From contig NZ_VUYU01000032.1 of the NCBI RefSeq assembly GCF_011682065.1, positions 1-64,000 of the forward strand: a stretch of DNA of 64,000 bases, in the 5' to 3' direction. This DNA comes from Massilia rubra. GTDB taxonomy: Bacteria > Pseudomonadota > Gammaproteobacteria > Burkholderiales > Burkholderiaceae_D. Each line of letters begins with the position of its first letter. Position 1 is the first letter of the stretch. Of this stretch, positions 1-64,000 are shown piece after piece. The notes under the pieces are model-generated. The model saw only the letters and a program-made list of their open reading frames with translations. It ran no database searches and was not told the DNA's origin. The position numbers and the translations under genes were made by a program.

Positions 1-2
1 GT

Positions 3-104
3 GCCGGCGACGGTGAGCCCGGCGTCAAGACGATTTGGAAAGGGCTAAATCAAGTGCACGCCTCGGCAGAAACACTGCGCGCCCTACGCGATGGCTTGGG
101 CTGA
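3..104 (+). CDS. IS4-family transposase, C-terminal end only (cut by window start)
   Basis: An open frame enters from the left edge and stops at a TGA at 102-104. Its last 33 residues contain GDGEPGVKTIW, which resembles the conserved C-terminus of IS4/Tn5-type DDE transposases, where a GEPGVKT(I/L)W motif lies just before the end. Only this tail is visible, so whether the element is intact cannot be judged. The recognition rests on one short motif. A short inverted repeat (tataag/cttata) follows at about 116-132. Confidence 0.5.
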   Translation, partial: AGDGEPGVKTIWKGLNQVHASAETLRALRDGLG

Positions 105-131
105 CGGACTTATGTATAAGGGAATGCTTAT

Positions 132-147
132 AACCGGGGTCAGAGCA
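132..147 (-). repeat. REP-like repeat, inverted copy on the 3' side of the RAYT gene
   Basis: The sequence accggggtcagagc is the reverse complement of gctctgaccccggt, which occurs twice on the other side of the transposase gene (967-980 and 1023-1036). One copy on the 3' side in inverse orientation and two on the 5' side give the arrangement typical of repeats mobilised by REP-associated tyrosine transposases. Confidence 0.6.
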
Positions 148-172
148 TTTATTGGAAATGATTGTCCGCAGA

Positions 173-856
173 CTAGTCCTGACGCGGTCCTCTTCGCCGT
201 GGCATTACATCGTTTTCGCTGGCAATCGCCATCTGATCAATGAACTCCTCGCTTCCAAAAACGGCGTTCTGATGAGTCGCATGGCGTAGCTGCTCGACCA
301 TTTCCCACGGCATTTCTTCCTCGAACAGTGCGCGATACCTGAGTTCGCGTTCGAGCCGCTCGGCTCCGAGGGCATCATAGAGGATGTGTGGTTCGATAAT
401 ATTGTTTCTTTCTCCGTACGCGTTCGCTTGATAACTCGACCACCGATAGTCCAGCGGGTGAGTCGCCATGCCAGCCCGCACTGGGTTCAATTCGATGTAG
501 CGTTGACATACAAACAAATATTGAGCGTCCTGGACCAGGCACGACCGATATCGTCCCTCCCACAGCGTCCCGGTGCGGCTACGACGCCGATTGACATACG
601 GAACGTAGCGCTCCCCCAGCGCCTTCATCATGATGGCGGGCGATGAGCATGACTGCGGAGATACCAGTAAATGCACATGGTTGGTCATCAGTACATATGC
701 ATGCACACGACATCCTGCCTGCTGCGCGGAAAGACGGAGCATGTCGAGATACACAAGATAGTCCGCTTCAGTAAAAAAGCAGGGCAGGCGATTATTGCCT
801 CGTTGAATGATGTGAAGCGGGATGTCGGGGACGGTCAAGCGGGGTCTGCGCGGCAT
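173..856 (-). CDS. REP-associated tyrosine transposase (RAYT, Y1_Tnp)
   Basis: 227 aa, usual for the family. Single-strand transposase/endonuclease of the IS200/IS605-related Y1 superfamily, which in RAYT lineages is linked to the spread of REP palindromes. The N-terminus PRRPRLTVPDIPLHIIQRGNN and the HUH motif in TNHVHLL (about residues 58-64) are typical. The catalytic tyrosine is expected in RYIELNPVRA (about residues 119-128). The gene appears intact and is flanked by three copies of a gctctgaccccggt repeat, its presumed substrate. It stands alone, with no accessory orf, and is transcribed away from the amidohydrolase gene. Confidence 0.9.
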   Translation of the reverse strand: MPRRPRLTVPDIPLHIIQRGNNRLPCFFTEADYLVYLDMLRLSAQQAGCRVHAYVLMTNHVHLLVSPQSCSSPAIMMKALGERYVPYVNRRRSRTGTLWEGRYRSCLVQDAQYLFVCQRYIELNPVRAGMATHPLDYRWSSYQANAYGERNNIIEPHILYDALGAERLERELRYRALFEEEMPWEMVEQLRHATHQNAVFGSEEFIDQMAIASENDVMPRRRGPRQD

Positions 857-954
857 AAGGCACTCATGAAAGAAGGTTGGGCATAAACGGGCTCAATCAG
901 CGTATCGCTTGAGGCGGCTCGACTATGGTGTTGCATCAATTGGGTGCGACTTTA

Positions 955-982
955 TTGCTAGTTAAAGCTCTGACCCCGGTGG
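955..982 (+). repeat. REP-like direct repeat, copy 1 upstream of RAYT
   Basis: This 28-bp unit begins ttgcta and ends gctctgaccccggtgg. It is repeated at 1011-1038 with two mismatches, a period of 56 bp. The core is also present in reverse complement at 132-147. The two direct units lie between the RAYT start and the amidohydrolase gene. Confidence 0.7.
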
Positions 983-1010
983 AAACAAGTGCATGCAATC
1001 GAGAATTTAG

Positions 1011-1038
1011 TTGCTAATAAAAGCTCTGACCCCGGTGG
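1011..1038 (+). repeat. REP-like direct repeat, copy 2 upstream of RAYT
   Basis: Second copy of the 28-bp unit at 955-982, differing at two positions. It ends about 75 bp before the amidohydrolase start, so the element has inserted close to that gene's promoter region. Confidence 0.7.
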
Positions 1039-1114
1039 GAGCGCGGTCAAGCAACAAGTTGACGACCAGGCAAAGCGCGCTACACTTTGGTCTTGCCCAC
1101 CGAATGGAGAAATG

Positions 1115-2794
1115 ATGCGCCCGATCCCTTTGCAGTGCTGCCTCGCCATCCTCGCCGCCCTCGGGGCGCTCGCGCCGGCGCAGGCGGACACCGTCCTCGA
1201 TAACGCCAACGGTTATACCCTCAACAGCCGCAATGAGCTGCTGCGCTTCACTTCCCTGGCGTTCGACGACAAGGGCCGCATCCTGGCCGTCGGCAGCGCC
1301 GCCCATACCCGCGCCAAGGCGCCCAAGGCGCGTCATATCGACCTGCAGGGCAAAACCGTCCTCCCCGGCCTGATCGACGCCCACGGCCATGTATTCGGCC
1401 TCGGCGAGATGCTCACCCAGCTCGACCTGGCCGGCAGCGCCACCCTGGCCGACGCCCTCACCGCGGCCACCGCGTACGCCCGCGCCAATCCCTCGCACGC
1501 CTGGCTGCGCGGCCGCGGCTGGAACCAGGAAATCTGGAAGCTGGGCCGCTTCCCCACCGCCGCCGAACTCGATGGCGCCGTCGCCGACCGCCCCATCTGG
1601 CTCGAACGGGTCGACGGCCACGCCGGCTGGGCCAACACGCGCGCCCTGCAACTGGCCGGCGTCACCAAAGACACGCCCGACCCGGCCGGCGGAAAAATCG
1701 TGCGCGACGCCGACGGCAATGCCACCGGGGTCCTGATCGACGCCGCCCAGGACCTGGTCGCCAAGGTCCTGCCCAGGCAGTCCGACGCCCAGGCCCGGGT
1801 GGTCCTCGAGCGCGCCCTCAAGCAGATTGCGCAAATGGGCCTGACCAGCGTGCACGATGCGGGCATCAACGTCAGCCAGGATGCGCTCTACCGCAGCTAC
1901 GCCGACCAGGGCAAGCTCACCGCCCGCGTGTACGGCATGATCGGCGACGCCGGCGCCGACTTCGACCAGCTCTCGGCCAAAGGCCCGCTCAAGACCTATG
2001 CCAACGACCTGTATGCGCTGCGCGCGGTCAAGCTGTATTCGGACGGCGCCCTGGGCAGCCGCGGCGCCGCCCTGATCGCCCCCTACAGCGACGAGCCCAA
2101 GTCGCACGGCCTGCTGTTCCGCCAGGACGCGGATATCTACGCAATGATGGACAAGGCCATGCGGCGCGGCTACCAGGTCAACGTGCACGCCATCGGCGAC
2201 GCCGGCAACCGCCAGATCCTGGATGGCTACCAGCAGCTGATCCCACGCTACAAAGGCAAGGGCGGCGCCGCGCTGCGCCACCGCATCGAGCACGCGCAGG
2301 TCGTCGCCCCGGCCGATATCGCGCGCTTCAAGACCATCGGCATCGTGCCGTCGATGCAGCCGACCCACGCCACCTCCGACATGAACATGGCCGAACAGCG
2401 CGTCGGCCCCGAACGCATCAAGGGCGCCTACGCCTGGCGCACCTTCCTCAAGCAGGGCTCTCGCATCGCTTGCGGCTCGGACTTCCCGGTCGAGTCGTCC
2501 AACCCCTTCTTCGGGATCCACGCGGCCGTCACGCGCCAGGATGCGGCAGGCCAGCCGGCCGCCGGCTGGTACCCCAACGAGGCCATGACGCTCAAGGAAG
2601 CGCTGCGCTGCTTCACGCTCGACGCGGCATACGCCGGCCACCAGGAACAATCCACCGGCTCGCTGGAAAAGGGCAAGTGGGCCGATTTCATCGTCGTCGA
2701 CCAGGACCTGTTCGCCATGCCGGCAGCCGATATCCACAAGGTCGGCGTGCTGCAAACCTGGGTCGCAGGGCGCCAGGTGTTCAAGAAAGAGTAA
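1115..2794 (+). CDS. Exported YtcJ-type metal-dependent amidohydrolase
   Basis: About 559 aa. The N-terminal stretch PIPLQCCLAILAALGALAPAQA is a signal peptide, so the enzyme probably acts in the periplasm. The body is Amidohydro_3 (YtcJ-like): GLIDAHGH supplies the HxH metal ligands, followed by KLYSDGALGSRGAAL, AIGDAGNRQ, RIEHAQV and CGSDFPVE, all diagnostic of the group. These enzymes hydrolyse amide or imide bonds; the substrate is not predictable from sequence. An ATG at 1112 immediately precedes the chosen one; the GGAG at 1106-1109 is better spaced for 1115. The frame is open further upstream, but that part overlaps the repeat units and would bury the signal peptide. It precedes the hut operon but has its own spacing and probably its own promoter. 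Confidence 0.88.
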   Translation: MRPIPLQCCLAILAALGALAPAQADTVLDNANGYTLNSRNELLRFTSLAFDDKGRILAVGSAAHTRAKAPKARHIDLQGKTVLPGLIDAHGHVFGLGEMLTQLDLAGSATLADALTAATAYARANPSHAWLRGRGWNQEIWKLGRFPTAAELDGAVADRPIWLERVDGHAGWANTRALQLAGVTKDTPDPAGGKIVRDADGNATGVLIDAAQDLVAKVLPRQSDAQARVVLERALKQIAQMGLTSVHDAGINVSQDALYRSYADQGKLTARVYGMIGDAGADFDQLSAKGPLKTYANDLYALRAVKLYSDGALGSRGAALIAPYSDEPKSHGLLFRQDADIYAMMDKAMRRGYQVNVHAIGDAGNRQILDGYQQLIPRYKGKGGAALRHRIEHAQVVAPADIARFKTIGIVPSMQPTHATSDMNMAEQRVGPERIKGAYAWRTFLKQGSRIACGSDFPVESSNPFFGIHAAVTRQDAAGQPAAGWYPNEAMTLKEALRCFTLDAAYAGHQEQSTGSLEKGKWADFIVVDQDLFAMPAADIHKVGVLQTWVAGRQVFKKE

Positions 2795-2831
2795 GCCTGG
2801 AAGGGGGCGTTCGCAAGCGCGCATAAATGAT

Positions 2832-2860
2832 TTGACTTGGTTGTATATACAACTTAGACT
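2832..2860 (+). promoter_or_regulatory. Promoter of the hut operon
   Basis: A -35 box TTGACT (2832-2837), a 17-bp spacer and a -10 box TAGACT (2855-2860) precede hutU by about 65 bp. The spacer is almost entirely filled by a perfect palindrome (next entry), so an operator protein would directly block RNA polymerase. Confidence 0.6.
2840..2853. promoter_or_regulatory. Probable HutC operator
   Basis: gttgtatatacaac is a perfect 14-bp palindrome matching the TTGTATNTACAA-type sites bound by HutC, the GntR-family, urocanate-responsive repressor of hut operons. It sits between the -35 and -10 boxes. Identification is by consensus and position. No hutC gene is in the window. Confidence 0.65.
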
Positions 2861-2926
2861 TTGAAGCTGCACGGGGCGCGTGGCGCTTGCGCACGCGCCT
2901 GCCCCTAAACTCTTGAAGGAGATGCC

Positions 2927-4639
<1,713 letters not shown>

Positions 4640-4680
4640 CGGGCAACATTCCGACCCACGCATATCTGACCAGAGCAAAC

Positions 4681-6231
4681 ATGAACACGACTTCGAACCA
4701 AGGCTGGACCCTCACTCCCGGCGCCATGAGCATGGCCGACCTGCGCGCCGTCTGGGCCGCACCGGGCGCGCTGACGCTGGCGCCATCGGCTTACCCGGCC
4801 ATCCTGGCCTCGGCCGCGGCGGTCGACGCCATCGTCGCCAAGGGCGACGCCGCCTACGGCATCAACACCGGTTTCGGCATCCTGGCCAAGACCCGCATTC
4901 CCGACGAAAAGCTGGAAGAACTGCAGCGCAACCTGATCCTGTCGCACTCGGTCGGCACCGGCGCGCTGTTGTCGGACGCGGTGGTGCGCCTGATCGTGCT
5001 GATGAAAATCGGCAGCCTGGCGCGCGGCTTTTCGGGCGTGCGCCCGCTCATCATCGACACCCTGATCGCGCTGTACAACGCCGGCATCATGCCCGCCATT
5101 CCGGCCAAGGGCTCGGTCGGCGCCTCGGGCGACCTGGCGCCGCTGGCGCACATGACGCTCGCCATGCTGGGCGTGGGCCAGGTGCGCGTCAATGGTGAGT
5201 TGATGGAAGCGGCGGATGCCCTCAAGGCGGCCGGCATCGCGCCGGTGGTGCTCGGCCCCAAGGAAGGCCTGGCGCTGATCAACGGCACCCAGGTCTCGAC
5301 CGCGCTGGCGCTGCATGGCTTGTTCATGACCGAGCGCTTGCTGGAAGCGGCCATGGTGGCCGGTTCCCTGTCGCTGGACGCGGCCAAGGGCAGCGATGCG
5401 CCGTTCGACGCGCGCGTGCACGCAGTGCGCGGCCAGCCGGGCCAGATCGCGGCCGCCGCCATCTATCGCCAGCTGGTGGCGTCGAGCGCGATCCGCGCTT
5501 CGCACCTGGTCGGCGACGAGCGCGTGCAGGATCCGTATAGCCTGCGCTGCCAGCCGCAGGTCATGGGCGCGATCATGGACTTGATCGCGAACGTATCGCG
5601 CACCCTTTTGATCGAGGCGAATGCCGTGACCGACAATCCGCTCATTTTCGCCGACACCGGCGAGATCATCTCGGGCGGCAATTTCCACGCCGAGCCGGTC
5701 GCCTTTGCGGCCGACACGCTGGCGCTGGCGATCGCCGAAATCGGCGGCCTGGCCGAGCGCCGCATCGCGCTGCTGATCGACGCCACTTTATCGGGCCTGC
5801 CGCCATTCCTGGTGCGCGAGCCGGGCGTCAATTCGGGCTTCATGATCGCCCACGTCACCGCCGCCGCGCTGGCGTCGGAAAACAAGTCGCTGGCGCATCC
5901 GGCCAGCGTCGACAGCCTGCCCACCTCGGCCAACCAGGAAGACCACGTCAGCATGGCGACCTTCGCGGCGCGCCGCCTGGACGAGATGGCGCACAATACG
6001 GCGGTGATTGTCGCCATCGAGCTGCTGGCGGCGGCGCAGGGAATCGATTTCCATCGGCCGCTCACCTCCTCGCCGCACCTGGAGCACGTGCACCAGCAAT
6101 TGCGCCGGAAGGTGCCGTTTTTCGATGCCGACCGCTTCTTCGCGCCCGATATCGAGGCGGCGCGCCAGATGGTGCTGGGCGGCGAATTGAGTGCGTCCTG
6201 CAAGGCGCTGTTCGCGGGGCTGTACGCTTGA
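4681..6231 (+). CDS. hutH: Histidine ammonia-lyase (histidase)
   Basis: 516 aa. Converts L-histidine to trans-urocanate and ammonia, the entry step of the pathway. The Ala-Ser-Gly triad that cyclises into the MIO electrophile is at residues 148-150 in [15 protein letters not shown], and the catalytic tyrosine loop YGINTGFG is at about 59-66. The conserved C-terminal blocks ([27 protein letters not shown]) are all present. Second gene of the operon; the Shine-Dalgarno is weak, so expression may depend on coupling to hutU mRNA. Confidence 0.97.
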
Positions 6232-6289
6232 CTTGGTAATCAGGCCAACTAAGCAGGCCAACATGCAAAAAAAGTAAAGGTGGGCGATC

Positions 6290-7078
6290 ATGGATTTTGA
6301 CTTCAAGGCGGGCAGTATTCCTTTGCTGGTGTCGATGCCGCACGTGGGCACCGATATCCCGGACGACATCGCCGCGCGCCTGTCGCCCGACGCGCTGGCC
6401 CGTCCCGACACCGACTGGCACCTGGCCCGCTTGTACGGCTTCCTGGGGGAGATGGGCGCCTCGACCCTGGCGGCGCGCTGGTCGCGCTACGTGATCGACC
6501 TCAATCGCCCGCCCGAAGACACCAACCTGTATCCGGGGCTGGACACGACCGGGCTTTGTCCGGTCGATACCTTCGCCAACACGGCGCTGTACCAGGATGG
6601 CCGCGAGCCCGACGAGCACGACGTGCGCGGACGGCTGGTGCGCTACTGGCAGCCGTATCACCGCCAGCTGCGCGGCGAAATCGACCGCCTGCTGGCGCTG
6701 CACGGCAAGGTGGTGCTGTGGGATGCGCATTCGATCGCATCAAGGGTGCCGCGCTTTTTCCAGGGCCGCCTGCCGGACCTCAATTTCGGCAGCGCCCAGG
6801 GCACTTCCTGCGCGCCCGGACTCGAACATGCCGTGGTCGGCGTGGCGCAGGCGCAGGACCGTTTTTCGGTCGCCGTCAACGGCCGCTTCAAGGGCGGCTA
6901 CATCACGCGCCACTACGGCCAGCCCGACGTCAACGTGCACGCAATCCAGCTGGAGATGTGCCAGGTGCTGTACATGGATGAAAGCGCGCCGTTCGCCTAC
7001 CGGCCGGAGGTCGCGGCCGAGGTCCAGCCGCTGCTGCGCAAGCTGGCCGAAGCGGCCGTGGGATGGGTGCGCGAATGA
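6290..7078 (+). CDS. hutG: N-formylglutamate deformylase
   Basis: 262 aa. Hydrolyses N-formyl-L-glutamate to glutamate and formate, the last step of the five-step Hut route. It belongs to the N-formylglutamate amidohydrolase family: the N-terminal SMPHVGTDIP, the DLNRPPEDTNLYPG block and DAHSIASRVPRFF are characteristic. AAGG at 6277-6280 supports the ATG. Its stop codon overlaps the hutF start (ATGA), so the two products, which act consecutively, are translationally coupled. Confidence 0.95.
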   Translation: MDFDFKAGSIPLLVSMPHVGTDIPDDIAARLSPDALARPDTDWHLARLYGFLGEMGASTLAARWSRYVIDLNRPPEDTNLYPGLDTTGLCPVDTFANTALYQDGREPDEHDVRGRLVRYWQPYHRQLRGEIDRLLALHGKVVLWDAHSIASRVPRFFQGRLPDLNFGSAQGTSCAPGLEHAVVGVAQAQDRFSVAVNGRFKGGYITRHYGQPDVNVHAIQLEMCQVLYMDESAPFAYRPEVAAEVQPLLRKLAEAAVGWVRE

Positions 7079-8460
7079 GCGAGCCGATGAGTGAGCCGTC
7101 CGCCCTGTTCGCGCGCCACGCCTTGCTGGCGCACGGCTGGGAGAGCAACGTCCTGCTCGAATGGGATGCGGGCGGCACCTTGTTGACGGTCGCGCCGGGC
7201 GCCGTGCACGCCGGCCAGCCCTTGGCCGACATCGTCTTGCCCGGCATGGTCAACCTGCATTCGCACGCTTTCCAGCGCGCCCTCGGCGGCCTGACCGAAA
7301 CCGCCGGCGACGGGCCGGACAGCTTCTGGACCTGGCGCCAGCTGATGTACCGCTTCGCGCACAACATCACGCCCGAGCATATCGAGGCCATCGCCGCGCA
7401 GCTGTTCTCGGAATGCCTGCGTCATGGTTACACGTCGGTGTGCGAATTTCATTACGTGCAGCGCGACCAGGCCGGGGCGCTGTACGCGCGCCCGGCGCAA
7501 ACGGCCGAACGCGTGGTCGCCGCCGCGCACATGACCGGCATCGGCGTGACCATGCTGCCGGTCCTGTACAGCTACGCCGGCTTCGGCGACAAGCCGCTCG
7601 CGCCCGAGCAGCAGCGTTTTCGCAGCGATACCGCCGACGTGCTGCGCATCGTCGAGGCGCTCGAACCTTTGCGCGGCAGGCAGGTCGAAGTTGGCGTGGC
7701 GCCGCATTCGCTGCGCGCCGCGTCGCTGGGCCAGATCGGCGAGCTGCTGGCGGCGCTGCCGGCGGGCCGTCCGCTGCACATCCACATCGCCGAGCAGCAG
7801 GGCGAAGTCGAACAATGCCTGGCGGCGACCGGCCAGCGCCCCGTGCGCTATTTGATGGATAACGTCGCGCTGGACGCGCGCTGGTGCCTGGTGCACGCCA
7901 CCCACCTGGACGATGGCGAAGTCGCGGCGCTGGCCGCCAGCGGCGCCGTGGCCGGCCTGTGCCCGACCACCGAGGCCAACCTGGGCGACGGCCTGTTCCC
8001 GCTCGCGCCGTTCCTGGCCGCCGGCGGGCGCATCGGCATCGGCAGCGACAGCCACGTGTCGCAGTCGCCGGTGGAGGAGTTACGCTGGCTCGAATACGGC
8101 CAGCGCCTGCTGCACCAGAAGCGCAACGTGGCGGCCTCGCCAGCGCAGCGCCGCGTGGGCGACTTTTTGTGGCAAAGTGCCTTGCAGGGCGGCGCGCTGG
8201 CCAGCGGACGCCCGGTGGGCGTGCTGGCGGCGGGCAAACGGGCCGACCTGCTGGTGCTCGACAGCGAGCATCCGAATCTGGCCGGTATCGGCGCGGACGA
8301 TGTGCTGGGTAGTTTTATCTTCTGCGGGAACGACAATCTGGTCAGGGATGTGATGGTGGGCGGCCGCTGGGTCGTGCGCCATCGCGAGCACATTGCGCAA
8401 ACGGCGATTGCGCAGCGCTACAAACAGACCATCGCCCAACTGCGCAAGCTACGACCATGA
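7075..8460 (+). CDS. hutF: Formimidoylglutamate deiminase
   Basis: About 461 aa. Deaminates N-formimino-L-glutamate to N-formylglutamate plus ammonia; its presence with hutG shows that this organism uses the five-step pathway and not the HutG-type formiminoglutamase route. Amidohydrolase-superfamily fold with the metal motif NLHSHAFQRAL near residue 60 and later GSDSHVSQSPVEELRWLE. I chose the ATG that overlaps the hutG stop (7075-7078). An in-frame ATG four codons earlier, inside hutG, and one four codons later are alternatives. Overlaps hutD by 4 nt. Confidence 0.95.
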   Translation: MSEPMSEPSALFARHALLAHGWESNVLLEWDAGGTLLTVAPGAVHAGQPLADIVLPGMVNLHSHAFQRALGGLTETAGDGPDSFWTWRQLMYRFAHNITPEHIEAIAAQLFSECLRHGYTSVCEFHYVQRDQAGALYARPAQTAERVVAAAHMTGIGVTMLPVLYSYAGFGDKPLAPEQQRFRSDTADVLRIVEALEPLRGRQVEVGVAPHSLRAASLGQIGELLAALPAGRPLHIHIAEQQGEVEQCLAATGQRPVRYLMDNVALDARWCLVHATHLDDGEVAALAASGAVAGLCPTTEANLGDGLFPLAPFLAAGGRIGIGSDSHVSQSPVEELRWLEYGQRLLHQKRNVAASPAQRRVGDFLWQSALQGGALASGRPVGVLAAGKRADLLVLDSEHPNLAGIGADDVLGSFIFCGNDNLVRDVMVGGRWVVRHREHIAQTAIAQRYKQTIAQLRKLRP

Positions 8461-9041
8461 CGATCCTGATTCCCTACGCCAGCCTGGTGGCGTCCCCGTG
8501 GAAAAACGGCGGCGGCAGCACCACCGAAATCGCGCTCTCGCCGCCGCACGCGGGGCTCGACTCTTTCGATTGGCGCATCAGCCTGGCCACCATCGCCAGC
8601 AGCGGGCCGTTCTCGGTCTTCGAGGGCATCGACCGCACCCTGGCGCTGGTCGACGGCCCGGGCGTGACGTTCGATATCGAGGGCGACGGCCGCTTTGTGC
8701 TCAGCGACGAGGAGCCGGTGCTCGAATTTGCCGGTGAAGCGCAGGTTGTCGCCACCGTCGGCGCGCAGCCGACCACGGACTTTAACGTCATGACGCGCCG
8801 CTTGCGTTGCTCCCACCAGCTGGGCAGGCGCAGCCTGTCGGGCATGTCCGGTTTTGCCACGCGCGCCGACCTGACCATCCTGTTCCTGGCCGAAGGCGAC
8901 AGCCTGGAGGTGAGCAGCGACGATGAACGGTTCGGCATGGTGCGCTACGATGCGGTGCTGTTCGATAGCGACGCCACCTGGACGCTGGAAGCGGGCCAGG
9001 CGACGATCTTCATCGTCGATATCTACTTTCACCAGGACTAG
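8457..9041 (+). CDS. hutD: HutD family protein
   Basis: 194 aa cupin-like protein conserved in hut operons of many proteobacteria. In Pseudomonas fluorescens HutD has been linked to fine control of hut expression (a governor, possibly sensing formimino- or formylglutamate); its biochemical role is not settled. Motifs PWKNGGGSTTEIA near the N-terminus and DWRISLATIASSGPFSVF are diagnostic. ATGA overlap with hutF and only 3 bp before hutI place it in the tightly coupled part of the operon. Confidence 0.92.
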   Translation: MTILIPYASLVASPWKNGGGSTTEIALSPPHAGLDSFDWRISLATIASSGPFSVFEGIDRTLALVDGPGVTFDIEGDGRFVLSDEEPVLEFAGEAQVVATVGAQPTTDFNVMTRRLRCSHQLGRRSLSGMSGFATRADLTILFLAEGDSLEVSSDDERFGMVRYDAVLFDSDATWTLEAGQATIFIVDIYFHQD

Positions 9042-9044
9042 CCG

Positions 9045-10268
9045 ATGTTCGTCTACGACACGCTGTTTACCAATGTGCACCTGGCCACCATGGAGCAGGG
9101 TTACGGCGAATTGCGCGACAGCGCGGTCGCGGTGCATGAAGGCCGCATCGCTTGGCTCGGGCCGCGCGCCAAAGCGCCGCCGGCGAAAACCGTGCACGAT
9201 GGCGGCGGCTGCTGGCTCACGCCCGGCCTGGTCGACTGCCACACCCACATCGTCCACGCCGGCAACCGCAGCGACGAATTCGAGGCGCGCCTGAACGGCG
9301 CCACCTATGAAGACATCGCCAACGCCGGCGGCGGCATCATGTCCACCGTGCGCGCCACCCGCGCCGCGTCCGAAGACGAGCTGCTGCGCCAGAGCCTTCC
9401 GCGCGTGGCCAGCCTGCTGGCCGAAGGCGTGACCACGCTCGAAATCAAGTCCGGCTACGGCCTGACGTTGGACGACGAAGCCAAGATGCTGCGCGCGGCG
9501 CGCCGCGTGGCGCACATGCTGCCGGTCGCCGTGTCGGCCACCTTCCTGGGCGCGCACGCGCTGCCGCCCGAATTTGCCGGCCGCGCCGACGACTATGTGG
9601 ACGAGATCTGCCAGCGCATGCTGCCGCAACTGGCGGCCCTTGGCCTGGCCGACGCGGTCGACGCCTTTTGCGAGCGGATCGGCTTTACCAATGCCCAGAC
9701 CGAGCGCATTTTCGAGGCCGCGCGGCGCCACGGCATGCCGGTCAAGCTGCATGCGGAGCAGTTGTCGGACCAGGGCGGGGCCGAGCTGGTGGCGCGCTTC
9801 GGCGGACTGTCGGCCGATCACCTCGAACATCTGAGCCTGGCCGGCATCGACGCCATGGCGGCGGCCGGCACGGTGGCGGTGCTGCTGCCGGGGGCGTACT
9901 ACTTCCTGCGCGATACCGTGCAGCCGCCGGTTGCCGCCCTGCGCGCAGCGGGCGTGCCGATGGCGGTGGCCACCGACTGCAATCCCGGCACCTCGCCGCT
10001 GACATCGATCCTGCTGGCGATGAACATGGCCTGCACCCTGTGGCGCCTGACGCCGCAGGAGGCGCTGGCCGGCGCCACCATCCACGCCGCGCGCGCGCTC
10101 GGCATGGCGACCGAGATCGGCTCGCTGGCGGTGGGCAAGCGCGCCGATTTCGCGCTGTGGGACATCGCGCGCCCGGCCGACCTGTCGTACGCGATGGGCT
10201 TGAACCCCTGCCGCGCTGTCGTCAATGCGGGCGTGCTGCGCAAACCGGTGGTAAGCTTGCCCGATTAA
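9045..10268 (+). CDS. hutI: Imidazolonepropionase
   Basis: 407 aa. Third pathway step: 4-imidazolone-5-propionate is hydrolysed to N-formimino-L-glutamate. Amidohydrolase fold with the zinc motif [10 protein letters not shown] (about residue 65), then [17 protein letters not shown] and [10 protein letters not shown], all standard HutI blocks. With hutU, hutH, hutF and hutG the whole route to glutamate is encoded here. Confidence 0.96.
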
Positions 10269-10285
10269 TTTGTCGGGAGAGTGCC

Positions 10286-11779
10286 GTGCGCACCTTTTTT
10301 GCCACGGCCTTGCGCTGGCTATCTGTCTTTACGCTGCTTCTCGGGGGCGCCGCCACGGCGGCCGGCGGCGACACCCTGCGCGTCGGTTCCAAGCGCTTCA
10401 CCGAGTCGTACATCCTGGGCGAAGTGCTGACCCAGACCGCAGCGACCCAAGGCAAGGCCGAACACCGCCAGGGCCTGGGCAATACCGCCATCGTGCTGGC
10501 CGCGCTGCAGGCCGGCAGCATCGACGTGTATCCCGAATATCGGGGCACGATCGAGCTCGAAATCCTCAAGAACAGCAGCCCCGGTTCGCTCGAGCAGATG
10601 CGCGCCGCCTTGAAACCCATGGGCCTGGGCGTGGCCGTGCCGCTCGGCTTCAACAATACCTACGCGCTGGCCATGCGCGCCGACAGCAAGGATATGGCGA
10701 GCCTGTCGGACCTGGCGCGCCAGCCGGGGCTCCAGCTCGGCCTGTCGCACGAATTCATCGGCCGTGCCGACGGCTGGCCGGGCCTCAGGCAGCGCTACGG
10801 GCTGCCGCACACGCCGCGCGGGCTCGATCACGGCATCGCCTACGAGGCCCTGGCGCAGCGCCAGGTCGACCTGATCGACATCTATTCGACCGACGCCAAG
10901 ATCCGGCAATATGGCCTGCGCGTGCTCAAGGACGACCTGGGGTATTTTCCGCGCTACGACGCCATGCTGTTGTACCGGCTCGACGCGCCGCAGCGCTTTC
11001 CCGGGCAGTGGGCCGCCATCGCCAAACTGGAAGGGCGCATCACGGCCGAGCAGATGATCGCCATGAACGCGCAAGTCGAACTGGAAGGCAAGACCTTTGC
11101 CGCCGTGGCCAAGAACTGGCTGGTCCCGGCCAGTGCTGCGCACGGTCCCGCGCGCGGGGGCCTGATGAGCAAGATGTTCGACGCCGGCCTGTGGACCCTG
11201 ACGCGCCAGCACGTGCTGCTGGTGCTGGCGTCGGTGATCCTGGCCTGCCTGGTCGGCATTCCGCTCGGGATCGTGGCCGCTTTCGCGCCACGGCTGCGGC
11301 AAACGGTGCTGGCGCTGGCCGGCATGCTGCAAACGGTGCCCTCGCTGGCCTTGCTGGCGATATTGATTCCGCTGTTGGGCATGATCGGCACCGTGCCGGC
11401 GTTAGTCGCCCTGTTCGTCTACGCGCTGCTGCCGATCGTGCGCAATACCTGCACCGGCCTGTTGGGCGTGCCGCAGGGCTTGCGCACGGCGGCGCAGGCG
11501 CTGGGCCTGGGCCGGCGCGCTATCTTGATCGATGTCGAACTGCCGCTGGCGCTGCCGGTGATCCTGGCCGGCATCAAGACGGCGGCGGTGATGAGCGTGG
11601 GCACCGCGACGATCGCGGCCTTTATCGGCGCGGGCGGCTTTGGCGAGCGCATCACGATCGGCCTTGCGCTCAACGATAACGATATGCTCCTGGCCGGCGC
11701 GATTCCGGCGGCGCTGCTGGCTTTGCTGACGCAGGGTTTGTTTGAAGCGGGAGAACGCTTGATCGCGCGCCGCAATTAG
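10286..11779 (+). CDS. ABC transporter, fused periplasmic binding protein and permease (OpuC/OsmF type)
   Basis: About 497 aa from a GTG with GGGAG six bases upstream; a longer open frame reaches back into hutI but lacks a credible start. A signal peptide (about 1-28) is followed by an OpuAC-like solute-binding domain beginning DTLRVGSKRFTESYILGEV (about 30-285). From about residue 294 comes a BPD_transp_1 permease domain with several membrane helices and the ATPase-contact loop AAQALGLGRRAI. Relatives bind quaternary amines or related zwitterions; position at the end of the hut operon suggests histidine or a histidine-derived compound, as for HutXWV. The partner ATPase is not adjacent. Confidence 0.85.
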   Translation: MRTFFATALRWLSVFTLLLGGAATAAGGDTLRVGSKRFTESYILGEVLTQTAATQGKAEHRQGLGNTAIVLAALQAGSIDVYPEYRGTIELEILKNSSPGSLEQMRAALKPMGLGVAVPLGFNNTYALAMRADSKDMASLSDLARQPGLQLGLSHEFIGRADGWPGLRQRYGLPHTPRGLDHGIAYEALAQRQVDLIDIYSTDAKIRQYGLRVLKDDLGYFPRYDAMLLYRLDAPQRFPGQWAAIAKLEGRITAEQMIAMNAQVELEGKTFAAVAKNWLVPASAAHGPARGGLMSKMFDAGLWTLTRQHVLLVLASVILACLVGIPLGIVAAFAPRLRQTVLALAGMLQTVPSLALLAILIPLLGMIGTVPALVALFVYALLPIVRNTCTGLLGVPQGLRTAAQALGLGRRAILIDVELPLALPVILAGIKTAAVMSVGTATIAAFIGAGGFGERITIGLALNDNDMLLAGAIPAALLALLTQGLFEAGERLIARRN

Positions 11780-11848
11780 TGTTGCGCGCTTGATCCGCCA
11801 GCGCTGTGGTTTGCGCCGCGTCAAAGGCGCCGTTTCGGAGAAGGTAAT

Positions 11849-11892
11849 AATTGCTTACAACAAGTTACGTAACTAAACAGAGGTAAGCAATT
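11849..11892. repeat. Inverted repeat enclosing a smaller palindrome
   Basis: The arms aattgcttac (11849-11858) and gtaagcaatt (11883-11892) are exact reverse complements. The interior holds the 10-bp palindrome gttacgtaac (11864-11873). The segment is markedly AT-rich compared with its surroundings. It precedes a possible -10 box, so it may be a regulator-binding region for the short transcript proposed next. Confidence 0.5.
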
Positions 11893-11937
11893 GTAAAGCC
11901 CGGCCAGTTCGCTGCAAGCGGCAACTATAGTGAAGCC

Positions 11938-12015
11938 GTAGATTGTCTCCAGTCTCCCCTCCCCATTCTAAAAAAATGGGTTTGCCCACGGTGATGTTAT
12001 CCCGTGGGCTTTTTC
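11938..12015 (+). ncRNA. Candidate small RNA with C-rich loop and terminator
   Basis: No coding frame fits this stretch. TATAGT at 11926-11931 is a good -10 box, but no clear -35 is seen. A transcript from about 11938 would have a C-rich single-stranded part (ctcccctcccc, 11963-11973), a small hairpin cccatt/aatggg, and a strong terminator. Exposed CU-rich stretches of this type are used by several bacterial sRNAs to pair with Shine-Dalgarno sequences. It could equally be only the 3' end of the hut transcript. Confidence 0.3.
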
Positions 12016-12020
12016 TTTTT
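11984..12020 (+). terminator. Rho-independent terminator
   Basis: The stem gcccacgg (11984-11991) pairs with ccgtgggc (12002-12009), followed by a T-rich run. It ends the hut operon, or the candidate small RNA, and faces the convergent acetyltransferase gene. Confidence 0.8.
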
Positions 12021-12511
12021 CAGGCCGCCGCAAGCTTGCCCAGCGCCTCGCCGTCGACGCGGCAGATACGCCAGTCCGGCAAGATCTGCGCACCCACGCT
12101 CTTGTAAAAGTTGATGGCGTTCTCGTTCCAGTCCAGCACCGACCATTCGAACCGTCCGCACTCGCGTTGCAGCGCCAGCTGCGCCAGCGCGGCCAGCATC
12201 TGCTTGCCGTAGCCCTTGCCGCGATGAACTTGTTTGACGTACAAGTCTTCCAGATACAGGCCCTTGCGCGTGAGGAAGGTGGAAAAATTGTGGAAGAACA
12301 AGGCGAAACAGGCGACTTCCTCACCCTCGACCCCGACCAGCGCTTCGCACGATGGACGCGGGCCGAACAGGGCGTCGTGCAACTGCGCTTCGGTGGCCAC
12401 CACCAGGTGTTCGAGTTTTTCGAACACGGCCAGCTCGACGATCATGCCGTAAATGTGGGCGACGTCGGACGGCTGCGCCGGGCGGATGCTGAAATTGTTA
12501 TCGGTAGTCAT
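12020..12511 (-). CDS. GNAT-family N-acetyltransferase
   Basis: 163 aa. Contains the acetyl-CoA pyrophosphate-binding loop VHRGKGYGKQML (about residues 102-113) preceded by the strand YLEDLYVKQ, and ends with the WNENAINFYKSVGA block typical of GNATs near diamine acetyltransferases. The acceptor substrate is unknown. A GAGG five bases upstream supports the ATG, which overlaps the stop of the DMT transporter gene (ATGA), so the two are translated from one message. Confidence 0.9.
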   Translation of the reverse strand: MTTDNNFSIRPAQPSDVAHIYGMIVELAVFEKLEHLVVATEAQLHDALFGPRPSCEALVGVEGEEVACFALFFHNFSTFLTRKGLYLEDLYVKQVHRGKGYGKQMLAALAQLALQRECGRFEWSVLDWNENAINFYKSVGAQILPDWRICRVDGEALGKLAAA

Positions 12512-13476
12512 GGAACCTCGGGAATGGCGGCCAGGCTCGCTGCTGGCGCGGGTTGGGTTGAAGCGGAAGAGGGCGCGGACGCCGATACGGCCGGCGCGCG
12601 CAGTGCCCAGGCGACACTGGCCAGGCACACGGCCATGCCCAGCCATTCGACCGGGCCGGGCCGGTAATGTTCGAGCTGGATCGACAGCAGCACGGAAATG
12701 ACGGGTGTTACCACGCCGATGTACACGGCTTTTGCCGAGCCGATGCGGTTGATCAGGGTGAAGTAGGCGTTGAAGGCGATCACCGAGCCGAACAGCGACA
12801 GGTACAGCAACGCCATCCAGTAGCGCGGCGCGGCCGGCAGCACGAATGGCTGGCCGCTGGCGAGCGCCCAGGCGGCTACCATCGAGGTGCCCCAGAACAT
12901 CGACCAGGCCATGGTCAGCATCAGGTTCGACGATTGCTCGCGCACCTTGGCTACCACCACCGTGCCGGCCGAGCTGGCAATGGTGGCGACCAGGGCCAGT
13001 ACCAGGCCGAGCAGGAAGTGGCCGCTGCCGCCGCCGGCGATTTCTTTCCAGGCGCCGGCAATCGAGTTGAAGAACAGCATCGTCACGCCGACGATGGCGA
13101 TCAGGCCGGCGGCCCAGGTGCGCCAGGAAATCGGCGTGCCGAAGGCGATGCGGCTGCAGATCGGGGTCCAGAACACCATCAGCGCGAACAGCACCGCCAC
13201 CAGGCCCGACACCAGGTATTGCTCGGAACCGTAAGTGCACACGTACGACAGGGCAAAGGTGAAAAATCCTTGCAACATCACCCAGCGCTGGGCGCGCCAT
13301 GGCAGGCGCAGCTTGTCGCCGCGCACCAGGCACCAGGCGAACAGGGTGGCCGAGGCCAGCCCGAAGCGGTACACCACCGACACTGCGGGCGCGACTTCGC
13401 CCAGCTGCAAGGTGATGGCAAAAAAGGTGGAGCCCCAGATCAGGGCCGCGATCGCGAAGAGGAGTGGAGATGACAT
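12508..13476 (-). CDS. DMT-superfamily exporter (EamA domains)
   Basis: 322 aa with ten predicted membrane helices in two EamA repeats. The first starts LLFAIAALIWGSTFFAI and the second contains WMALLYLSLFGSVIAFNAYFTLINRIG. Relatives export amino acids or metabolites; the substrate is not predictable. A C-terminal Ala/Ser/Pro-rich tail follows the last helix. The downstream acetyltransferase is coupled to it by a 4-nt overlap. Confidence 0.9.
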   Translation of the reverse strand: MSSPLLFAIAALIWGSTFFAITLQLGEVAPAVSVVYRFGLASATLFAWCLVRGDKLRLPWRAQRWVMLQGFFTFALSYVCTYGSEQYLVSGLVAVLFALMVFWTPICSRIAFGTPISWRTWAAGLIAIVGVTMLFFNSIAGAWKEIAGGGSGHFLLGLVLALVATIASSAGTVVVAKVREQSSNLMLTMAWSMFWGTSMVAAWALASGQPFVLPAAPRYWMALLYLSLFGSVIAFNAYFTLINRIGSAKAVYIGVVTPVISVLLSIQLEHYRPGPVEWLGMAVCLASVAWALRAPAVSASAPSSASTQPAPAASLAAIPEVP

Positions 13477-13526
13477 CCGGAAAGTATACGGTGATTCGCA
13501 ACTTTCTGCCCGCCAGCCTCAATCGG

Positions 13527-13973
13527 CTACCAGGCCAGGTTGAGGCGCCGGTACAGGAAGCTCAGCACGAACAGCGGGCCGATCAGCAGGAAGCGCAGGT
13601 CGTCAAAGAACGATGGCTTTTTGCCCTCGATCTTGTGGCCGATGAACTGCCCGATCCAGGCCAGCACGAAAATGGCCAGCGACAGCGGCAACACGGTGGC
13701 CGGCGGCATCAGGCTGAGCAGGCCGAGCATCAGGGCCGACATGGCCAGCATGCCGGCCGCAAACGGTTTTGATAACTGGAAGTAATAGCACAGCGACAGC
13801 ACGGTGACGGCCACGGCCGCGAACGGGTGGATCCACCAGATAATGCCGAGCAGGGTGAACACGATCACCGGCACGCAGACGAAGTGAATCAACTCGTTGG
13901 TGTGGTTCAGGTGGCTTTCGCTGTATTTGGCGAGCAAGGTGTCGATGGCGCGCGGCTGGTTAGCTTGGTCCAT
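13527..13973 (-). CDS. Mpo1-like / DUF962 membrane protein
   Basis: 148 aa, four hydrophobic segments. The N-terminal YSESHLNHTNELIHFVCVP carries the conserved histidines of the Mpo1 (YGL010w) family, whose yeast member is a 2-hydroxy fatty acid alpha-dioxygenase. Bacterial members are largely uncharacterised. It is followed by WIGQFIGHKIEGKKPSFFDDL, also typical of the family. Transcribed separately from its neighbours, divergent from the DNA glycosylase gene. Confidence 0.9.
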   Translation of the reverse strand: MDQANQPRAIDTLLAKYSESHLNHTNELIHFVCVPVIVFTLLGIIWWIHPFAAVAVTVLSLCYYFQLSKPFAAGMLAMSALMLGLLSLMPPATVLPLSLAIFVLAWIGQFIGHKIEGKKPSFFDDLRFLLIGPLFVLSFLYRRLNLAW

Positions 13974-14017
13974 GGGAGTCTCCGGATTTTGTTGTTGTGG
14001 TTGGCTTGCCGGACGAT

Positions 14018-14046
14018 TCTACACCTCTCTCGCGGGCTGCTAGAAT
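14018..14046 (+). promoter_or_regulatory. Putative promoter giving a leaderless transcript
   Basis: TCTACA (14018-14023) and TAGAAT (14041-14046) are 17 bp apart. The expected transcription start, about seven bases after the -10, falls on the A of the glycosylase ATG at 14053, so the mRNA would have almost no 5' leader. No Shine-Dalgarno is visible. Confidence 0.4.
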
Positions 14047-14052
14047 CGCGGC

Positions 14053-14607
14053 ATGAACGATTTTCAGCTTGCCAATGTCGAAGCGGACGAGGCCACGCTC
14101 AAGCACTGTTTTGCGCCGGTGGTCGATGCGCACACCCGCATTCTTGTGCTCGGCAGCCTGCCGGGCGAGCGCTCGCTCGCGCAGCAGCAATATTATGGCA
14201 ACCGCCAGAACCGCTTCTGGGCGCTGATGTCGGAAGTCACCGGTGTCGACCTGGTGGCGTTCGATTACGAGGCGCGCCTGGCGGCTTTGCTAACGCACGG
14301 CATCGGCCTGTGGGATGTGGTGGCGCAGGCCCGCCGCGAGGGCAGTCTGGACAGCCAGATTCGCGGCCATGTCGGCAACGACCTGGCGGGGCTGGTGCAG
14401 AGCCTGCCGCAGCTGGCAACGATTGCATTCAATGGCGGCACGGCGGCGCGGCTGGGAATGAAGGCGCTGGGCGAACTGGCGCGGCGCTATCGCATCGTCA
14501 ACCTGCCGTCGAGCAGCCCGGCCTACACGGCGCCGTATGCCGATAAATTGCTGGTGTGGCGGACCTTGGGGGATGAGGTCAGTCCCCAGGCGAGCAGCCC
14601 GGCATAG
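14053..14607 (+). CDS. Hypoxanthine (deoxyinosine)-DNA glycosylase, UDG family 6
   Basis: 184 aa. The N-terminal motif RILVLGSLPGERSLAQQQYYGNRQN, with the residues of the UDG active-site loop, followed by FWALMSEVTG, identifies the family that removes hypoxanthine arising from adenine deamination. The second loop is in NLPSSSPAYT. It is a standalone repair gene immediately upstream of the peptide cluster. The start has no ribosome binding site and may be read from a leaderless message. Confidence 0.88.
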   Translation: MNDFQLANVEADEATLKHCFAPVVDAHTRILVLGSLPGERSLAQQQYYGNRQNRFWALMSEVTGVDLVAFDYEARLAALLTHGIGLWDVVAQARREGSLDSQIRGHVGNDLAGLVQSLPQLATIAFNGGTAARLGMKALGELARRYRIVNLPSSSPAYTAPYADKLLVWRTLGDEVSPQASSPA

Positions 14608-14681
14608 TCCATGCCCGCGCGCTCGCAGCAACGAGCGTCACCGATGATGCGATTTGCATTAACCATAGAATAATATTTATC

Positions 14682-14710
14682 TTGACGCAAGTTTGGCATG
14701 CGACTAGGAT
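14682..14710 (+). promoter_or_regulatory. Promoter of the peptide (RiPP) cluster
   Basis: TTGACG (14682-14687), a 17-bp spacer and TAGGAT (14705-14710) lie 64 bp before the first precursor gene. This is the only good sigma-70-like promoter I see before the seven-gene run. The leader between it and the ATG contains an AGAGAGA at 14761-14767. Confidence 0.55.
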
Positions 14711-14774
14711 TTCCTTGCCGCTCTAAGCGGTACACCGTTGGATTGAATTTCGCTATTTTTAGAGAGATACGAAA

Positions 14775-14951
14775 ATGAAAAATCAAAATGGAATGAAAAC
14801 GTTCGCGTTCAAGCTGGCCGAGAAAAAAACCAAAGAAGCAAAACCGGCGCCGCAGTGGCAAGCGCGCGAAGGCGTCTCCACTGCCGGCTGCTCCGGTCCC
14901 GATGCACGCGGCGACCGCCGTCCGGGCCGCGACAACGGCATCTATTGCTGA
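14775..14951 (+). CDS. RiPP precursor peptide 1
   Basis: 58 aa. N-terminal leader rich in Lys with the block FAFKLAEKK (residues 10-18) and KPAPQW (23-28), then a core containing AGCSG (37-41), Asp43, Asp47, GRD (51-53) and a C-terminal Cys58. It aligns without gaps to the second peptide at 15041 (36 of 58 residues identical), the conservation including both cysteines and three aspartates. No transmembrane segment or signal peptide. AGAGAGA lies seven bases upstream; an in-frame ATG at 14793 would shorten it by six residues. A terminator follows at once. Function as the substrate of the downstream ATP-grasp enzyme is inferred from context. Confidence 0.8.
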   Translation: MKNQNGMKTFAFKLAEKKTKEAKPAPQWQAREGVSTAGCSGPDARGDRRPGRDNGIYC

Positions 14952-14969
14952 CAACGTCGCTGGATAACA

Positions 14970-14996
14970 AGCCTTGCTCGTCGCAGGGCTTTTTTT
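14970..14996 (+). terminator. Intrinsic terminator or attenuator between the two precursor genes
   Basis: The stem agccttgc (14970-14977) pairs with gcagggct (14983-14990) around a 5-nt loop, with one G-T pair, and runs into seven Ts. Placed 18 bp after the stop of precursor 1, it would let most transcripts end there, giving more peptide than enzyme. Confidence 0.75.
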
Positions 14997-15040
14997 ATCC
15001 ATATCGCTGTCCTCCACGTCACTTTTTGAAAGATCGGTCC

Positions 15041-15217
15041 ATGGAAAAGCAAGAGAACACCAAGTTGTTTGCCTTCAAACTGGCTGAAAAGAAAGCCAAA
15101 CAAGCCAAGCCAGCCCCGCAATGGAAACTGCGCGACGGCGTCGCCAGCGCCGGCTGCTCCGGCGAAGACCAGCGTGCAGATGGGTACTGGGGCCGCGATC
15201 TCGGCGTATGGTGCTGA
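15041..15217 (+). CDS. RiPP precursor peptide 2
   Basis: 58 aa, the same length as precursor 1, with the shared leader block FAFKLAEKK, KPAPQW, core AGCSG, Asp43, Arg45, Asp47, GRD, Gly55 and terminal Cys58. It differs mostly in the core (for example DGYWGRDLGVWC at the end versus DRRPGRDNGIYC), as expected for two related products of one enzyme set. There is no double-glycine processing site. The Shine-Dalgarno is poor. A second hairpin follows before the ligase gene. Confidence 0.8.
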   Translation: MEKQENTKLFAFKLAEKKAKQAKPAPQWKLRDGVASAGCSGEDQRADGYWGRDLGVWC

Positions 15218-15236
15218 GCGCCTGACACCCGGGCAA

Positions 15237-15263
15237 GCCCTGCTCTTTCGGGCAGGGCGTTTT
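15237..15263 (+). terminator. Weaker hairpin after precursor 2
   Basis: gccctgctc (15237-15245) pairs with gggcagggc (15250-15258), loop tttc, followed by gtttt. The T run is short, so partial read-through into the ligase gene is likely. Confidence 0.55.
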
Positions 15264-15286
15264 CCGTTACATCTTCAAAGCGGCAT

Positions 15287-16285
15287 ATGGCGAAAAAGGT
15301 TCTGATTGTCAGTAACAGCGCCGACCTGCACGTCGACCTGCTCATCCCCATCCTGCAAGCGAAAGGATGCGCGGCCTTCCGCATCGACCTCGATGCTTTC
15401 CCGCGCGATTACCAGAGCGCCCAATGGTTTGCCGCGGGTAGCCTGCGCCAGTGGATCCGCCACCTGCCCTCGGGCGTGTCGCTCGACCTGGCCGAAGTAG
15501 GCGCGATCTGGAGCCGCAAGCCGGCCGAATTCGGTTTTCTCAGCCCCGACCTCGGGGTCCAGGAACGCCTCTTCGCCAGGGCCGAAACCGAGCAGGCGCT
15601 GTTCGGCATGCTCTACACGCTCGACTGCTTCTGGATGAGCCATCCATTAGCCCTGCGCGGCGCCATGTGGAAGGGCGAGCAATTGCAGCGCGCCGCGCGC
15701 ATGGGCTTTCGCATTCCCGCGTCGCTGACGACCAATTCACCCGCCGAAGTGAAAGCCTTCCGCGCCAGTTTTGATGGCCCGATGATCTTCAAGGCCCTGT
15801 CCAGCCCCAATCTCGGGGGCGAGGACCTGGCCGACGATGAGCGCGTGGCGCAGGGCATCGGCACCACCGTGGTCGACGATGCCATGTTCGATCAACTGGA
15901 CTCGGTCGGCGAACTGGCCTGCCATTTTCAGGAGTACATTCCCAAACGGTACGAACTGCGCGTGACGATCATCGGCGAGCGCGTGTTCGCGGCCAGGATC
16001 CATTCGCAGGACGACCAACGCACCGCCATCGATTCGCGCGACATGTCGGCCGATATCCTGTACGAGGCGACTGTCTTGCCGGACGCGCTGCGCGAGCGCT
16101 GCCTGGCGTTCGTGCGCAGCTACGGACTGGCCTACGGCGCGCTGGACCTGATCGTCACGCCCGATGACGAGATCGTTTTCCTGGAAAATAATCCGGTCGG
16201 CCAGTTCCTCTACATCGAGCAGTTGATTCCCGCATTGGCCATGCTCGACGCGCTGGCCGACCGACTTGTCGAGGAGTGCGCATGA
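15287..16285 (+). CDS. MvdD-like ATP-grasp peptide ligase
   Basis: 332 aa. ATP-grasp enzymes of this group form ester or amide cross-links between Asp/Glu and Ser/Thr/Lys side chains of precursor peptides (graspetides such as microviridin). Family features seen: the pre-grasp segment IWSRKP (74-79), FWMSHPLALRGAMWKGEQLQ (115-134), FRIPASLTTNSPAEVKAF (141-158), ELRVTIIG (223-230) and the metal-binding end ALDLIV ... FLENNPVGQF (285-307; E300, N302). It follows the two precursors and overlaps the protease gene by 4 nt (ATGA). Which residues it joins is unknown. The assignment to the ATP-grasp superfamily is firm; membership in the peptide-maturase branch is strongly supported by context. Confidence 0.88.
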   Translation: MAKKVLIVSNSADLHVDLLIPILQAKGCAAFRIDLDAFPRDYQSAQWFAAGSLRQWIRHLPSGVSLDLAEVGAIWSRKPAEFGFLSPDLGVQERLFARAETEQALFGMLYTLDCFWMSHPLALRGAMWKGEQLQRAARMGFRIPASLTTNSPAEVKAFRASFDGPMIFKALSSPNLGGEDLADDERVAQGIGTTVVDDAMFDQLDSVGELACHFQEYIPKRYELRVTIIGERVFAARIHSQDDQRTAIDSRDMSADILYEATVLPDALRERCLAFVRSYGLAYGALDLIVTPDDEIVFLENNPVGQFLYIEQLIPALAMLDALADRLVEECA

Positions 16286-17166
16286 CCCAGTCACACCGTT
16301 TCCCAGTGCGTGAGCAGATCAAGGAGATCGAAGCGCTGCGCGACAGCCGCGTGCTGGTGTTGGCCGCCTCCAACCTGGACATGGAGATCCTGCCGACTCT
16401 ATATGAACAGTGCCGCGCAATCGGCCGGGTGGCGCGCCTGGACGTGGTGCTGCAATGCCGCGGCGGCATCGTCAACGCGGCGCGCCGCATCGCGCTGCTG
16501 CTGCGCCAGTTCAGCGAGCACTTGGCGTTCATCGTGCCGTATCACTGCGAATCCTCGGCCACCATCCTGGCGCTGGCGGCCGATGAAATCATCGCCGGCG
16601 ACCTGGCCATGTTCTCGCCGATCGATCCGCACCTGCATGGCGGGGCCGACGACGACAGCGCCGCCTCATCGTTCTCGTGCCAGGACATCAAGATGTTCGG
16701 CGCCATGAGCGAGGAGTGGTTCGGCGTCAGTTCCGACGAAGCGCGCCTGCAGTCGCTCGGTCTTCTGTGCAACAGCATCTTTCCGCCGACCCTCACCGCG
16801 TTTTACCGCAGCACCGAGGAAGTGATGCGGATCGGCGAAGAACTGCTGCGCTTTCACATGCCCGACAAACCCGAGGCCACGCGCCAGGACGTGGTCAAGG
16901 AACTGATGTTCGGCCATTACTCGCATAACTACGCGCTCACCGGCGAGGAGCTGGCAAAACTGGGGTTGAACATCCGGCGCGAAGCGCAGGTCGAGGAATG
17001 CGCCTGGCGCATATCGCGCGTGCTGCAAACGATTGTCGGCGGCGGCCTGCGCGAATCGGCCGAGGCGCCGTGGAACGATGTGCTGCTGGCCACGCGCGAC
17101 GGCGGCATGCTGCGCGAACATCGCAGCGGCGGCTTCCTGCCGCGCTGGAGCAAGCTGGCCGTATGA
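16282..17166 (+). CDS. SDH-family Clp-fold serine protease
   Basis: 294 aa, no signal peptide. The segment VPYHCESSATILALAADEI (about 85-103) followed by SPIDPHLHG (112-120) matches the serine dehydrogenase proteinase family (PF01972 type), a soluble SppA/ClpP-fold group; the catalytic serine is probably Ser91. Known relatives are poorly characterised. In this operon it is the only peptidase and the exporter lacks a C39 domain, so it is the best candidate to remove the leader. ATGA overlaps at both ends couple it to the ligase and to the MauE-like gene. An ATG six bases upstream (16276) is an alternative start. Confidence 0.82.
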   Translation: MTQSHRFPVREQIKEIEALRDSRVLVLAASNLDMEILPTLYEQCRAIGRVARLDVVLQCRGGIVNAARRIALLLRQFSEHLAFIVPYHCESSATILALAADEIIAGDLAMFSPIDPHLHGGADDDSAASSFSCQDIKMFGAMSEEWFGVSSDEARLQSLGLLCNSIFPPTLTAFYRSTEEVMRIGEELLRFHMPDKPEATRQDVVKELMFGHYSHNYALTGEELAKLGLNIRREAQVEECAWRISRVLQTIVGGGLRESAEAPWNDVLLATRDGGMLREHRSGGFLPRWSKLAV

Positions 17167-17684
17167 GCGCCGCAGCCTACCTCGCGGAGATCATCCGCTT
17201 CTTCACTGCCTTTTTGCTCGTGTGCGCCGCCATCGGCAAATTGCGCACGCTGTCCGCATTCACGCATAACCTGGTCGAGTCGTTCGGCGTGAAGCGGCAG
17301 GCGTCGGCGCTGCTGGCGCCCGCCGTCATCGCGGCCGAGGCGCTGCTGGCGGGCCTGATCCTGGCCGGCGGCGGCATCGGCCGCATCGGCATGGCGGCCG
17401 CCCTCGTGCTGTTCGTCGTGCTGACGGCGCTCGTCGGCTACCGCTACGTGGTCGAAGGCAGCGTCAAATGCAGCTGCTTCGGCGAGAGCGAACGGCCGGT
17501 ATCGGGCTACGACTTGCTGCGCAACGGCTTGGTCATCGCCGCCATCGGCGCCTGCCTTGCATTGCCCGGCGGGGCCGTTTTCGGCAAAAAGGAAAGCGTG
17601 CTGGCCGCCGCGCTGGCGACGATTGCCACGATCGGCGCCATCGGCTTCCACGATCTTGCCCGTACCCTGAAGCGGAGCGCGTGA
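17163..17684 (+). CDS. MauE/DoxX-like membrane redox protein
   Basis: 173 aa with four membrane helices. The loop KCSCFGE (102-108) holds the CxC pair typical of MauE proteins, which are needed with MauD for disulfide formation in methylamine dehydrogenase. No methylamine genes are present. Here it lies between the protease and a thioredoxin-like gene, so a role in oxidising the two conserved cysteines of the peptides is inferred. It overlaps the protease stop by 4 nt and the next start by 1 nt. Confidence 0.85.
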   Translation: MSAAAYLAEIIRFFTAFLLVCAAIGKLRTLSAFTHNLVESFGVKRQASALLAPAVIAAEALLAGLILAGGGIGRIGMAAALVLFVVLTALVGYRYVVEGSVKCSCFGESERPVSGYDLLRNGLVIAAIGACLALPGGAVFGKKESVLAAALATIATIGAIGFHDLARTLKRSA

Positions 17685-18250
17685 TGGATAGCGACGTCCT
17701 GGCCGTCATCCTGCTGCTGCTGGCGTTGAGCGTGGCGCTGAACCTCAAGCTGTCGTTGCAGCTCTTGAAAGTCGTGCATCATCTCAGCGCGGCCGCAAAG
17801 GCGGCATCGATCCTGCCGCTGGGCGAAGCGCTTGACGCCTTTAGCGGCAAACGCCTGGCCGACGGCGCGCCTCTCACGGTGGGCGATGACGGCCAGCCGG
17901 CGGTGCTGCTGTTCCTCTCCAGCGCTTGCCCCAAATGCCGCCACAAGCTGCCCGAGATCGAACACCTGGCGCCGCTGGCGCGCGAAGCCGGCGTGGCGCT
18001 CTGGCTGGTCAGCCTGGAGCCGGGCTGGCGCCTGCGCCGCTTCCTGCAAGCGACCACGCTGGAAGGCAGCACCGTGCGCGTCTCCGGCGCCGACTACGGC
18101 ATGCTCAACCCGCTCATGTCTTCACCTTCGTACCTGTTCGTCAGCCAGGCCGGCACCCTGGACGCGCGCGGCATGATCGGCGACGACGACTGGCGCAGTT
18201 TTTGCGAACAGATGGACGAGATGCCGACGGCGCAAGAGGCAGGCGCGTGA
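17684..18250 (+). CDS. Membrane-anchored thioredoxin-like protein (MauD/TlpA type)
   Basis: 188 aa. One N-terminal transmembrane helix (about 6-22) and a thioredoxin-fold domain with the active site SSACPKC (79-85; C82, C85). It also has the conserved PSYLFV turn with a proline near position 147. Together with the preceding MauE-like protein it forms a MauE/MauD-type redox pair. The domain probably faces the periplasm. It overlaps the exporter start by 4 nt (GTGA). Confidence 0.85.
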   Translation: MDSDVLAVILLLLALSVALNLKLSLQLLKVVHHLSAAAKAASILPLGEALDAFSGKRLADGAPLTVGDDGQPAVLLFLSSACPKCRHKLPEIEHLAPLAREAGVALWLVSLEPGWRLRRFLQATTLEGSTVRVSGADYGMLNPLMSSPSYLFVSQAGTLDARGMIGDDDWRSFCEQMDEMPTAQEAGA

Positions 18251-20010
18251 GCCGGGCGTCGCCCCATCTCGACCGCCTGCGCCTGCTGCGCCCCTTCGCC
18301 GGCCGCCTGTGCGCGGGCCTGGTGTGCATGGCGGTGACGGTGCTGATCCAGCTGGCCTATCCCAAGGCGCTGTCGTACTTCATCGATAACATCAACGTGA
18401 GGAACGACATGGCGTGGTTCAGCTCACTGGCGCTGATCATGCTGGCCGTGCTCGCGCTGCAGGCAGTGGCGGCCACCGCGCGCTATTACATTTTCGAGTC
18501 GACCGGCTACATGATCGTCACGCGCATCCGGCGTCAGTTGTACGCGGCGCTGATCGGGCAGCCAATCGGCTTCTACGACAAGCACCACGTCGGCGAACTG
18601 ACTAACCGCCTCACGGCCGATGTCGAAATCCTGCACGACACGCTGACCATGGGGATGGCCGTCTCGCTGCGCTGCCTGTGCGTGTTCATCGGCGGCGTGG
18701 CGATGCTGCTGGCAATTTCGCCGGTCCTCTGCCTGATGCTGGTGATCTTTTTGCCGGCGACGCTATTCATCGGCAAAATGACGGGCAAGGTGTACCGCAA
18801 GCGCGCCAGCCTGATGCAGGACGGCCAGGCCGAATGCGGCAAGGTCGCGCAGGAGCATTTTTCGAATATCCGCCTGGTGCATGCCTTCAGCCAGCAGCGC
18901 ACCGCGCGCGCGCGTTACGCCGGCGCGACCGGGCATGCCTTGTCGCTGTCGGTGTCGAGCAGCGCGCTGTTTGCGCTGTTTCGCGGCGGCTCGTCGTTCC
19001 TGGTGTACCTGGCGCTGCTGGGGACTTTATGGTTCGGCGCGCGCCTGATCGGACAGGGCGCGCTGTCGGTGGGCGACCTGACCGCCTTTATCCTGTACGC
19101 CAGCATGGTGACCGAAGCGGCCGGCGCCATCGGCGAATTCTGGAACGCGTGGATGCGCACCATCGGCGCCACCGAATGGATCTTCAACGTCATCAACAGC
19201 GAACGCGCGCAGCAAGCCGCGCCGGGTGGCGAGGTGCGCTTGCAGGGCAAGCTGGCATTCGAGAACGTGGCGTTTGCGTATCCCGAACGGCCGGATACGC
19301 CGGCGTTGAACGGCATCGATTTTTCGATTGCCGCCGGCGAGACGATTGCGCTGGTCGGCGCATCCGGCGCCGGCAAGTCGACCATCGCCAGCCTGATCCT
19401 GGGTTTCTACCAGCCCGACAGCGGCAGCATTTTGTTCGACGGTGCTCACGCCAGCGCCATGACGCTGGCGGGCATCCGCAGCAAGCTGGCGATCGTGGAG
19501 CAGGAGCCATCGCTTTTTTCGGGAAGCATATTCGAGAACATCGCGTTCGCGGTGGCCGAACGCGACGTGACCCTGGATGAAGTGAAGGCGGCGGCCAGCC
19601 TGGCCTATGCCCACGATTTCATCAGCGCCTTCCCGGATGGCTATGACACCGTGGTCGGCGAGCGTGGCGCGCAACTGTCGGGCGGGCAGAAACAGCGCAT
19701 CGCGATTGCGCGCGCCCTGCTGCGCGATCCGCGCATCCTGATCCTCGACGAAGCGACCAGCGCGCTCGATTCCTCCAGCGAACTGCAGGTGCAGCGCGCG
19801 CTCGACACCTTGATGCAAGGGCGCACCACGATCATCATCGCGCACCGCTTTTCCACCATCGTCAAAGCCGACCGCATCTTGGTGCTGGAGCAGGGCAGGC
19901 TGGCGCAGCAGGGCACGCACGCGCAACTGGTGGCGCAGCAGGAGGGCTTGTACTTCCACCTGATGCGCCACCAGTTGGCACGGGCCGGCGACGATCTGGT
20001 TCCGGCTTAA
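18247..20010 (+). CDS. ABC exporter, fused membrane and ATPase domains
   Basis: About 587 aa from a GTG overlapping the preceding stop; no other start fits. Six-helix ABC_membrane domain (about 15-300) then ATPase with Walker A GASGAGKST (about 370), signature LSGGQKQRIAIARAL, Walker B ILILDEATSALD and the H-loop AHRFSTI. This is a half-transporter acting as a homodimer, of the type that exports lipids, drugs or peptides. It has no N-terminal C39 peptidase domain. As the last gene of the cluster it most likely exports the modified peptide. Its TAA overlaps the stop of the convergent PhoD gene (TTAA, 20007-20010). Confidence 0.9.
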   Translation: MSRASPHLDRLRLLRPFAGRLCAGLVCMAVTVLIQLAYPKALSYFIDNINVRNDMAWFSSLALIMLAVLALQAVAATARYYIFESTGYMIVTRIRRQLYAALIGQPIGFYDKHHVGELTNRLTADVEILHDTLTMGMAVSLRCLCVFIGGVAMLLAISPVLCLMLVIFLPATLFIGKMTGKVYRKRASLMQDGQAECGKVAQEHFSNIRLVHAFSQQRTARARYAGATGHALSLSVSSSALFALFRGGSSFLVYLALLGTLWFGARLIGQGALSVGDLTAFILYASMVTEAAGAIGEFWNAWMRTIGATEWIFNVINSERAQQAAPGGEVRLQGKLAFENVAFAYPERPDTPALNGIDFSIAAGETIALVGASGAGKSTIASLILGFYQPDSGSILFDGAHASAMTLAGIRSKLAIVEQEPSLFSGSIFENIAFAVAERDVTLDEVKAAASLAYAHDFISAFPDGYDTVVGERGAQLSGGQKQRIAIARALLRDPRILILDEATSALDSSSELQVQRALDTLMQGRTTIIIAHRFSTIVKADRILVLEQGRLAQQGTHAQLVAQQEGLYFHLMRHQLARAGDDLVPA

Positions 20011-21617
20011 GCCCCGGCTGCCGTCAGCGTTTTGCTGAACTGCGATACGCCATTGAGATCGAACAGCTCGACCTTCATCGCCTTCGACTGCGGGTCGATA
20101 TTGACTTCGCCGAAGAACTGGTAGCCGGCGAACGGCGACGAATTCTGGATCGGCGGCGCCTTGGCAAACACCTCGGTCGGGCCGAACGTCATATCGAGCT
20201 TGCCCGGACCGAAGGCGCCGGCATTCATCGGGCCGGCCACGAATTCCCAGAACGGCGCAAAATCGGTGAAGTGCGCCTTGGCCGGGTCGTAGTAATGGGC
20301 CGCGCAGTAATGCACGTCGGTCGTGATCCAGACCACGTTCGGCACCGCCTTGATGCCCTTGAGCAGGCGCGCCATTTCCAGCTCGCGTCCCGAGGCCGGC
20401 CCGCTCACGCCATTGGCCACCGCTTCCCACATCGCCACGCCTTTGGCGTCCTTGCCGTCGGCGACTTCCAGCCCGATCGGCATGTCCGACGAGATGACTT
20501 TCCAGGTCGCTTTCGAGGCGCTCAGTTCGGCGATCAGCCAGTCCACCTGGGCCGAGCCGAGGATGGCCGAAGCGGCGTTTTCCTCGGTCTGCAGGTTGGT
20601 GCTGTTGGGACCACGATAGCTGCGCATGTCGATCACGAACACGTCGAGCAGCGGGCCGTAAGCGATGCTGCGGTAGATGCGCTGGGGTTCGGCCTGTTTG
20701 TAAAAGCGCATCGGCGCGTATTCCAGGAAGGCGCGCCGGCCACGCTCGGCCAGGGTGGCGACGTTCTTTTCCTTGTAGCGCGCATCGGCCGCCAGGTCCT
20801 TGGCGCCGCTGTAGTTGTTGGTCACTTCGTGGTCGTCCCACTGCCAGATCTGCGGCACTTGCGCGGCGAATTTGCGAAAGTTCAGGTCGAGCGTGTTGTA
20901 AGAGTGGCGGCCACGGAATTCCTTGAGCGTTTCGGCGACCTTGCTCACCTCTTCGGTCACGATGCTTTTCCAGATCTGGCCATTTTCGGCCTTCGCTTCG
21001 GCCGCGATCGGGCCGTCGGCGTAGACCGTGTCGCCGTTATGGATGAAGAAATCCGGATCGCGCTTGCGCATCGATTCGTACATGCGCACGCCGCCGAAAT
21101 CCGTATTGATGCCCCAGCCCTGGCCGGCCTGGTCGCCGCTCCAGTGGAAGCGGATGGCGCGCTTGCCGTCCGCCTGCGGCATGGTGCGGAACTGGCCCGC
21201 GACGGGCTCGCTCTCGATGCGGCCATTGGCCGGGTCGACGTACTTCACGCGCACGAACACGGTCTGGCCGGCCGGGAGGCCCGACAAGTCGACGCGCGAG
21301 GTGAAGTCGGTGGCCTCGGTGGCGGTCGGGCCGGCAATGCGGCTGGCGTTGGTGAAGCGCTCGCTGGTGTCGTATTCGACAATCATTTGCGCAGTGCGGT
21401 CGCTGCGGCTCCAGATCACGGCGCGTTCGCCGGTCACGTCGCCGAACTGGATCCCCGAGGGCAGCTTGGGCCGTTCGGCGTCGCTGGTGACGATGGCCGG
21501 AGCAGGGGAGTCGGAACCGCCGCAGGCCGACAGCAGCAGCGACCCGTTGAGCGCCGTGCCGCCGGCGATGATGCCGCCGCGCGTGAGGAAACCGCGGCGT
21601 GAAAGTGTTGAGGTCAT
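20007..21617 (-). CDS. PhoD-like alkaline phosphatase/phosphodiesterase, Tat-exported
   Basis: 536 aa. The N-terminus LSRRGFLTRGG is a twin-arginine signal ending near SACGG, which could also be lipidated. PhoD features follow: an Ig-like N-terminal domain, then HWSGDQAGQGW, FFIHNGDTVYADGP, WDDHEVTNNY and TTDVHYCAAHYY, containing the Asp/His metal ligands. The family releases phosphate from phosphate esters, often under phosphate limitation. Single gene, convergent with the peptide exporter and with no terminator between the two. Confidence 0.9.
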   Translation of the reverse strand: MTSTLSRRGFLTRGGIIAGGTALNGSLLLSACGGSDSPAPAIVTSDAERPKLPSGIQFGDVTGERAVIWSRSDRTAQMIVEYDTSERFTNASRIAGPTATEATDFTSRVDLSGLPAGQTVFVRVKYVDPANGRIESEPVAGQFRTMPQADGKRAIRFHWSGDQAGQGWGINTDFGGVRMYESMRKRDPDFFIHNGDTVYADGPIAAEAKAENGQIWKSIVTEEVSKVAETLKEFRGRHSYNTLDLNFRKFAAQVPQIWQWDDHEVTNNYSGAKDLAADARYKEKNVATLAERGRRAFLEYAPMRFYKQAEPQRIYRSIAYGPLLDVFVIDMRSYRGPNSTNLQTEENAASAILGSAQVDWLIAELSASKATWKVISSDMPIGLEVADGKDAKGVAMWEAVANGVSGPASGRELEMARLLKGIKAVPNVVWITTDVHYCAAHYYDPAKAHFTDFAPFWEFVAGPMNAGAFGPGKLDMTFGPTEVFAKAPPIQNSSPFAGYQFFGEVNIDPQSKAMKVELFDLNGVSQFSKTLTAAGA

Positions 21618-21689
21618 GAAGGCTCCAGTGAAGAATGGCTGGAAGTCTAGAGCCTGTTTATGACCTATTCATGAATTGCTAAAGGGAAA

Positions 21690-22256
21690 TCATGTTGCGC
21701 CGGCCAGGGCGCGCAGCACGCCGGCGCTGTCGCCGATGGTGGCGTATTCGCCGTCCAGGTTGGCCAGCGCCATCGCGTGCACGTCGGCGGCGCTGCGCGC
21801 CTGGCCGGCGTAGTCGGTGCAGGCAAAGGCGAAGCAGGCGTCGGCCACCACGGTGGTGTCGAAGCCCAGGTTACCGGCGCTGCGCGCGCTGCCTTCGACT
21901 GAATTGTTGGTGCTCACGCCGGCCATGACGATGCGCGTGATGCCGCGCACGCGCAGCCAGCGTTCGAGGCCCGAATGGATGAACGCATCGGGCACGTTTT
22001 TCTCGACCACGTGTTCCCGCGCCAGCGGCAGCAGCGCATCCTGAAATTCGGCGCCCGGCTGGCCGGGCCAGAACAAGCTGCCCGGCGTGCGCGACATGTG
22101 GCGCACGTGGACCACGGGCGCATCGACGGCGCGCCACGCCGCCAGCAGGTCGGCGATGCGCGAGCCGGCCTGCGGGTTGTTACGCTCTCCCGCGGCCGGA
22201 TTGGCCATGGCTTTTTGCATGTCGATGATGATCAAGGCTGGCAGGTCGGTGCGCAT
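21690..22256 (-). CDS. Isochorismatase-fold hydrolase with Ser at the nucleophile position
   Basis: 188 aa. Cysteine-hydrolase/isochorismatase family: IIIDMQ supplies Asp12, VEKNVPDAF supplies Lys86, and GVSTNNSVEGSAR (113-125) is the nucleophile loop. In most amidohydrolases of the family the position of Ser119 is Cys; a serine or glycine there occurs in some subgroups, so the reaction may differ from classical amide hydrolysis. Substrate unknown. The start gives a compact N-terminus; a longer open frame upstream has no family similarity. Confidence 0.85.
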   Translation of the reverse strand: MRTDLPALIIIDMQKAMANPAAGERNNPQAGSRIADLLAAWRAVDAPVVHVRHMSRTPGSLFWPGQPGAEFQDALLPLAREHVVEKNVPDAFIHSGLERWLRVRGITRIVMAGVSTNNSVEGSARSAGNLGFDTTVVADACFAFACTDYAGQARSAADVHAMALANLDGEYATIGDSAGVLRALAGAT

Positions 22257-22300
22257 GCGGGCTCGCTGAAGAAGGGACGAGCGTCGATTATAGTGGCGCC

Positions 22301-23488
22301 TTAATAAGCGCGCTGGCGCTTGCCGATCTGCGAGCGCAGGAAGGCCAGCTTGGCCGAATAGCGCTCGCTGGCCGCGTGCGTGGTGCTGTTGTCGAGCGCC
22401 AGCGCCAGCTCGTCGCGCGCGGCGTTCGCTTCGCCCAGGCGCCAGTGCGTCATCGCCAGCCAGAAGTGGAATTCGTGGTTGAAGGGCGCGCGCCGCACTT
22501 CCTTGTTGAGCAGCTCGCGCGCCTCGCCGTAGCGCAGCTCTTCCAGGGCCTTCATCGCCAGGTGGAAGTAGTGGTAGGGCGGGGTCGGCTCCAGGGTGGC
22601 CAGGCGCGCCGCCAGCGCCTTCGACTCCGCTTCCTTGCCCAGTTTCGACAACACCGGCACCAGGTTGTGCATGGCGATCGTGCTTTCGGGCTCCAGGGTC
22701 AGGGTGGCCTTGAAGGCGCGTTCGGCCAGCGCATTGTCGCCGTGGCGCTGGTAGACAACGCCCAGGGTGTTGTAGGGCGTCGAGTAGGTCGGCAGGTGCA
22801 TCACCGCCGCGCGCGCCCACCAGTAGGCCTGGTCGAGATTGTTCTCGGCCAGCGCTTCGGCCGCGCGGTTATTCATGAACATCGCTTCGATCATGCGCTC
22901 TTCGATCACGTGCGTGTTGTAGCGCGCGCTGTCTTCGGGCGGCAGGAAGTCGATGGTGATCATGCGCTCCTCGCCGCCCAGGGTGCGCGCCTGCACCGTG
23001 CGCCGCTTGCCCATCGAGAGGTTGACGTGGGTGCTGGCGAAATACAGGCCGCCGCTGCGGGTCCAGGTTTCGTCGATCATCACGTCCTGGTACTGCACTT
23101 CCAGCCCCAGGTGCTTGGCGAAAGCGGCCGTCATGACCACCAGCGACAGGCAGTTGCCCATGCGCGCATCGAACGTTTCGGCGGCGTTGCGGGTGACGCT
23201 GGCGTCGTATTCGAGTTTCAGCTCGCCCTTGGTGTAGAGCGCCTCGACCAGGCCGCGCTCCGGCCCGAGCCGGCGCAGCACGCTGTGGAACTCGGGGCTG
23301 TCGAGATAGGCGCGCATGGCGGGACCGAGCACGAACAGCTGGTCCGGGCCGACCGCCGCCGGCGCCGGCGTGAAGGTGGCGTCGCTCAAGACCGCCGGCA
23401 GCGGCAGCGGGGGCGGCACGCGCACGCTGGCGCAGCCGCCGCCCAGCAGGGACAAGGTCAAGATGGCCAAGCTGGCAAGGTGTCGCAT
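22301..23488 (-). CDS. Lipoprotein with transglutaminase-like and TPR domains
   Basis: 395 aa. Signal peptide with lipobox LLGGGCAS, so probably membrane-anchored. A transglutaminase-like segment is suggested by GNCLSLVVMTAAFAKHLGL (about 112-130) followed by FASTHVNL (Cys and His). From about residue 200, TPR-type helical repeats follow: AYWWARAAVM, PYNTLGVVYQRHGDNALAE and later ones. Similar proteins are usually annotated as TPR-containing; their function is unknown. Downstream of the HDOD gene in the same direction, separated from it by the MITE-like element. Confidence 0.8.
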   Translation of the reverse strand: MRHLASLAILTLSLLGGGCASVRVPPPLPLPAVLSDATFTPAPAAVGPDQLFVLGPAMRAYLDSPEFHSVLRRLGPERGLVEALYTKGELKLEYDASVTRNAAETFDARMGNCLSLVVMTAAFAKHLGLEVQYQDVMIDETWTRSGGLYFASTHVNLSMGKRRTVQARTLGGEERMITIDFLPPEDSARYNTHVIEERMIEAMFMNNRAAEALAENNLDQAYWWARAAVMHLPTYSTPYNTLGVVYQRHGDNALAERAFKATLTLEPESTIAMHNLVPVLSKLGKEAESKALAARLATLEPTPPYHYFHLAMKALEELRYGEARELLNKEVRRAPFNHEFHFWLAMTHWRLGEANAARDELALALDNSTTHAASERYSAKLAFLRSQIGKRQRAY

Positions 23489-23540
23489 CGATGCCTCCTC
23501 AAGTCTGACTTTCAGTATCGTCGCCGAAACGCCGAAAGTC

Positions 23541-23706
23541 TAGCAGCCTGTCGGACTTGGGATCGTCGGCTGCAAAAATACCTGGGACGGTCCATATTTC
23601 GCCGCTTTCTCGGCCAATAGCACGCTATTGGCACTGCGAAATCGTCAAAATCTGGCCTCGCCCAGCCATTTTTTCGCTTCGACTCCCCAAGTCCGACAGG
23701 CTGCTA
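23541..23706. mobile_element. MITE-like palindromic element, copy 1
   Basis: 166 bp with perfect 21-bp terminal inverted repeats (23541-23561 and 23686-23706; the left arm begins tagcagcctgtcggac). The interior is itself imperfectly palindromic, with a central ccaatag/ctattgg hairpin. It is bounded by CTAG on both sides. A second copy in inverse orientation lies at 52544-52709, differing at three internal positions plus one matched change in each arm. No coding capacity. CTAG targets suggest mobilisation by an IS5-type transposase; this is inference. Confidence 0.85.
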
Positions 23707-24570
23707 GCCCTCGTGCTCGCCGTGGAAGGAGTCGTGCAGCTCGTCGAGCAGGTCGGTGATGTCGTCGTCGGACAGGCCGAGGTAGGCGCTGGCGCGGGCG
23801 CCGCCCTTGTCCCATTCGAGCGAGCCGCCGTGGCCCTGGTACTGCTGGATGGCGCTTTCGGCCAGCAGCGACAGCGCCACCAGGGCGCGCACGGCGTCGT
23901 CGGTGGCCTCGTCTTCGAGCACGCTGTAATCCTGGTGGTGCAGGATGGCCCACGCCACTTCGCTCGACAGGCCCCAGTTGCGCGCCAGCAGGCAGCCGAT
24001 GGCGGCGTGGTTGGTGCTGTGGCGTTCATCTTCGAGCGCGGTGAAGGGGCGCAGCGGGTCGTTGGCCGCTTCGGCGAAGGTGGAGGCGTAGGCGGGAAAG
24101 CGCTGCATCAGCAGCGGCACGCCGGTGTCGCAGAACAGGCCGAAAGTGTGCGCCACGTCGGCTTCGCCGATGCGCAAGCGGCGCGACAGGTACACCATGG
24201 CCTGGGCGCGCCGGGTCGACAGGTCCCAGAAACTGGCCAGCGAGGCGTGGTCGGTGCCGATGCTGCGGCGTGCCAGCAGGCCCGTCATCAGGGCCGCGAC
24301 CTGGTTGATCCCCAGGAAAAGAATCGCCTGCTCGATCGACTTGGCCTTGCGCTTGCCGCCGTAAAAGGAGGAATTGGCCAGTTTGAGCAGCGCCCCGGAC
24401 ATGCCGACATCGCTGGCGATAATGCGTCCGATGGTGGCCGGCGACGGATCTTCCGACATCAGTTCGCGCTGCAGGTCGGCCAACAGGCTCGGACGTGGCG
24501 GTATCCGGATCGACTTGATCAGGGCATCGACCGGGTCGTCGGCAGTGGTGGCTAGGGCTGGGTTGCTCAT
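23704..24570 (-). CDS. HDOD-domain protein
   Basis: 288 aa. HDOD domains are HD-related signalling modules that lack the metal-binding His-Asp pair; they occur in regulators of motility, biofilm and stress. Recognisable blocks: IRIPPRPSLLADLQREL, ASDVGMSGALLKLANSSFYGG and FLGINQVAALM. The start MSNPALATT is chosen over an extension of 26 residues that lacks similarity. Its TAG stop (23704-23706) lies in the outermost bases of the MITE terminal repeat, so the element has inserted exactly at the gene end. Confidence 0.88.
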   Translation of the reverse strand: MSNPALATTADDPVDALIKSIRIPPRPSLLADLQRELMSEDPSPATIGRIIASDVGMSGALLKLANSSFYGGKRKAKSIEQAILFLGINQVAALMTGLLARRSIGTDHASLASFWDLSTRRAQAMVYLSRRLRIGEADVAHTFGLFCDTGVPLLMQRFPAYASTFAEAANDPLRPFTALEDERHSTNHAAIGCLLARNWGLSSEVAWAILHHQDYSVLEDEATDDAVRALVALSLLAESAIQQYQGHGGSLEWDKGGARASAYLGLSDDDITDLLDELHDSFHGEHEG

Positions 24571-24749
24571 ATGATATCGAAGATTAGTTTCCGTGTGGAA
24601 TCTCTTGCAATGCGTCACTATAAACCAGTCTGCCTCGCAGCGGCTCATCTTGTCTCAATCAAAAAAGAATCTTTCTTCAGTGTTGGCCCGCCGTCACACA
24701 TGGCATGGCCACACTGGCAGGTTTGCCTCAAAACCACCCCCAACCTCTG
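24571..24749. other. Intergenic region upstream of the HDOD gene
   Basis: Divergent promoter space between the HDOD gene and the glycosylase. It is relatively AT-rich near the HDOD start. I see no clear promoter or small gene in it. Confidence 0.4.
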
Positions 24750-24825
24750 GTGTCAGGTCTGACATTCGGACACGAGCTCAGCATTACCAGTGACGAGTCC
24801 GTGTCCGAATGTCAGACCTGGCACC
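24750..24825. repeat. REP/BIME-like inverted repeat pair
   Basis: ggtgtcaggtctgacattcg (from 24750) recurs as its reverse complement, with one mismatch near the outer edge, ending at about 24825. The arms are about 26 bp and enclose a loop of about 25 bp. The layout, two opposed REP-like units in an intergenic gap, matches a BIME. The unit differs from the repeat next to the RAYT gene. Confidence 0.65.
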
Positions 24826-24913
24826 GGGGGAAGGCCCTGGCAGGCTTGCCGTAAAACCAAGCCGCGCTGTGCGGCAAACGGACAGCGGGCGAGTTTAGGT
24901 AGAATTGTTTCCT

Positions 24914-25492
24914 ATGAAAATGCAGACAACAAGGCAGTTGGCGGGTATCGATTTTGGCGCGCCGTCGCACGAGGTGGCGCGCCAGCTGATCGGCGTGGCG
25001 CTGCTGGTCGATGGCGTGGGCGGGCGCATCGTCGAAACCGAAGCCTATGACCGCGACGATCCGGCTTCGCACAGCTTTTCCGGTCCCAGCGAACGCAACC
25101 TGGCCATGTTCGGCCCGCCCGGGCACGCCTATGTGTACCGCTCCTACGGCATCCACTGGTGCCTGAACTTCGTCTGCCGCGAGGAGGGCCACGGCGCCGC
25201 GGTGCTGATCCGCGCCATCGAGCCGCTCGACGGCATCGAGCTGATGCGCGAGCGGCGCGGCGTGGACGATGTGCGCCTGCTGTGCTCCGGACCCGGCAAG
25301 CTGTGCCAGGCGCTGGGCGTGACCCGCTCCCACAATGCGCTGGCGCTGGACGCGCCGCCGTTCGCGTTGCTCGCCCCCGCCACGCCGGCCGTGGTGGTGG
25401 CCGGCCCGCGCATCGGCATTTCCAAGGCCATGGACGTGCCCTGGCGCTTCGGCCTGGCCGGGTCGCGCTTCGTGAGCCGGCCGTTCCGCTAG
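24914..25492 (+). CDS. 3-methyladenine DNA glycosylase (AAG/MPG family)
   Basis: 192 aa. Removes alkylated purines and hypoxanthine to start base excision repair. Family signatures: [21 protein letters not shown], the catalytic Glu in [19 protein letters not shown] and [11 protein letters not shown]. The ATG at 24914 is used; an upstream TTG at 24905 adds only three residues. It stands alone between the repeat pair and the convergent chemoreceptor gene. Confidence 0.93.
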
Positions 25493-25509
25493 GACTCTGC
25501 GCCAGCGCT

Positions 25510-27225
25510 TTACACGGCGCGCCGACCGGCCGCCGCGCGCGCCGCCGGCGACAGCCCGCGCGCACCCACCGCCCGCATCCGGCTGGCCGCCGCGCGCCGC
25601 TCGGCCGGTTCGCGGTAAGCGGCGTCCGGGTCGCCGTGCAGCCCGGCGTGGGCGCCCGATCCCGTTTCGTCGTCGCCATCGGTATCGATCTGGAACACCG
25701 ATACCGCCTGCGACAGGTTGACCGTCTGCTCGTGCAGGCTTTCGGCCGCCGCTGCGGCCTGCTCGACCAGCGCCGCGTTCTGCTGGGTCATGGCATCCAT
25801 CTGGCCGACCGCCATATTCACTTCGGCGATGCCGTCGGCCTGCTCGGAACTGGCCAGGCTGATGCGCTCGATGATCTCGTTGACTTGCCTGACCGAGGCC
25901 ACGATCTCGCCCATGCTGCTGCCCGCTTCGTTGACCGAGGCGCCGCCGCCGTCGATGATGGCGACCGAGGCGGCGATCAGGACCTTGATTTCCTTGGCCG
26001 CCGCCGCCGAGCGCTGCGCCAGGGTGCGTACTTCGGACGCCACGACCGCGAAACCGCGCCCCTGTTCGCCGGCGCGCGCCGCTTCCACCGCCGCGTTCAA
26101 CGCCAATATATTGGTCTGGAACGAAATGGCGTCGATCACGCCGATGATGTCGACCATCTTGGCCGAGCTGGCCTTGATCTGGGCCATGCTCGACACCGCC
26201 CGGTCCACCGCTTTGCCGCCACTGGCGGCCAGGGTGGCGGCGTTGGCCGCCAGCTCGTTGGCGCGGCGCGCGTTGCTGGCGTTTTCTTTCACCGCCAGGG
26301 TCAGGGTTTCCATCGCGCTGGCGGTTTGTTCGAGCGAGCCGGCCTGCATTTCGGTGCGGTTCGACAGGTCCATGTTGCCGGTGGCGATTTCGTGCGAGGC
26401 GGTGTCGATCGAGCGCACCGAGCACAGGACCGCACGCAAGGTCTGGTTCAGGGTGCCGATGGTCTGGTCCAGCGCGCGCGAGGTGTCGGCGATTTCGTCG
26501 CGGCCGCGGTTGGGCGCGCCGACCGTCAGGCGCCCGTCCGAGAGCGCGCCCACCACCCCGGCAATGGCGCGGATGTCGGTCACCATGGCGCGCCGCACCA
26601 GCATCGTGGCCAGCAGCGACAGGCCGATCGAGAGCAGCACCAGCGCCCCCATCGCCCCCACCAGCGCGCGAAATTCTTCGCGTGCGTCGGCATAGGCGCG
26701 CTCGCCCAACTGCTTTTCCACGTTGGCCAGCTGGTCCAGGGCCGCGCTTAAGGCGACGAATTCCTTTTCCGCCTTTTGCATCGAGTTGGTGGCGATCGAC
26801 TGGTCCATCTGCGCCATTTCGATGGTCTCGAGCACGCCCTTGCGGTAGGCGCCCAGCGCCGCCGTGGAAGCGTCGATCAGTTTCTTCTCGGACGGGTGCG
26901 CCATGCGCGCCAGCGCGCCCAGCTGGGCGGCGATGGCGCCGTGCTTCTTGCCGATGTCCTTCGCGAGCGCATCGACGCGCGACTGGGCGAAGCTGCCGTT
27001 GATCCAGGCCAGCAATTGGTAGATGTTGGCGTGCGCATGCTTGGTGTCGCCGGCCACGTCGGCCGCCACTTTCTGGCGCGTGGCGTGCACCTGCACCATT
27101 TTTTCCAGTGAATCGTTCTGGCGCACCATGCCGTACCAGGCGCCGGCGGCCACCAGCATCAGCAAGATCAGTACCAGCCCGGGGGCCAGCAACAGCTTGG
27201 GCCCAATACGCAGTTTGTTCAGCAT
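25510..27225 (-). CDS. Methyl-accepting chemotaxis protein
   Basis: 571 aa. Membrane helix at about 12-32, periplasmic four-helix-bundle-type sensory region (about 33-188), second helix (about 190-212), HAMP, then the cytoplasmic signalling domain. The hairpin tip is present as [37 protein letters not shown], and [12 protein letters not shown] marks a methylation helix. It controls swimming through CheA/CheW. The Ala/Arg-rich C-terminal tail lacks a CheR pentapeptide. It lies 58 bp downstream of a secreted Cache-like protein in the same direction, probably co-transcribed. Confidence 0.95.
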
Positions 27226-27283
27226 GCCTTACTCCCGACAGAACGTTCAGCGAACGGCAGGCGCCGCCCGCATTCCAGACGCT

Positions 27284-27739
27284 TCAGTTTTTATAGATGC
27301 CCGCTTCCAGGATCACGTCATCGACGCGCTGGATGTAGGTGGTTTTCGGCTCGATCTTGCCATTGGTGGGGTTTTTGTACTGGTAGTCGATCCAGCCCTT
27401 GCCCTTGGACTGGCCCAGGTTGATGATGTCGCGGCGGTATTTCTTGCCGCTGGCGTCGGGCACGTCGATCAGGTCCTTGCCGACGATCGAGGGGTTGATC
27501 GGGTGCGCCAGCACGATCCCGGTTTGCAGGTCGCGCATGTCCAGATACAGTTCGCCCTGGACGAAGTCCTTGTCCTTGGCGTTGATTTTTTTCACCAATT
27601 CATCCTTGCCCTTGGCCATGATCAGCGCCGCGCCGCGCTCGACCATGGCGATGGCATCCTTGTCGGTGGGGCCGGTGGCGCAGGCCTGGCCGGCAGTGAA
27701 GGCGAGGCACACGGCGGCGGCACTCATCAGTAGTTTCAT
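27284..27739 (-). CDS. Secreted single-Cache-like protein, copy A
   Basis: 151 aa with signal peptide KLLMSAAAVCLAFTAGQACA. The mature part (MVERGAALI, GIVLAHPINPSIVGKDLIDVPD, GKGWIDYQYKNP) resembles the soluble sCache_2/Cache fold found in sensory receptors. It has no membrane anchor or signalling domain. A paralogue of identical length is at 29637. Being co-directional with the chemoreceptor 58 bp downstream, it may be a periplasmic ligand-binding partner of that receptor; this is an inference. Confidence 0.8.
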   Translation of the reverse strand: MKLLMSAAAVCLAFTAGQACATGPTDKDAIAMVERGAALIMAKGKDELVKKINAKDKDFVQGELYLDMRDLQTGIVLAHPINPSIVGKDLIDVPDASGKKYRRDIINLGQSKGKGWIDYQYKNPTNGKIEPKTTYIQRVDDVILEAGIYKN

Positions 27740-28018
27740 ACATATCCTTTCGGGAACGCGGGGCGATTGTTGCTTGGGTACATTGCGTAATTTATGCCGT
27801 CCCTCATGGCGTCGATTGCGCCATGTCAAAGTCGGGGTAAAGGATGCGTACACGCCACACTCGGCCGCGCCGCCAGCGCCCCCGCCGCAGAGACGATCTC
27901 TCATCTTGATCTACGACAATTTAATTCCAAAATGCAAGCATATGATGGCTTCCTGCCTGCCATTCCTTTTGGGAAAGTGCTGATGGCATTCCCTTCCGAC
28001 TTTCTCTGGAGCTCCGCC

Positions 28019-29410
28019 GTGACCGATTCCCCGCTACCCACATTCAAGCCCTACACGCGCCAGTCGATCGCCCAGGCGCGCCAGTGGCAATTCATGTCGC
28101 CCGAGCTGCAAGAGGCGGTGCAAGTGGTGGCGCGCGTGCTGCCGTTTCGCACCAATGAATACGTGATGGACCAACTGATCGACTGGAGCAATATTCCAGA
28201 CGATCCGATCTACCGCCTTGTGTTTCCGCACCGCGACATGCTGCAGCCCCAGGAGTACGCCCGGCTGCGCGAGCTGGTGCTGTTCAAGAAGGATGAGGCG
28301 GCCATCAACCGGCTGGTGCACGCGATCCGCATGCGCATGAATCCGCATCCGGCCGGCCAGATGACCCATAACGTACCGCGCGTCAACGACGCTCCCTTGC
28401 GCGGCCTCCAGCACAAGTACAAGGAAACGGTGTTGTTTTTCCCCAGCGCGGGCCAGACCTGCCACGCCTACTGCACCTTTTGCTTCCGCTGGCCGCAGTT
28501 CGTCGGCATGGACGACATGAAGTTCGATGCGCGCGAAACGTCCGAACTGGTGGCCTACCTGGCAAGCCAGCCGCAGGTCACCGACGTGCTCATCACCGGG
28601 GGCGACCCGATGGTCATGAATACCCGTTCGCTGGCCGTGTTCCTCGAATCGCTGCTGGTGCCCGAGCTGGCGCATATCCAGAACATCCGCATCGGCACCA
28701 AGGCGGTGGCCTACTGGCCGCAGCGTTTCGTCAGCGACCGCGATGCCGACGACCTGATGCGCCTGTTCGAAAAAGTGGTCGCCGCCGGCAAGAATCTGGC
28801 CATCATGGGCCACTACAGCCACGCGGTCGAACTGCGCAACGAGACGGCGCAAAAGGCGGTCAAGCGCATTGTGTCGACCGGCGCCACCCTGCGCATGCAA
28901 GGTCCGCTGATCCGCCATATCAACGACAACCCCGCCAGCTGGGCCGAGCTGTGGACCACCGGCGTGCGCCTGGGCGCGATTCCGTACTATATGTTCGTCG
29001 AGCGCGATACCGGGCCGAGCGAGTATTTTGCGCTGCCGCTGGCGCGCGCCCACGACATCTTCCAGGCGGCGTTCCAGATGGTGTCGGGGCTCTCGCGCAC
29101 GGTGCGCGGGCCGTCCATGAGCGCATTCCCCGGCAAGATCGTGATCGATGGCGTGGTCACCATCAATGGCGAGAAACTGTTCGCGTTGCAATTTTTGCAG
29201 GCCCGCAATCCCGACTGGGTGCGCAAACCTTTCTTCGCTAAATACGATGACAAGGCGACCTGGATGGATCACCTGGTGCCCGCTTTTGGCAAGAGCAAGT
29301 TCTTCTTCGAAAGCGAGGACGATCGCGCCGCGCCGCCGCCGGCGCCGGCCGGCAAGGTGATTCCGATCACGTCGACGCGGCGCACCGACGCCGGTCGTTG
29401 CAGCCAGTAA
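28019..29410 (+). CDS. KamA-family radical SAM protein (lysine 2,3-aminomutase-like)
   Basis: About 463 aa. Radical SAM [4Fe-4S] motif CHAYCTFC (C148, C152, C155), the preceding ETVLFFPSAGQT and following FRWPQF, and ITGGDPMVM are typical of lysine/glutamate 2,3-aminomutase-like enzymes; the exact amino acid shifted cannot be assigned. GTG 28019 has GGAG seven bases upstream; ATG 27983 with GGGA is an in-frame alternative adding 12 residues. It lies between the two Cache-like genes, which point the opposite way. Confidence 0.85.
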   Translation: MTDSPLPTFKPYTRQSIAQARQWQFMSPELQEAVQVVARVLPFRTNEYVMDQLIDWSNIPDDPIYRLVFPHRDMLQPQEYARLRELVLFKKDEAAINRLVHAIRMRMNPHPAGQMTHNVPRVNDAPLRGLQHKYKETVLFFPSAGQTCHAYCTFCFRWPQFVGMDDMKFDARETSELVAYLASQPQVTDVLITGGDPMVMNTRSLAVFLESLLVPELAHIQNIRIGTKAVAYWPQRFVSDRDADDLMRLFEKVVAAGKNLAIMGHYSHAVELRNETAQKAVKRIVSTGATLRMQGPLIRHINDNPASWAELWTTGVRLGAIPYYMFVERDTGPSEYFALPLARAHDIFQAAFQMVSGLSRTVRGPSMSAFPGKIVIDGVVTINGEKLFALQFLQARNPDWVRKPFFAKYDDKATWMDHLVPAFGKSKFFFESEDDRAAPPPAPAGKVIPITSTRRTDAGRCSQ

Positions 29411-29636
29411 ACGCACGCCAACGCCGCCGCCATGGGGGCGGCTGCACGGCGTACGAGGCGAGTTGGAGAGGGGTTTTTCCGGCTATGGCGCGACACCCGG
29501 TCAAGCGGGCGGATCGCCGCCACCGCTGCCGCCAGTTGCGGCGGCAAGAAACCAGGGTGTCGTATGAGCCCGGCTTGCCGGCATCGGGCCGGACACGGCG
29601 CCGTGGCGCGCGCGTCCTGCGATCGCTGTCTTGTGA
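29411..29636. other. Intergenic region after the KamA-like gene
   Basis: 226 bp between convergent genes. It has a GC-rich hairpin (gccgccaccgctgcc/gttgcggcggc, about 29517-29544) without a T run, possibly a transcript end. No gene seen. Confidence 0.4.
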
Positions 29637-30092
29637 TTACTTCTTGTAGATGCCGGCTTGCAGGATGACGTCGTCGACGCGCATCAGATAGGTCGTCTTC
29701 GGCTCGATCTTGCCGGAGGCGGGGTTCTTGTAGGTGTAGTCGATCCAGCCCTTGCCTTGCTTGGCCACCATGTCGACGCCCTGGCGCCGGAAGGGCTTGC
29801 CGTTGGTGTCGGGCACGTCGATCAAGTCCTTGCCCACCAGCGCCGGGTTCATCGGGTGCGCCAGGATCACGCCCGTCTTGGCATCGGACATATACAGATA
29901 GATCGCGCTTTGCACAAACAAGGGGTCCTTGGCGTTGATGCGCTTGATCATCTCGGCCTTGCCATCCGACTTGACCAGGGCGGCGCCTTTCTCGACCAGG
30001 GCGATGGCATCTTTTTCGGCCGGTTCGGCAGCGCAGGCATGACCTGCCGCAATGGCCAGGCCCAAGGTGGCAACGGTGAACAGCATTTTCAT
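29637..30092 (-). CDS. Secreted single-Cache-like protein, copy B
   Basis: 151 aa, same length as copy A at 27284 and closely similar throughout (for example GVILAHPMNPALVGKDLIDVPDT and KGWIDYTYKNPASGKIEPKTTY). The signal peptide is KMLFTVATLGLAIAAGHACA. The pair probably arose by duplication, with the KamA-like gene now between them. Soluble periplasmic sensor or binding role inferred from fold only. Confidence 0.8.
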   Translation of the reverse strand: MKMLFTVATLGLAIAAGHACAAEPAEKDAIALVEKGAALVKSDGKAEMIKRINAKDPLFVQSAIYLYMSDAKTGVILAHPMNPALVGKDLIDVPDTNGKPFRRQGVDMVAKQGKGWIDYTYKNPASGKIEPKTTYLMRVDDVILQAGIYKK

Positions 30093-30400
30093 GGCGACTT
30101 CCTTGTATAAAAATTCATTGGGTAAATGTTGCTTCGACGCATTTCCAATGTACGCCCGCGTGCGCGACGCAAGTTGCGCTACCTCAAGCACTTGCCAGTC
30201 GTCGGGCCGGTGCGGCCGCACTGCAACACTAGCTATGTCTATGGAGGATTGATGCTCTGTGGGAAGTTTTTTGGGCTCAGTTGACGCACCACAATCTGGC
30301 CCTGGCGCAGGCTTTTACTATTAATTCCTGTCGGCAATTTTGTAGGTAAGAATCTTTGACGGCGACCCAGCATCCTTTTCACCGTTTACCGGAGTCCGCA
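30093..30400. other. Divergent intergenic region (308 bp)
   Basis: Separates the Cache-like copy B from the MFS gene. I see AT-rich stretches near both starts and a TTGACG at 30281-30286 without a well-spaced -10. No repeat, RNA or small gene can be supported. Confidence 0.4.
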
Positions 30401-31780
30401 ATGCGCACTGACATCATCCACAGCACATTCCTGCGCGCCACGGACGCGCACGCGTGCCCGGCCGACAACCCGGCGCCGGACGTGGCGCGTGCTGCCAGCG
30501 GCGCACCGAAAAGCGCGTGGCAACCGCGCGCTGCCCTGTTTTTCACCGTGTTCCTGCCGTTCGCGCTCGGTCAATACATGCATGCGCTGCTGCGCAACGT
30601 GAATGCGGTGCTGGTGCCGGACCTGGTCGCGTCCCTGTCGCTCAATCCCGGCCAGCTGGGCCTGCTCACCAGCACCTTCTTCTTTTCCGTGGTCCTGGCC
30701 CAGCTCCCCACCGCCTATGCCCTTGAGCGCCACGGCCCCCACAAGGTGCAACTGGCGATGCTGCTGCTGGCGGCCTTGGGCGCCCTGATGTTTTCTTACG
30801 GAGAAACCCTGACCCAGCTGGTGTTGGCCCGTGCCGTGATCGGCTTTGGCGTCGGCGGCACCATGATGGTGGCTGTGAAGGCCATCTCGGCCGGGGTGGT
30901 GGCAGAACGCCTGCCATCGTCGGTCGGCTTCCTGATCGCCTTCGGCGGCCTGGGCTCGGCGTCCGCCACCCTGCCGCTGCGCCGCGTGCTTGAAGTGACC
31001 GACTGGCGCGGCCTGTTCATCGGGCTGGCCGCGCTGACCGCCGCGATCGCCCTGTTCGCCTGGCTGGTCAGGCCGCGCCAGGGCGGCGCCCCGGCGACCA
31101 AGGCGCCGAGCGCGCGCGCGCTGCTCGAGGTGTGGCGCAACCGCGCCTTTCGCAAGACCATCATGCTGGTGCTCTTGTCGCATACCATTTATTGGGGCAT
31201 ACAGGGACTGTGGATCGGCCGCTGGCTGTCCGACGTCGCCCGTTTTTCCGAGGGCACCGTGGCTTACCTGTTATACCTGAGCATGGCCGCCGTCATCTTC
31301 GGCGCCATTGCGGTAGGGATGATTACCGAATGGGCCAAGCGGCGCGGGATCGCCCCGCTCGACGTGGCCGCGATCGGGGTGGCCGGCTTCGTGCTGGTGC
31401 AGTGCGCGATCGTGCTGAACCATGCGCCGACGTTCCCGCAACTGGCCGTGTTGTTCACGCTGGTGGGCACCATCACCGGCATCGAATACACGATCGTGCA
31501 GCAAAGCCTGCCGCGCGAGCTGGCCGGCCCGGCCTCGTCCTGCCTGAACATGCTGATCTTCATCGGCGCCTTCCTGGTGCAGGCCGGCTTCGGCCAGCTG
31601 ATCGGCTTGTGGGCGCCGGACGCGCTCGGCCACTATCCGGCCATCGCCTACCGGGTCGGGTTCGGCGTGCTGGTGCTGGTGCAACTGCCGGGCCTGGTGA
31701 TGTACGCGCTGGGGCGGCGCTCGGCCAGCCGCATGGCGCCGCTCCTGGTTGCCGAAGAGGATTTCGCCAAGCCCGCCTGA
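30401..31780 (+). CDS. MFS transporter, CynX/NimT-like
   Basis: 459 aa with about twelve membrane helices. ALGQYMHALLRNVNAVLVPDL starts the first helix, and AYALERHGPHKVQ holds the cytoplasmic loop between helices 2 and 3. An N-terminal extension of about 50 residues precedes the first helix. GGAG six bases before the ATG sets the start. The family moves small organic anions and drugs; the substrate here is unknown. Single gene; the sorbosone dehydrogenase-like gene follows after about 95 bp. Confidence 0.88.
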   Translation: MRTDIIHSTFLRATDAHACPADNPAPDVARAASGAPKSAWQPRAALFFTVFLPFALGQYMHALLRNVNAVLVPDLVASLSLNPGQLGLLTSTFFFSVVLAQLPTAYALERHGPHKVQLAMLLLAALGALMFSYGETLTQLVLARAVIGFGVGGTMMVAVKAISAGVVAERLPSSVGFLIAFGGLGSASATLPLRRVLEVTDWRGLFIGLAALTAAIALFAWLVRPRQGGAPATKAPSARALLEVWRNRAFRKTIMLVLLSHTIYWGIQGLWIGRWLSDVARFSEGTVAYLLYLSMAAVIFGAIAVGMITEWAKRRGIAPLDVAAIGVAGFVLVQCAIVLNHAPTFPQLAVLFTLVGTITGIEYTIVQQSLPRELAGPASSCLNMLIFIGAFLVQAGFGQLIGLWAPDALGHYPAIAYRVGFGVLVLVQLPGLVMYALGRRSASRMAPLLVAEEDFAKPA

Positions 31781-31876
31781 GCGGCGCGTGCGCGCTGGCC
31801 TAACGGGCGAGCGGGATTGGACGATTCGACTAAAATCGCCGGGACCGCTTCCCGTCCAATCCAAGGAGATTTTCCC

Positions 31877-33220
31877 ATGCGCGACCATCCGTCCGTTCGC
31901 CTGCTCGCAGGCTGCATGCTGCTGGGCCTTGCGGCCTGCGGCGAAAAGTCCACCTTGCCGGCCAGCGCCGATGTCGGCCCGGCCCCGCTCATTCCCGCGC
32001 CGAACAAGACCCTCATCCCGACTGTCAATATCGCGCCCGCCAAAAGCTGGCCGGCGGGCGTGACCCCGCGCGCCGCGACCGGCATGGCCGTCAAGGCCCT
32101 GGCCAGCGGGCTGGACCATCCGCGCTGGCTGTACGTGCTGCCCAATGGCGACGTGCTGGTGGCCGAGACCAATGCCCCGCCCAAGCCCGAAGATGGCAAG
32201 GGCATCAAGGGCTTCGTGATGAAAAAGGTGATGGCCAAGGCCGGCGCCGGCGTGCCCAGCGCCAACCGCATCACCCTGCTGCGCGACCTTGATGGCGACG
32301 GCGTGGCCGAAGTGCGTACCGAATTCCTCAAGGGCCTCAATTCGCCATTCGGCATGGCGCTGGTCGGCGACGTGCTGTACATCGCCAATGCCGACGCCAT
32401 CGTGAAGTTCCCGTATCGCAGCGGCGAAACGGCGATCGGCGCCGCGCCCGAGACGGTGGCCGCCTTGCCGGGCGGGCCGATCAACCACCACTGGACCAAG
32501 AACATCATCGCCAGCAAGGATGGCGGCAAGCTGTACGCGACGGTCGGGTCGAACAGCAATGTGGCCGAAAATGGCATGGAGAACGAGGTCAACCGCGCCG
32601 CGATCCTCGAAGTCGACCTGGCCAGCAAGGCCACGCGCCTGTTCGCCTCGGGCCTGCGCAATCCGAACGGCATGGGCTGGCAGCCGCAGAGCGGCGTTTT
32701 GTGGACGGTGGTCAATGAACGAGACGAGCTGGGCAGCGATCTGGTGCCCGATTACCTGACCTCGGTGAAGGAGGGCGGCTTTTACGGCTGGCCGTACAGC
32801 TATTACGGCAAGCATGTCGACGAGCGGGTCAAGCCGCCCAAGCCGGAGCTGGTGGCCAAGGCGATCGCGCCCGACTACGCGCTGGGCAGCCATGTGGCGC
32901 CGCTGGGCATGGTGTTCTATGAGGGGAGCCTGTTCCCGGCGCAGTACGCGGGCGGCGCGTTCATCGGCCAGCACGGTTCGTGGAATCGCGAGCCGCTGAG
33001 CGGGTATAACGTGGTGTTCGTACCGTTTGAAAAGGGTATGCCGAAAGGCAAACCGATCGAGATCCTGACCGGGTTTGTGAACCAGGCGGGCGACGCCTAC
33101 GGGCGCCCGGTTGGGGTGGCGGTCGACAAGGCCGGTGCGCTGCTGGTGGCCGACGATGTGGGTAATGTGATTTGGCGGGTGACGCCGGCGGTGGCGAGCG
33201 CGCCGGTCGCGGCCAACTAG
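31877..33220 (+). CDS. PQQ-type sorbosone dehydrogenase-like lipoprotein
   Basis: 447 aa. Lipobox LGLAACGEK gives an outer- or inner-membrane lipoprotein. The rest is a six-bladed beta-propeller of the GDH/L-sorbosone dehydrogenase type: [50 protein letters not shown] and [12 protein letters not shown]. Such proteins oxidise sugars or aldoses with PQQ in some members; cofactor use here is unproven. AAGGAG lies eight bases before the ATG. Its TAG overlaps the stop of the convergent small membrane gene (CTAG, 33217-33220). Confidence 0.88.
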
Positions 33221-33552
33221 CCGCAACCATCGAGCATCAAGGCCGGCAGGCTGGTCCAGGCCACGCCGGCGACGGCCAGCACCGCACTGCCGGCGCTGGC
33301 CCAGTCCGACAAGCGCGTCGCCTCCGACGCCTTGGCCAGCACATGGCGCGCGCGCCACGCCAGCCACAGGCACAGCCCCAGCGCCAGCACCGACACCAGT
33401 CCCACCACCGACCGTCGCGGCGCTTCGCCATCGATCAGCCCCGGCGCGCACAGCGCCGCCACCCACACATAGCAAAAGAAAAAATGCAGCGCCCACACCA
33501 GCAGCGGCGCGCAGGCGTGCAGCAGTTTGCTCAATAGACGTTCGCGCATCAT
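33217..33552 (-). CDS. Small membrane protein of the oxidase operon
   Basis: 111 aa with three predicted helices ([48 protein letters not shown]). I do not recognise the family. The start codon overlaps the stop of the fused oxidase subunit by one base (TGATG), so it is the last gene of that operon and may be an assembly or small structural subunit. Similar short proteins occur at the ends of caa3-type clusters. Confidence 0.65.
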
Positions 33553-36059
33553 CAGTTCATCACCCATGGCACCAGGTGGATCGCCGCTGCGGCGGCGATG
33601 CCCTGCAGGCTGGTGTAATGCCACATCAGCGCCGTGTTATCCAGGGTCGCCCGGCTGGCGCTGGTAAGAATCCCGCGCCACGCGCGCACACATAAATACA
33701 GCGCCGCCAGCACCAGCGTGATCACATGCAGCCCCTGGTAGGCGAGCAGGGTCGCCACCGTCGCGCTCCAGGCCTGCGCGGTCGGCTCCAGCCCCGCCAG
33801 GCGCTGCCCGTTGAAGTCGCACGCAAACGCGGCCAGCATGCACGCCAGCGCCGCCAGCACCAGCGGCGCCAGGCGACGCCGCTCCAGCGCGCGGCCGGCC
33901 AGCCAGACCAGCGCCGAACTGGCGATCAGCAGGGCGCAGGATAGCAGCGGCCACAAAGGCGCGGCCAGCGCGGCCTGTGGCGGCGGGCACACGGTCAGGC
34001 GCATCGAAATATGAATGTAGGCGAACACGAAGGACGCGAAGATGGTCGCATCGACCACCAGCATGATCAGGGTCGCCCACCACGAATGCGAGGCCGTGCC
34101 GCGCGCGCCCACCGGCAGGGTCAGGTCCGCGCCCACCCTGGCATGCGCCAGCGGCGGCGGGCGGTCCGACTGCCACAGCCACGCCACAATGCCGACAATC
34201 GCCGCGATGCCGCAAGCCCACGCGGTCCAGGTGAGTTTGACCGTCAGCAGCAGGAAAAAGCCAGCCGTGCCGGCGGCGGCGATCAAGGGCCACCAGCTGT
34301 CGCCGGGCAGGATCATCAGGTAGCGCGGCACGGCGCCGAGCGCGCTGGTGGCGATGGTCTCGCGCCGTCCGCTGACGCTGCCCGGCAGGTAGTGCTGGCC
34401 CGCCGCCACCTCGCGCGCCAGGGTCGGCTGCTCCCACAGCGGATCGCTCGAGGTGATGCGCGCGATGCTGCGGTTGCTGTAGTCTTCCGACGGCAGCCAT
34501 TCGAGTGTGGCCGCGTTCCACGGGTTGCCGACCTCTTTGTCGGCCATGCGCAGGGTGCGCGCCAGGTCGAACAGGAACAGCAGCACTCCGAAGGCGAAGA
34601 CAAAGGCGCCCACGCTCGAGAGCATGTTCAGTCCATCCCAGCCCATTTCGCTGTTGTAGGTGTACACCCGGCGCGGCATGCCCAAGAGGCCGGTGACATG
34701 CATCGGGAAGAAGGCCACGTTAAAGCCGCCGAACATCAGGGCGAACACCCAGCGCGCCAGGCGCTCCGAGAGCTGGTTGCCGTTGATCAGCGGGATCCAG
34801 TAATACAGCGCCGCGAACACCGGAAACAGCATGCCGCCAATGAGCACGTAGTGCAGGTGGGCGACGATGAAGTAGGTGTCGTGCACCTGCCAGTCGAACG
34901 GCAGCACGGCGACCATCACGCCGGTCAGCCCGCCGAGCACAAAAATGAACATGAAGCCGAGCAGGAACAGCGCCGGCGCCGTCATGCTCACGCGCCCGCG
35001 CCACATGGTGGCGATCCAGGCGAACACCTGGATCGCGGTCGGCACCGCGACGGCCATGCTGGCGGCCGACACGAAGCTCATTTTCATCACGCCCAGGCCG
35101 GCCGTGAACATGTGGTGGGCCCACAGCGCAAAACTGAAAAAGCCCACCGCCACCAGCGCCACGATGATCGCGCGCCGTCCCACCAGCGGCACGCCGGCAA
35201 TGCTTGGGATCATGGTCGAGACCATGCCGGCGGCCGGCAGGAAGATGATGTATACCTCGGGATGGCCGAAGAACCAGAACAGGTGCTGCCACAGGATCGG
35301 GTCGCCGCCCCGGTCGGCAATGAAGAACGGCCAGTCGTAGGCGCGTTCGAGTTCGAGCAGCGCGGTGCCGGCGATGATGGCCGGGAAGGCGAACACGATC
35401 ATCACGCCGACCACCAGCATGGCCCATGCGTAGACCGGCATGCGGCCCAGGGTCATGCCGGGCGCGCGCGTGAACAGGATGCCGACGATCAGTTCGATCG
35501 CCCCGGCGATGGCCGAGATTTCGATGAAGCCGATCCCGAGCAGCCAGAAGTCGGCGTTCAGGCCGGGCGAATAGGCCTTGCCGGTCAGCGGCGGATACAT
35601 GAACCAGCCGCCGTCGGGTGCCAGTCCGACGAACAGGGTGCAGAAAAACGCCAGCCCGCCGATGGCGTAGGCCCAGAAGGCATACGCCGACAGGCGCGGG
35701 AAGGGCAGGTCGCGCGCGCCCAGCATATTGGGCAGCAGGTAGACCGCGATCGCTTCGACCACGGGAATGGCGAACAGGAACATCATCACCGTGCCGTGCA
35801 TGGTGAATACCTGGTTGTAGGTCGAGGCACTCAAAAAGGTGTTTTCGGGGATTGCCAGCTGCATGCGCATCATCAGGCCAAGTACGCCGGCCAGCAGGAA
35901 GAACAGCAGCGAGGTGCCGATGTACAGCAGGCCGATATTGGTGTTGTTGACGGTGGTCAGATAGCGCCAGCCGGTCGGCGTCTTCCACGCCGCTTGCAGG
36001 CGTTCGAATTCGCCGGGAGGGCGCGGCAGCGTGTTGGGAAGAGGTGCGGTGCTGGTCAT
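33552..36059 (-). CDS. Cytochrome c oxidase, fused subunits I and III
   Basis: 835 aa. The first about 560 residues are subunit I: MHGTVMMFLFAIPVVEA (low-spin haem ligand), GHPEVYIIFLPAAGM (CuB His with the cross-linked Tyr), ALWAHHMFTAG (CuB histidines) and VAHLHYVLIGG (haem ligands). After a linker, about 590-835 are hydrophobic helices of subunit III type. It catalyses oxygen reduction at the inner membrane with proton pumping. ATGA overlap with the subunit II gene. Confidence 0.9.
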   Translation of the reverse strand: MTSTAPLPNTLPRPPGEFERLQAAWKTPTGWRYLTTVNNTNIGLLYIGTSLLFFLLAGVLGLMMRMQLAIPENTFLSASTYNQVFTMHGTVMMFLFAIPVVEAIAVYLLPNMLGARDLPFPRLSAYAFWAYAIGGLAFFCTLFVGLAPDGGWFMYPPLTGKAYSPGLNADFWLLGIGFIEISAIAGAIELIVGILFTRAPGMTLGRMPVYAWAMLVVGVMIVFAFPAIIAGTALLELERAYDWPFFIADRGGDPILWQHLFWFFGHPEVYIIFLPAAGMVSTMIPSIAGVPLVGRRAIIVALVAVGFFSFALWAHHMFTAGLGVMKMSFVSAASMAVAVPTAIQVFAWIATMWRGRVSMTAPALFLLGFMFIFVLGGLTGVMVAVLPFDWQVHDTYFIVAHLHYVLIGGMLFPVFAALYYWIPLINGNQLSERLARWVFALMFGGFNVAFFPMHVTGLLGMPRRVYTYNSEMGWDGLNMLSSVGAFVFAFGVLLFLFDLARTLRMADKEVGNPWNAATLEWLPSEDYSNRSIARITSSDPLWEQPTLAREVAAGQHYLPGSVSGRRETIATSALGAVPRYLMILPGDSWWPLIAAAGTAGFFLLLTVKLTWTAWACGIAAIVGIVAWLWQSDRPPPLAHARVGADLTLPVGARGTASHSWWATLIMLVVDATIFASFVFAYIHISMRLTVCPPPQAALAAPLWPLLSCALLIASSALVWLAGRALERRRLAPLVLAALACMLAAFACDFNGQRLAGLEPTAQAWSATVATLLAYQGLHVITLVLAALYLCVRAWRGILTSASRATLDNTALMWHYTSLQGIAAAAAIHLVPWVMN

Positions 36060-37009
36060 TTGAGCTGTTCCAGGTAGGCCGCCAGCGCGTTGAGGGTATC
36101 GCCGTCCATGCCGGCCGGCGGCATGCGCGCGCCCGGCTTGATGCTTTGCGGGTCGGCGATCCAGCCGGCCAGGGTGCCGCGATGGGTGCGCAGGGTGCCT
36201 GCGGCGATATGCAGGCGTCCACCGACGTGGGTCAGGTCCGGTCCCAGGCGCGTTACCTCGCTCACGCCGCGAATGGTGTGGCAGGCCACGCAGCGCTGGT
36301 CGATGAAGGCTTGCCGCCCGCGCGCAAGCAGCGCGTTGGCGGGCGCGGCGGCCGGCCCGGCCTGGCGCGCCAGCCAGGCCGCGTAATCGGCCGGCGCATG
36401 GGCGATCACGTGCAGCGCCATGCGCGCATGCTGCTCGCCGCAGTATTCGGCGCACTGGCCGCGATAGACGCCCGCTTGATCCGCCTGCAGGGTCAATCCG
36501 GTAACGCGCCCCGGCACCATGTCCATCTTGCCGCCCAGCGCCGGCACCCACAGGCTGTGAATCACGTCGCCGGAGCTCAAGCCCAGGTACACCGGGGTCC
36601 CCGTGGGAATATGGATTTCATTGGCGCTGACGATGTCCGCGCCGCCATCGGGGTGCGGGTAGCGTACCTCCCACCACCACATGTTGGCGCCGACCGCGAT
36701 CCGCGTTGCGTGCTGCGAGCTCTGGGCCGCCATCTGGCCGCTGCGCCAGGTGCTCCACGCCAGCAGCACGCTCAGCACCGCCACCGGAAAGGCCACGCCG
36801 GCGCCGGCGATCCACGCCATCGGCCGCACCGTGCGCGCGCGCCGCCCGAGGCCCAGCGCGGCGAGCGCCATCACCAGCGCGAACACCAGCGCGCCGCCGC
36901 CGAACAGCACCCACGCGAACTGGCTGATGATGGCCGCGTCGGGGCCGGCGGGGTGCAGCACGGATTGCAGCACAGGCGGCAGCGCGGCTTGCACGGATGT
37001 CCCCTTCAT
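36056..37009 (-). CDS. Cytochrome c oxidase subunit II with C-terminal cytochrome c
   Basis: 317 aa. Two N-terminal helices, then the cupredoxin domain with the CuA ligands in CAEYCGEQHARM, then a class I cytochrome c domain with CVACH and a later Met ligand (RMPPAG). This II-cyt c fusion defines caa3-type oxidases: electrons enter through the haem, pass to CuA and on to subunit I. Overlaps both neighbours by 4 nt. A signal-like start lies at the first helix; the upstream open frame is not coding. Confidence 0.92.
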   Translation of the reverse strand: MKGTSVQAALPPVLQSVLHPAGPDAAIISQFAWVLFGGGALVFALVMALAALGLGRRARTVRPMAWIAGAGVAFPVAVLSVLLAWSTWRSGQMAAQSSQHATRIAVGANMWWWEVRYPHPDGGADIVSANEIHIPTGTPVYLGLSSGDVIHSLWVPALGGKMDMVPGRVTGLTLQADQAGVYRGQCAEYCGEQHARMALHVIAHAPADYAAWLARQAGPAAAPANALLARGRQAFIDQRCVACHTIRGVSEVTRLGPDLTHVGGRLHIAAGTLRTHRGTLAGWIADPQSIKPGARMPPAGMDGDTLNALAAYLEQLK

Positions 37010-37386
37010 CGCAAGGTGTACAGGTAGGCCGCCATGTGGCGCGCTTCGGCTTTGGAGACGCCGACGTTGGGCATCGTGGTGCCGGGTTTCATGGCGGGAG
37101 GATCGACCAGCCAGTCGGCCAGCGGCCCTGGCAAATTGGGAATGCGTCCGGCGATGTAGCTGCGGCGGCCGAATTTGTCGAGCGGCGGGCCGGCGCTGCC
37201 GGTGGCCGCGCCCACGCCGGGAATGGCGTGGCAGGCGCCGCACTGGTACTGCTCCATCAGGCGCTTGCCCAGCACCGCATCGCCGCCGGCCACCGCCAGG
37301 GGCGCGGGTTCGGCGTGCTTGTCGCAGCCTGCCAGCGCCGCGCACAGCACGGCCGCCACGGCGATCGGAAGAGGAAATACGCGCAC
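37006..37386 (-). CDS. Monohaem cytochrome c lipoprotein
   Basis: 126 aa from a GTG with AGGAT upstream. Signal peptide with lipobox ALAGCDK, then one haem site CGACH and a C-terminal Met region (TTMPNVG). It is first in the oxidase operon and overlaps subunit II by 4 nt, so it likely feeds electrons to it. An ATG further upstream (adding about 18 residues) would lengthen the signal region and is less convincing. Confidence 0.82.
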   Translation of the reverse strand: MRVFPLPIAVAAVLCAALAGCDKHAEPAPLAVAGGDAVLGKRLMEQYQCGACHAIPGVGAATGSAGPPLDKFGRRSYIAGRIPNLPGPLADWLVDPPAMKPGTTMPNVGVSKAEARHMAAYLYTLR

Positions 37387-37479
37387 GTTACGATCCTGTG
37401 AAAGCGATTTTGATCGATATAATACAAGAAAAATTGCTATCATTTTTTCAATAGAGCGCGCCTCCCGGCGGTGCCGACC

Positions 37480-38331
37480 ATGCCTTCCAACCGCGTCCGC
37501 CTGATCCTGAAAACCGCTGCCGCCACCCTCGCCGTCGCCGCCGTGACAGTGGCCATCGGCGCCGCGCTGGTGCTCAAAAGCGGCTGGTACAACGTGGCCT
37601 CGACCGAGCAGCATTTCCAGTTCGTCCACACCCTGCTCGAGCAGGGCATGCGCGACTCGGTGCGCTTCCACGCGCGCGCCGTGGCGGCGCCGAAGCTCGA
37701 CAGCGCCGCCCGCATCGGCCGGGGCGCGCTGGTGTACCGCGACCACTGCGTGCAATGCCACGGCGCGCCCGGCGTGGCGCAACAGGACTTCGGCAAGAGC
37801 ATGCAGCCGGTGCCTGGCCCGCTGGTCGACGCGGCGCGCCGCTGGCAGCCGGCGCAGCTGTACTGGATTACCAAAAACGGCATCAAGATGAGCGGCATGC
37901 CGGCCTGGGAATATCACCTGGCCGACGACGATATCTGGTCGCTGGTGGCCTTCATGGTCAAGCTGCCGGAACTGGCGCCGCCCGCGTATGCCGCCATGAG
38001 CGCGCCGTCCGCGCCGGCGTCCGCCGCACCGGCGCTGCCGGCGCGCTGGCCGGGCAATCCGCGGCGCGGGCGCGTCGCGTTGACCCAGTACGCCTGCAAC
38101 GCCTGCCACGTGGTGCCCGGCGTGACCGGTCCCGACACCTATGTCGGGCGGCCGCTGGCCGGCCTTGGCAAGCGCCGCTTCATCGCCGGGCACCTGCCCA
38201 ACACGCAGGAAAACCTGGTGCGCTGGATCCGCGATCCGCACGCCATCGACCCGCTCACCGCCATGCCGGTGCAGGATGTGAGCGAGGCCGACGCGGTCGA
38301 CATCAGCGCTTATCTGCTGACGTTGCGCTGA
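37480..38331 (+). CDS. Membrane-anchored dihaem cytochrome c
   Basis: 283 aa. N-terminal helix (about 12-34), then two cytochrome c domains with CVQCH (about residue 90) and CNACH (about 208), the second closely resembling that of the 37006 protein (VVPGVTGPDTYVGRPLAGLGKRRFIAGHLPN). Divergent from the oxidase operon with about 90 bp between, so shared regulation is plausible. Likely an electron donor from the bc1 complex or a dehydrogenase. A GTG at 37471 is an alternative start. Confidence 0.85.
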   Translation: MPSNRVRLILKTAAATLAVAAVTVAIGAALVLKSGWYNVASTEQHFQFVHTLLEQGMRDSVRFHARAVAAPKLDSAARIGRGALVYRDHCVQCHGAPGVAQQDFGKSMQPVPGPLVDAARRWQPAQLYWITKNGIKMSGMPAWEYHLADDDIWSLVAFMVKLPELAPPAYAAMSAPSAPASAAPALPARWPGNPRRGRVALTQYACNACHVVPGVTGPDTYVGRPLAGLGKRRFIAGHLPNTQENLVRWIRDPHAIDPLTAMPVQDVSEADAVDISAYLLTLR

Positions 38332-38406
38332 CCTTGCGCCGATGGGCAGCGCCGCCTGCGCTACAATCGCGGGCGACTTTACGCTGTCCCCATTTAAGGA
38401 ATACAA

Positions 38407-39258
38407 ATGAAACTGGTTCGTTACGGCCGTCCCGGCAAGGAAAAACCCGGCTTGTTCGATGAAGAAGGACGCCTGCGCGACCTGTCCGGCGTCGTCGCCG
38501 ATATCGATGCCTCGCTGCTGTCTGACAAGGCGCTGCGCAAGCTGGCCAAGATCGACTACAAAACGCTGCCGCTGGTGCGTGGCACGCCGCGCCTGGGCGT
38601 GCCGCTTCGCGGCGTGGGCAAATTCATCGGCATCGGCCTCAATTACGCCGACCATGCCGCCGAAACCGGCGCCACGCCGCCGACTGAACCGATCGTGTTC
38701 ATGAAGGCGATCACCTGCCTGTCCGGCCCGGACGATCCGCTGATGCTGCCGCAGGGTTCCAAAAAAACCGACTGGGAAGTCGAACTCGGGGTGGTGATCG
38801 GCACCCGCGCGCAGTATGTGAGCGAAGAAGACGCGCTCAATTACGTGGCCGGCTACTGCGTCGTCAACGATGTGTCGGAACGCTCGTTCCAGCTCGAACG
38901 CGGCCCCCAGTGGGACAAGGGCAAGGGTTGCGACACCTTCGGCCCGGTCGGCCCGTGGCTGGTCACGCGCGATGAAGTGATCGACGTGCAGCGCCTCGAC
39001 CTGTACCTGGAACTGAACGGCAAGCGCATGCAGACCGGCTGCACCGAGACCATGATTTTCAGCGTGGCGCAGATCGTCAGCTACCTGTCGCGCTTCATGA
39101 CGCTCGAGCCGGGCGACATCATCGCCACCGGCACCCCGCCGGGCGTGGGCGTGGCGCGCAGCCCGCAGCGTTTCCTGAAAAAAGGCGACACCTTGCGCTT
39201 GGGCATCGCCGGCCTCGGCGAGCAGCAGCAAGACGTTATTGCCTACACGAAAACCTGA
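38407..39258 (+). CDS. Fumarylacetoacetate hydrolase-family protein
   Basis: 283 aa. FAH C-terminal fold: GIGLNYADHAAETG, the divalent metal ligands in DWEVELGVVIG and VVNDVSER, and FGPVGPWLV and GDIIATGTPPGVG. The family hydrolyses or decarboxylates 2-oxo acids in aromatic and ureide catabolism (ureidoglycolate lyase, 5-oxopent-3-ene-tricarboxylate decarboxylase and others); the precise substrate is unknown. AAGGA precedes the ATG. TACAAT at 38362-38367 may be its -10 box. Confidence 0.9.
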   Translation: MKLVRYGRPGKEKPGLFDEEGRLRDLSGVVADIDASLLSDKALRKLAKIDYKTLPLVRGTPRLGVPLRGVGKFIGIGLNYADHAAETGATPPTEPIVFMKAITCLSGPDDPLMLPQGSKKTDWEVELGVVIGTRAQYVSEEDALNYVAGYCVVNDVSERSFQLERGPQWDKGKGCDTFGPVGPWLVTRDEVIDVQRLDLYLELNGKRMQTGCTETMIFSVAQIVSYLSRFMTLEPGDIIATGTPPGVGVARSPQRFLKKGDTLRLGIAGLGEQQQDVIAYTKT

Positions 39259-39462
39259 TCCGGGCGGGCGCGTCCCCGCCAGCGCGATGCTTCTTTTATG
39301 TCAATACCCAGCTTGCCGCTGCGGTGACTTTTCGTAAGATTGCAATGCGAATATGGGAACACCATGCAGTCCAGCATGCCGAGATTCGGCGTGCGCGGCC
39401 TGCATGGACGGCTTGTTCCGGCCATGCCGGTCTTTCTCCTGTCAACCCGGAAGAAAGCGACC

Positions 39463-41052
39463 ATGACCAGCTATCGCACCCCTTTCCTGCTCGCCCTCGC
39501 GAGCTGGGCGCTACCTCTGTACGCCACTGCCCAGACGATTCCCCACGGTAGTTATCAACTTTCCTGCAGCAATATTTCGGTCAACGGCGACAAGCTCAGG
39601 GCCAATTGCAAGAAGCTCAGCGGGGTCCAGCAAACCACCACGCTGGAAAAGATGGATGCCTGCGTGAACGCGATCCGCCAGTACGGCGACATCGGCAACA
39701 TCGACGGCAACCTGATCTGCCTGCCGGACCTGCCGCGCCCGAACCCGGCGTTTGTGTTTCCCAAGGCCGAGACCCAGCTGAACCAGTGGATTTTCGGCGG
39801 CGTGGAAAACCAGATCCACCAGCATGGCTGGGGACTGTGGGCCGGACTGACCCAGCCGGTCGGCAGCGTCGACGGCACCGTGGTGCGCGCGTTCGAAACC
39901 TGGACTTCGCCGGGCAACATCATTTTCCGCAGCGCGCCCGAGCGCAAGGCCGACGATGGCAAGAGCGGGCCGCTCGCGCGCCCCACGCTCGACCTGCACC
40001 TGCCGCGCCAGTTCCAGCACGGCCACCGGCCGGCGGAGCGCGGCGCGAGCCTGGTATCGGCCGCAGCGCCCGCCCCCGGCAGGCCGGACACGGCGATCCT
40101 GGTGTCGGTGGCCTACAATCCGCCGGCCGCGCAGCACGCGATCAGCAACCGCCTGTTTTATGAGTCCACCCTCAAGCAACTGATGGCGCAAGGCTACACC
40201 GAGGTGCCGAATTTTCCCGCGAACGCGATCGTGATCAAGCCGGTATTCAAGATCATTCCCAAGAATGTGGAGCGTGGCATCTACGTCTTTCCGGGCTGGC
40301 CGGGACCGGGCGCCGCCAAGCCGAACAGCGGATTTCCCGAAGCGGCCTGGAACAGTTGCGTGTATGTCGACATCAACCGTCCGATCGGCCTCGGTGGCAA
40401 CAGCAACGATGCGGGATGCGACCGGCGCACGCCGGCCAACACCTTCTATTTGAGCGACTTCATCCATACGCGCATCACGGCCGAGAACGCGCCCTTCCTG
40501 TCAGCCCAGCTCAACAAGCCGGTGGCGGCCGGCGACATCGCGATTTTGATCGGCATGCACATCACCTCGCGCGAAAACAAGATGTGGACCTGGCAAACCT
40601 TCTGGTGGGTGGCCGACCCCGACCGTCCGCTCTCGCCCAGTTCGCCCGCCATCGCCGGCGCGCGCCCCATGGCCTACCTGGACGGCGCGGCGCGCCACTA
40701 TGCGATGTCGCTGGCCTACTCCACCGTCACCCCGGCGCAACCGATCACCAAGGGCAAGAACGTGGGCGCGCCGGTGTACGGCTACAACCCCTACCTGGAA
40801 GCCGGTTTCGGGCCGGATGTGTTCGCCGGCATCAGCCGCCCGATCAATGGCACGATCAACGCCAATACCGGAATCCAGTCGAACTGCATGACCTGCCACA
40901 ACCTGGCGGCCTACGCGCCGGCGCCGAAACCGATCATGCCGTACGCCACCGACTTTTACATGAGCATTACCGATCCGATCTTCGACAATACGCTGCGCTC
41001 CGATTTTTCGTGGACCATTGTCGACCTGATCGTCAAGACGCCGGCTAATTAG
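39463..41052 (+). CDS. Secreted CVNH-domain protein with CxxCH haem site
   Basis: 529 aa. Signal peptide (about 1-22, SYRTPFLLALASWALPLYATA). Residues about 25-86 resemble the cyanovirin-N homology fold: PHGSYQLSCSNISVNGDKL ... GDIGNIDGNLIC, with the characteristic cysteines. About 400 residues follow that I cannot assign, and near the C-terminus one CMTCH motif (about residue 481) suggests a covalently bound haem. The combination of a lectin-like module with a haem-binding tail suggests an extracellular or periplasmic oxidoreductase or carbohydrate-binding protein. A longer in-frame start at 39340 would bury the signal peptide. Confidence 0.75.
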   Translation: MTSYRTPFLLALASWALPLYATAQTIPHGSYQLSCSNISVNGDKLRANCKKLSGVQQTTTLEKMDACVNAIRQYGDIGNIDGNLICLPDLPRPNPAFVFPKAETQLNQWIFGGVENQIHQHGWGLWAGLTQPVGSVDGTVVRAFETWTSPGNIIFRSAPERKADDGKSGPLARPTLDLHLPRQFQHGHRPAERGASLVSAAAPAPGRPDTAILVSVAYNPPAAQHAISNRLFYESTLKQLMAQGYTEVPNFPANAIVIKPVFKIIPKNVERGIYVFPGWPGPGAAKPNSGFPEAAWNSCVYVDINRPIGLGGNSNDAGCDRRTPANTFYLSDFIHTRITAENAPFLSAQLNKPVAAGDIAILIGMHITSRENKMWTWQTFWWVADPDRPLSPSSPAIAGARPMAYLDGAARHYAMSLAYSTVTPAQPITKGKNVGAPVYGYNPYLEAGFGPDVFAGISRPINGTINANTGIQSNCMTCHNLAAYAPAPKPIMPYATDFYMSITDPIFDNTLRSDFSWTIVDLIVKTPAN

Positions 41053-41069
41053 GCTGCCGGCCCGGCGAC

Positions 41070-42392
41070 TCAGTCGAGCGCCGCCGCCAGCGAATCGGAC
41101 AGGCGCGACACGATCTCCGACAGGTCGGCATCGGTGGCGATGAACGGCGGCGCCAGCAAAATATGGTCGCCGCGCACGCCATCGATGGTGCCGCCCATCG
41201 GATAGACCATCAAGCCATTGGCCATGGCCTTGTTCCTGACCGACGCGTGCAGCTTGCGGGCCGGGTCGAACGGCGCCTTGCTGGCGCGCTCCTGCACCAG
41301 TTCGAGGGCGATGAGCAGGCCGCGCCCGCGAATGTCGCCCACGTTCGGGTGCGCGCCGAATTCGGCCTGCAGCATGCGCCGCAGCGCTTCGCCGCGCAGG
41401 CGCACCGCCGCCAGCAGGTCGTCGCGCTCGATCACCTTCTGCACCGCCAGCGCGGCGGCGGCGGCCACCGGATGGCCGATGTAGGTATGCCCGTGCTGGA
41501 ACGCGCCGCTGCCCTTGCGCAGCTGGTCGACCAGCGCGCGCTGGGCCAGCACCGCGCCGATCGGCTGGTAGCCGGCCCCGAGTCCCTTGCCGATGGTGAT
41601 GATGTCGGGCGAGACGCCATCCTGCTCGATCGAATACATGGTGCCGGTGCGGCCCATGCCGCACATGACTTCATCGGCGATGAACAGGATGCCGTAGCGG
41701 TCGCACAGGTTGCGCACGCCACGGAAGTAGCCGGGCGTGGGCGGAATCGCGCCGCCGGTCGCGCCCACCACCGGCTCGGCCACGAAGGCGACGATGGTGT
41801 GCGGGCCGGCCGCGTGGATCTGTTCGTCGAGTTCGCGCAGCAGGGCGTTGGTGTACTGGTCCTGGGTCTGGTCCGGCAGGCGGTCGCGGTATTCGTAGCA
41901 GGGCGCCACGCGCGCCACGTCGATCAGGAGCGGCGCGAAGTGGCGGCGGCGCCACTCGTTGCCGCCCACGGCCAGGGCGCCGAGCGTGTTGCCGTGGTAG
42001 CTCTGGCGCCGCGCGATGAATTTGGTGCGCTGGGTCTGGCCGGTTTCGACAAAATACTGGCGCGCCAGCTTCATCGCCGTTTCCATCGCTTCCGAGCCGC
42101 CCGAGACAAGGTACACTTCAGTCAAGCCTTCGGGCGCGCCGGCGGTGAGGCGGTCGGCCAGTTCCTCGGCCACGTCGGTGGTGAAGAAGGCCGTGTGGGC
42201 GTAGGCGTTGCGGTCGATCTGGCGGTGCATCGCGCTGAGGATGTCCGGGTGGCCGTGGCCGAGCGACGACACCGCCGCGCCGCTGCAGGCGTCGATATAG
42301 GTCCGGCCCTCGCTGTCGCGCACCAGCATCCCCAGGGCGCTGACGGCAACCCGCGGGGTTTGCCGGAGATTGCGGTGCATCATGTGGCTCAT
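41070..42392 (-). CDS. Class III aminotransferase
   Basis: 440 aa, PLP-dependent. GMLVRDSEGRTYIDACSG, LVSGGSEAMETAMKLARQ, LFIADEVMCGMGRTG (Asp that contacts PLP) and the PLP lysine in IITIGKGLGAGYQPIG place it in the omega-aminotransferase group acting on omega-amino acids, diamines or similar amines. The start at 42392 has GAGG upstream; a frame extending twelve residues further (to 42428) is possible. Divergent from the carboxymuconolactone-type gene. Confidence 0.9.
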   Translation of the reverse strand: MSHMMHRNLRQTPRVAVSALGMLVRDSEGRTYIDACSGAAVSSLGHGHPDILSAMHRQIDRNAYAHTAFFTTDVAEELADRLTAGAPEGLTEVYLVSGGSEAMETAMKLARQYFVETGQTQRTKFIARRQSYHGNTLGALAVGGNEWRRRHFAPLLIDVARVAPCYEYRDRLPDQTQDQYTNALLRELDEQIHAAGPHTIVAFVAEPVVGATGGAIPPTPGYFRGVRNLCDRYGILFIADEVMCGMGRTGTMYSIEQDGVSPDIITIGKGLGAGYQPIGAVLAQRALVDQLRKGSGAFQHGHTYIGHPVAAAAALAVQKVIERDDLLAAVRLRGEALRRMLQAEFGAHPNVGDIRGRGLLIALELVQERASKAPFDPARKLHASVRNKAMANGLMVYPMGGTIDGVRGDHILLAPPFIATDADLSEIVSRLSDSLAAALD

Positions 42393-42523
42393 AAGGTCCT
42401 CATCATGAAAATTGTTGATGATTGACAATAAGCGGAGAACGTCGCCATTCTGTTGATCTACCCCCGGCTGCGTGCGAATATTTTTGTCTGCGGCAATAAA
42501 CGCAACACATGAAAGGCAAGCGC

Positions 42524-43077
42524 ATGATCGACCGACTCGGGCCTGTGGCAGTGGAACATCTGACGGCGGCGCAGCGGGCGGCGGCGCAAGCGATCATCGA
42601 CGGGCCAAGGGGCGCGCTGTACGGCCCGTTCGTGCCGCTGTTGCGCAGCCCGGAGCTGATGGCATGCGCGCAGCGCATGGGCGAATACCTGCGCGTGCCG
42701 CAGCGATCGGCACGCGCCTGTCGGAGATCGCCATCCTGGTGACGGCGCGCGAATGGGACCAGCAGGTGGAGTGGGCGATACATGCGCCGATTGCCGAGCG
42801 CAGCGGGATCGCGCCGGACGTCGTCAAGGCCATCGGCGAACGGCGCAAGTCGCCGGCCATGGCGGCCGATGAAGCGCTGGTGGTCGATTTTTGCGTGGAG
42901 CTGCATCGCAGCAAGCGGGTCAGCGACGCAACCTATGCGCATGCGCTGGCGCTGTTCGGCGAACAAGGCGTGGTCGATTTGATGGGGATCAATGGGTATT
43001 ACACTTTTTTGGCGATGGTGATGAACGCCGCGCAAACACCGGCGCCGCCATCGACGGCGGCGCCCTTGCCGGCGTAG
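42524..43077 (+). pseudogene. Carboxymuconolactone decarboxylase-family gene with a frameshift
   Basis: The first part (RLGPVAVEHLTAAQRAAAQA ... YLRV) and the second part (AIGTRLSEIAILVTAREW ... LMGINGYYTFLAMVMNAAQT) belong to one AhpD/CMD-like protein but lie in different frames. The switch is at about 42693-42706, consistent with loss of one base. Without it the first frame ends at a TGA at 42740-42742. The second half keeps normal codon use, so the change is recent or a sequencing error. AAAGG precedes the ATG. Confidence 0.75.
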
Positions 43078-43126
43078 TCCGGTGTCACGTCGGTAGCGCA
43101 TCGAACCTGGGATGGAAAGCGACTGT

Positions 43127-43894
43127 ATGAGCATGCGTTGGGATGATCACTTTTTGGCGTGGGAGCGCGTTTATCGCGACCCAGGCCCGGCTTGCTTTAA
43201 CGGTTTGCAGGCGGCGCGCAAGCGCGTGGCCACCAATACGCGCGAGGATTGGATGTGGTTGGCGGATGCGCTGGGCGATGTGCGGCGCAAATTTTTTGTC
43301 GCAATGGTGTTCCGCTTGCAGTCGGTACCGAGGCGCCTGCTGGCGGCGTTGATCTGCGCCGGGGTGAGCGAACTCAATCCCAGCACCAACCAGTACTACA
43401 TCCGTCCCTGCGTCCGCACCTTTGGCACGAAGGAGGTCGTGACCCGCCTGCTGCGGATTGTCGAGGTGGGCTCGAACGAGGAGCAATGTGGCGCGGTGAG
43501 TGCGCTCTACTGGGCATATGGAAACGAGCGCGATGATGACCTGAGCGAACTGCGTGAGCGCCGGCAGCGTCTGTTGCTGATGCGCTTCATCGAGAACGAC
43601 GATGTCAACCTGCGCCGCCGGATCTTGCCGGCGCTCAGCTTCAATGCCGACAAGTACCCGGCCGAGCTTCAACCGCTTGTTGCGACGGCAATGGCGATCG
43701 CCCGCGCCCATCCTGATGCCTACATTCGCCATCGGATCGGCGTTCAGACGGGGGAGGGCGGTCCGCTGATGCCGCTTCCATCGATGAGAGCGGCAGTGGA
43801 TGGTCGGGCCGGCATGTCCTTCGCCGCGTCATCCGTGCCCAGCAGCGCCTCGCACGACTGGTCGTTGAATTATTCGACACGCGTGCTTGAATAG
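43127..43894 (+). CDS. Hypothetical protein, HEAT-like helical repeats
   Basis: 255 aa, soluble. The central part (TKEVVTRLLRIVEVGSNEEQ, SALYWAYGNERDDDLSEL, RLLLMRFIENDDVNLRRRIL) looks like HEAT-type alpha-helical repeats. No recognised family or catalytic motif. No Shine-Dalgarno stands out; an ATG at 43112 is an alternative start. Placed just before the duplicated two-gene modules and convergent with them; similar helical-repeat proteins sometimes act as immunity or scaffold proteins, which is speculation. Confidence 0.65.
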   Translation: MSMRWDDHFLAWERVYRDPGPACFNGLQAARKRVATNTREDWMWLADALGDVRRKFFVAMVFRLQSVPRRLLAALICAGVSELNPSTNQYYIRPCVRTFGTKEVVTRLLRIVEVGSNEEQCGAVSALYWAYGNERDDDLSELRERRQRLLLMRFIENDDVNLRRRILPALSFNADKYPAELQPLVATAMAIARAHPDAYIRHRIGVQTGEGGPLMPLPSMRAAVDGRAGMSFAASSVPSSASHDWSLNYSTRVLE

Positions 43895-43961
43895 CCGCCA
43901 GCGCCTGTCCTGGGATGTGCCGCCCAGCCTGCAATGGCAGCCAGGGCGGGCAGCGCCGGTT

Positions 43962-44204
43962 TCAGGTGCCGTCGTCCGCCAATTCCCGCATCACCGCAGG
44001 GGAAAATACCGATTCGCCGAACAGGTTTTTTTGCTGCTCGGCATTTAAAGGTCTGCCAGTCAGGGGAAGGTGAATTCTTCCGTTCACAGGAAGGATTTCG
44101 CGCTCGTCAGGAACTGCGGCGGCGGCTATTTTTTTTCGTAGTGCCGCCGATGCACGCTTGTATGTAGCAAGCTCATCTGCTTGCTGTTTACCCGGTGTCT
44201 TCAT
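43962..44204 (-). CDS. Module small protein, copy A
   Basis: 80 aa. Charged N-terminal helix (KQQADELATYKRASAALRKK) followed by AAVPDEREILPVNG, then LFGESVFSPAVMREL near the end. Clearly paralogous to the 89-aa protein at 46076. Each follows a 253-aa protein of the same pair at almost the same distance (55 and 54 bp). No known family recognised. Confidence 0.65.
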   Translation of the reverse strand: MKTPGKQQADELATYKRASAALRKKIAAAAVPDEREILPVNGRIHLPLTGRPLNAEQQKNLFGESVFSPAVMRELADDGT

Positions 44205-44259
44205 GGTATTCACTTTAGTGTCGTTGCAGGAATAGTTGCTTTCATCTTTGTAAAAGCGG

Positions 44260-45021
44260 CTAACATGCTGCCAGCGTCTTCCAAATATAGTTTAGCAAAA
44301 TTGACCATGATGGACTGTTCGCGCGCAAATGGAACTGCATTGGCCGCGCGCTCCCGTATGTTTTCCACCACTCGGGACAGCGCGCAAGGACTTCTTGGAC
44401 CGTGCGCAGGCCGTGCATCGCAGCATCCGGATGCCGGGTCATTTCCGCAACATGGACCGGGGCATCGAAACCGAGCTTGGGCCAGACCCAGTAGCCGATC
44501 AGCGCCTCTGGATCGCCGGGCCGTAAAGGCCCGTGTCCGGCGCCATACAGGTGGATGCCGGAGAAGCCGAACCGATAGGCCGTGACCGCCATCAATCCGA
44601 ACGCAACAGTACAAAACCTGGGCGGCGTTTCCGGGGACAGCATCATGCTGCCGATATGCAGGGCATCACACCAGACGCCCGGCGCTTGTTCCGATCGAAA
44701 AGCAATCACACTGTTCTGCTCGCCGTCCTTGACGAACGAGTTGATGAACTGAACGTTCATGCCGGGTGGTGCATTGCCATGTTCGTTCACCCGCAACGCC
44801 CATGCCGCCGACCCATCCGGAATCATGAAAAGGTGTGCGCTCTGTTTTTCAGTGAGTTCAAGTATCGTGCCATCGTGTCGCTCCAGCGTGAAGCCATCGG
44901 ACCGTTGCCCCCGCTTGTCATACAGTTCGCCCTGGAAGTAGTCGCGTGCGATGGGGTGGCCGAGCAGGATGGTCTCGATTTTCCTGATATTGTGTTCGTC
45001 GAACCGTGGCTCGATAATCAT
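44260..45021 (-). CDS. Module large protein, copy A
   Basis: 253 aa, soluble. Aligns along its whole length with the 253-aa protein at 46400: NIRKIETILLGHPIARDYFQGELYD, RVNEHGNAPPGM, VAFGLMAVTAYRFGF and IGYWVWPKLGFDAPV. The last block resembles acetyltransferase-like folds, but I cannot assign a family. The start is chosen so that both copies begin alike, and AGAGG lies seven bases upstream. The open frame extends 48 residues further, without a counterpart in copy B. It precedes the small gene copy A. Confidence 0.65.
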   Translation of the reverse strand: MIIEPRFDEHNIRKIETILLGHPIARDYFQGELYDKRGQRSDGFTLERHDGTILELTEKQSAHLFMIPDGSAAWALRVNEHGNAPPGMNVQFINSFVKDGEQNSVIAFRSEQAPGVWCDALHIGSMMLSPETPPRFCTVAFGLMAVTAYRFGFSGIHLYGAGHGPLRPGDPEALIGYWVWPKLGFDAPVHVAEMTRHPDAAMHGLRTVQEVLARCPEWWKTYGSARPMQFHLRANSPSWSILLNYIWKTLAAC

Positions 45022-45396
45022 GATAGGGCCTCTGATGTGGTGTCGATGGGTGAGTTCATCAGCGCAGTACCGTAACGCTCGGGCGCGAATTTCAGAGTGG
45101 GAAGGTGAGTTCGCGGCAGCGCGGATTGCAAGGATGAGTTCAGCCAGCGTACTCGCCATTGGCATGGGCGCACAGGGCGCTTTGGGGGAAACGGGCGGTC
45201 ACTGTATCGTGGTCAATGATTGCCCGATCATATTGAACTTTCGTCGTGCGAGGCCCGATACGCCATCATCCGAACCCGGCAGTGCGGTGGATCCGTGAGA
45301 GCAAAAAACCTGCGCATCGAAGGCGCCTGGCGATCCTGTCGGGAGTCGCATTGCCTGGCACGGGAGGCCCATGGGCAAGCTAAAAGAAGGAGATAA

Positions 45397-45855
45397 ATGA
45401 GATTGGATCGTCTTCTGACCGTCGACGCATATTACGACGGCGCACTGCTGGGTATCGCGGAACTCGACGGGGTCCCGCACATCTACCAGAATGGATTCAT
45501 GTACGCGCTCGATGACGACGAAACGGTGTATTTTCTGTCGCCGATTGCGCCCGAGTTGCTGGCGCTGGTGATGGAAGACTGGGCCATCTGGCGCCGCTAT
45601 CTTGCGGCGAGCGGAACACCGGAGGCGGCCGACGCGCGGCACCCGGCGCTGGCCTGCGACCGCGAACGGCATGACGCTCTTGAACTGGCGATTGGGGACC
45701 GTCTCACGACCGACCCGCACAATCGCAAGCGCTTCAAGGCCGATTTCTGGCCGCCGGCATCGCCAGCGGACCCGGGTGCCTTGTGGGACGGCCAGCGCGT
45801 CCAGTGGACACCTTGCGACACGCCAGGCATGCCGGAGCGCCCGGCGCCTCGTTAA
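45397..45855 (+). CDS. Hypothetical protein between the modules
   Basis: 152 aa, on the opposite strand from the modules, with an excellent AAGGAG before the ATG. Acidic N-terminal half (LLGIAELDGVPHIYQNGFMYALDDDET, DDDETVYFLSP), Pro/Arg-rich C-terminus. No recognised family. It is inserted between the two copies of the two-gene module, with no obvious link. Confidence 0.6.
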   Translation: MRLDRLLTVDAYYDGALLGIAELDGVPHIYQNGFMYALDDDETVYFLSPIAPELLALVMEDWAIWRRYLAASGTPEAADARHPALACDRERHDALELAIGDRLTTDPHNRKRFKADFWPPASPADPGALWDGQRVQWTPCDTPGMPERPAPR

Positions 45856-45942
45856 GCGAGCGCATATTTCGCAGCGTCATCGGACTCAGGGCAACGCAAG
45901 CTGATCGGTGAAGCAGTGAGGTATTCGCGCGTGCGCCCTTGA

Positions 45943-46059
45943 TCAGGCATCGTCCTCGCCGCTCTCGCGAACAATTGGAAAGGAATGGTCCGACTTGCCG
46001 AACAGGGCATGCGCCTGCTCCAAGGTCAGCGGTTTGCAGTTTTTCGGGAACTTGCCTGG
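45943..46059 (-). pseudogene. Remnant of a third small-protein copy
   Basis: Directly after the stop of the small protein copy B, the minus strand encodes CKPLTLEQAHALFGKS and a few more residues up to a TGA at 45943-45945. This matches CKPLTPEQALALFGES of copy B, but stop codons lie just upstream and no start or N-terminal half exists. It is a decayed 3' fragment of a third copy. Confidence 0.7.
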
Positions 46060-46075
46060 TACAGTGCATCAGCGA

Positions 46076-46345
46076 TTACTCGTCGGATGCGCGTGTCACA
46101 CGCCACTGGCGAGCGCCGCCTTCGGCAATCTCCCGAAGTATGTTGTTGGAAATCCTCGATTCGCCAAACAGGGCAAGTGCCTGCTCGGGGGTCAGCGGTT
46201 TGCAAGGGAGCAAGTGAAAAAAGCCGTTCACCGGCAGAATTTCGTTTTCATCGGGAACCGCAGTGGCAGCATTCTTTTTTCGCAGTTCGTCCGACGCACG
46301 CCGGTATTCGGCGAGCTGGTCGGCTTGCGCTTTGCTTAGTGGCAT
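46076..46345 (-). CDS. Module small protein, copy B
   Basis: 89 aa. Paralogue of 43962: QADQLAEYRRASDELRKK, TAVPDENEILPVNG and LFGESRISNNILREI align with copy A. GAGG seven bases before the ATG sets the start. Preceded by the large protein copy B. Confidence 0.65.
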   Translation of the reverse strand: MPLSKAQADQLAEYRRASDELRKKNAATAVPDENEILPVNGFFHLLPCKPLTPEQALALFGESRISNNILREIAEGGARQWRVTRASDE

Positions 46346-46399
46346 GATATTCACCTCAAAATTGCTTGCTTTGGTGATGGCAACGGGGTGGGGCAGCGG

Positions 46400-47161
46400 C
46401 TAAAAATCCGTTAGCGTCGTCCAAAGATACTTTATCAAAATCGACCACGACTGACTGGTCGGGTATAAGTCAAACTGCATCAAACGTCCGCTACCGCAGG
46501 CATCCCACCACTCCGGGGTACGTGCAACGACTTCTTGTACTGTGCACAAGCCATGCATGGATACAGTGGGATGCCTGCTCATTTCGGCAACGTTCACGGG
46601 CGCGTCGAAACCAAATTTGGGCCAAATGCAATAGCCGATCATGGCGTCGGAGTCGCGAGGACACAGAGGACCGCGTCCTGCCGCATATACCTGAATATGG
46701 TCGAAGCCGAGACGCCAGGCAGTCACTGCCATCAAGCCGAACGCAACAGTGCAAAGTCCGGCTGGCGCATCCGGACGCAGCATCATTGTGTCAATATACA
46801 AAGCGTCGCACCAAACGCCCGGCATTTTTTCCATACGAAAGACAATGACACTGTTTTGGTCTCCGTCCGGTACAAAGGAATTGAAGAAATGGATCTTCAT
46901 GCCTGCCGGCGCATTGCCATGCTCGTTCACGTTGAGTACCCTTGCCGTTGACTTGTCCGGGATCATAAAAAGACGTGCGCTCGTTTCCATATCGAGTTTG
47001 ACGGGCTGCTTTTCTATAAGTTCCAGAAAAATCCCATCGAACCGGCTTTCCAGCCAGTCATACAGCTCACCCCGGAAGTAACTCCGTGTGATCTCGTGGC
47101 CAAGCAAGAGCGATTCGATTTTTCGAATATCGTGTTCGGCGCATCGGAGGTCGCTGGTCAT
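46400..47161 (-). CDS. Module large protein, copy B
   Basis: 253 aa, same length as copy A when started at this ATG: DIRKIESLLLGHEITRSYF, NEHGNAPAGMKIHFFNSF and IGYCIWPKFGFDAPVNVAE. The local base composition is visibly more AT-rich than the surrounding genome, suggesting acquisition by transfer. An open frame continues 18 residues further upstream without similarity in copy A. No Shine-Dalgarno is obvious for this copy. Confidence 0.65.
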   Translation of the reverse strand: MTSDLRCAEHDIRKIESLLLGHEITRSYFRGELYDWLESRFDGIFLELIEKQPVKLDMETSARLFMIPDKSTARVLNVNEHGNAPAGMKIHFFNSFVPDGDQNSVIVFRMEKMPGVWCDALYIDTMMLRPDAPAGLCTVAFGLMAVTAWRLGFDHIQVYAAGRGPLCPRDSDAMIGYCIWPKFGFDAPVNVAEMSRHPTVSMHGLCTVQEVVARTPEWWDACGSGRLMQFDLYPTSQSWSILIKYLWTTLTDF

Positions 47162-47426
47162 GATGGGGGCTGTCGGCGTTGGCGGCTCACCTGCGTTCCG
47201 GCATGGCGCGTGCATGCGGTGCGCGGTGAGAATCCGGACAGCGTACGCGGCGTCATGACGCGCACACAGAGCGCGCGCACGCCAAGTGGCGACGGCTGGA
47301 GATGGCTCAACGATTGAGCGGGGATAGTGAACTTATGTGGCTTGCGGGTCGCCGTCTTGCCGTGGAAGGGAACGGACCAAGCGGCCGATGCGTGGCACCG
47401 GCCGCGTCAAACAATGAAGCGCCGCT

Positions 47427-47624
47427 TTAAGCGAGCGCTTCCTTCGCCGCTTCTTCCGGCGTCAAGCCATCGTAGAACTGGTCGGTAAACCACTCGACCT
47501 GTTCCTCGATATGGTCCTGCGCCTGCTTCTGGGTTGCGCCGCCGGCGACCAGGAAGCCTTCCACCTCGATGCACCAGTGAATCAGCGCCAGGGTTTCTTC
47601 GTCGAGTTCTTCTTTCTTGGCCAT
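47427..47624 (-). CDS. Small acidic protein, hypothetical
   Basis: 65 aa, mostly helical and acidic: KKEELDEETLALIHWC ... TQKQAQDHIEEQVEWF ... LTPEEAAKEALA. AGAGG eight bases upstream supports it. I do not recognise a family. Single gene before the saccharopine dehydrogenase-like gene's 3' end. Confidence 0.65.
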   Translation of the reverse strand: MAKKEELDEETLALIHWCIEVEGFLVAGGATQKQAQDHIEEQVEWFTDQFYDGLTPEEAAKEALA

Positions 47625-47672
47625 GTTGGCACCTCTTTCAGCGTTTGTTGTCCGAGAAAGGATGATAACCGA

Positions 47673-48773
47673 TCACTCGCCCAGGTCGGTGACCATGCCC
47701 CACTTGGCGAATTCCGGTTCGAACTCTTCCAGGGTCAGCTGGCCGACGCTGGTATGCGCCCCGACCGCCTCCAGCGTGCCCAGCGCTAGGCGACGCGCCA
47801 GCAGCACCGCCGCCATGCACGGAATTTCCGGCCCATGGTCGTTGTCGGCCGCGATATGCCAGGCGCGCCGCGCGGGCGTTCCGGCGGCGTCCACGCCCTG
47901 CACGCGCACCACCATCCCGCCCAGCGCCGAGCCGAGGAAATTGAGGCCGTCGGCAGCGCGGTTGAGCAGGCCGGCGAAGCGCTCCGGATGGCGCACCAGC
48001 CCGAGCCGGCGCAGGCCCGCCAGCGCCGCCATGCCGCGCTGGCTGATGCCGGTTTCCAGCGCGGCGCGAAACATCACCGTCCGCACGCCCGCGTAATGAG
48101 CCGGAAACAGTTCGAGGTCGGGAATATCGCACAGCGACGCCAGGCGCGGGCGTAGCCTCGCGTAAGCCACCATGACCGGCGCCGCCCAGCCCAGCTGGGT
48201 GGTCCAGCGCCCGTCCTGCCAGACCTGGATCGGCGCGCCGCAATAGCTGAGCACGGCGGACATGGTGGCCACCCCGCGCGGCGCGGTCTGGGCCGGGGCG
48301 ATGCACATCTCGATCGAGTCGATGCTGCGCCAGCCCGCCGTCAGATGGTCGACCACGGCCGAGGACATGGCCGGCACGCTGCTCGCGCCGGTGATCGCCG
48401 TGCGCTGCTGGCGGCGGAATGCATCGTCCAGCGCGGCCGGAAAGTCGCACACGAAGCGGCGGCCGTCGGCCAGGTCGATGTAATGGGCGCCGGCGGCGGC
48501 CGTGGCCAGGGCAGTGCCGTAATCCTGCTGCTGGAACGGGCCGGCGGTATGGATGACGAGCTCGGCCCCGAGGGCGCGCAGCGCTTGTGTCAGTTGGGGA
48601 TCGTGGATGTCGATGCGGGCGGCGCTCGCGCCGTGTGCGCAGGCGCGGGCCAGGGCGCTGGCCTTGTCCAGGTCGCGCCCGGCGACGATCAGTTCGATGC
48701 CCGGGCTGGGCGCCAGGGCACGGCAGATGCGGGTCCCGAAGTTACCGTATCCGCCGAGAACGACCGTTTTCAT
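47673..48773 (-). CDS. Saccharopine dehydrogenase-like NAD(P)-binding protein
   Basis: 366 aa. N-terminal Rossmann fold starting KTVVLGGYGNFGTRI (glycine-rich loop), then VAGRDLDKASALA and HTAGPFQQQDYGTALA, typical of the Sacchrp_dh_NADP family of putative oxidoreductases, whose substrates are rarely known. The downstream end has a C-terminal domain of the same family. It starts 11 bp after the stop of the small gene 48784 in the same direction. An 18-residue extension is possible but falls in that gene's region. Confidence 0.85.
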   Translation of the reverse strand: MKTVVLGGYGNFGTRICRALAPSPGIELIVAGRDLDKASALARACAHGASAARIDIHDPQLTQALRALGAELVIHTAGPFQQQDYGTALATAAAGAHYIDLADGRRFVCDFPAALDDAFRRQQRTAITGASSVPAMSSAVVDHLTAGWRSIDSIEMCIAPAQTAPRGVATMSAVLSYCGAPIQVWQDGRWTTQLGWAAPVMVAYARLRPRLASLCDIPDLELFPAHYAGVRTVMFRAALETGISQRGMAALAGLRRLGLVRHPERFAGLLNRAADGLNFLGSALGGMVVRVQGVDAAGTPARRAWHIAADNDHGPEIPCMAAVLLARRLALGTLEAVGAHTSVGQLTLEEFEPEFAKWGMVTDLGE

Positions 48774-48783
48774 GCTGGGTGGA

Positions 48784-49050
48784 TCAGGCTGCGAGGGCCT
48801 TGGCCAGTAATTCGGCGACGACTTCATTGAGGTCGGCGTCGCGTTCCTTGGCCAGGGTTTGCAGTTGCAGCACCAGGTCGCTGTTGAGCTTGACGGCGAA
48901 GGGAACCAGGCCGAGCGCCTGGTCGCGCTTGCGCTGTTCGCGGCGGTCGACGATGGCGTTGTCGGCGTTGCCGAAGCCGGCCGCGCCGGGGGCGACCATC
49001 TTGCCCATCAATTTTTTGGCGTCACTCTTTGCCATGCCGGTTTTTTTCAT
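48784..49050 (-). CDS. Small ribbon-helix-helix-like protein
   Basis: 88 aa. The C-terminal half (VPFAVKLNSDLVLQLQTLA ... DLNEVVAELLAKAL) looks like a ribbon-helix-helix DNA-binding unit: a short strand followed by two helices. The N-terminal half is basic and Gly-rich. AAGG before ATG 49050 supports the start. It may regulate the operon it begins. No toxin partner is seen. Confidence 0.6.
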   Translation of the reverse strand: MKKTGMAKSDAKKLMGKMVAPGAAGFGNADNAIVDRREQRKRDQALGLVPFAVKLNSDLVLQLQTLAKERDADLNEVVAELLAKALAA

Positions 49051-49130
49051 TGTCTGCCTTTGCTATCAAAGAACGCATTCTACGCGCTCTTGGGGGTGCG
49101 GACGACGGCGCAGCCGATGGCGCGCGAAAA

Positions 49131-49799
49131 TCAGCCCAGGACTTTCTTGAGCCAAGCGCCGATATGCTCGACTTCTTCCTGGCACAGCGAATGCTGCATC
49201 GGGTAATCGTGCCATTCGACCTGGTAGCCCAGCGCGGTGAGCAAGTCGCGCGAGGCCACGGCGCGGGTCATCGGAATCACGCCGTCGTACTGACCATGCA
49301 CCTGGAAAATCGGGGTCGCCAGGCTCGCTTCCGAACGCTCGGCGGCGATCTTGTCGGCCAGCGGCACATACCCGGACAAGCACATCAGTCCGGCCAGCGT
49401 TTCCGGATGGCGCAAGCCGGTCTGGAGCGTCATCGCGCAACCCTGCGAAAAGCCCGCCAGGATGATGCGCGAGGCGGGAATGCCACGCGCTTTTTCACGC
49501 GCGATCAGCGCTTCGATCTGCACTTGCGAGGCGCGCAGTCCGGCTTCGTCTTCGCGCCGGCCAATGTCGGCGTGGACGATGTCGTACCACGAGCGCATCA
49601 CGTAACCGTTGTTGATGGTCACCGGCATCGTGTTGGCATTCGGGAAGACGAAGCGGATACCCGGCAAGCCCGCCAGGTCGAGTTCGTTCGTCATCGACAC
49701 GAAGTCGTTGCCGTCCGCGCCCAGGCCGTGCATCCAGATAATGGCCACCGTCGGGTTCGGGGCAGTGACGACTTCGATCGTTTCTAACAGTTCGCTCAT
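49131..49799 (-). CDS. Alpha/beta-hydrolase, carboxylesterase/acyl-protein thioesterase type
   Basis: 222 aa. Abhydrolase_2 family: IWMHGLGADGNDF (oxyanion loop), nucleophile elbow GFSQGCAM (Ser), acid in HGQYDGVIP and His in QHSLCQEE. Such enzymes hydrolyse short-chain esters. The start ATG overlaps the stop of the MogA-like gene (ATGA), so both belong to one operon with darP. Confidence 0.92.
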   Translation of the reverse strand: MSELLETIEVVTAPNPTVAIIWMHGLGADGNDFVSMTNELDLAGLPGIRFVFPNANTMPVTINNGYVMRSWYDIVHADIGRREDEAGLRASQVQIEALIAREKARGIPASRIILAGFSQGCAMTLQTGLRHPETLAGLMCLSGYVPLADKIAAERSEASLATPIFQVHGQYDGVIPMTRAVASRDLLTALGYQVEWHDYPMQHSLCQEEVEHIGAWLKKVLG

Positions 49800-50458
49800 G
49801 CGTTGTTCTCGGTGGGCGGCGCCGGACGCAGCGCCGATTTCGGCCGGAATGCCTTGCACACGGCCGGGTTGGTGTCGATATACGGTCCGCCGATCAGGTC
49901 GACGCAGTAAGGCACGGCAGCAAAAATGCCGCCGACCAGTTGCTTGCCGTCAGCATCTTTCAAGCCTTCGAGGGTTTCCTTGATCGCTTTCGGCTGGCCC
50001 GGCAGGTTCATCACCAGCGCGCTATGGCCGTCGGTTTCGCGGATCACCGCCGTCTGGCGCGACAAAATCGCGGTCGGCACGAACTGCAGGCTGATCTGGC
50101 GCATCTGCTCGCCGAAACCGGGCATTTCTTTGGTGCCGATGGCGAGCGTGGCTTCCGGCGTGACATCGCGCCGCGCCGGGCCGGTGCCGCCGGTGGTCAA
50201 GACCAGGTGGCAGCGCGCCACGTCGACCAGCTCGACCAGGGTCGCTTCGATGCGCGCCCGTTCGTCGGGAATGAGGCGCGTTTCGAGGCGGTACGGCGTG
50301 GCGAGGGCGGCGGCCAGCCAGTCGGCCAGCGCCGGCAAGCCCTTGTCTTCGTAGACGCCGCCGCTGGCGCGGTCGGAAACCGACACCAGGCCAATGATCA
50401 GCTCAGGCGCCAACTCAACCGCCAGCCCAGGCAAATTACTCGTCGTCGGACTCGTCAT
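49796..50458 (-). CDS. Molybdopterin adenylyltransferase-like protein (MogA/MoaB)
   Basis: 220 aa. MoCF-binding domain with LVLTTGGTGPARRDVTPEAT and ALVMNLPGQPKAIKETL. MogA adenylylates molybdopterin before molybdenum insertion. The N-terminal portion IIGLVSVSDRASGGVYEDKG is typical. It overlaps darP by 23 nt and the esterase by 4 nt. Confidence 0.9.
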   Translation of the reverse strand: MTSPTTSNLPGLAVELAPELIIGLVSVSDRASGGVYEDKGLPALADWLAAALATPYRLETRLIPDERARIEATLVELVDVARCHLVLTTGGTGPARRDVTPEATLAIGTKEMPGFGEQMRQISLQFVPTAILSRQTAVIRETDGHSALVMNLPGQPKAIKETLEGLKDADGKQLVGGIFAAVPYCVDLIGGPYIDTNPAVCKAFRPKSALRPAPPTENNA

Positions 50459-51056
50459 CGATCGGCTCGCCGTCTTCGTCCTCGTCCTGGCTGGCCGGCT
50501 TGGCGGCGGCCTTGCGCTTCTTGTCGATATCCTTGAGGATCTGGTAGATCTCGCGGTAGGCTTTCGGCGGCTTGTTCTCGGCCTGTTCCTTGCGCGCGTT
50601 GCGGATCAGGGTGCGCAGGTGCTGCACATCGAGTTCCGGATTTTCTTCGAGCAACACGGTCAGGGCCTTGTCGTCGGCCAGCAACTTGTCGCGGCGGCGT
50701 TCGAGCGCGTGCAGGGCCGCGGTATCGGCCTTGGACATGCCTTTCCAGCTGTCGATGGTGCGCTGGATGACGGCCACTTCTTCCTCGTCGAGGGTGCGCA
50801 TTTTCTTGCCGACGAATTGCATCTGGCGGCGCCGTCCCTCGTGGTTGGTGATCAGCTGGCACGCCAGGATGGCGTCGCGCACGTCTTCCGGCATGGGCAC
50901 GCGCTTGACGCGGTCGCGCGCTTCGGCGACCAGTTCTTCGCCGAGCTTTTGCAGCTCGCTCATCTGGCGCTTGAGCTCGGACTTGGAAGGGCGTTCGTAT
51001 TCTTGTTCGAACTCGGAGGATTGGAAGCCGCAGGCGCCCCGGTTTGGATTTGGCAT
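50436..51056 (-). CDS. darP: Ribosome-associated protein DarP (YjgA)
   Basis: 206 aa. DUF615 family, involved in late 50S subunit assembly. Blocks: ERPSKSELKRQMSELQKLGEEL, DAILACQLITNHEGRRRQMQFVGKKMR, then a helical body and a very acidic C-terminus (DEDEDGEPIDDESDDE). First gene of a three-gene operon; the promoter lies between it and the divergent pmbA. Confidence 0.95.
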   Translation of the reverse strand: MPNPNRGACGFQSSEFEQEYERPSKSELKRQMSELQKLGEELVAEARDRVKRVPMPEDVRDAILACQLITNHEGRRRQMQFVGKKMRTLDEEEVAVIQRTIDSWKGMSKADTAALHALERRRDKLLADDKALTVLLEENPELDVQHLRTLIRNARKEQAENKPPKAYREIYQILKDIDKKRKAAAKPASQDEDEDGEPIDDESDDE

Positions 51057-51148
51057 GATATGGTTCCGATAGGCGTAAAGCCGACCAGTAAAAACTGTAA
51101 ACGACTGCTATCATACCCGTTTAACCGGACAGCCGAAGAAAACCACAC

Positions 51149-52501
51149 ATGAACGACTCCGTCTTTATCCACACCCAGGATCAGCTGCAACAGCTGGCGC
51201 GCGACGTTTTGGCCTTTGCCAGGGAGATCGGTGGCACCGATGCCGCCGTCGACATCAGCGAGGGAAGCGGGCTGGCGGTGTCGGTCCGGCGTGGCAAAAT
51301 CGAGACGATCGAGCAAAACAAAGACAAAGGCATGGGCGTGACCGTGTATATCGGTCAAAAACGCGGCAATGCCAGCACGTCCGACTTTTCCCCGGCGGCC
51401 CTGCGCGCCACCGTCGACGCGGCCTACAACATCGCCCGCTTCACGGCCGACGACGACTGCGCCGGCCTGGCCGACGCCGACATGCTCGAGACCGAGCCGC
51501 GCGACCTGCGCCTGTGCTACCCGTGGATGATCTCGACCGAAGACGCCGTGGTTCTGGCGCAACGCGCCGAAGCGGCCGCGTTCGACGTCGACCCGCGCAT
51601 CACCAACAGCGAAGGCGCCAGCGTGCACGTGCAGCAGTCGCACTTCGTGTCGGCCAATTCGCGCGGTTTCGCGGGCGGCTATCCGTTTTCGCGCCACACC
51701 CTGTCGGTGGCGCCGATCGCCGGCAAGGGCGCCAAAATGCAGCGCGACGACTGGTACACCTCGGTGCGCGATCCGAAAAAGATGGCCCAGCCCGAAACGG
51801 TGGGCCGTTACGCGGCCGAGCGCGCGCTGGCGCGCCTGAACGCGCGCACGCTCGATACGCGCACCTGCCCAGTGCTGTTCGAAGCGCCGCTGGCGGCCGG
51901 CCTGCTCGGCTCCTTCGTGCAGGCCACCTCGGGCGGCGCGCTGTATCGCAAGTCGACCTTCTTGCTCGATTCGCTGGGGCAGTCGGTCTTTCCCTCGCAT
52001 ATCCAGATCCTGGAAGACCCGCATGTAATCGGCGGGGTCGGTTCGGCCCCGTTCGATGAAGAAGGCGTGCGCACCGTGCGGCGCGATGTGGTCAAGGATG
52101 GCGTGGTGCAGGGCTATTTCCTGTCGTCGTATTCGGCGCGCAAGCTGGGCATGAAAACCACGGGTAACGCGGGCGGTTCGCACAACCTGACCATGAGCTC
52201 CACGCAAACCAAGCGCGGCGACGACTTCGCCGGCATGATCAAGAAAATGGGGCGCGGCCTGCTGGTGACGGAACTGATGGGCCAGGGCACCAACTACGTT
52301 ACCGGCGATTATTCGCGCGGCGCGTCGGGTTTCTGGGTTGAAAATGGCGTGATCCAGTACCCGGTCGAGGAAATCACGATTGCCGGCAACATGAAGGATA
52401 TCTTCCAGCAGATCGTCGCCATCGGCAACGACGTGCTTATCCGTGGCAACAAGCAGACCGGTTCGATCTTGATCGAAAAAATGGTCGTCGCCGGCGGCTG
52501 A
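51149..52501 (+). CDS. pmbA: Metalloprotease PmbA/TldE
   Basis: 450 aa. The non-catalytic-type partner of TldD, needed for processing of microcin B17 and CcdA in E. coli. Blocks: VDISEGSGLAVSVRRGKIETIEQNKDKG, SEGASVHVQQS, LGSFVQATSGGALYRKSTFLLDSLG, GNAGGSHNLTM and GYFLSSYSARKLGM. Divergent from the darP operon. The C-terminal residues GFWVENGVIQYPVEEITIAGNM are fully conserved. tldD is not in the window. Confidence 0.95.
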   Translation: MNDSVFIHTQDQLQQLARDVLAFAREIGGTDAAVDISEGSGLAVSVRRGKIETIEQNKDKGMGVTVYIGQKRGNASTSDFSPAALRATVDAAYNIARFTADDDCAGLADADMLETEPRDLRLCYPWMISTEDAVVLAQRAEAAAFDVDPRITNSEGASVHVQQSHFVSANSRGFAGGYPFSRHTLSVAPIAGKGAKMQRDDWYTSVRDPKKMAQPETVGRYAAERALARLNARTLDTRTCPVLFEAPLAAGLLGSFVQATSGGALYRKSTFLLDSLGQSVFPSHIQILEDPHVIGGVGSAPFDEEGVRTVRRDVVKDGVVQGYFLSSYSARKLGMKTTGNAGGSHNLTMSSTQTKRGDDFAGMIKKMGRGLLVTELMGQGTNYVTGDYSRGASGFWVENGVIQYPVEEITIAGNMKDIFQQIVAIGNDVLIRGNKQTGSILIEKMVVAGG

Positions 52502-52543
52502 ACGTCCTCATGTTCTTCCCGCGTGGGCCGCAGTGCCCACGCC

Positions 52544-52709
52544 TAGCCGCCTGTCGGACTTGGGGAGTCGAAGCGAAAAAATAGCTGGGCGAGGCCAGAT
52601 TTTGACGATTTCGCAGTGCCAATAGCGAGCTATTGGCCGAGAAAGCGGCGAAATAGGGACCGTCCCAGGTATTTTTGCAGCCGACGATCCCAAGTCCGAC
52701 AGGCGGCTA
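52544..52709. mobile_element. MITE-like palindromic element, copy 2
   Basis: Same 166-bp length as copy 1 at 23541, in inverse orientation. The 21-bp terminal repeats are at 52544-52564 and 52689-52709, beginning tagccgcctgtcggac. It lies between pmbA and the TRAP gene, with CTAG at both edges. Only three internal differences from copy 1, plus one matched change in each arm, indicate recent spread. It may also act as a transcription stop by its hairpin. Confidence 0.85.
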
Positions 52710-52855
52710 GCCCCTTCCGCATCCCGCGCCTTCTCCTGTAAGACTGCTGTAAGATAAATTACGTTGCATGCTTGCCTAGACGCAAATACACTAGCCCAGG
52801 CACCATGACACCGGTGGTATTTCCGTGACGTAAACCCTTCAGGAGACACAGACAT
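52710..52855. other. Leader region of the TRAP gene
   Basis: Rest of the 354-bp gap between pmbA and the TRAP gene after the MITE. It is AT-richer toward the gene (gtaagataaattacg, 52749-52763), so the promoter is probably here, but no clear -35/-10 pair can be named. GGAG at 52842-52845 precedes the ATG. Confidence 0.4.
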
Positions 52856-53941
52856 ATGGAACGTCGTTCCTTTATTAAAAAAGCGGCAGTCGGCGCTGCC
52901 GCCGGCGCAGTCGCCGCACCGGCGCTGGCCCAGTCGCTGCCAACGATCAACTGGCGTCTCGCCAGCAGCTTTCCCAAGTCGCTCGATACCATCTTCGGCG
53001 CGTCCGACATCCTGACCAAGCGCGTTTCCCAGCTGACCGGCGGCAAGTTCAACATCCGCTCGTTCGCGGCCGGCGAAATCGTGCCGGGCCTGCAAGTGCT
53101 CGACGCGGTCCAGGCCGGCACTGTGGAAATCGGCCACAGCGCGTCTTACTACTATTTCGGCAAGGACGCCACCTTCGCCTTCGACTGCGCGGTCCCGTTC
53201 GGCCTCACTTCGCGCCAGCACACCGCCTGGTACCAGGAAGGCGGCGGACGCGAACTGACGCGCAACTTCTTCAAGGGCTATGGCATCGTCAACTTCCTGG
53301 GCGGCAATTCCGGTACCCAGATGGGTGGCTGGTTCCGCAAAGAAATCAAGTCGGTGGAAGACCTGAAGGGCACCAAGATGCGCGTCGGCGGTTTCGCCGG
53401 CAAGGTGCTCGAGCGCCTCGGGCTGGTGCCGCAGCAATTGGCCGGTGGCGACATTTATCCCGCCCTGGAAAAAGGCACGATCGACGCGGCTGAATGGGTC
53501 GGTCCTTACGATGACGAAAAACTGGGCTTCTACAAGGTTGCGCCGTATTACTACGCGCCGGGCTGGTGGGAGGCGGGCGCGAGCTTCTCCTTCTACGTCG
53601 GCATCAAGGAGTGGGAAAAGCTGCCCAAGGAATACCAGGCTGCGCTCGAATGCGCCACCTACGAGGCGCACGTCGGCATGCAGGCCGAGTACGACGCCAA
53701 GAATCCGGCCGCGCTGGCGCGCCTGATGAAGAACGGCGTCAAGCTGCGCACCTTCTCGAAAGACATCATGGATGGCTGCTACAAGGCGGCGCAGGACGTG
53801 ATGAACGAAGAAGCGGCCAAGAATGCCAAGTTCAAGACCATCTACGAGCCGTGGAAGCGATTCCGCCAGGACCAGAACATGTGGGCCTCGGTGTCGGAAG
53901 CGGCCATGCTTGATTACATGATCAAGGCCGGCAGGAAATAA
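52856..53941 (+). CDS. TRAP transporter solute-binding protein (DctP family), copy 1
   Basis: 361 aa. Twin-arginine-type start ERRSFIKKAAVGAAAGAVAA, cleaved near ALAQ. Body: WRLASSFPKSLDTIFGASD, GGKFNIRSFAAGEIVPGLQVLDAVQAGTVE, WVGPYDDEKLGFYKVAPYYY, typical of the 7-TM DctP family binding 2-oxo acids and similar carboxylates. No dctQ or dctM membrane genes are adjacent. A second, closely similar protein of the same length is at 57623. Confidence 0.9.
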   Translation: MERRSFIKKAAVGAAAGAVAAPALAQSLPTINWRLASSFPKSLDTIFGASDILTKRVSQLTGGKFNIRSFAAGEIVPGLQVLDAVQAGTVEIGHSASYYYFGKDATFAFDCAVPFGLTSRQHTAWYQEGGGRELTRNFFKGYGIVNFLGGNSGTQMGGWFRKEIKSVEDLKGTKMRVGGFAGKVLERLGLVPQQLAGGDIYPALEKGTIDAAEWVGPYDDEKLGFYKVAPYYYAPGWWEAGASFSFYVGIKEWEKLPKEYQAALECATYEAHVGMQAEYDAKNPAALARLMKNGVKLRTFSKDIMDGCYKAAQDVMNEEAAKNAKFKTIYEPWKRFRQDQNMWASVSEAAMLDYMIKAGRK

Positions 53942-54019
53942 GTCCAGCGGACTCCTCGTCGTTCCCGCCAAGGGTTGCCTTGGCGCGAGAACGACATCGG
54001 CTCACCCAATTCATCAACT

Positions 54020-54667
54020 ATGAAACGAATCCTCTTCCTCGCCCTCATCGCCGGTGGCGCCATATATGCCTGGAAAACCGGGCGCCTCGGTGGCGGCGGT
54101 GACGGTGCGTTCGACAAGGACGGCAAGCCGTCCGTGATGCTGTTTACCAGCGCCGAGTGCGGCGACCCGTGCGACAAGGTCCGCAGCGAGCTGAAAAAGC
54201 GCGTCGCCAGCTTCGAGGAAGTGATCCTCACTGAGCCGAACAGCAAATACCGCGTCAACGCCATGCCGACCGTCATCGCCGGCAAGCAGCGCAGCGTGGG
54301 CGATGATGTGCATAAACTCGCGGGCATGCTTGGCGAGGTGCTGGGCAAGGAGGCGCTGACGCGGCGCGAACGCATCGTGCTGGCCAATCACTTCGACGCG
54401 CAGGACAAAGCCAAGGTGGTGTTGTACGGGACCAAATGGTGCGGCTACTGCAAGGCGCAGCGCGAACTGTTCGAGGAAAAGAAGATCCCCTTCGAAGATG
54501 TGGACGTCGAGGCGTCCGAAGCGGGCCTGATGGCCTACAACGCACTTGAAGGCAACGGTTATCCGCTCACGTATGTGGGCTACCGGCGCTTCGGGGGATT
54601 CAACGAGTCGGAGATCCTGACGGCGGTCAAGGAACTCAGCGACAAGCCGCAGGCCGGTCTGCGCTGA
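54020..54667 (+). CDS. Tandem thioredoxin-fold protein with C-terminal glutaredoxin
   Basis: 215 aa. N-terminal membrane helix (about 3-18). First thioredoxin-like domain with CGDPC (C47, C51), second a glutaredoxin with WCGYC (C141, C144) and LTYVGYRRFGG. Probably membrane-anchored and a thiol-disulfide exchange protein, but which side it faces is unclear. No Shine-Dalgarno; 79 bp after the TRAP gene. Confidence 0.82.
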   Translation: MKRILFLALIAGGAIYAWKTGRLGGGGDGAFDKDGKPSVMLFTSAECGDPCDKVRSELKKRVASFEEVILTEPNSKYRVNAMPTVIAGKQRSVGDDVHKLAGMLGEVLGKEALTRRERIVLANHFDAQDKAKVVLYGTKWCGYCKAQRELFEEKKIPFEDVDVEASEAGLMAYNALEGNGYPLTYVGYRRFGGFNESEILTAVKELSDKPQAGLR

Positions 54668-54688
54668 GCGCGAACGCGCCAGAGGAAA

Positions 54689-54716
54689 GGGCGTCCCTGC
54701 AACGGCAGGGACGCCC
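54689..54716. terminator. Strong hairpin between convergent genes
   Basis: gggcgtccctgc (54689-54700) pairs perfectly with gcagggacgccc (54705-54716) around the loop aacg. No T run, but its position between the convergent 54020 gene and ompW-like gene suggests a two-way transcription stop. Confidence 0.6.
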
Positions 54717-54734
54717 GTACGGGACGCCGCTCAA

Positions 54735-55349
54735 TCAGAAGCGGTAACCGACACCGACGGCGATCAGCACAGGATCGACTTTCACGGTGCTCACTTTGGC
54801 GCCGGCGATCATCACATCGCTGCGGATGTTGATGCGCTTGACATCCAGGTTGAGCGACCAGTTTTTATCGATCTTGAAATCCACGCCGGCTTGCACAGCC
54901 AGTCCCACGCTGTCGCTTTCCAGGTCACCGGCGCCGTTCAGCAGTTTGACCTTCGAGATGCGCGTGTAGTTGATACCCGCGCCCAGGTAAGGCTTGAACT
55001 GGCCGATCGGGTTGAAGTGGTACTGGCCCAGCAGGCTTGGCGGCAGGTGCTTGAAGGTGCCGATCTTGGCGCCGTCGAGCATCACGTCATGTTTTTGCGG
55101 ATAGGTCAGCACCAGTTCTGCCGCCAGGTTCGGCGTGAAGAAATAGCTGACATCGAGTTCCGGAATCGTCTTGTCGGACACCGAAATGCGGTCCGATGCG
55201 CCCACGCCACCAACCGGCGAGGACTTGTCGGCCGGACTCAGGTGCGCGGCGCGCGCGCGCACCAGCCATTGTCCATCTTGCGCGTGAGCTTCAACGGCGA
55301 CCAGGCCCAGCATACTGACTGCTACTGCTGCTAACAATTTGCTCTTCAT
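54735..55349 (-). CDS. ompW: OmpW-family outer membrane protein
   Basis: 204 aa. Signal peptide KSKLLAAVAVSMLGLVAVEAHA, then an eight-stranded barrel: GQWLVRARAAHLSP, FTPNLAAELVLTYPQKHDV, PPSLLGQYHF, FKPYLGAGINYTRIS, and a C-terminal aromatic residue (VGVGYRF). Forms a small hydrophobic channel in the outer membrane. AAGGAAG precedes the ATG. Its 3' end meets the hairpin at 54689. Confidence 0.93.
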   Translation of the reverse strand: MKSKLLAAVAVSMLGLVAVEAHAQDGQWLVRARAAHLSPADKSSPVGGVGASDRISVSDKTIPELDVSYFFTPNLAAELVLTYPQKHDVMLDGAKIGTFKHLPPSLLGQYHFNPIGQFKPYLGAGINYTRISKVKLLNGAGDLESDSVGLAVQAGVDFKIDKNWSLNLDVKRINIRSDVMIAGAKVSTVKVDPVLIAVGVGYRF

Positions 55350-55462
55350 CACAACTTCCTTCTTCGTTTGTCATTGGGTATGACTGAAGTTTATTGATTG
55401 GCCTCAACAAAATCGTTGATGTGAATCAAAAAATCGAAGCAATGATGAAAAGCCGTATCGGG

Positions 55463-56593
55463 TCAGGCCGGGTGGCGCAGCGCCTGCAAAATCGGTTGCA
55501 GCACCGCCGCGCCAAGGCGTGCGCTGCGCGCGCCGTCCCAGCCGCAGATCGGATCGGGATCGTTGGCGTTGTCCTTGAACGGCAGCTCAAGGGTCAGCGA
55601 CAGGCAGCCGAAGGCGTGCGTGATGTGCGGCGAGCCCATGGTGATGGTTTCGTCGGTGTAGGGCGAGTCGCCGTAGCCGTGCACGTCCTGGAAGTCCGGG
55701 CTGGCGATCTTGAAGTCGTCGGCGAAGCGCTTCTCTTGCGCGGCCTGGGCCGGTGTAAAGGTCGGCAGGGAGGCGCTGCCGGCCACGAACACATACGGCA
55801 AGCCTTCATCGCCGTGCACGTCGAGGAACAGGTCGCAGCCGGTTTCCAGCATCTTGTTCTTGACCACGAACACTTCGGGGCTGCGCTCCATGGTCGGCGT
55901 ATTCCACTCGCGGTTGAGATTGGCGCCGGCCGCGTTGGTGCGCAGGTTGCCATGCACCGAGCCGTCCGGATTCATGTTCGGCACCACGTAGAACACGGCT
56001 TCCTTGAGCAGTTGGCGTCCAAACGCGTCGGCCGGGTCGAGCAGGGCGTCGAGCATGCCCTCGACAAACCACTCGGCCATGGTTTCGCCCGGATGCTGGC
56101 GCGCGATGACCCAGACTTTCTTCTTTGCGGCCGGGTCGCCGATCACCAGCACGTTCATGTCGCGCCCTTCCACGCTGCTGCCCAGGTCTAGCATGCGCAC
56201 CTGTTCCGAGAGCTGCGCGCGGTCCAGCAGTTCGAGGTGGCGTTCCCACGAGTAGGGCTCGAAGTAGGCGTAGTAGACGCTGTCCATCTCGGGCGTGTGG
56301 GAAATCGTCATCACCTGGCCGTCGAAGCTGGTGGGCACGCGGAACCACTCCACGCGGTCGTAGCTGGCCATGGCCTGGTAGCCTTCCCAGCCGGCCGGGT
56401 AGGCGCTTTTTCCCGCGTTCAGGAAGCGGATGGTGCTCGCCTCGCCCTGCGCGCCTTGCAGGCGGAAGTAGAACCATTGGGTGATATCGGCGTGCGAGTC
56501 GCGGCGGATGTTCAGGTCGATCGAGGAGGCGCTGGTGGCGCTCACGATATCGATGGCGCCAGCGTCGAACTGGCTGCTGATTTTGATAGACAT
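55463..56593 (-). CDS. M14-family zinc carboxypeptidase, CCP/AGBL-like
   Basis: 376 aa. N-terminal beta domain (about 1-120), then the M14 catalytic domain with HPGE (H167, E170), NMNPDGSVHGN, NREWNTP, LDVHGDEGLPYVF (third zinc ligand His) and ELPFK (catalytic Glu). This matches cytosolic carboxypeptidase-like (subfamily M14D) enzymes which remove C-terminal residues, glutamate in eukaryotes. No signal peptide, so cytoplasmic. AAGGA seven bases upstream supports the ATG. Confidence 0.9.
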   Translation of the reverse strand: MSIKISSQFDAGAIDIVSATSASSIDLNIRRDSHADITQWFYFRLQGAQGEASTIRFLNAGKSAYPAGWEGYQAMASYDRVEWFRVPTSFDGQVMTISHTPEMDSVYYAYFEPYSWERHLELLDRAQLSEQVRMLDLGSSVEGRDMNVLVIGDPAAKKKVWVIARQHPGETMAEWFVEGMLDALLDPADAFGRQLLKEAVFYVVPNMNPDGSVHGNLRTNAAGANLNREWNTPTMERSPEVFVVKNKMLETGCDLFLDVHGDEGLPYVFVAGSASLPTFTPAQAAQEKRFADDFKIASPDFQDVHGYGDSPYTDETITMGSPHITHAFGCLSLTLELPFKDNANDPDPICGWDGARSARLGAAVLQPILQALRHPA

Positions 56594-56742
56594 GGTGTGT
56601 CCTTGGCTGGTGAATGAGAGGCGCGGCTGCTGCGCGCGCGAGGCGTCATGATACGCCTTCGGATTAAACACGGTTAATAGGGCGAAAATCGCCCGCATTC
56701 AGCCTTACGCTGTTGTTTTGAAAACAGCGAAGGAAAACAGCG

Positions 56743-57147
56743 ATGAACAAGACCTATCACGGCAGCTGCCACTGCGGCGCGGTGCGCTATGAAGCCGACA
56801 TCGATTTGAGCCAGGGCACCAGCAAGTGCAACTGCTCGATCTGCGCCAAGACGCGCAACTGGAACGCGGTGATCAAGCCAGACGCGTTTCGCTTGCTCAC
56901 CGGTGAGGATCAGTTGAATACGTACCAGTTTGCAACCAAGAGCGGGCATTATCTGTTTTGCAGGCAGTGCGGCGTGCACTCGTTCGGACGCGGATATGTG
57001 GAGTATCTCGGTGGGGCGCTCGTGTCGGTCAATCTGATGGCGCTCGACGATGTGACGCCGGAAGAGCTGGTCGCGGCGCCGGTGGCGTATCTGGATGGCT
57101 TGAACGATAACTGGGCCAATCCGCCGGCGGAAACGCGGCATTTGTAG
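56743..57147 (+). CDS. GFA-family (CENP-V/GFA domain) protein
   Basis: 134 aa. Zinc-binding motifs [22 protein letters not shown] and [12 protein letters not shown] hold the conserved cysteines of the glutathione-dependent formaldehyde-activating enzyme fold. The physiological role of most members is unknown. AAGGAA precedes the ATG. Divergent from the carboxypeptidase gene. Confidence 0.9.
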
Positions 57148-57260
57148 GGCTGGCCGCGACCGGCAATGGTCGCACTACCGCGTCGTTCCTTGCTAAAGGC
57201 CGCCCTGGCGCGGGGGCGAGGTTCATGCGTTCGGTTCCGGTGCTGCGCTGCCGGTCCTTC

Positions 57261-57521
57261 TCAGCAGTCGTAATTCATGCTGTCGCGCGGGTACGCCATT
57301 GGATTGCGGATCGCCTCCAGGGTCAGGTCCAGGTCGAGATCCGGCCAGTACACGCGCCCGGTGCTCACGCGCTTGACCCGGCAGATCTGCGCAATGGTTG
57401 CGTGTTCGAACAGGGGAAACTCCACGAACGGCAAGTACAACTCTTCCTCGCCACACTGCAGCCAGAAGCCGTGCGGGCTCAGGCTCGTCACTTCGGCGCA
57501 GGAAAAATAGATGCCATTCAT
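57261..57521 (-). CDS. DUF2442-like small protein
   Basis: 86 aa. NGIYFSCAEVTSLSPHGFWLQC, ELYLPFVEFPLFEHATIAQI and VYWPDLDLDLTLEAIRNP match DUF2442-type proteins, some of which are paired with DUF4160 proteins in putative toxin-antitoxin loci. No partner gene is seen here. The ATG at 57521 is used. Confidence 0.8.
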   Translation of the reverse strand: MNGIYFSCAEVTSLSPHGFWLQCGEEELYLPFVEFPLFEHATIAQICRVKRVSTGRVYWPDLDLDLTLEAIRNPMAYPRDSMNYDC

Positions 57522-57622
57522 AGTCAATCCCCGTTAAGTATTTTACCCAGGCAGGGTTGCCCGTATCGAAGGTATCAAATGCGCCAGGCGATTCGTTTGA
57601 CCTGGCTCAAGTGATCCTGAAT

Positions 57623-58708
57623 TTACTTCCGTCCTATCGAAATCAGATAGTTTTGCATCGTCTGTTCCGACACCGAGGCCCACATGTTCTGGTCCTGGCG
57701 GAACCGCTTCCACGGCTCGTACACCTTTTTGAATTTGGCGTTCCTGGCCGCTTCCTCTTCCATGACCGCGGTCGAGATCTTGTACGCCTCGTCCATGATC
57801 GCCTTCGAAAAGGTATGCAGCTTGGCGCCGTTCTTGATCAGGCGCGCCAGCGCCGACGGATTCTTGGTGTCGTAGGCGGCCTGCATCGTCACGTGGCATT
57901 CGAAGCTGGCCGTTTCCACCGCCGCCTTGTACTGCGCGGGCAGCTTTTCCCATTCCTTGATGTTGATGTAGAACGACAGCTGCGGCCCCGCCTCCCACCA
58001 TCCCGGCGTGTAGTAGTGCGGCGCCACCTTGGCCAGGCCCAGCTTTTCATCGTCGTACGGACCGACCCACTCGGCCGCGTCGATCGTGCCTTTTTCGAGC
58101 GCCGCATACACGTCGCCGGCGGGAATCTGCTGGGGCACCGCGCCCATGCGCTCCATCACGCGGCCGGCGAAACCGGCGATGCGGATCTTCATGCCCTTGA
58201 CGTCTTCCAGCGACTTGATCTCCTTGCGGTACCAGCCGCCCATCTGCGTGCCGGTGTTCCCGGCCATGAAGTTGATGATGCCGTAGTCCTTGAAGAAATC
58301 GCGCATCAGTTCACGCCCGCCGCCCTGGTCGAACCAGGCGGTCTGCTGGCGCGAGGTGAGGCCGAACGGCACCGCGCAATCGAACGCGAACGTCGGGTCC
58401 TTGCCGAAGTAGTAGTACGACGGCGTGTGGCCCATCTCCACCGTGCCCGCCTGCACCGCGTCCATCACCTGCAAGCCCGGCACGATGTCGCCGGCGGCGA
58501 ACTGGCGGATCTGGAAGCGACCGCCCGTCAGTTGCGAGACGCGCTTGGTGAACGCTTCGGCCGCGCCGAAAATGGTGTCGAGCGACTTGGGAAAGCTCGA
58601 CGCCAGGCGCCATTTGACTTCAGGGTTGATCTGCGCGAACGCCGGCGCGGCGATGACGCCGGCCGTCGCGCCGATGGCGCTCTTGGTGAGGAAGGAACGA
58701 CGTTGCAT
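57623..58708 (-). CDS. TRAP transporter solute-binding protein (DctP family), copy 2
   Basis: 361 aa, same length as copy 1 and similar along the whole sequence (WRLASSFPKSLDTIFGAAE, GLQVMDAVQAGTVEMGH, EWVGPYDDEKLG, WKRFRQDQNMWASVSEQTM). Tat-type signal QRRSFLTKSAIGATAG. Also without adjacent membrane genes, so an orphan binding protein that must share a transporter encoded elsewhere. The start is chosen by alignment with copy 1. Confidence 0.9.
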   Translation of the reverse strand: MQRRSFLTKSAIGATAGVIAAPAFAQINPEVKWRLASSFPKSLDTIFGAAEAFTKRVSQLTGGRFQIRQFAAGDIVPGLQVMDAVQAGTVEMGHTPSYYYFGKDPTFAFDCAVPFGLTSRQQTAWFDQGGGRELMRDFFKDYGIINFMAGNTGTQMGGWYRKEIKSLEDVKGMKIRIAGFAGRVMERMGAVPQQIPAGDVYAALEKGTIDAAEWVGPYDDEKLGLAKVAPHYYTPGWWEAGPQLSFYINIKEWEKLPAQYKAAVETASFECHVTMQAAYDTKNPSALARLIKNGAKLHTFSKAIMDEAYKISTAVMEEEAARNAKFKKVYEPWKRFRQDQNMWASVSEQTMQNYLISIGRK

Positions 58709-58799
58709 GACAGTCTCCGAGTTTTTTAGTATGTCTGAGGGACGTGCGACCCATTGTAGCCGCATGTGCGCGTCAAAGTTTCGTGTAATTGTAGCGTCG

Positions 58800-59762
58800 C
58801 TAGCGCGATGTGGGACTTACATTTCCCGGCGCGTCGCCGGCCAGCCCGCCGAAGCGCTGGAAGAAGCCGGCATCAAGCTGCGGCACGCTGTCATCTTCGC
58901 GCCGCAAGGTCGCCATGATGTGCGTTTCGGCGAGCGCGTATGTACGCGCATACAGCGCGCGCGCCAGTTCGTAGGCGCTGCTGCCGGGCCAGGGATTGGG
59001 CAGCAGTTCGATCGGCAGCATCGGGTCGTGCAGCTGCACGCGGCGGTACGCGTGGACCAGCAGGGTGCGGATCACGAAGGCTTGCTCGGGTGCGAGCGTG
59101 TCAGCGCTGCTCAAGAGCTCCAGCAAAGGCCCGAAGCGCTCGATGAAGTGGCTATAGCCGTTGACCACGCCCGACAAATCCCAGCCATCGTGCACCAGGT
59201 CCTGCAGCGGGCGGCTCGATACGCCCGGCAGCGCGCTGGCGCGGCACACGAACAGCTTGTCCTTCACGCCCACGCGCGCCAGCAGTTCTTCGAGCACGCC
59301 GGCATCGCTGGCCGGGTGCCCGAACATGCCCGGCGCGATCATGGCGTAACCTTCCCACAGCATTTCCTTGCGCAGCAGCGCGCGCTCGGGCGCGTCGATA
59401 TTGCCGGCGCCGGACAGCACCAGGGTCCAGTTGCCGTCCCAGTGCGCGGCCAGTGGCGCGTAAATACGCCGGTTGGCGCGCTCGAAGCGGGGCAGGGCCT
59501 GCGGCAGGATGGCGTAGGAACTGCGGCGCCCGTCGCGGTTGGCCACCAGCCAGCCTTCCTGCGCCAGCCGGAACACGCTGGTGCGCAGCAGGCGGTCGTT
59601 GACCCCGAATGGCGCCAGCAGTTCGATCAGGCTGCCCAGCCAGATGGCGCCGCCGTGCGGGGCGATGGCGTCGCCGAACATCGTCATCACAAGCGACTTG
59701 GAACGGGGCGGATCGCTGGCGAGAAACTCGGCGATCCATGCTGTGCTGGTAAGTTGTTTCAT
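58800..59762 (-). CDS. paaX: Phenylacetate repressor PaaX
   Basis: 320 aa. Transcriptional repressor released by phenylacetyl-CoA. N-terminal winged helix includes KSLVMTMFGDAIAPHGGAIWLGSLIELL and LRTSVFRLAQEGWL; the body has RRSSYAILPQAL and the PaaX C-terminal region (RVQLHDPMLPIELLPNPWPG). Divergent from paaA with about 200 bp between, where its operator should be. Start at MKQLTST; a 13-residue extension is unlikely. Confidence 0.93.
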   Translation of the reverse strand: MKQLTSTAWIAEFLASDPPRSKSLVMTMFGDAIAPHGGAIWLGSLIELLAPFGVNDRLLRTSVFRLAQEGWLVANRDGRRSSYAILPQALPRFERANRRIYAPLAAHWDGNWTLVLSGAGNIDAPERALLRKEMLWEGYAMIAPGMFGHPASDAGVLEELLARVGVKDKLFVCRASALPGVSSRPLQDLVHDGWDLSGVVNGYSHFIERFGPLLELLSSADTLAPEQAFVIRTLLVHAYRRVQLHDPMLPIELLPNPWPGSSAYELARALYARTYALAETHIMATLRREDDSVPQLDAGFFQRFGGLAGDAPGNVSPTSR

Positions 59763-59881
59763 GAAGGCATGGTCTGGCGCGTTGGGGGGATTGTCAAGCA
59801 AAGCAGCCGTTTACTTTACCGCGTGTTGGGCGCAGCATGGTTTTTTGCCATCGAATCAATCTCGACGAGATACGGATATAC

Positions 59882-59928
59882 AATACGACTCAATTAATCT
59901 GTGTACATCTGATTTTACGTATCGTATT
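59882..59928. promoter_or_regulatory. Candidate PaaX operator
   Basis: The inverted repeat aatacga (59882-59888) and tcgtatt (59922-59928) overlaps the proposed paaA -10 box. Location between paaX and paaA fits autoregulation and repression of the operon. The spacing of 33 bp is long, so this is tentative. Confidence 0.35.
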
Positions 59929-59930
59929 AT
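59902..59930 (+). promoter_or_regulatory. Putative paa operon promoter
   Basis: TGTACA (59902-59907), 17-bp spacer and TATTAT (59925-59930), about 32 bp before paaA, whose Shine-Dalgarno is GGGAGA. Overlap with the inverted repeat suggests repression by PaaX. Confidence 0.45.
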
Positions 59931-59962
59931 CGCCTGATCGCCTTTGCAATGGGAGAAGCACC

Positions 59963-60949
59963 ATGTACGCACAACTCGTAGAAACCGGCCTCAAGAAAGT
60001 CCAGGGCGCCGAGGACATGGATGAGCAGGAGCGCGAGTTCCAGGCGCGCATCGATGCCGGCGTCAAGATCGAAGCCAAGGACTGGATGCCCGAGGCCTAC
60101 CGCAAGACCCTGATCCGCCAGATCTCCCAGCACGCGCACTCCGAAATCGTCGGTCAGCTGCCCGAAGGCAACTGGGTCACGCGCGCCCCCACGCTCAAGC
60201 GCAAGTCGATCCTGCTGGCCAAGATCCAGGACGAGGCCGGGCACGGGCTGTATTTATATAGTGCGGCCGAAACCCTGGGCGTGTCGCGCGACGAGCTGCT
60301 GGCCGCCCTCCATTCGGGCAAGGCCAAGTATTCGAGCATTTTCAATTATCCAACCCTGTCGTGGGCCGACATGGGCGCGATCGGCTGGCTGGTGGACGGC
60401 TCGGCCATCATCAACCAGATCCCGCTGTGCCGCTGCTCGTACGGTCCGTACGCGCGCGCCATGATCCGCGTCTGCAAGGAAGAATCGTTCCATGCGCGCC
60501 AGGGCTACGACATCATGATGAGCCTTGCCCAGGGCACGCCCGAGCAAAAGGCGATGGCGCAAGATGCGCTCAATCGCTGGTGGTGGCCGTCGCTGATGAT
60601 GTTCGGCCCGTCCGACGCCGAATCGGTCAACAGCGCGCAGTCGGCGCAGTGGCGCATCAAGTTGTTCTCGAACGACGAACTGCGCCAGCGCATGGTCGAC
60701 CAGACCGTGCCCCAGGCCGAGTACCTGGGCTTGACCGTGCCCGATCCCGACCTGAAGTTCAACGCCGACACCGGCCACTACGAATTCGGCGAGATCGACT
60801 GGAGCGAGTTCCAGAACGTCTTGAAGGGCAACGGCCCGTGCAACCGCGAGCGCCTGCGCACCCGCGTCAAGGCGTATGAAGACGGCGCGTGGTTCCGCGA
60901 TGCGCTGGTCGCCTACGCCGACAAGAAATCCGCACGCGCAGCGGCGTAA
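59963..60949 (+). CDS. paaA: Ring 1,2-phenylacetyl-CoA epoxidase, subunit A
   Basis: 328 aa. Catalytic di-iron subunit of the PaaABCE multicomponent epoxidase that converts phenylacetyl-CoA to ring-1,2-epoxyphenylacetyl-CoA. Iron ligands in [13 protein letters not shown] (ExxH) and [10 protein letters not shown] (ExxxH/ExxH). Conserved [18 protein letters not shown] precedes the ATG. First gene of the operon. Confidence 0.96.
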
Positions 60950-60973
60950 TCAAGAACCACACCGGAGAACAAC

Positions 60974-61258
60974 ATGAGTAAAGAATGGCCCCTGTGGGAA
61001 GTCTTCATCCGCAGCCAGCACGGCCTGGCGCACAAGCACGTGGGCAGCCTGCACGCGTCCGACGCCGAAATGGCGGTCAATAACGCGCGCGACGTCTACA
61101 CGCGCCGCAACGAAGGCGTGTCGATCTGGGTCGTGCGCGCCGCCGACATCGTCGCCAGCAGCCCGGGCGACAAGTCGGCCCTGTTCGAGCCGTCCAACAG
61201 CAAAGTCTATCGCCACCCGACCTTCTTCCCGATGCCGGAAGAAGTCAAGAACCTGTGA
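60974..61258 (+). CDS. paaB: Phenylacetyl-CoA epoxidase, subunit B
   Basis: 94 aa. Small structural subunit that may stabilise the PaaAC complex. WPLWEVFIRSQHGLAHKHVGSLHA and ALFEPSNSKVYRHPTFF are invariant. GGAG precedes the ATG. Its TGA overlaps the paaC GTG by 4 nt. Confidence 0.96.
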   Translation: MSKEWPLWEVFIRSQHGLAHKHVGSLHASDAEMAVNNARDVYTRRNEGVSIWVVRAADIVASSPGDKSALFEPSNSKVYRHPTFFPMPEEVKNL

Positions 61259-62031
61259 GCGTGCCAGTGACCGACGCCGTGAACAATAAAATCGCATACC
61301 TCCTGCGCCAGGGCGACAACGCCCTGATCCTGTCGCAGCAGTTGTCCAAACTGTGCGGCAAAGGGCCGGCGCTCGAAGAAGACATGGCGCTCACCAACGT
61401 CGCCCTCGACCTGCTCGGCCAGACCCGCATGTGGCTCACCTACGCCGGCGAACTGGAAGGGCGCGGCCGCGGCGAAGACCAACTGGCCTTCCTGCGCGAC
61501 GTCCACGAACTGCGCTGCTGCCTGATCGTCGAACAGCCCAACGGGAACTACGCCGACACCATGGTGCGCCAGTTCTACTTCGACACCTGGCACTACTTCC
61601 TGATGCTTGGGCTGACCAAGTCGGTTGACGCGCGCATCGCCGAGATCGCCGAAAAATCGCTCAAGGAAGTCACCTACCACCTGCGCCGCAGCGGTGACCT
61701 GATCGTGCGCATGGGCGACGGCACGCCGGACAGCCACGCCAAAACCCAGGCCGCCGTCAACGAACTGTGGATGTACAGCGGCGAGATGTTCCTTTACGAC
61801 GACATCGACAACGCCATGGTGGAAGAGGGCGTCGCCCCCGCCGCCGAAGGCTTGCGCGCGGCTTTTGTCGAACACGTGTCCGAGATCTTTGCCGAAGCGA
61901 CGTTGACGATGCCCGATGCGGCGGCCTGGATGCAGCGCGGCGGCAAGACCGGCCGCCACAGCGAGCACCTGGGTTTCATCTTGGCCGAGATGCAGTTCCT
62001 GCAGCGCTCCTACCCTGGGGCCGAGTGGTAA
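61255..62031 (+). CDS. paaC: Phenylacetyl-CoA epoxidase, subunit C
   Basis: 258 aa. Structural subunit, a non-catalytic ferritin-like partner of PaaA. Conserved ALIEEDMALTN-type region (LEEDMALTNVALDLLGQ), FYFDTWHYFLM and EMQFLQRSYPGAEW at the C-terminus. GTG start overlapping the paaB stop. One-base overlap with paaD (TAATG). Confidence 0.96.
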   Translation: MSVPVTDAVNNKIAYLLRQGDNALILSQQLSKLCGKGPALEEDMALTNVALDLLGQTRMWLTYAGELEGRGRGEDQLAFLRDVHELRCCLIVEQPNGNYADTMVRQFYFDTWHYFLMLGLTKSVDARIAEIAEKSLKEVTYHLRRSGDLIVRMGDGTPDSHAKTQAAVNELWMYSGEMFLYDDIDNAMVEEGVAPAAEGLRAAFVEHVSEIFAEATLTMPDAAAWMQRGGKTGRHSEHLGFILAEMQFLQRSYPGAEW

Positions 62032-62549
62032 TGAGCACGCAGCCGGCCAGCACGGAACAGGTCTGGGCCTGGCTGGGCGAGGTCAGCGACCCCGAGATCC
62101 CGGTGATCTCGGTGGTGGACCTGGGCATCGTGCGCGCCGTCGAATGGGACGACGCCACCTGCGTCGTCACCATCACGCCGACCTATTCCGGCTGCCCCGC
62201 GATGACGGTGATCGCCGACTCGGTGAAGGGCGCGCTGCACGGCCACGGCGTGCTTGACGTGCGGCTGGTGAACCAGCTCTCCCCGGCGTGGACCACCGAC
62301 TGGATGAGCGACGCCGGCAAGGCCGCCCTGAAAGGCTACGGCATTGCGCCGCCGGCGCAGCAGGTCATCGACATCAGCGGCCTGCATGCGGGCGTCAAGC
62401 GTGTCGCCATGCCCAAGCTGGTCGTCATCTGCCCCAATTGCGGTTCCAGCCACACGGAGCTGACCAGCCAGTTCGGCTCGACGCCGTGCAAGGCGCTCTA
62501 CAAATGCCTGGACTGCCGCGAACCGTTCGATTATTTCAAGTGCCATTGA
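62031..62549 (+). CDS. paaD: Phenylacetate degradation protein PaaD
   Basis: 172 aa. MIP18/DUF59-family protein, probably needed for Fe-S cluster or di-iron maturation of the epoxidase. N-terminal DPEIPVISVVDLGIVR and TYSGCPAM (Cys), C-terminal zinc-ribbon CPNCGSSHTE ... YKCLDCREPFDYFKCH. ATG overlaps the paaC stop by one base. Confidence 0.95.
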   Translation: MSTQPASTEQVWAWLGEVSDPEIPVISVVDLGIVRAVEWDDATCVVTITPTYSGCPAMTVIADSVKGALHGHGVLDVRLVNQLSPAWTTDWMSDAGKAALKGYGIAPPAQQVIDISGLHAGVKRVAMPKLVVICPNCGSSHTELTSQFGSTPCKALYKCLDCREPFDYFKCH

Positions 62550-62567
62550 GTTATCACTAAGGCTGTT

Positions 62568-63644
62568 ATGAGCAAATTCTATCCCCTGACCGTCGCCAAG
62601 GTGCGCAACGAAACGCGCGACACCATCGCCGTCACCTTCGCCGTGCCGGACGAACTGTCCGCCAGCTTCGCCTACCAGCAGGGCCAGCACCTGACCTTGC
62701 GAGCCCGGATCGGCGACGAAGACGTGCGCCGCTCGTATTCCATCTGTTCGGCGGTGCAGGACGGGACGCTGCGCGTGGCCATCAAGCGCACCCAGGGCGG
62801 CCTGTTTTCGAGCTGGGCCAACGAACACCTGAAGGCCGGCGCGGTGCTCGACGTGATGCCGCCGATGGGGCACTTCAACGTGCCGCTGGCGCTTGAGAAC
62901 GCGCGCCACTACGTCGCCTTTGCGGCCGGCAGCGGCATCACGCCGATCCTGTCGATCATCAAGACGACCTTGCTCAGCGAGCCGAAAAGCCGCTTCACGC
63001 TGTTCTACGGGAACCGCGCCTCGTCGTCGGTGATCTTCAAGGAAGAACTGACCGACCTCAAAGACAGCTACATGGAGCGCCTCAACCTGGCCTACGTGAT
63101 GAGCCGCGAACAGCAGGACATTGACCTGTTCAACGGCCGCATCACCAAAGAAAAGGTCGAGCAGTTCATCAAGCACTGGATTCGCATCGAGGATCTCGAC
63201 ATCGCCTTCATCTGCGGCCCGGAAGACATGATGCACGGCGTCTCGGCGGCCTTGCAGGAAGCCGGCATGCCCAAGCAGGATATCAAGGTCGAGCTGTTCG
63301 CCGCCAGCATCCCGAAGCACCAGCACAAGGCGCGCCAGTTCGATGCGCTGGTGCGCAACGAGACCGAGGTGACCGTCATCCTGGACGGCAACCACACCAG
63401 CTTCACGATGGACAAGGACAAGGAATCGATCCTCGACGCCGGCCTGCGCGCCGGGATCGACATGCGCTACTCGTGCAAGGGCGGCGTGTGCTCGACCTGC
63501 CGCTGCAAACTGGTCGACGGCAAGGTCGACATGGACGTGAACTACGCGCTGGAAGACTACGAAATCGCGCGCGGTTTCGTCTTGAGCTGCCAGAGCTTCC
63601 CGGTGACAGACAAAGTGGTCGTCGATTTCGACCAGGCCGAATAA
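62568..63644 (+). CDS. paaE: Phenylacetyl-CoA epoxidase reductase subunit E
   Basis: 358 aa. Electron transfer subunit. N-terminal flavin-binding FNR domain (RRSYSICS, GSGITPILSIIKTTL), then C-terminal plant-type 2Fe-2S ferredoxin with CKGGVCSTCRCK and a later Cys in LSCQSFP. Transfers NADPH electrons to PaaA. 18 bp after paaD. Confidence 0.96.
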   Translation: MSKFYPLTVAKVRNETRDTIAVTFAVPDELSASFAYQQGQHLTLRARIGDEDVRRSYSICSAVQDGTLRVAIKRTQGGLFSSWANEHLKAGAVLDVMPPMGHFNVPLALENARHYVAFAAGSGITPILSIIKTTLLSEPKSRFTLFYGNRASSSVIFKEELTDLKDSYMERLNLAYVMSREQQDIDLFNGRITKEKVEQFIKHWIRIEDLDIAFICGPEDMMHGVSAALQEAGMPKQDIKVELFAASIPKHQHKARQFDALVRNETEVTVILDGNHTSFTMDKDKESILDAGLRAGIDMRYSCKGGVCSTCRCKLVDGKVDMDVNYALEDYEIARGFVLSCQSFPVTDKVVVDFDQAE

Positions 63645-63669
63645 TCCAACTCACAACACAGGACGCGCC

Positions 63670-64000
63670 ATGAACTACGAAAACATCACGTTCCAGATCG
63701 AACGCGGCATCGCCACCCTGACCCTGAACCGCCCCGACAAGCTCAATAGCTTCACCCAGGCGATGCACCTGGAGGTGCGCTCGGCGCTGGCCGCCGTGCA
63801 GGCCGATCCCACCGTGCGCGTGCTGCTGCTGACCGGCGCCGGGCGCGGTTTTTGCGCCGGCCAGGACTTGTCGGACCGCGCGGTCGAACCGGGCGCCGAA
63901 GGCGTGGACCTGGGCCACTCGGTCGAAACTTACTACGCACCGCTGGTCATGACCCTGCGTTCGCTGCCGATGCCGGTCATCTGCGCCGTCAACGGCGTGG
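63670..64000 (+). CDS. paaG: Enoyl-CoA hydratase/isomerase PaaG (cut by window end)
   Basis: At least 110 codons visible. Crotonase fold: ITFQIERGIATLTLNRPDKLNSF and GAGRGFCAGQDLSDR. In paa operons this enzyme (PaaG) isomerises the epoxide to oxepin-CoA (2-oxepin-2(3H)-ylideneacetyl-CoA). Position right after paaE fits, though paaF-type hydratases are related; the N-terminus NYENITFQIERG resembles PaaG. The C-terminus is beyond the window. Confidence 0.88.
   Translation, partial: MNYENITFQIERGIATLTLNRPDKLNSFTQAMHLEVRSALAAVQADPTVRVLLLTGAGRGFCAGQDLSDRAVEPGAEGVDLGHSVETYYAPLVMTLRSLPMPVICAVNGV

Follow-up and report, generated by a model that had tools for sequence, protein, structure and literature searches.

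A predicted graspetide-type gene cluster of Massilia rubra encoding an SDH-family serine protease and a putative disulfide-forming MauE/MauD-like pair

The closest described relatives of the gene cluster reported here are the graspetide systems whose ligases have solved structures (7mgv CdnC, 5ig9, 5ig8, 7m4s AMdnB, 9bou and 7drm), with 5ig9, 5ig8 and 7drm presumably being MdnC, MdnB and PsnB. The ligases of these systems are homologous to that of the cluster over nearly the full length, and a short precursor, a conserved leader, a variable core with Ser/Thr and Asp and an ABC exporter are also shared. The cluster differs in being predicted to form a single ester instead of several rings, and in adding a Cys pair around this ester, an SDH-family protease and a MauE/MauD pair, with an exporter lacking a C39 peptidase. 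In a 2026 survey (PMC13097080), a serine proteinase was reported nearby in over half of the members of graspetide 'group 9', and acetylation and one further reaction were given as the known secondary modifications, with a third secondary chemistry, on a linear precursor, also being cited; the main text of this survey contains no occurrence of MauE. Three candidate families predicted in Streptomyces by decRiPPter carry mauE homologues, one of the three also carrying mauD, and disulfide formation was considered by the authors (PMC7794033). These candidates differ from the present cluster in phylum and in having at least eight Cys per precursor, and according to the authors their ATP-grasp enzymes do not directly resemble the ones known from microviridin-type RiPPs (PMC7794033).

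The window, a 64,000-nucleotide stretch of the Massilia rubra genome, was found to contain a promoter, two paralogous peptides of 58 residues and five overlapping genes between positions 14682 and 20010, all on the forward strand, which confirms an earlier sequence-only reading. The five genes lie in the order ligase, SDH protease, MauE, MauD-like thioredoxin and ABC exporter, with overlaps of 4, 4, 1 and 4 nt. The sequence-only reading had proposed a cross-linked, possibly disulfide-bonded peptide that is exported; this proposal is supported by the present analysis, with the cross-link and the disulfide being predicted from conservation. We consider it probable that the cluster makes, cross-links, cuts and exports a small stapled peptide by a graspetide pathway.

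The ligase (15287–16285, 332 aa) is assigned by its sequence matches to the graspetide synthetases and not to the RimK/glutathione type. It matched the MvdD pre-ATP-grasp domain of Pfam (PF21068, 4.5e-11) and, among the NCBIfam models, TIGR04187 (3.9e-64) and MvdD (1.4e-58), with RimK at only 6.5e-6. Its scores were below every NCBIfam cut-off (MvdD, 198.6 of 475 bits; MvdC, 143.6 of 425; SAV_5884 subfamily, 216.8 of 350) and it therefore falls outside the MvdC/MvdD (microviridin) equivalogs on score. A sequence search against solved structures gave CdnC (7mgv, 8.7e-58) as best match, followed by 5ig9 (6.2e-54) and 5ig8 (1.3e-43), with all six sequences matched at 0.001 being MvdD-kind ATP-grasp ligases. 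Residues K129, K169, R225, D287, E300 and N302, which we take to be the likely ATP/Mg site, are invariant in 62 sequences. A housekeeping ligase of the RimK/glutathione type was also considered and was rejected, as the profile scores and the solved-sequence matches point to graspetide maturases; the earlier reading would have been overturned by a grouping with such housekeeping enzymes, of which RimK matched far more weakly. In a quick tree, 13 of 14 distant ligases were placed apart from the clade carrying SDH (one of 15 having been left out by the coverage/stop filter). The ligases of L068 and of a Chloroflexota locus (L127) were placed beside this clade on long branches, and its edge is therefore unsure. 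The Chloroflexota ligase shows 42% identity and is located on a short contig on which precursor, SDH, MauE and MauD-like genes are absent.

The two precursors (14775–14951 and 15041–15217, both ORF calls of 58 aa) had no match in Pfam or NCBIfam. Precursor 1 consists of a leader (FAFKLAEK...) followed by WxxR[DE]G, AG and a CS-loop-DxGxxC core. A search using the leader only, in which the core played no part, recovered 132 peptides from 59 of 65 loci, and the frame C[S/T]-loop-[D/E]xGxxC was present in 130 of these; the two without it are the precursors of Shewanella HN-41 (L112), both of which are out of frame in that draft genome. One peptide of locus L110 lacks the G of DxG. With whole-peptide tblastn, 95 of 102 pieces fitted the frame, and seven of the 102, either empty or out of frame, were dropped before the counts. 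Chance small ORFs were rejected on the recurrence of the precursors across loci in both searches. A single locus can hold as many as ten precursor genes.

Core statistics were compiled for 127 distinct cores, which had been chosen by the C[S/T]...[D/E]xGxxC frame. The loops of these cores comprise 97 distinct sequences of length 9–26, and are hypervariable within the constant frame. The C-terminal carboxylate is Asp in 126 cores and Glu in one, and Gly-Cys is preceded by Ala in 126 of the 127. Twenty-four loops, including those of both window peptides, are free of Ser, Thr and Lys, and the Ser/Thr after the Cys is therefore the sole core nucleophile in these; four loops are free of Asp and Glu. 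The precursors show the features used to recognise graspetide precursors, being short and adjacent to the ligase, with a conserved leader, a variable core and conserved Ser/Thr and Asp/Glu residues.

A survey of the family covered 392 genomes, of which 36 were positive with a total of 40 loci. Precursor, SDH and exporter were present in all 40 loci, which speaks against a chance arrangement, the ligase in 38 and MauE with the MauD-like protein in 36, and the SDH subfamily and the ligase clade co-occur in the same 36 of the 392 genomes. The system is thus conserved in relatives, and a precursor was found in all 38 loci with a close ligase; the sequence-only reading had asked for the former and had named the lack of the latter as grounds for its refutation. 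Four loci lack MauE/MauD, two of these also lacking the ligase with SDH retained, and the four lie in four genomes each with a complete second cluster, so the absent steps could be supplied in trans. Outside the family, relatives of the cluster were found in Gammaproteobacteria, an alphaproteobacterial MAG and Bacteroidota, with SDH in 22 of 24 loci. In locus L110, precursors accompany the ligase but SDH is missing; a second locus in its MAG (L123) has SDH, MauE and MauD-like genes. In a Lysobacterales MAG (L116), MauE/MauD-like and exporter genes are absent and both Cys are kept; no second locus of this MAG surfaced in the scan. An uncultured Massilia MAG (L130) carries the full gene set; it was left out of the locus tally, as were 26 loci equal to others already counted. 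L134 was likewise left out; its ligase match was weak, and SDH and Mau genes were not found within the 4 kb fetched. Spread on sequenced plasmids was also considered and was dropped because all 53 records of the plasmid collection showed less than 60% identity to the ligase.

The SDH protein (16282–17166, 294 aa) is a Clp-fold serine protease by its match to PF01972 (2.2e-16, 60.1 bits against a cut-off of 31.3). It shares the conserved GG loop, Ser and His with the SDH-type serine proteinases (PF01972/NF047768), but appears as a RiPP-linked subfamily scoring 72.7 bits against the NF047768 equivalog, under the cut-off of 250. Residues G61-G62, S91, D115 and H215 are invariant in 60 sequences, and S91 and H215 align with the Ser and His of the two distant homologues obtained from seven loci, the other five having given no usable reading frame, which suggests a catalytic role. 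A sequence search of solved structures gave no relative, with a single match at E 0.88. No protease besides SDH was detected in a Pfam scan of the operon and, as the exporter lacks a peptidase domain, SDH is the likeliest candidate for leader removal. A review on the leader proteases of RiPPs does not use the terms SDH, ClpP or Clp in its main text (PMC10885120).

The MauE-family membrane protein (17163–17684, 173 aa) matched PF07291 (5e-22, 79 bits over a cut-off of 27) and has five hydrophobic segments and an invariant C103xC105FG motif. The following gene (17684–18250, 188 aa) encodes a MauD/TlpA-like thioredoxin with an N-terminal hydrophobic anchor and invariant C82xxC85 and P148. Its profile matches are weak: it falls slightly under the Redoxin and AhpC-TSA cut-offs, and the label MauD given to it earlier fails on score (TIGR02661, 26.6 bits against 188.6) but stands in the form of a MauD-like thioredoxin with an invariant CxxC. 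The Cys pair of MauE is invariant in 54 sequences and that of the MauD-like protein in 52, and the two proteins share one reading frame in Rugamonas rivuli; it is likely from this that they form the core disulfide. The half-size ABC exporter (18247–20010, 587 aa) has PF00664 and PF00005 domains over cut-off. No C39 peptidase domain was found in it with Pfam or NCBIfam, and it aligns to models of peptidase-containing exporters only from profile position ~140–164 onward.

In the proposed pathway, the FAFKLAEK leader would recruit each precursor to the ATP-grasp ligase which, using ATP, would join the constant Asp of DxGxxC to the Ser/Thr right after the first core Cys, giving one ester ring (−18 Da). 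Cytoplasmic SDH would then remove the leader, the likeliest cut being after the conserved Ala-Gly, to free a core of ~20 residues with Cys at both ends. The core would be carried across the inner membrane by the ABC exporter, and in the periplasm its two Cys would be oxidised by the membrane-anchored MauD-like protein and MauE, giving a disulfide that lies outside the ester ring. The likeliest product, as predicted from the sequences, is a single Ser/Thr-Asp ester within a single Cys-Cys disulfide, that is, a double-stapled peptide displaying an Arg-rich loop variable in sequence and length. By analogy with other graspetides, this product would most likely serve either to inhibit a protease or as a peptide used in competition.

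Other roles can be envisaged for SDH and for the two Cys. The product could inhibit a Clp/SDH-type protease, with SDH being a resistant copy held by the operon for self-protection and not the leader peptidase. It has been suggested that the group 9 serine proteinases are possibly duplicated housekeeping genes (PMC13097080), and every graspetide characterised by 2022 is reported to be a protease inhibitor (PMC8939145). However, this role is unlikely, as the genome of the window has no other PF01972 protein over cut-off (two sub-threshold matches, 22 and 19.9 bits), not one genome among 100 from the phylum reaches the NCBIfam SDH cut-off, SDH is kept beside precursor and exporter even where the ligase has been lost, and the operon encodes no other protease. 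Weaker matches are present in 64 of these 100 genomes, so weaker SDH kin could still be targets. It is similarly doubtful that the two Cys remain unpaired, with the first acting as a thioester or thiol partner of the ligase or as a metal ligand, and MauE/MauD keeping Cys reduced or serving another step. Graspetide synthetases are capable of forming non-native thioesters (PMC13097080), a third Cys occurs in some Bacteroidota precursors (L118, L121 and L132), and six loci (L057, L065, L110, L116, L138 and L139) retain the Cys pair but have no MauE/MauD-like genes; five of these six, however, have a second locus with both genes in the same genome or MAG. The near absence of Cys from the loops (0.2% in the 127 cores), together with the Cys pairs retained by MauE and the MauD-like protein and their fusion in one genome, argues for a disulfide.

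The position of the ester may likewise be questioned, since characterised graspetide synthetases typically make several linkages (PMC13097080). A different or second ring could involve loop residues or the Asp/Glu of the upstream WKxR[D/E]G region, the core then beginning ahead of AGC; in this region D/E is present in 111 of 127 peptides, Arg in 120 and Trp in 115. Set against this, 16 of the 127 have no D/E at this position whereas 130 of the 132 leader-found peptides carry a C-terminal carboxylate, and the window loops offer no nucleophile beyond the Ser after Cys, although each of the two window precursors has Ser/Thr ahead of AGC. Such a ring is regarded as improbable, and a single ester is preferred. 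The [VTSA]AGC[ST] sequence also resembles a lipobox, by which the peptides would be small lipoproteins and not RiPPs. This is very hard to reconcile with the lack of a hydrophobic stretch in the precursors (maximum 19-residue hydropathy of −0.64 for precursor 1 and −0.43 for precursor 2), with their charged leader and with the graspetide-type ligase and exporter of the operon, and it is given hardly any weight.

The earlier reading knew of no described product of such a system, and none was found here: the system was not described in literature retrieved on graspetides or ATP-grasp enzymes in connection with MauE or a disulfide, a search outside of which the graspetide surveys of 2020 and 2021 lie, nor in that for graspetide or microviridin in the kin of Massilia. 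An enzyme-made disulfide would, to our knowledge, be new to graspetides. The cluster is not wholly unseen, however, as the occurrence of a serine proteinase beside one group of graspetide ligases has been published (PMC13097080). The cluster probably belongs to this group 9, with which it shares a serine proteinase, PF01972 being one such family. The graspetide kind is thus known, and it is for the version with a Clp-like protease and a likely disulfide pair that no described product was found. The pathway, if true, would provide a new protease family for RiPP leader removal and add a disulfide to the graspetides, and its small double-stapled scaffold, with a loop tolerant of sequence and length change, could be of use for display and for designing inhibitors. 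In Duganella and Rugamonas, the naturally reduced loci allow trans-modification to be tested directly. That SDH represents a leader peptidase of a type new to RiPPs, cutting at Ala-Gly/Cys, that the ester within an end-to-end disulfide is a natural loop-display scaffold and that the precursor-SDH-exporter loci are trans-modified satellites is, as a joint proposal, put forward tentatively, at somewhat less than an even chance.

A sigma-70-like promoter (TTGACG-17-TAGGAT, 14682–14710) was predicted upstream of the precursors by a motif scan and by comparison with relatives. Two sites of this type occur in the stretch, one per strand, where shuffles gave 0.3 on average. In 35 of 38 loci of relatives, a TTGAC-type −35 lies at the corresponding place, 56–70 bp ahead of the start of the first precursor. 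A promoter score of at least 9/12 was obtained in 36 of 38 loci and in 241 of 760 shuffles; by itself, this score is weak evidence. No Rfam match was obtained anywhere in the window at gathering thresholds. A hairpin scan detected terminator-like hairpins in the gap between the two precursors (14969–15001) and in that between the precursors and the enzyme genes (15237–15268). Under a stricter rule used on the relatives, which the window's own hairpin at 15237–15268 fails, a hairpin was found in 17 of 57 precursor-precursor gaps, and in the precursor-ligase gap of 26 of 38 loci, compared with 4 of 760 shuffles. The precursor-ligase hairpin may set an excess of precursor over the enzymes.

The seven-gene cluster (14775-20010, all genes on the + strand) holds up as a conserved biosynthetic operon. 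Its kind is known, the combination of partners is unusual, and its chemistry is predicted. The sequence-only reading described a promoter followed by genes in one direction with short overlaps, and the coordinates agree: a promoter (TTGACG-17-TAGGAT, 14682-14710, + strand) lies upstream of precursor 1, and overlaps of 4, 4, 1 and 4 nt join the five enzyme and transport genes. Two gaps in the window, the one separating the precursors and the one from precursor 2 to the ligase, hold terminator-like hairpins. Under a stricter rule, the gap that follows the last precursor and precedes the ligase held a hairpin at 26 of 38 loci versus 4 of 760 shuffled controls; the window's own hairpin fails this rule because it has too few T. 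Precursor excess over enzyme is commonly achieved by partial termination. The genes flanking the cluster (14053-14607 and 20007-21617), one a hypoxanthine-DNA glycosylase (TIGR04274) and the other taken by eye for a PhoD-like phosphatase, were detected by tblastn near the cluster in 6/6 same-genus relatives and at 0/31 other family loci.

Among 392 genomes of the Oxalobacteraceae, the ligase gave a match at 1e-10 in 47 and shared at least 57% identity with 38 loci in 36, the window's genome included. The remaining 20 matches showed 27-38% identity, and in 15 regions of these no SDH, MauE or MauD-like gene was detected (tblastn, at the thresholds used). A search with an alignment of SDH, the Clp-fold serine protease, returned 40 loci in 36 of the 392 genomes, the same genomes as for the ligase as judged by eye. 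At these 40 loci, the co-occurrence looked for in the sequence-only reading covers precursor, SDH and exporter at all 40, the ligase at 38 and the MauE and MauD-like pair at 36.

The ligase carries an MvdD pre-ATP-grasp domain and reaches no NCBIfam cut-off. Graspetide maturase models match it far better than RimK, and these profile scores side with the proposed peptide maturase. Solved sequences matched were 7mgv (CdnC), 5ig9, 5ig8, 7m4s (AMdnB), 9bou and 7drm, of which we take 5ig9 to be MdnC, 5ig8 MdnB and 7drm PsnB. Residues K129, K169, R225, D287, E300 and N302 are within 44 columns invariant across 62 sequences. The window's genome is Massilia-like by this gene, with ligases at 86-94% identity in Massilia aquatica, M. 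mucilaginosa, M. atriviolacea and M. frigida.

With a leader-only HMM (E 0.05), in which the core plays no part in selection, 132 peptides were found at 59 of 65 loci, and 130 of them end in C[S/T]...[D/E]xGxxC (129 D, 1 E), the two exceptions being the pair of precursors of Shewanella sp. HN-41 (L112:7381-7960), whose reading frames are broken in the draft sequence. The six loci without a leader match are L127, from a Chloroflexota MAG, and L118, L121, L126, L128 and L132, where leaders have diverged and the core frame is unchanged. A Lysobacter MAG precursor below the HMM threshold (L110:7731-7931) ends in DGRAYC, without the otherwise constant Gly. A third Cys lies within the loop of some Bacteroidota precursors, upstream of the ligase at L118, L121 and L132, and at L037-L040, in Pseudoduganella/Massilia relatives, the ligase is preceded by arrays of precursor genes, eight to ten in each.

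Core make-up was taken from 127 distinct cores selected by GC[S/T]...[D/E]xGxxC, so the columns that this pattern demands are not a result. Ala precedes the Gly in 126, W was found in 115 and R in 120, and the carboxylate is D, not E, in 126. There are 97 distinct loops with lengths of 9-26; 24 of the 127 loops, the window's two among them, are free of Ser, Thr and Lys, and four are free of Asp and Glu. Loop Arg is 16.4% in Oxalobacteraceae and 19.5% in a gammaproteobacterial set without Lysobacteraceae, with loop Lys at 1.1% and 0/154 and leaders of the same sets at 17-19% Lys and 2-3% Arg; because the peptides are related, p-values for these contrasts are not independent. Lysobacteraceae follow the same direction more weakly, and Bacteroidota do not follow it (K 4, R 8 of 129).

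A genome-contig scan gave 50 loci, 27 of them from Oxalobacteraceae (26 already in the family survey); the other 23, with one genome of the order, form an outside-family set of 24. Here the ligase was found at 24 loci, SDH and precursor at 22 each, MauE and the MauD-like gene at 19 each and an exporter-like gene at 18, which at L122, L123 and L129 lies upstream on the opposite strand. Misses fall on L110, L112 (out-of-frame precursors), L114 and L115 (contig ends), L116, L125 (no exporter seen) and L127 (ligase and at most a weak exporter match). Hosts include Luteimonas, Lysobacter, Kangiella, Rheinheimera, Bowmanella, Shewanella, Idiomarina, Pseudoalteromonas, a Brevundimonas MAG and Bacteroidota, a range that probably reflects transfer of the cluster from one lineage to another. 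The cluster is rare outside the family: among 399 genomes sampled across the order, one besides the window's matched at 1e-60, and among 398 sampled across the phylum, one matched at 1e-50, weakly and with no SDH within the 4 kb fetched.

A graspetide ligase would be expected to join the conserved Ser/Thr and Asp as an ester. The simplest predicted product of the window precursors is a single S40-D53 ester, since their loops offer no other nucleophile. A disulfide may form just outside it, between the Cys beside the Ser and the last Cys, as these two frame the Ser-Asp pair. Cys pairs are kept in both MauE and the MauD-like protein, and in Rugamonas rivuli (L090:9871-10815, in the genome of L051) the two domains share one ORF as a natural fusion, as expected of partners. 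Since the exporter carries no peptidase domain, leader removal calls for a protease of its own, which could be SDH; its Ser, His and GG loop are present, no hydrophobic segment exceeded the threshold used, and it is kept at every family-survey locus. The candidate cut site would be the conserved AG before the Cys, replaced by GG in one L125 peptide. A 2026 survey (PMC13097080) reports a serine proteinase in over half of graspetide group 9, which we think is the group of the window's cluster, and suggests self-resistance. Such a role fits SDH less well, because no second SDH in the window's genome exceeds the Pfam cut-off, with two weaker matches below it.

Some loci are naturally reduced. L057 and L065 are without MauE and the MauD-like gene, and L138 (5728-8581) and L139 (9113-6260) are precursor-SDH-exporter operons that also have no ligase, although the precursors there retain the full core frame of Cys, Ser or Thr, Asp and Cys. 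Each of these four genomes holds a complete second locus (L056, L054, L052 and L063), and the missing steps could therefore be supplied in trans. In a Lysobacter-type MAG, L110 has precursors and ligase only, and a second locus, L123, has SDH, MauE and the MauD-like gene. L116, from another Lysobacter-type MAG that may be incomplete, retains precursor, ligase and SDH, and the genome-contig scan brought up no further locus in that MAG; it alone speaks against MauE/MauD being strictly required. Neither SDH nor MauE appears in the table of common partner families of a 2022 survey (PMC8939145). The decRiPPter study (PMC7794033) places MauE/MauD among Streptomyces RiPP candidates and considers disulfides there too.
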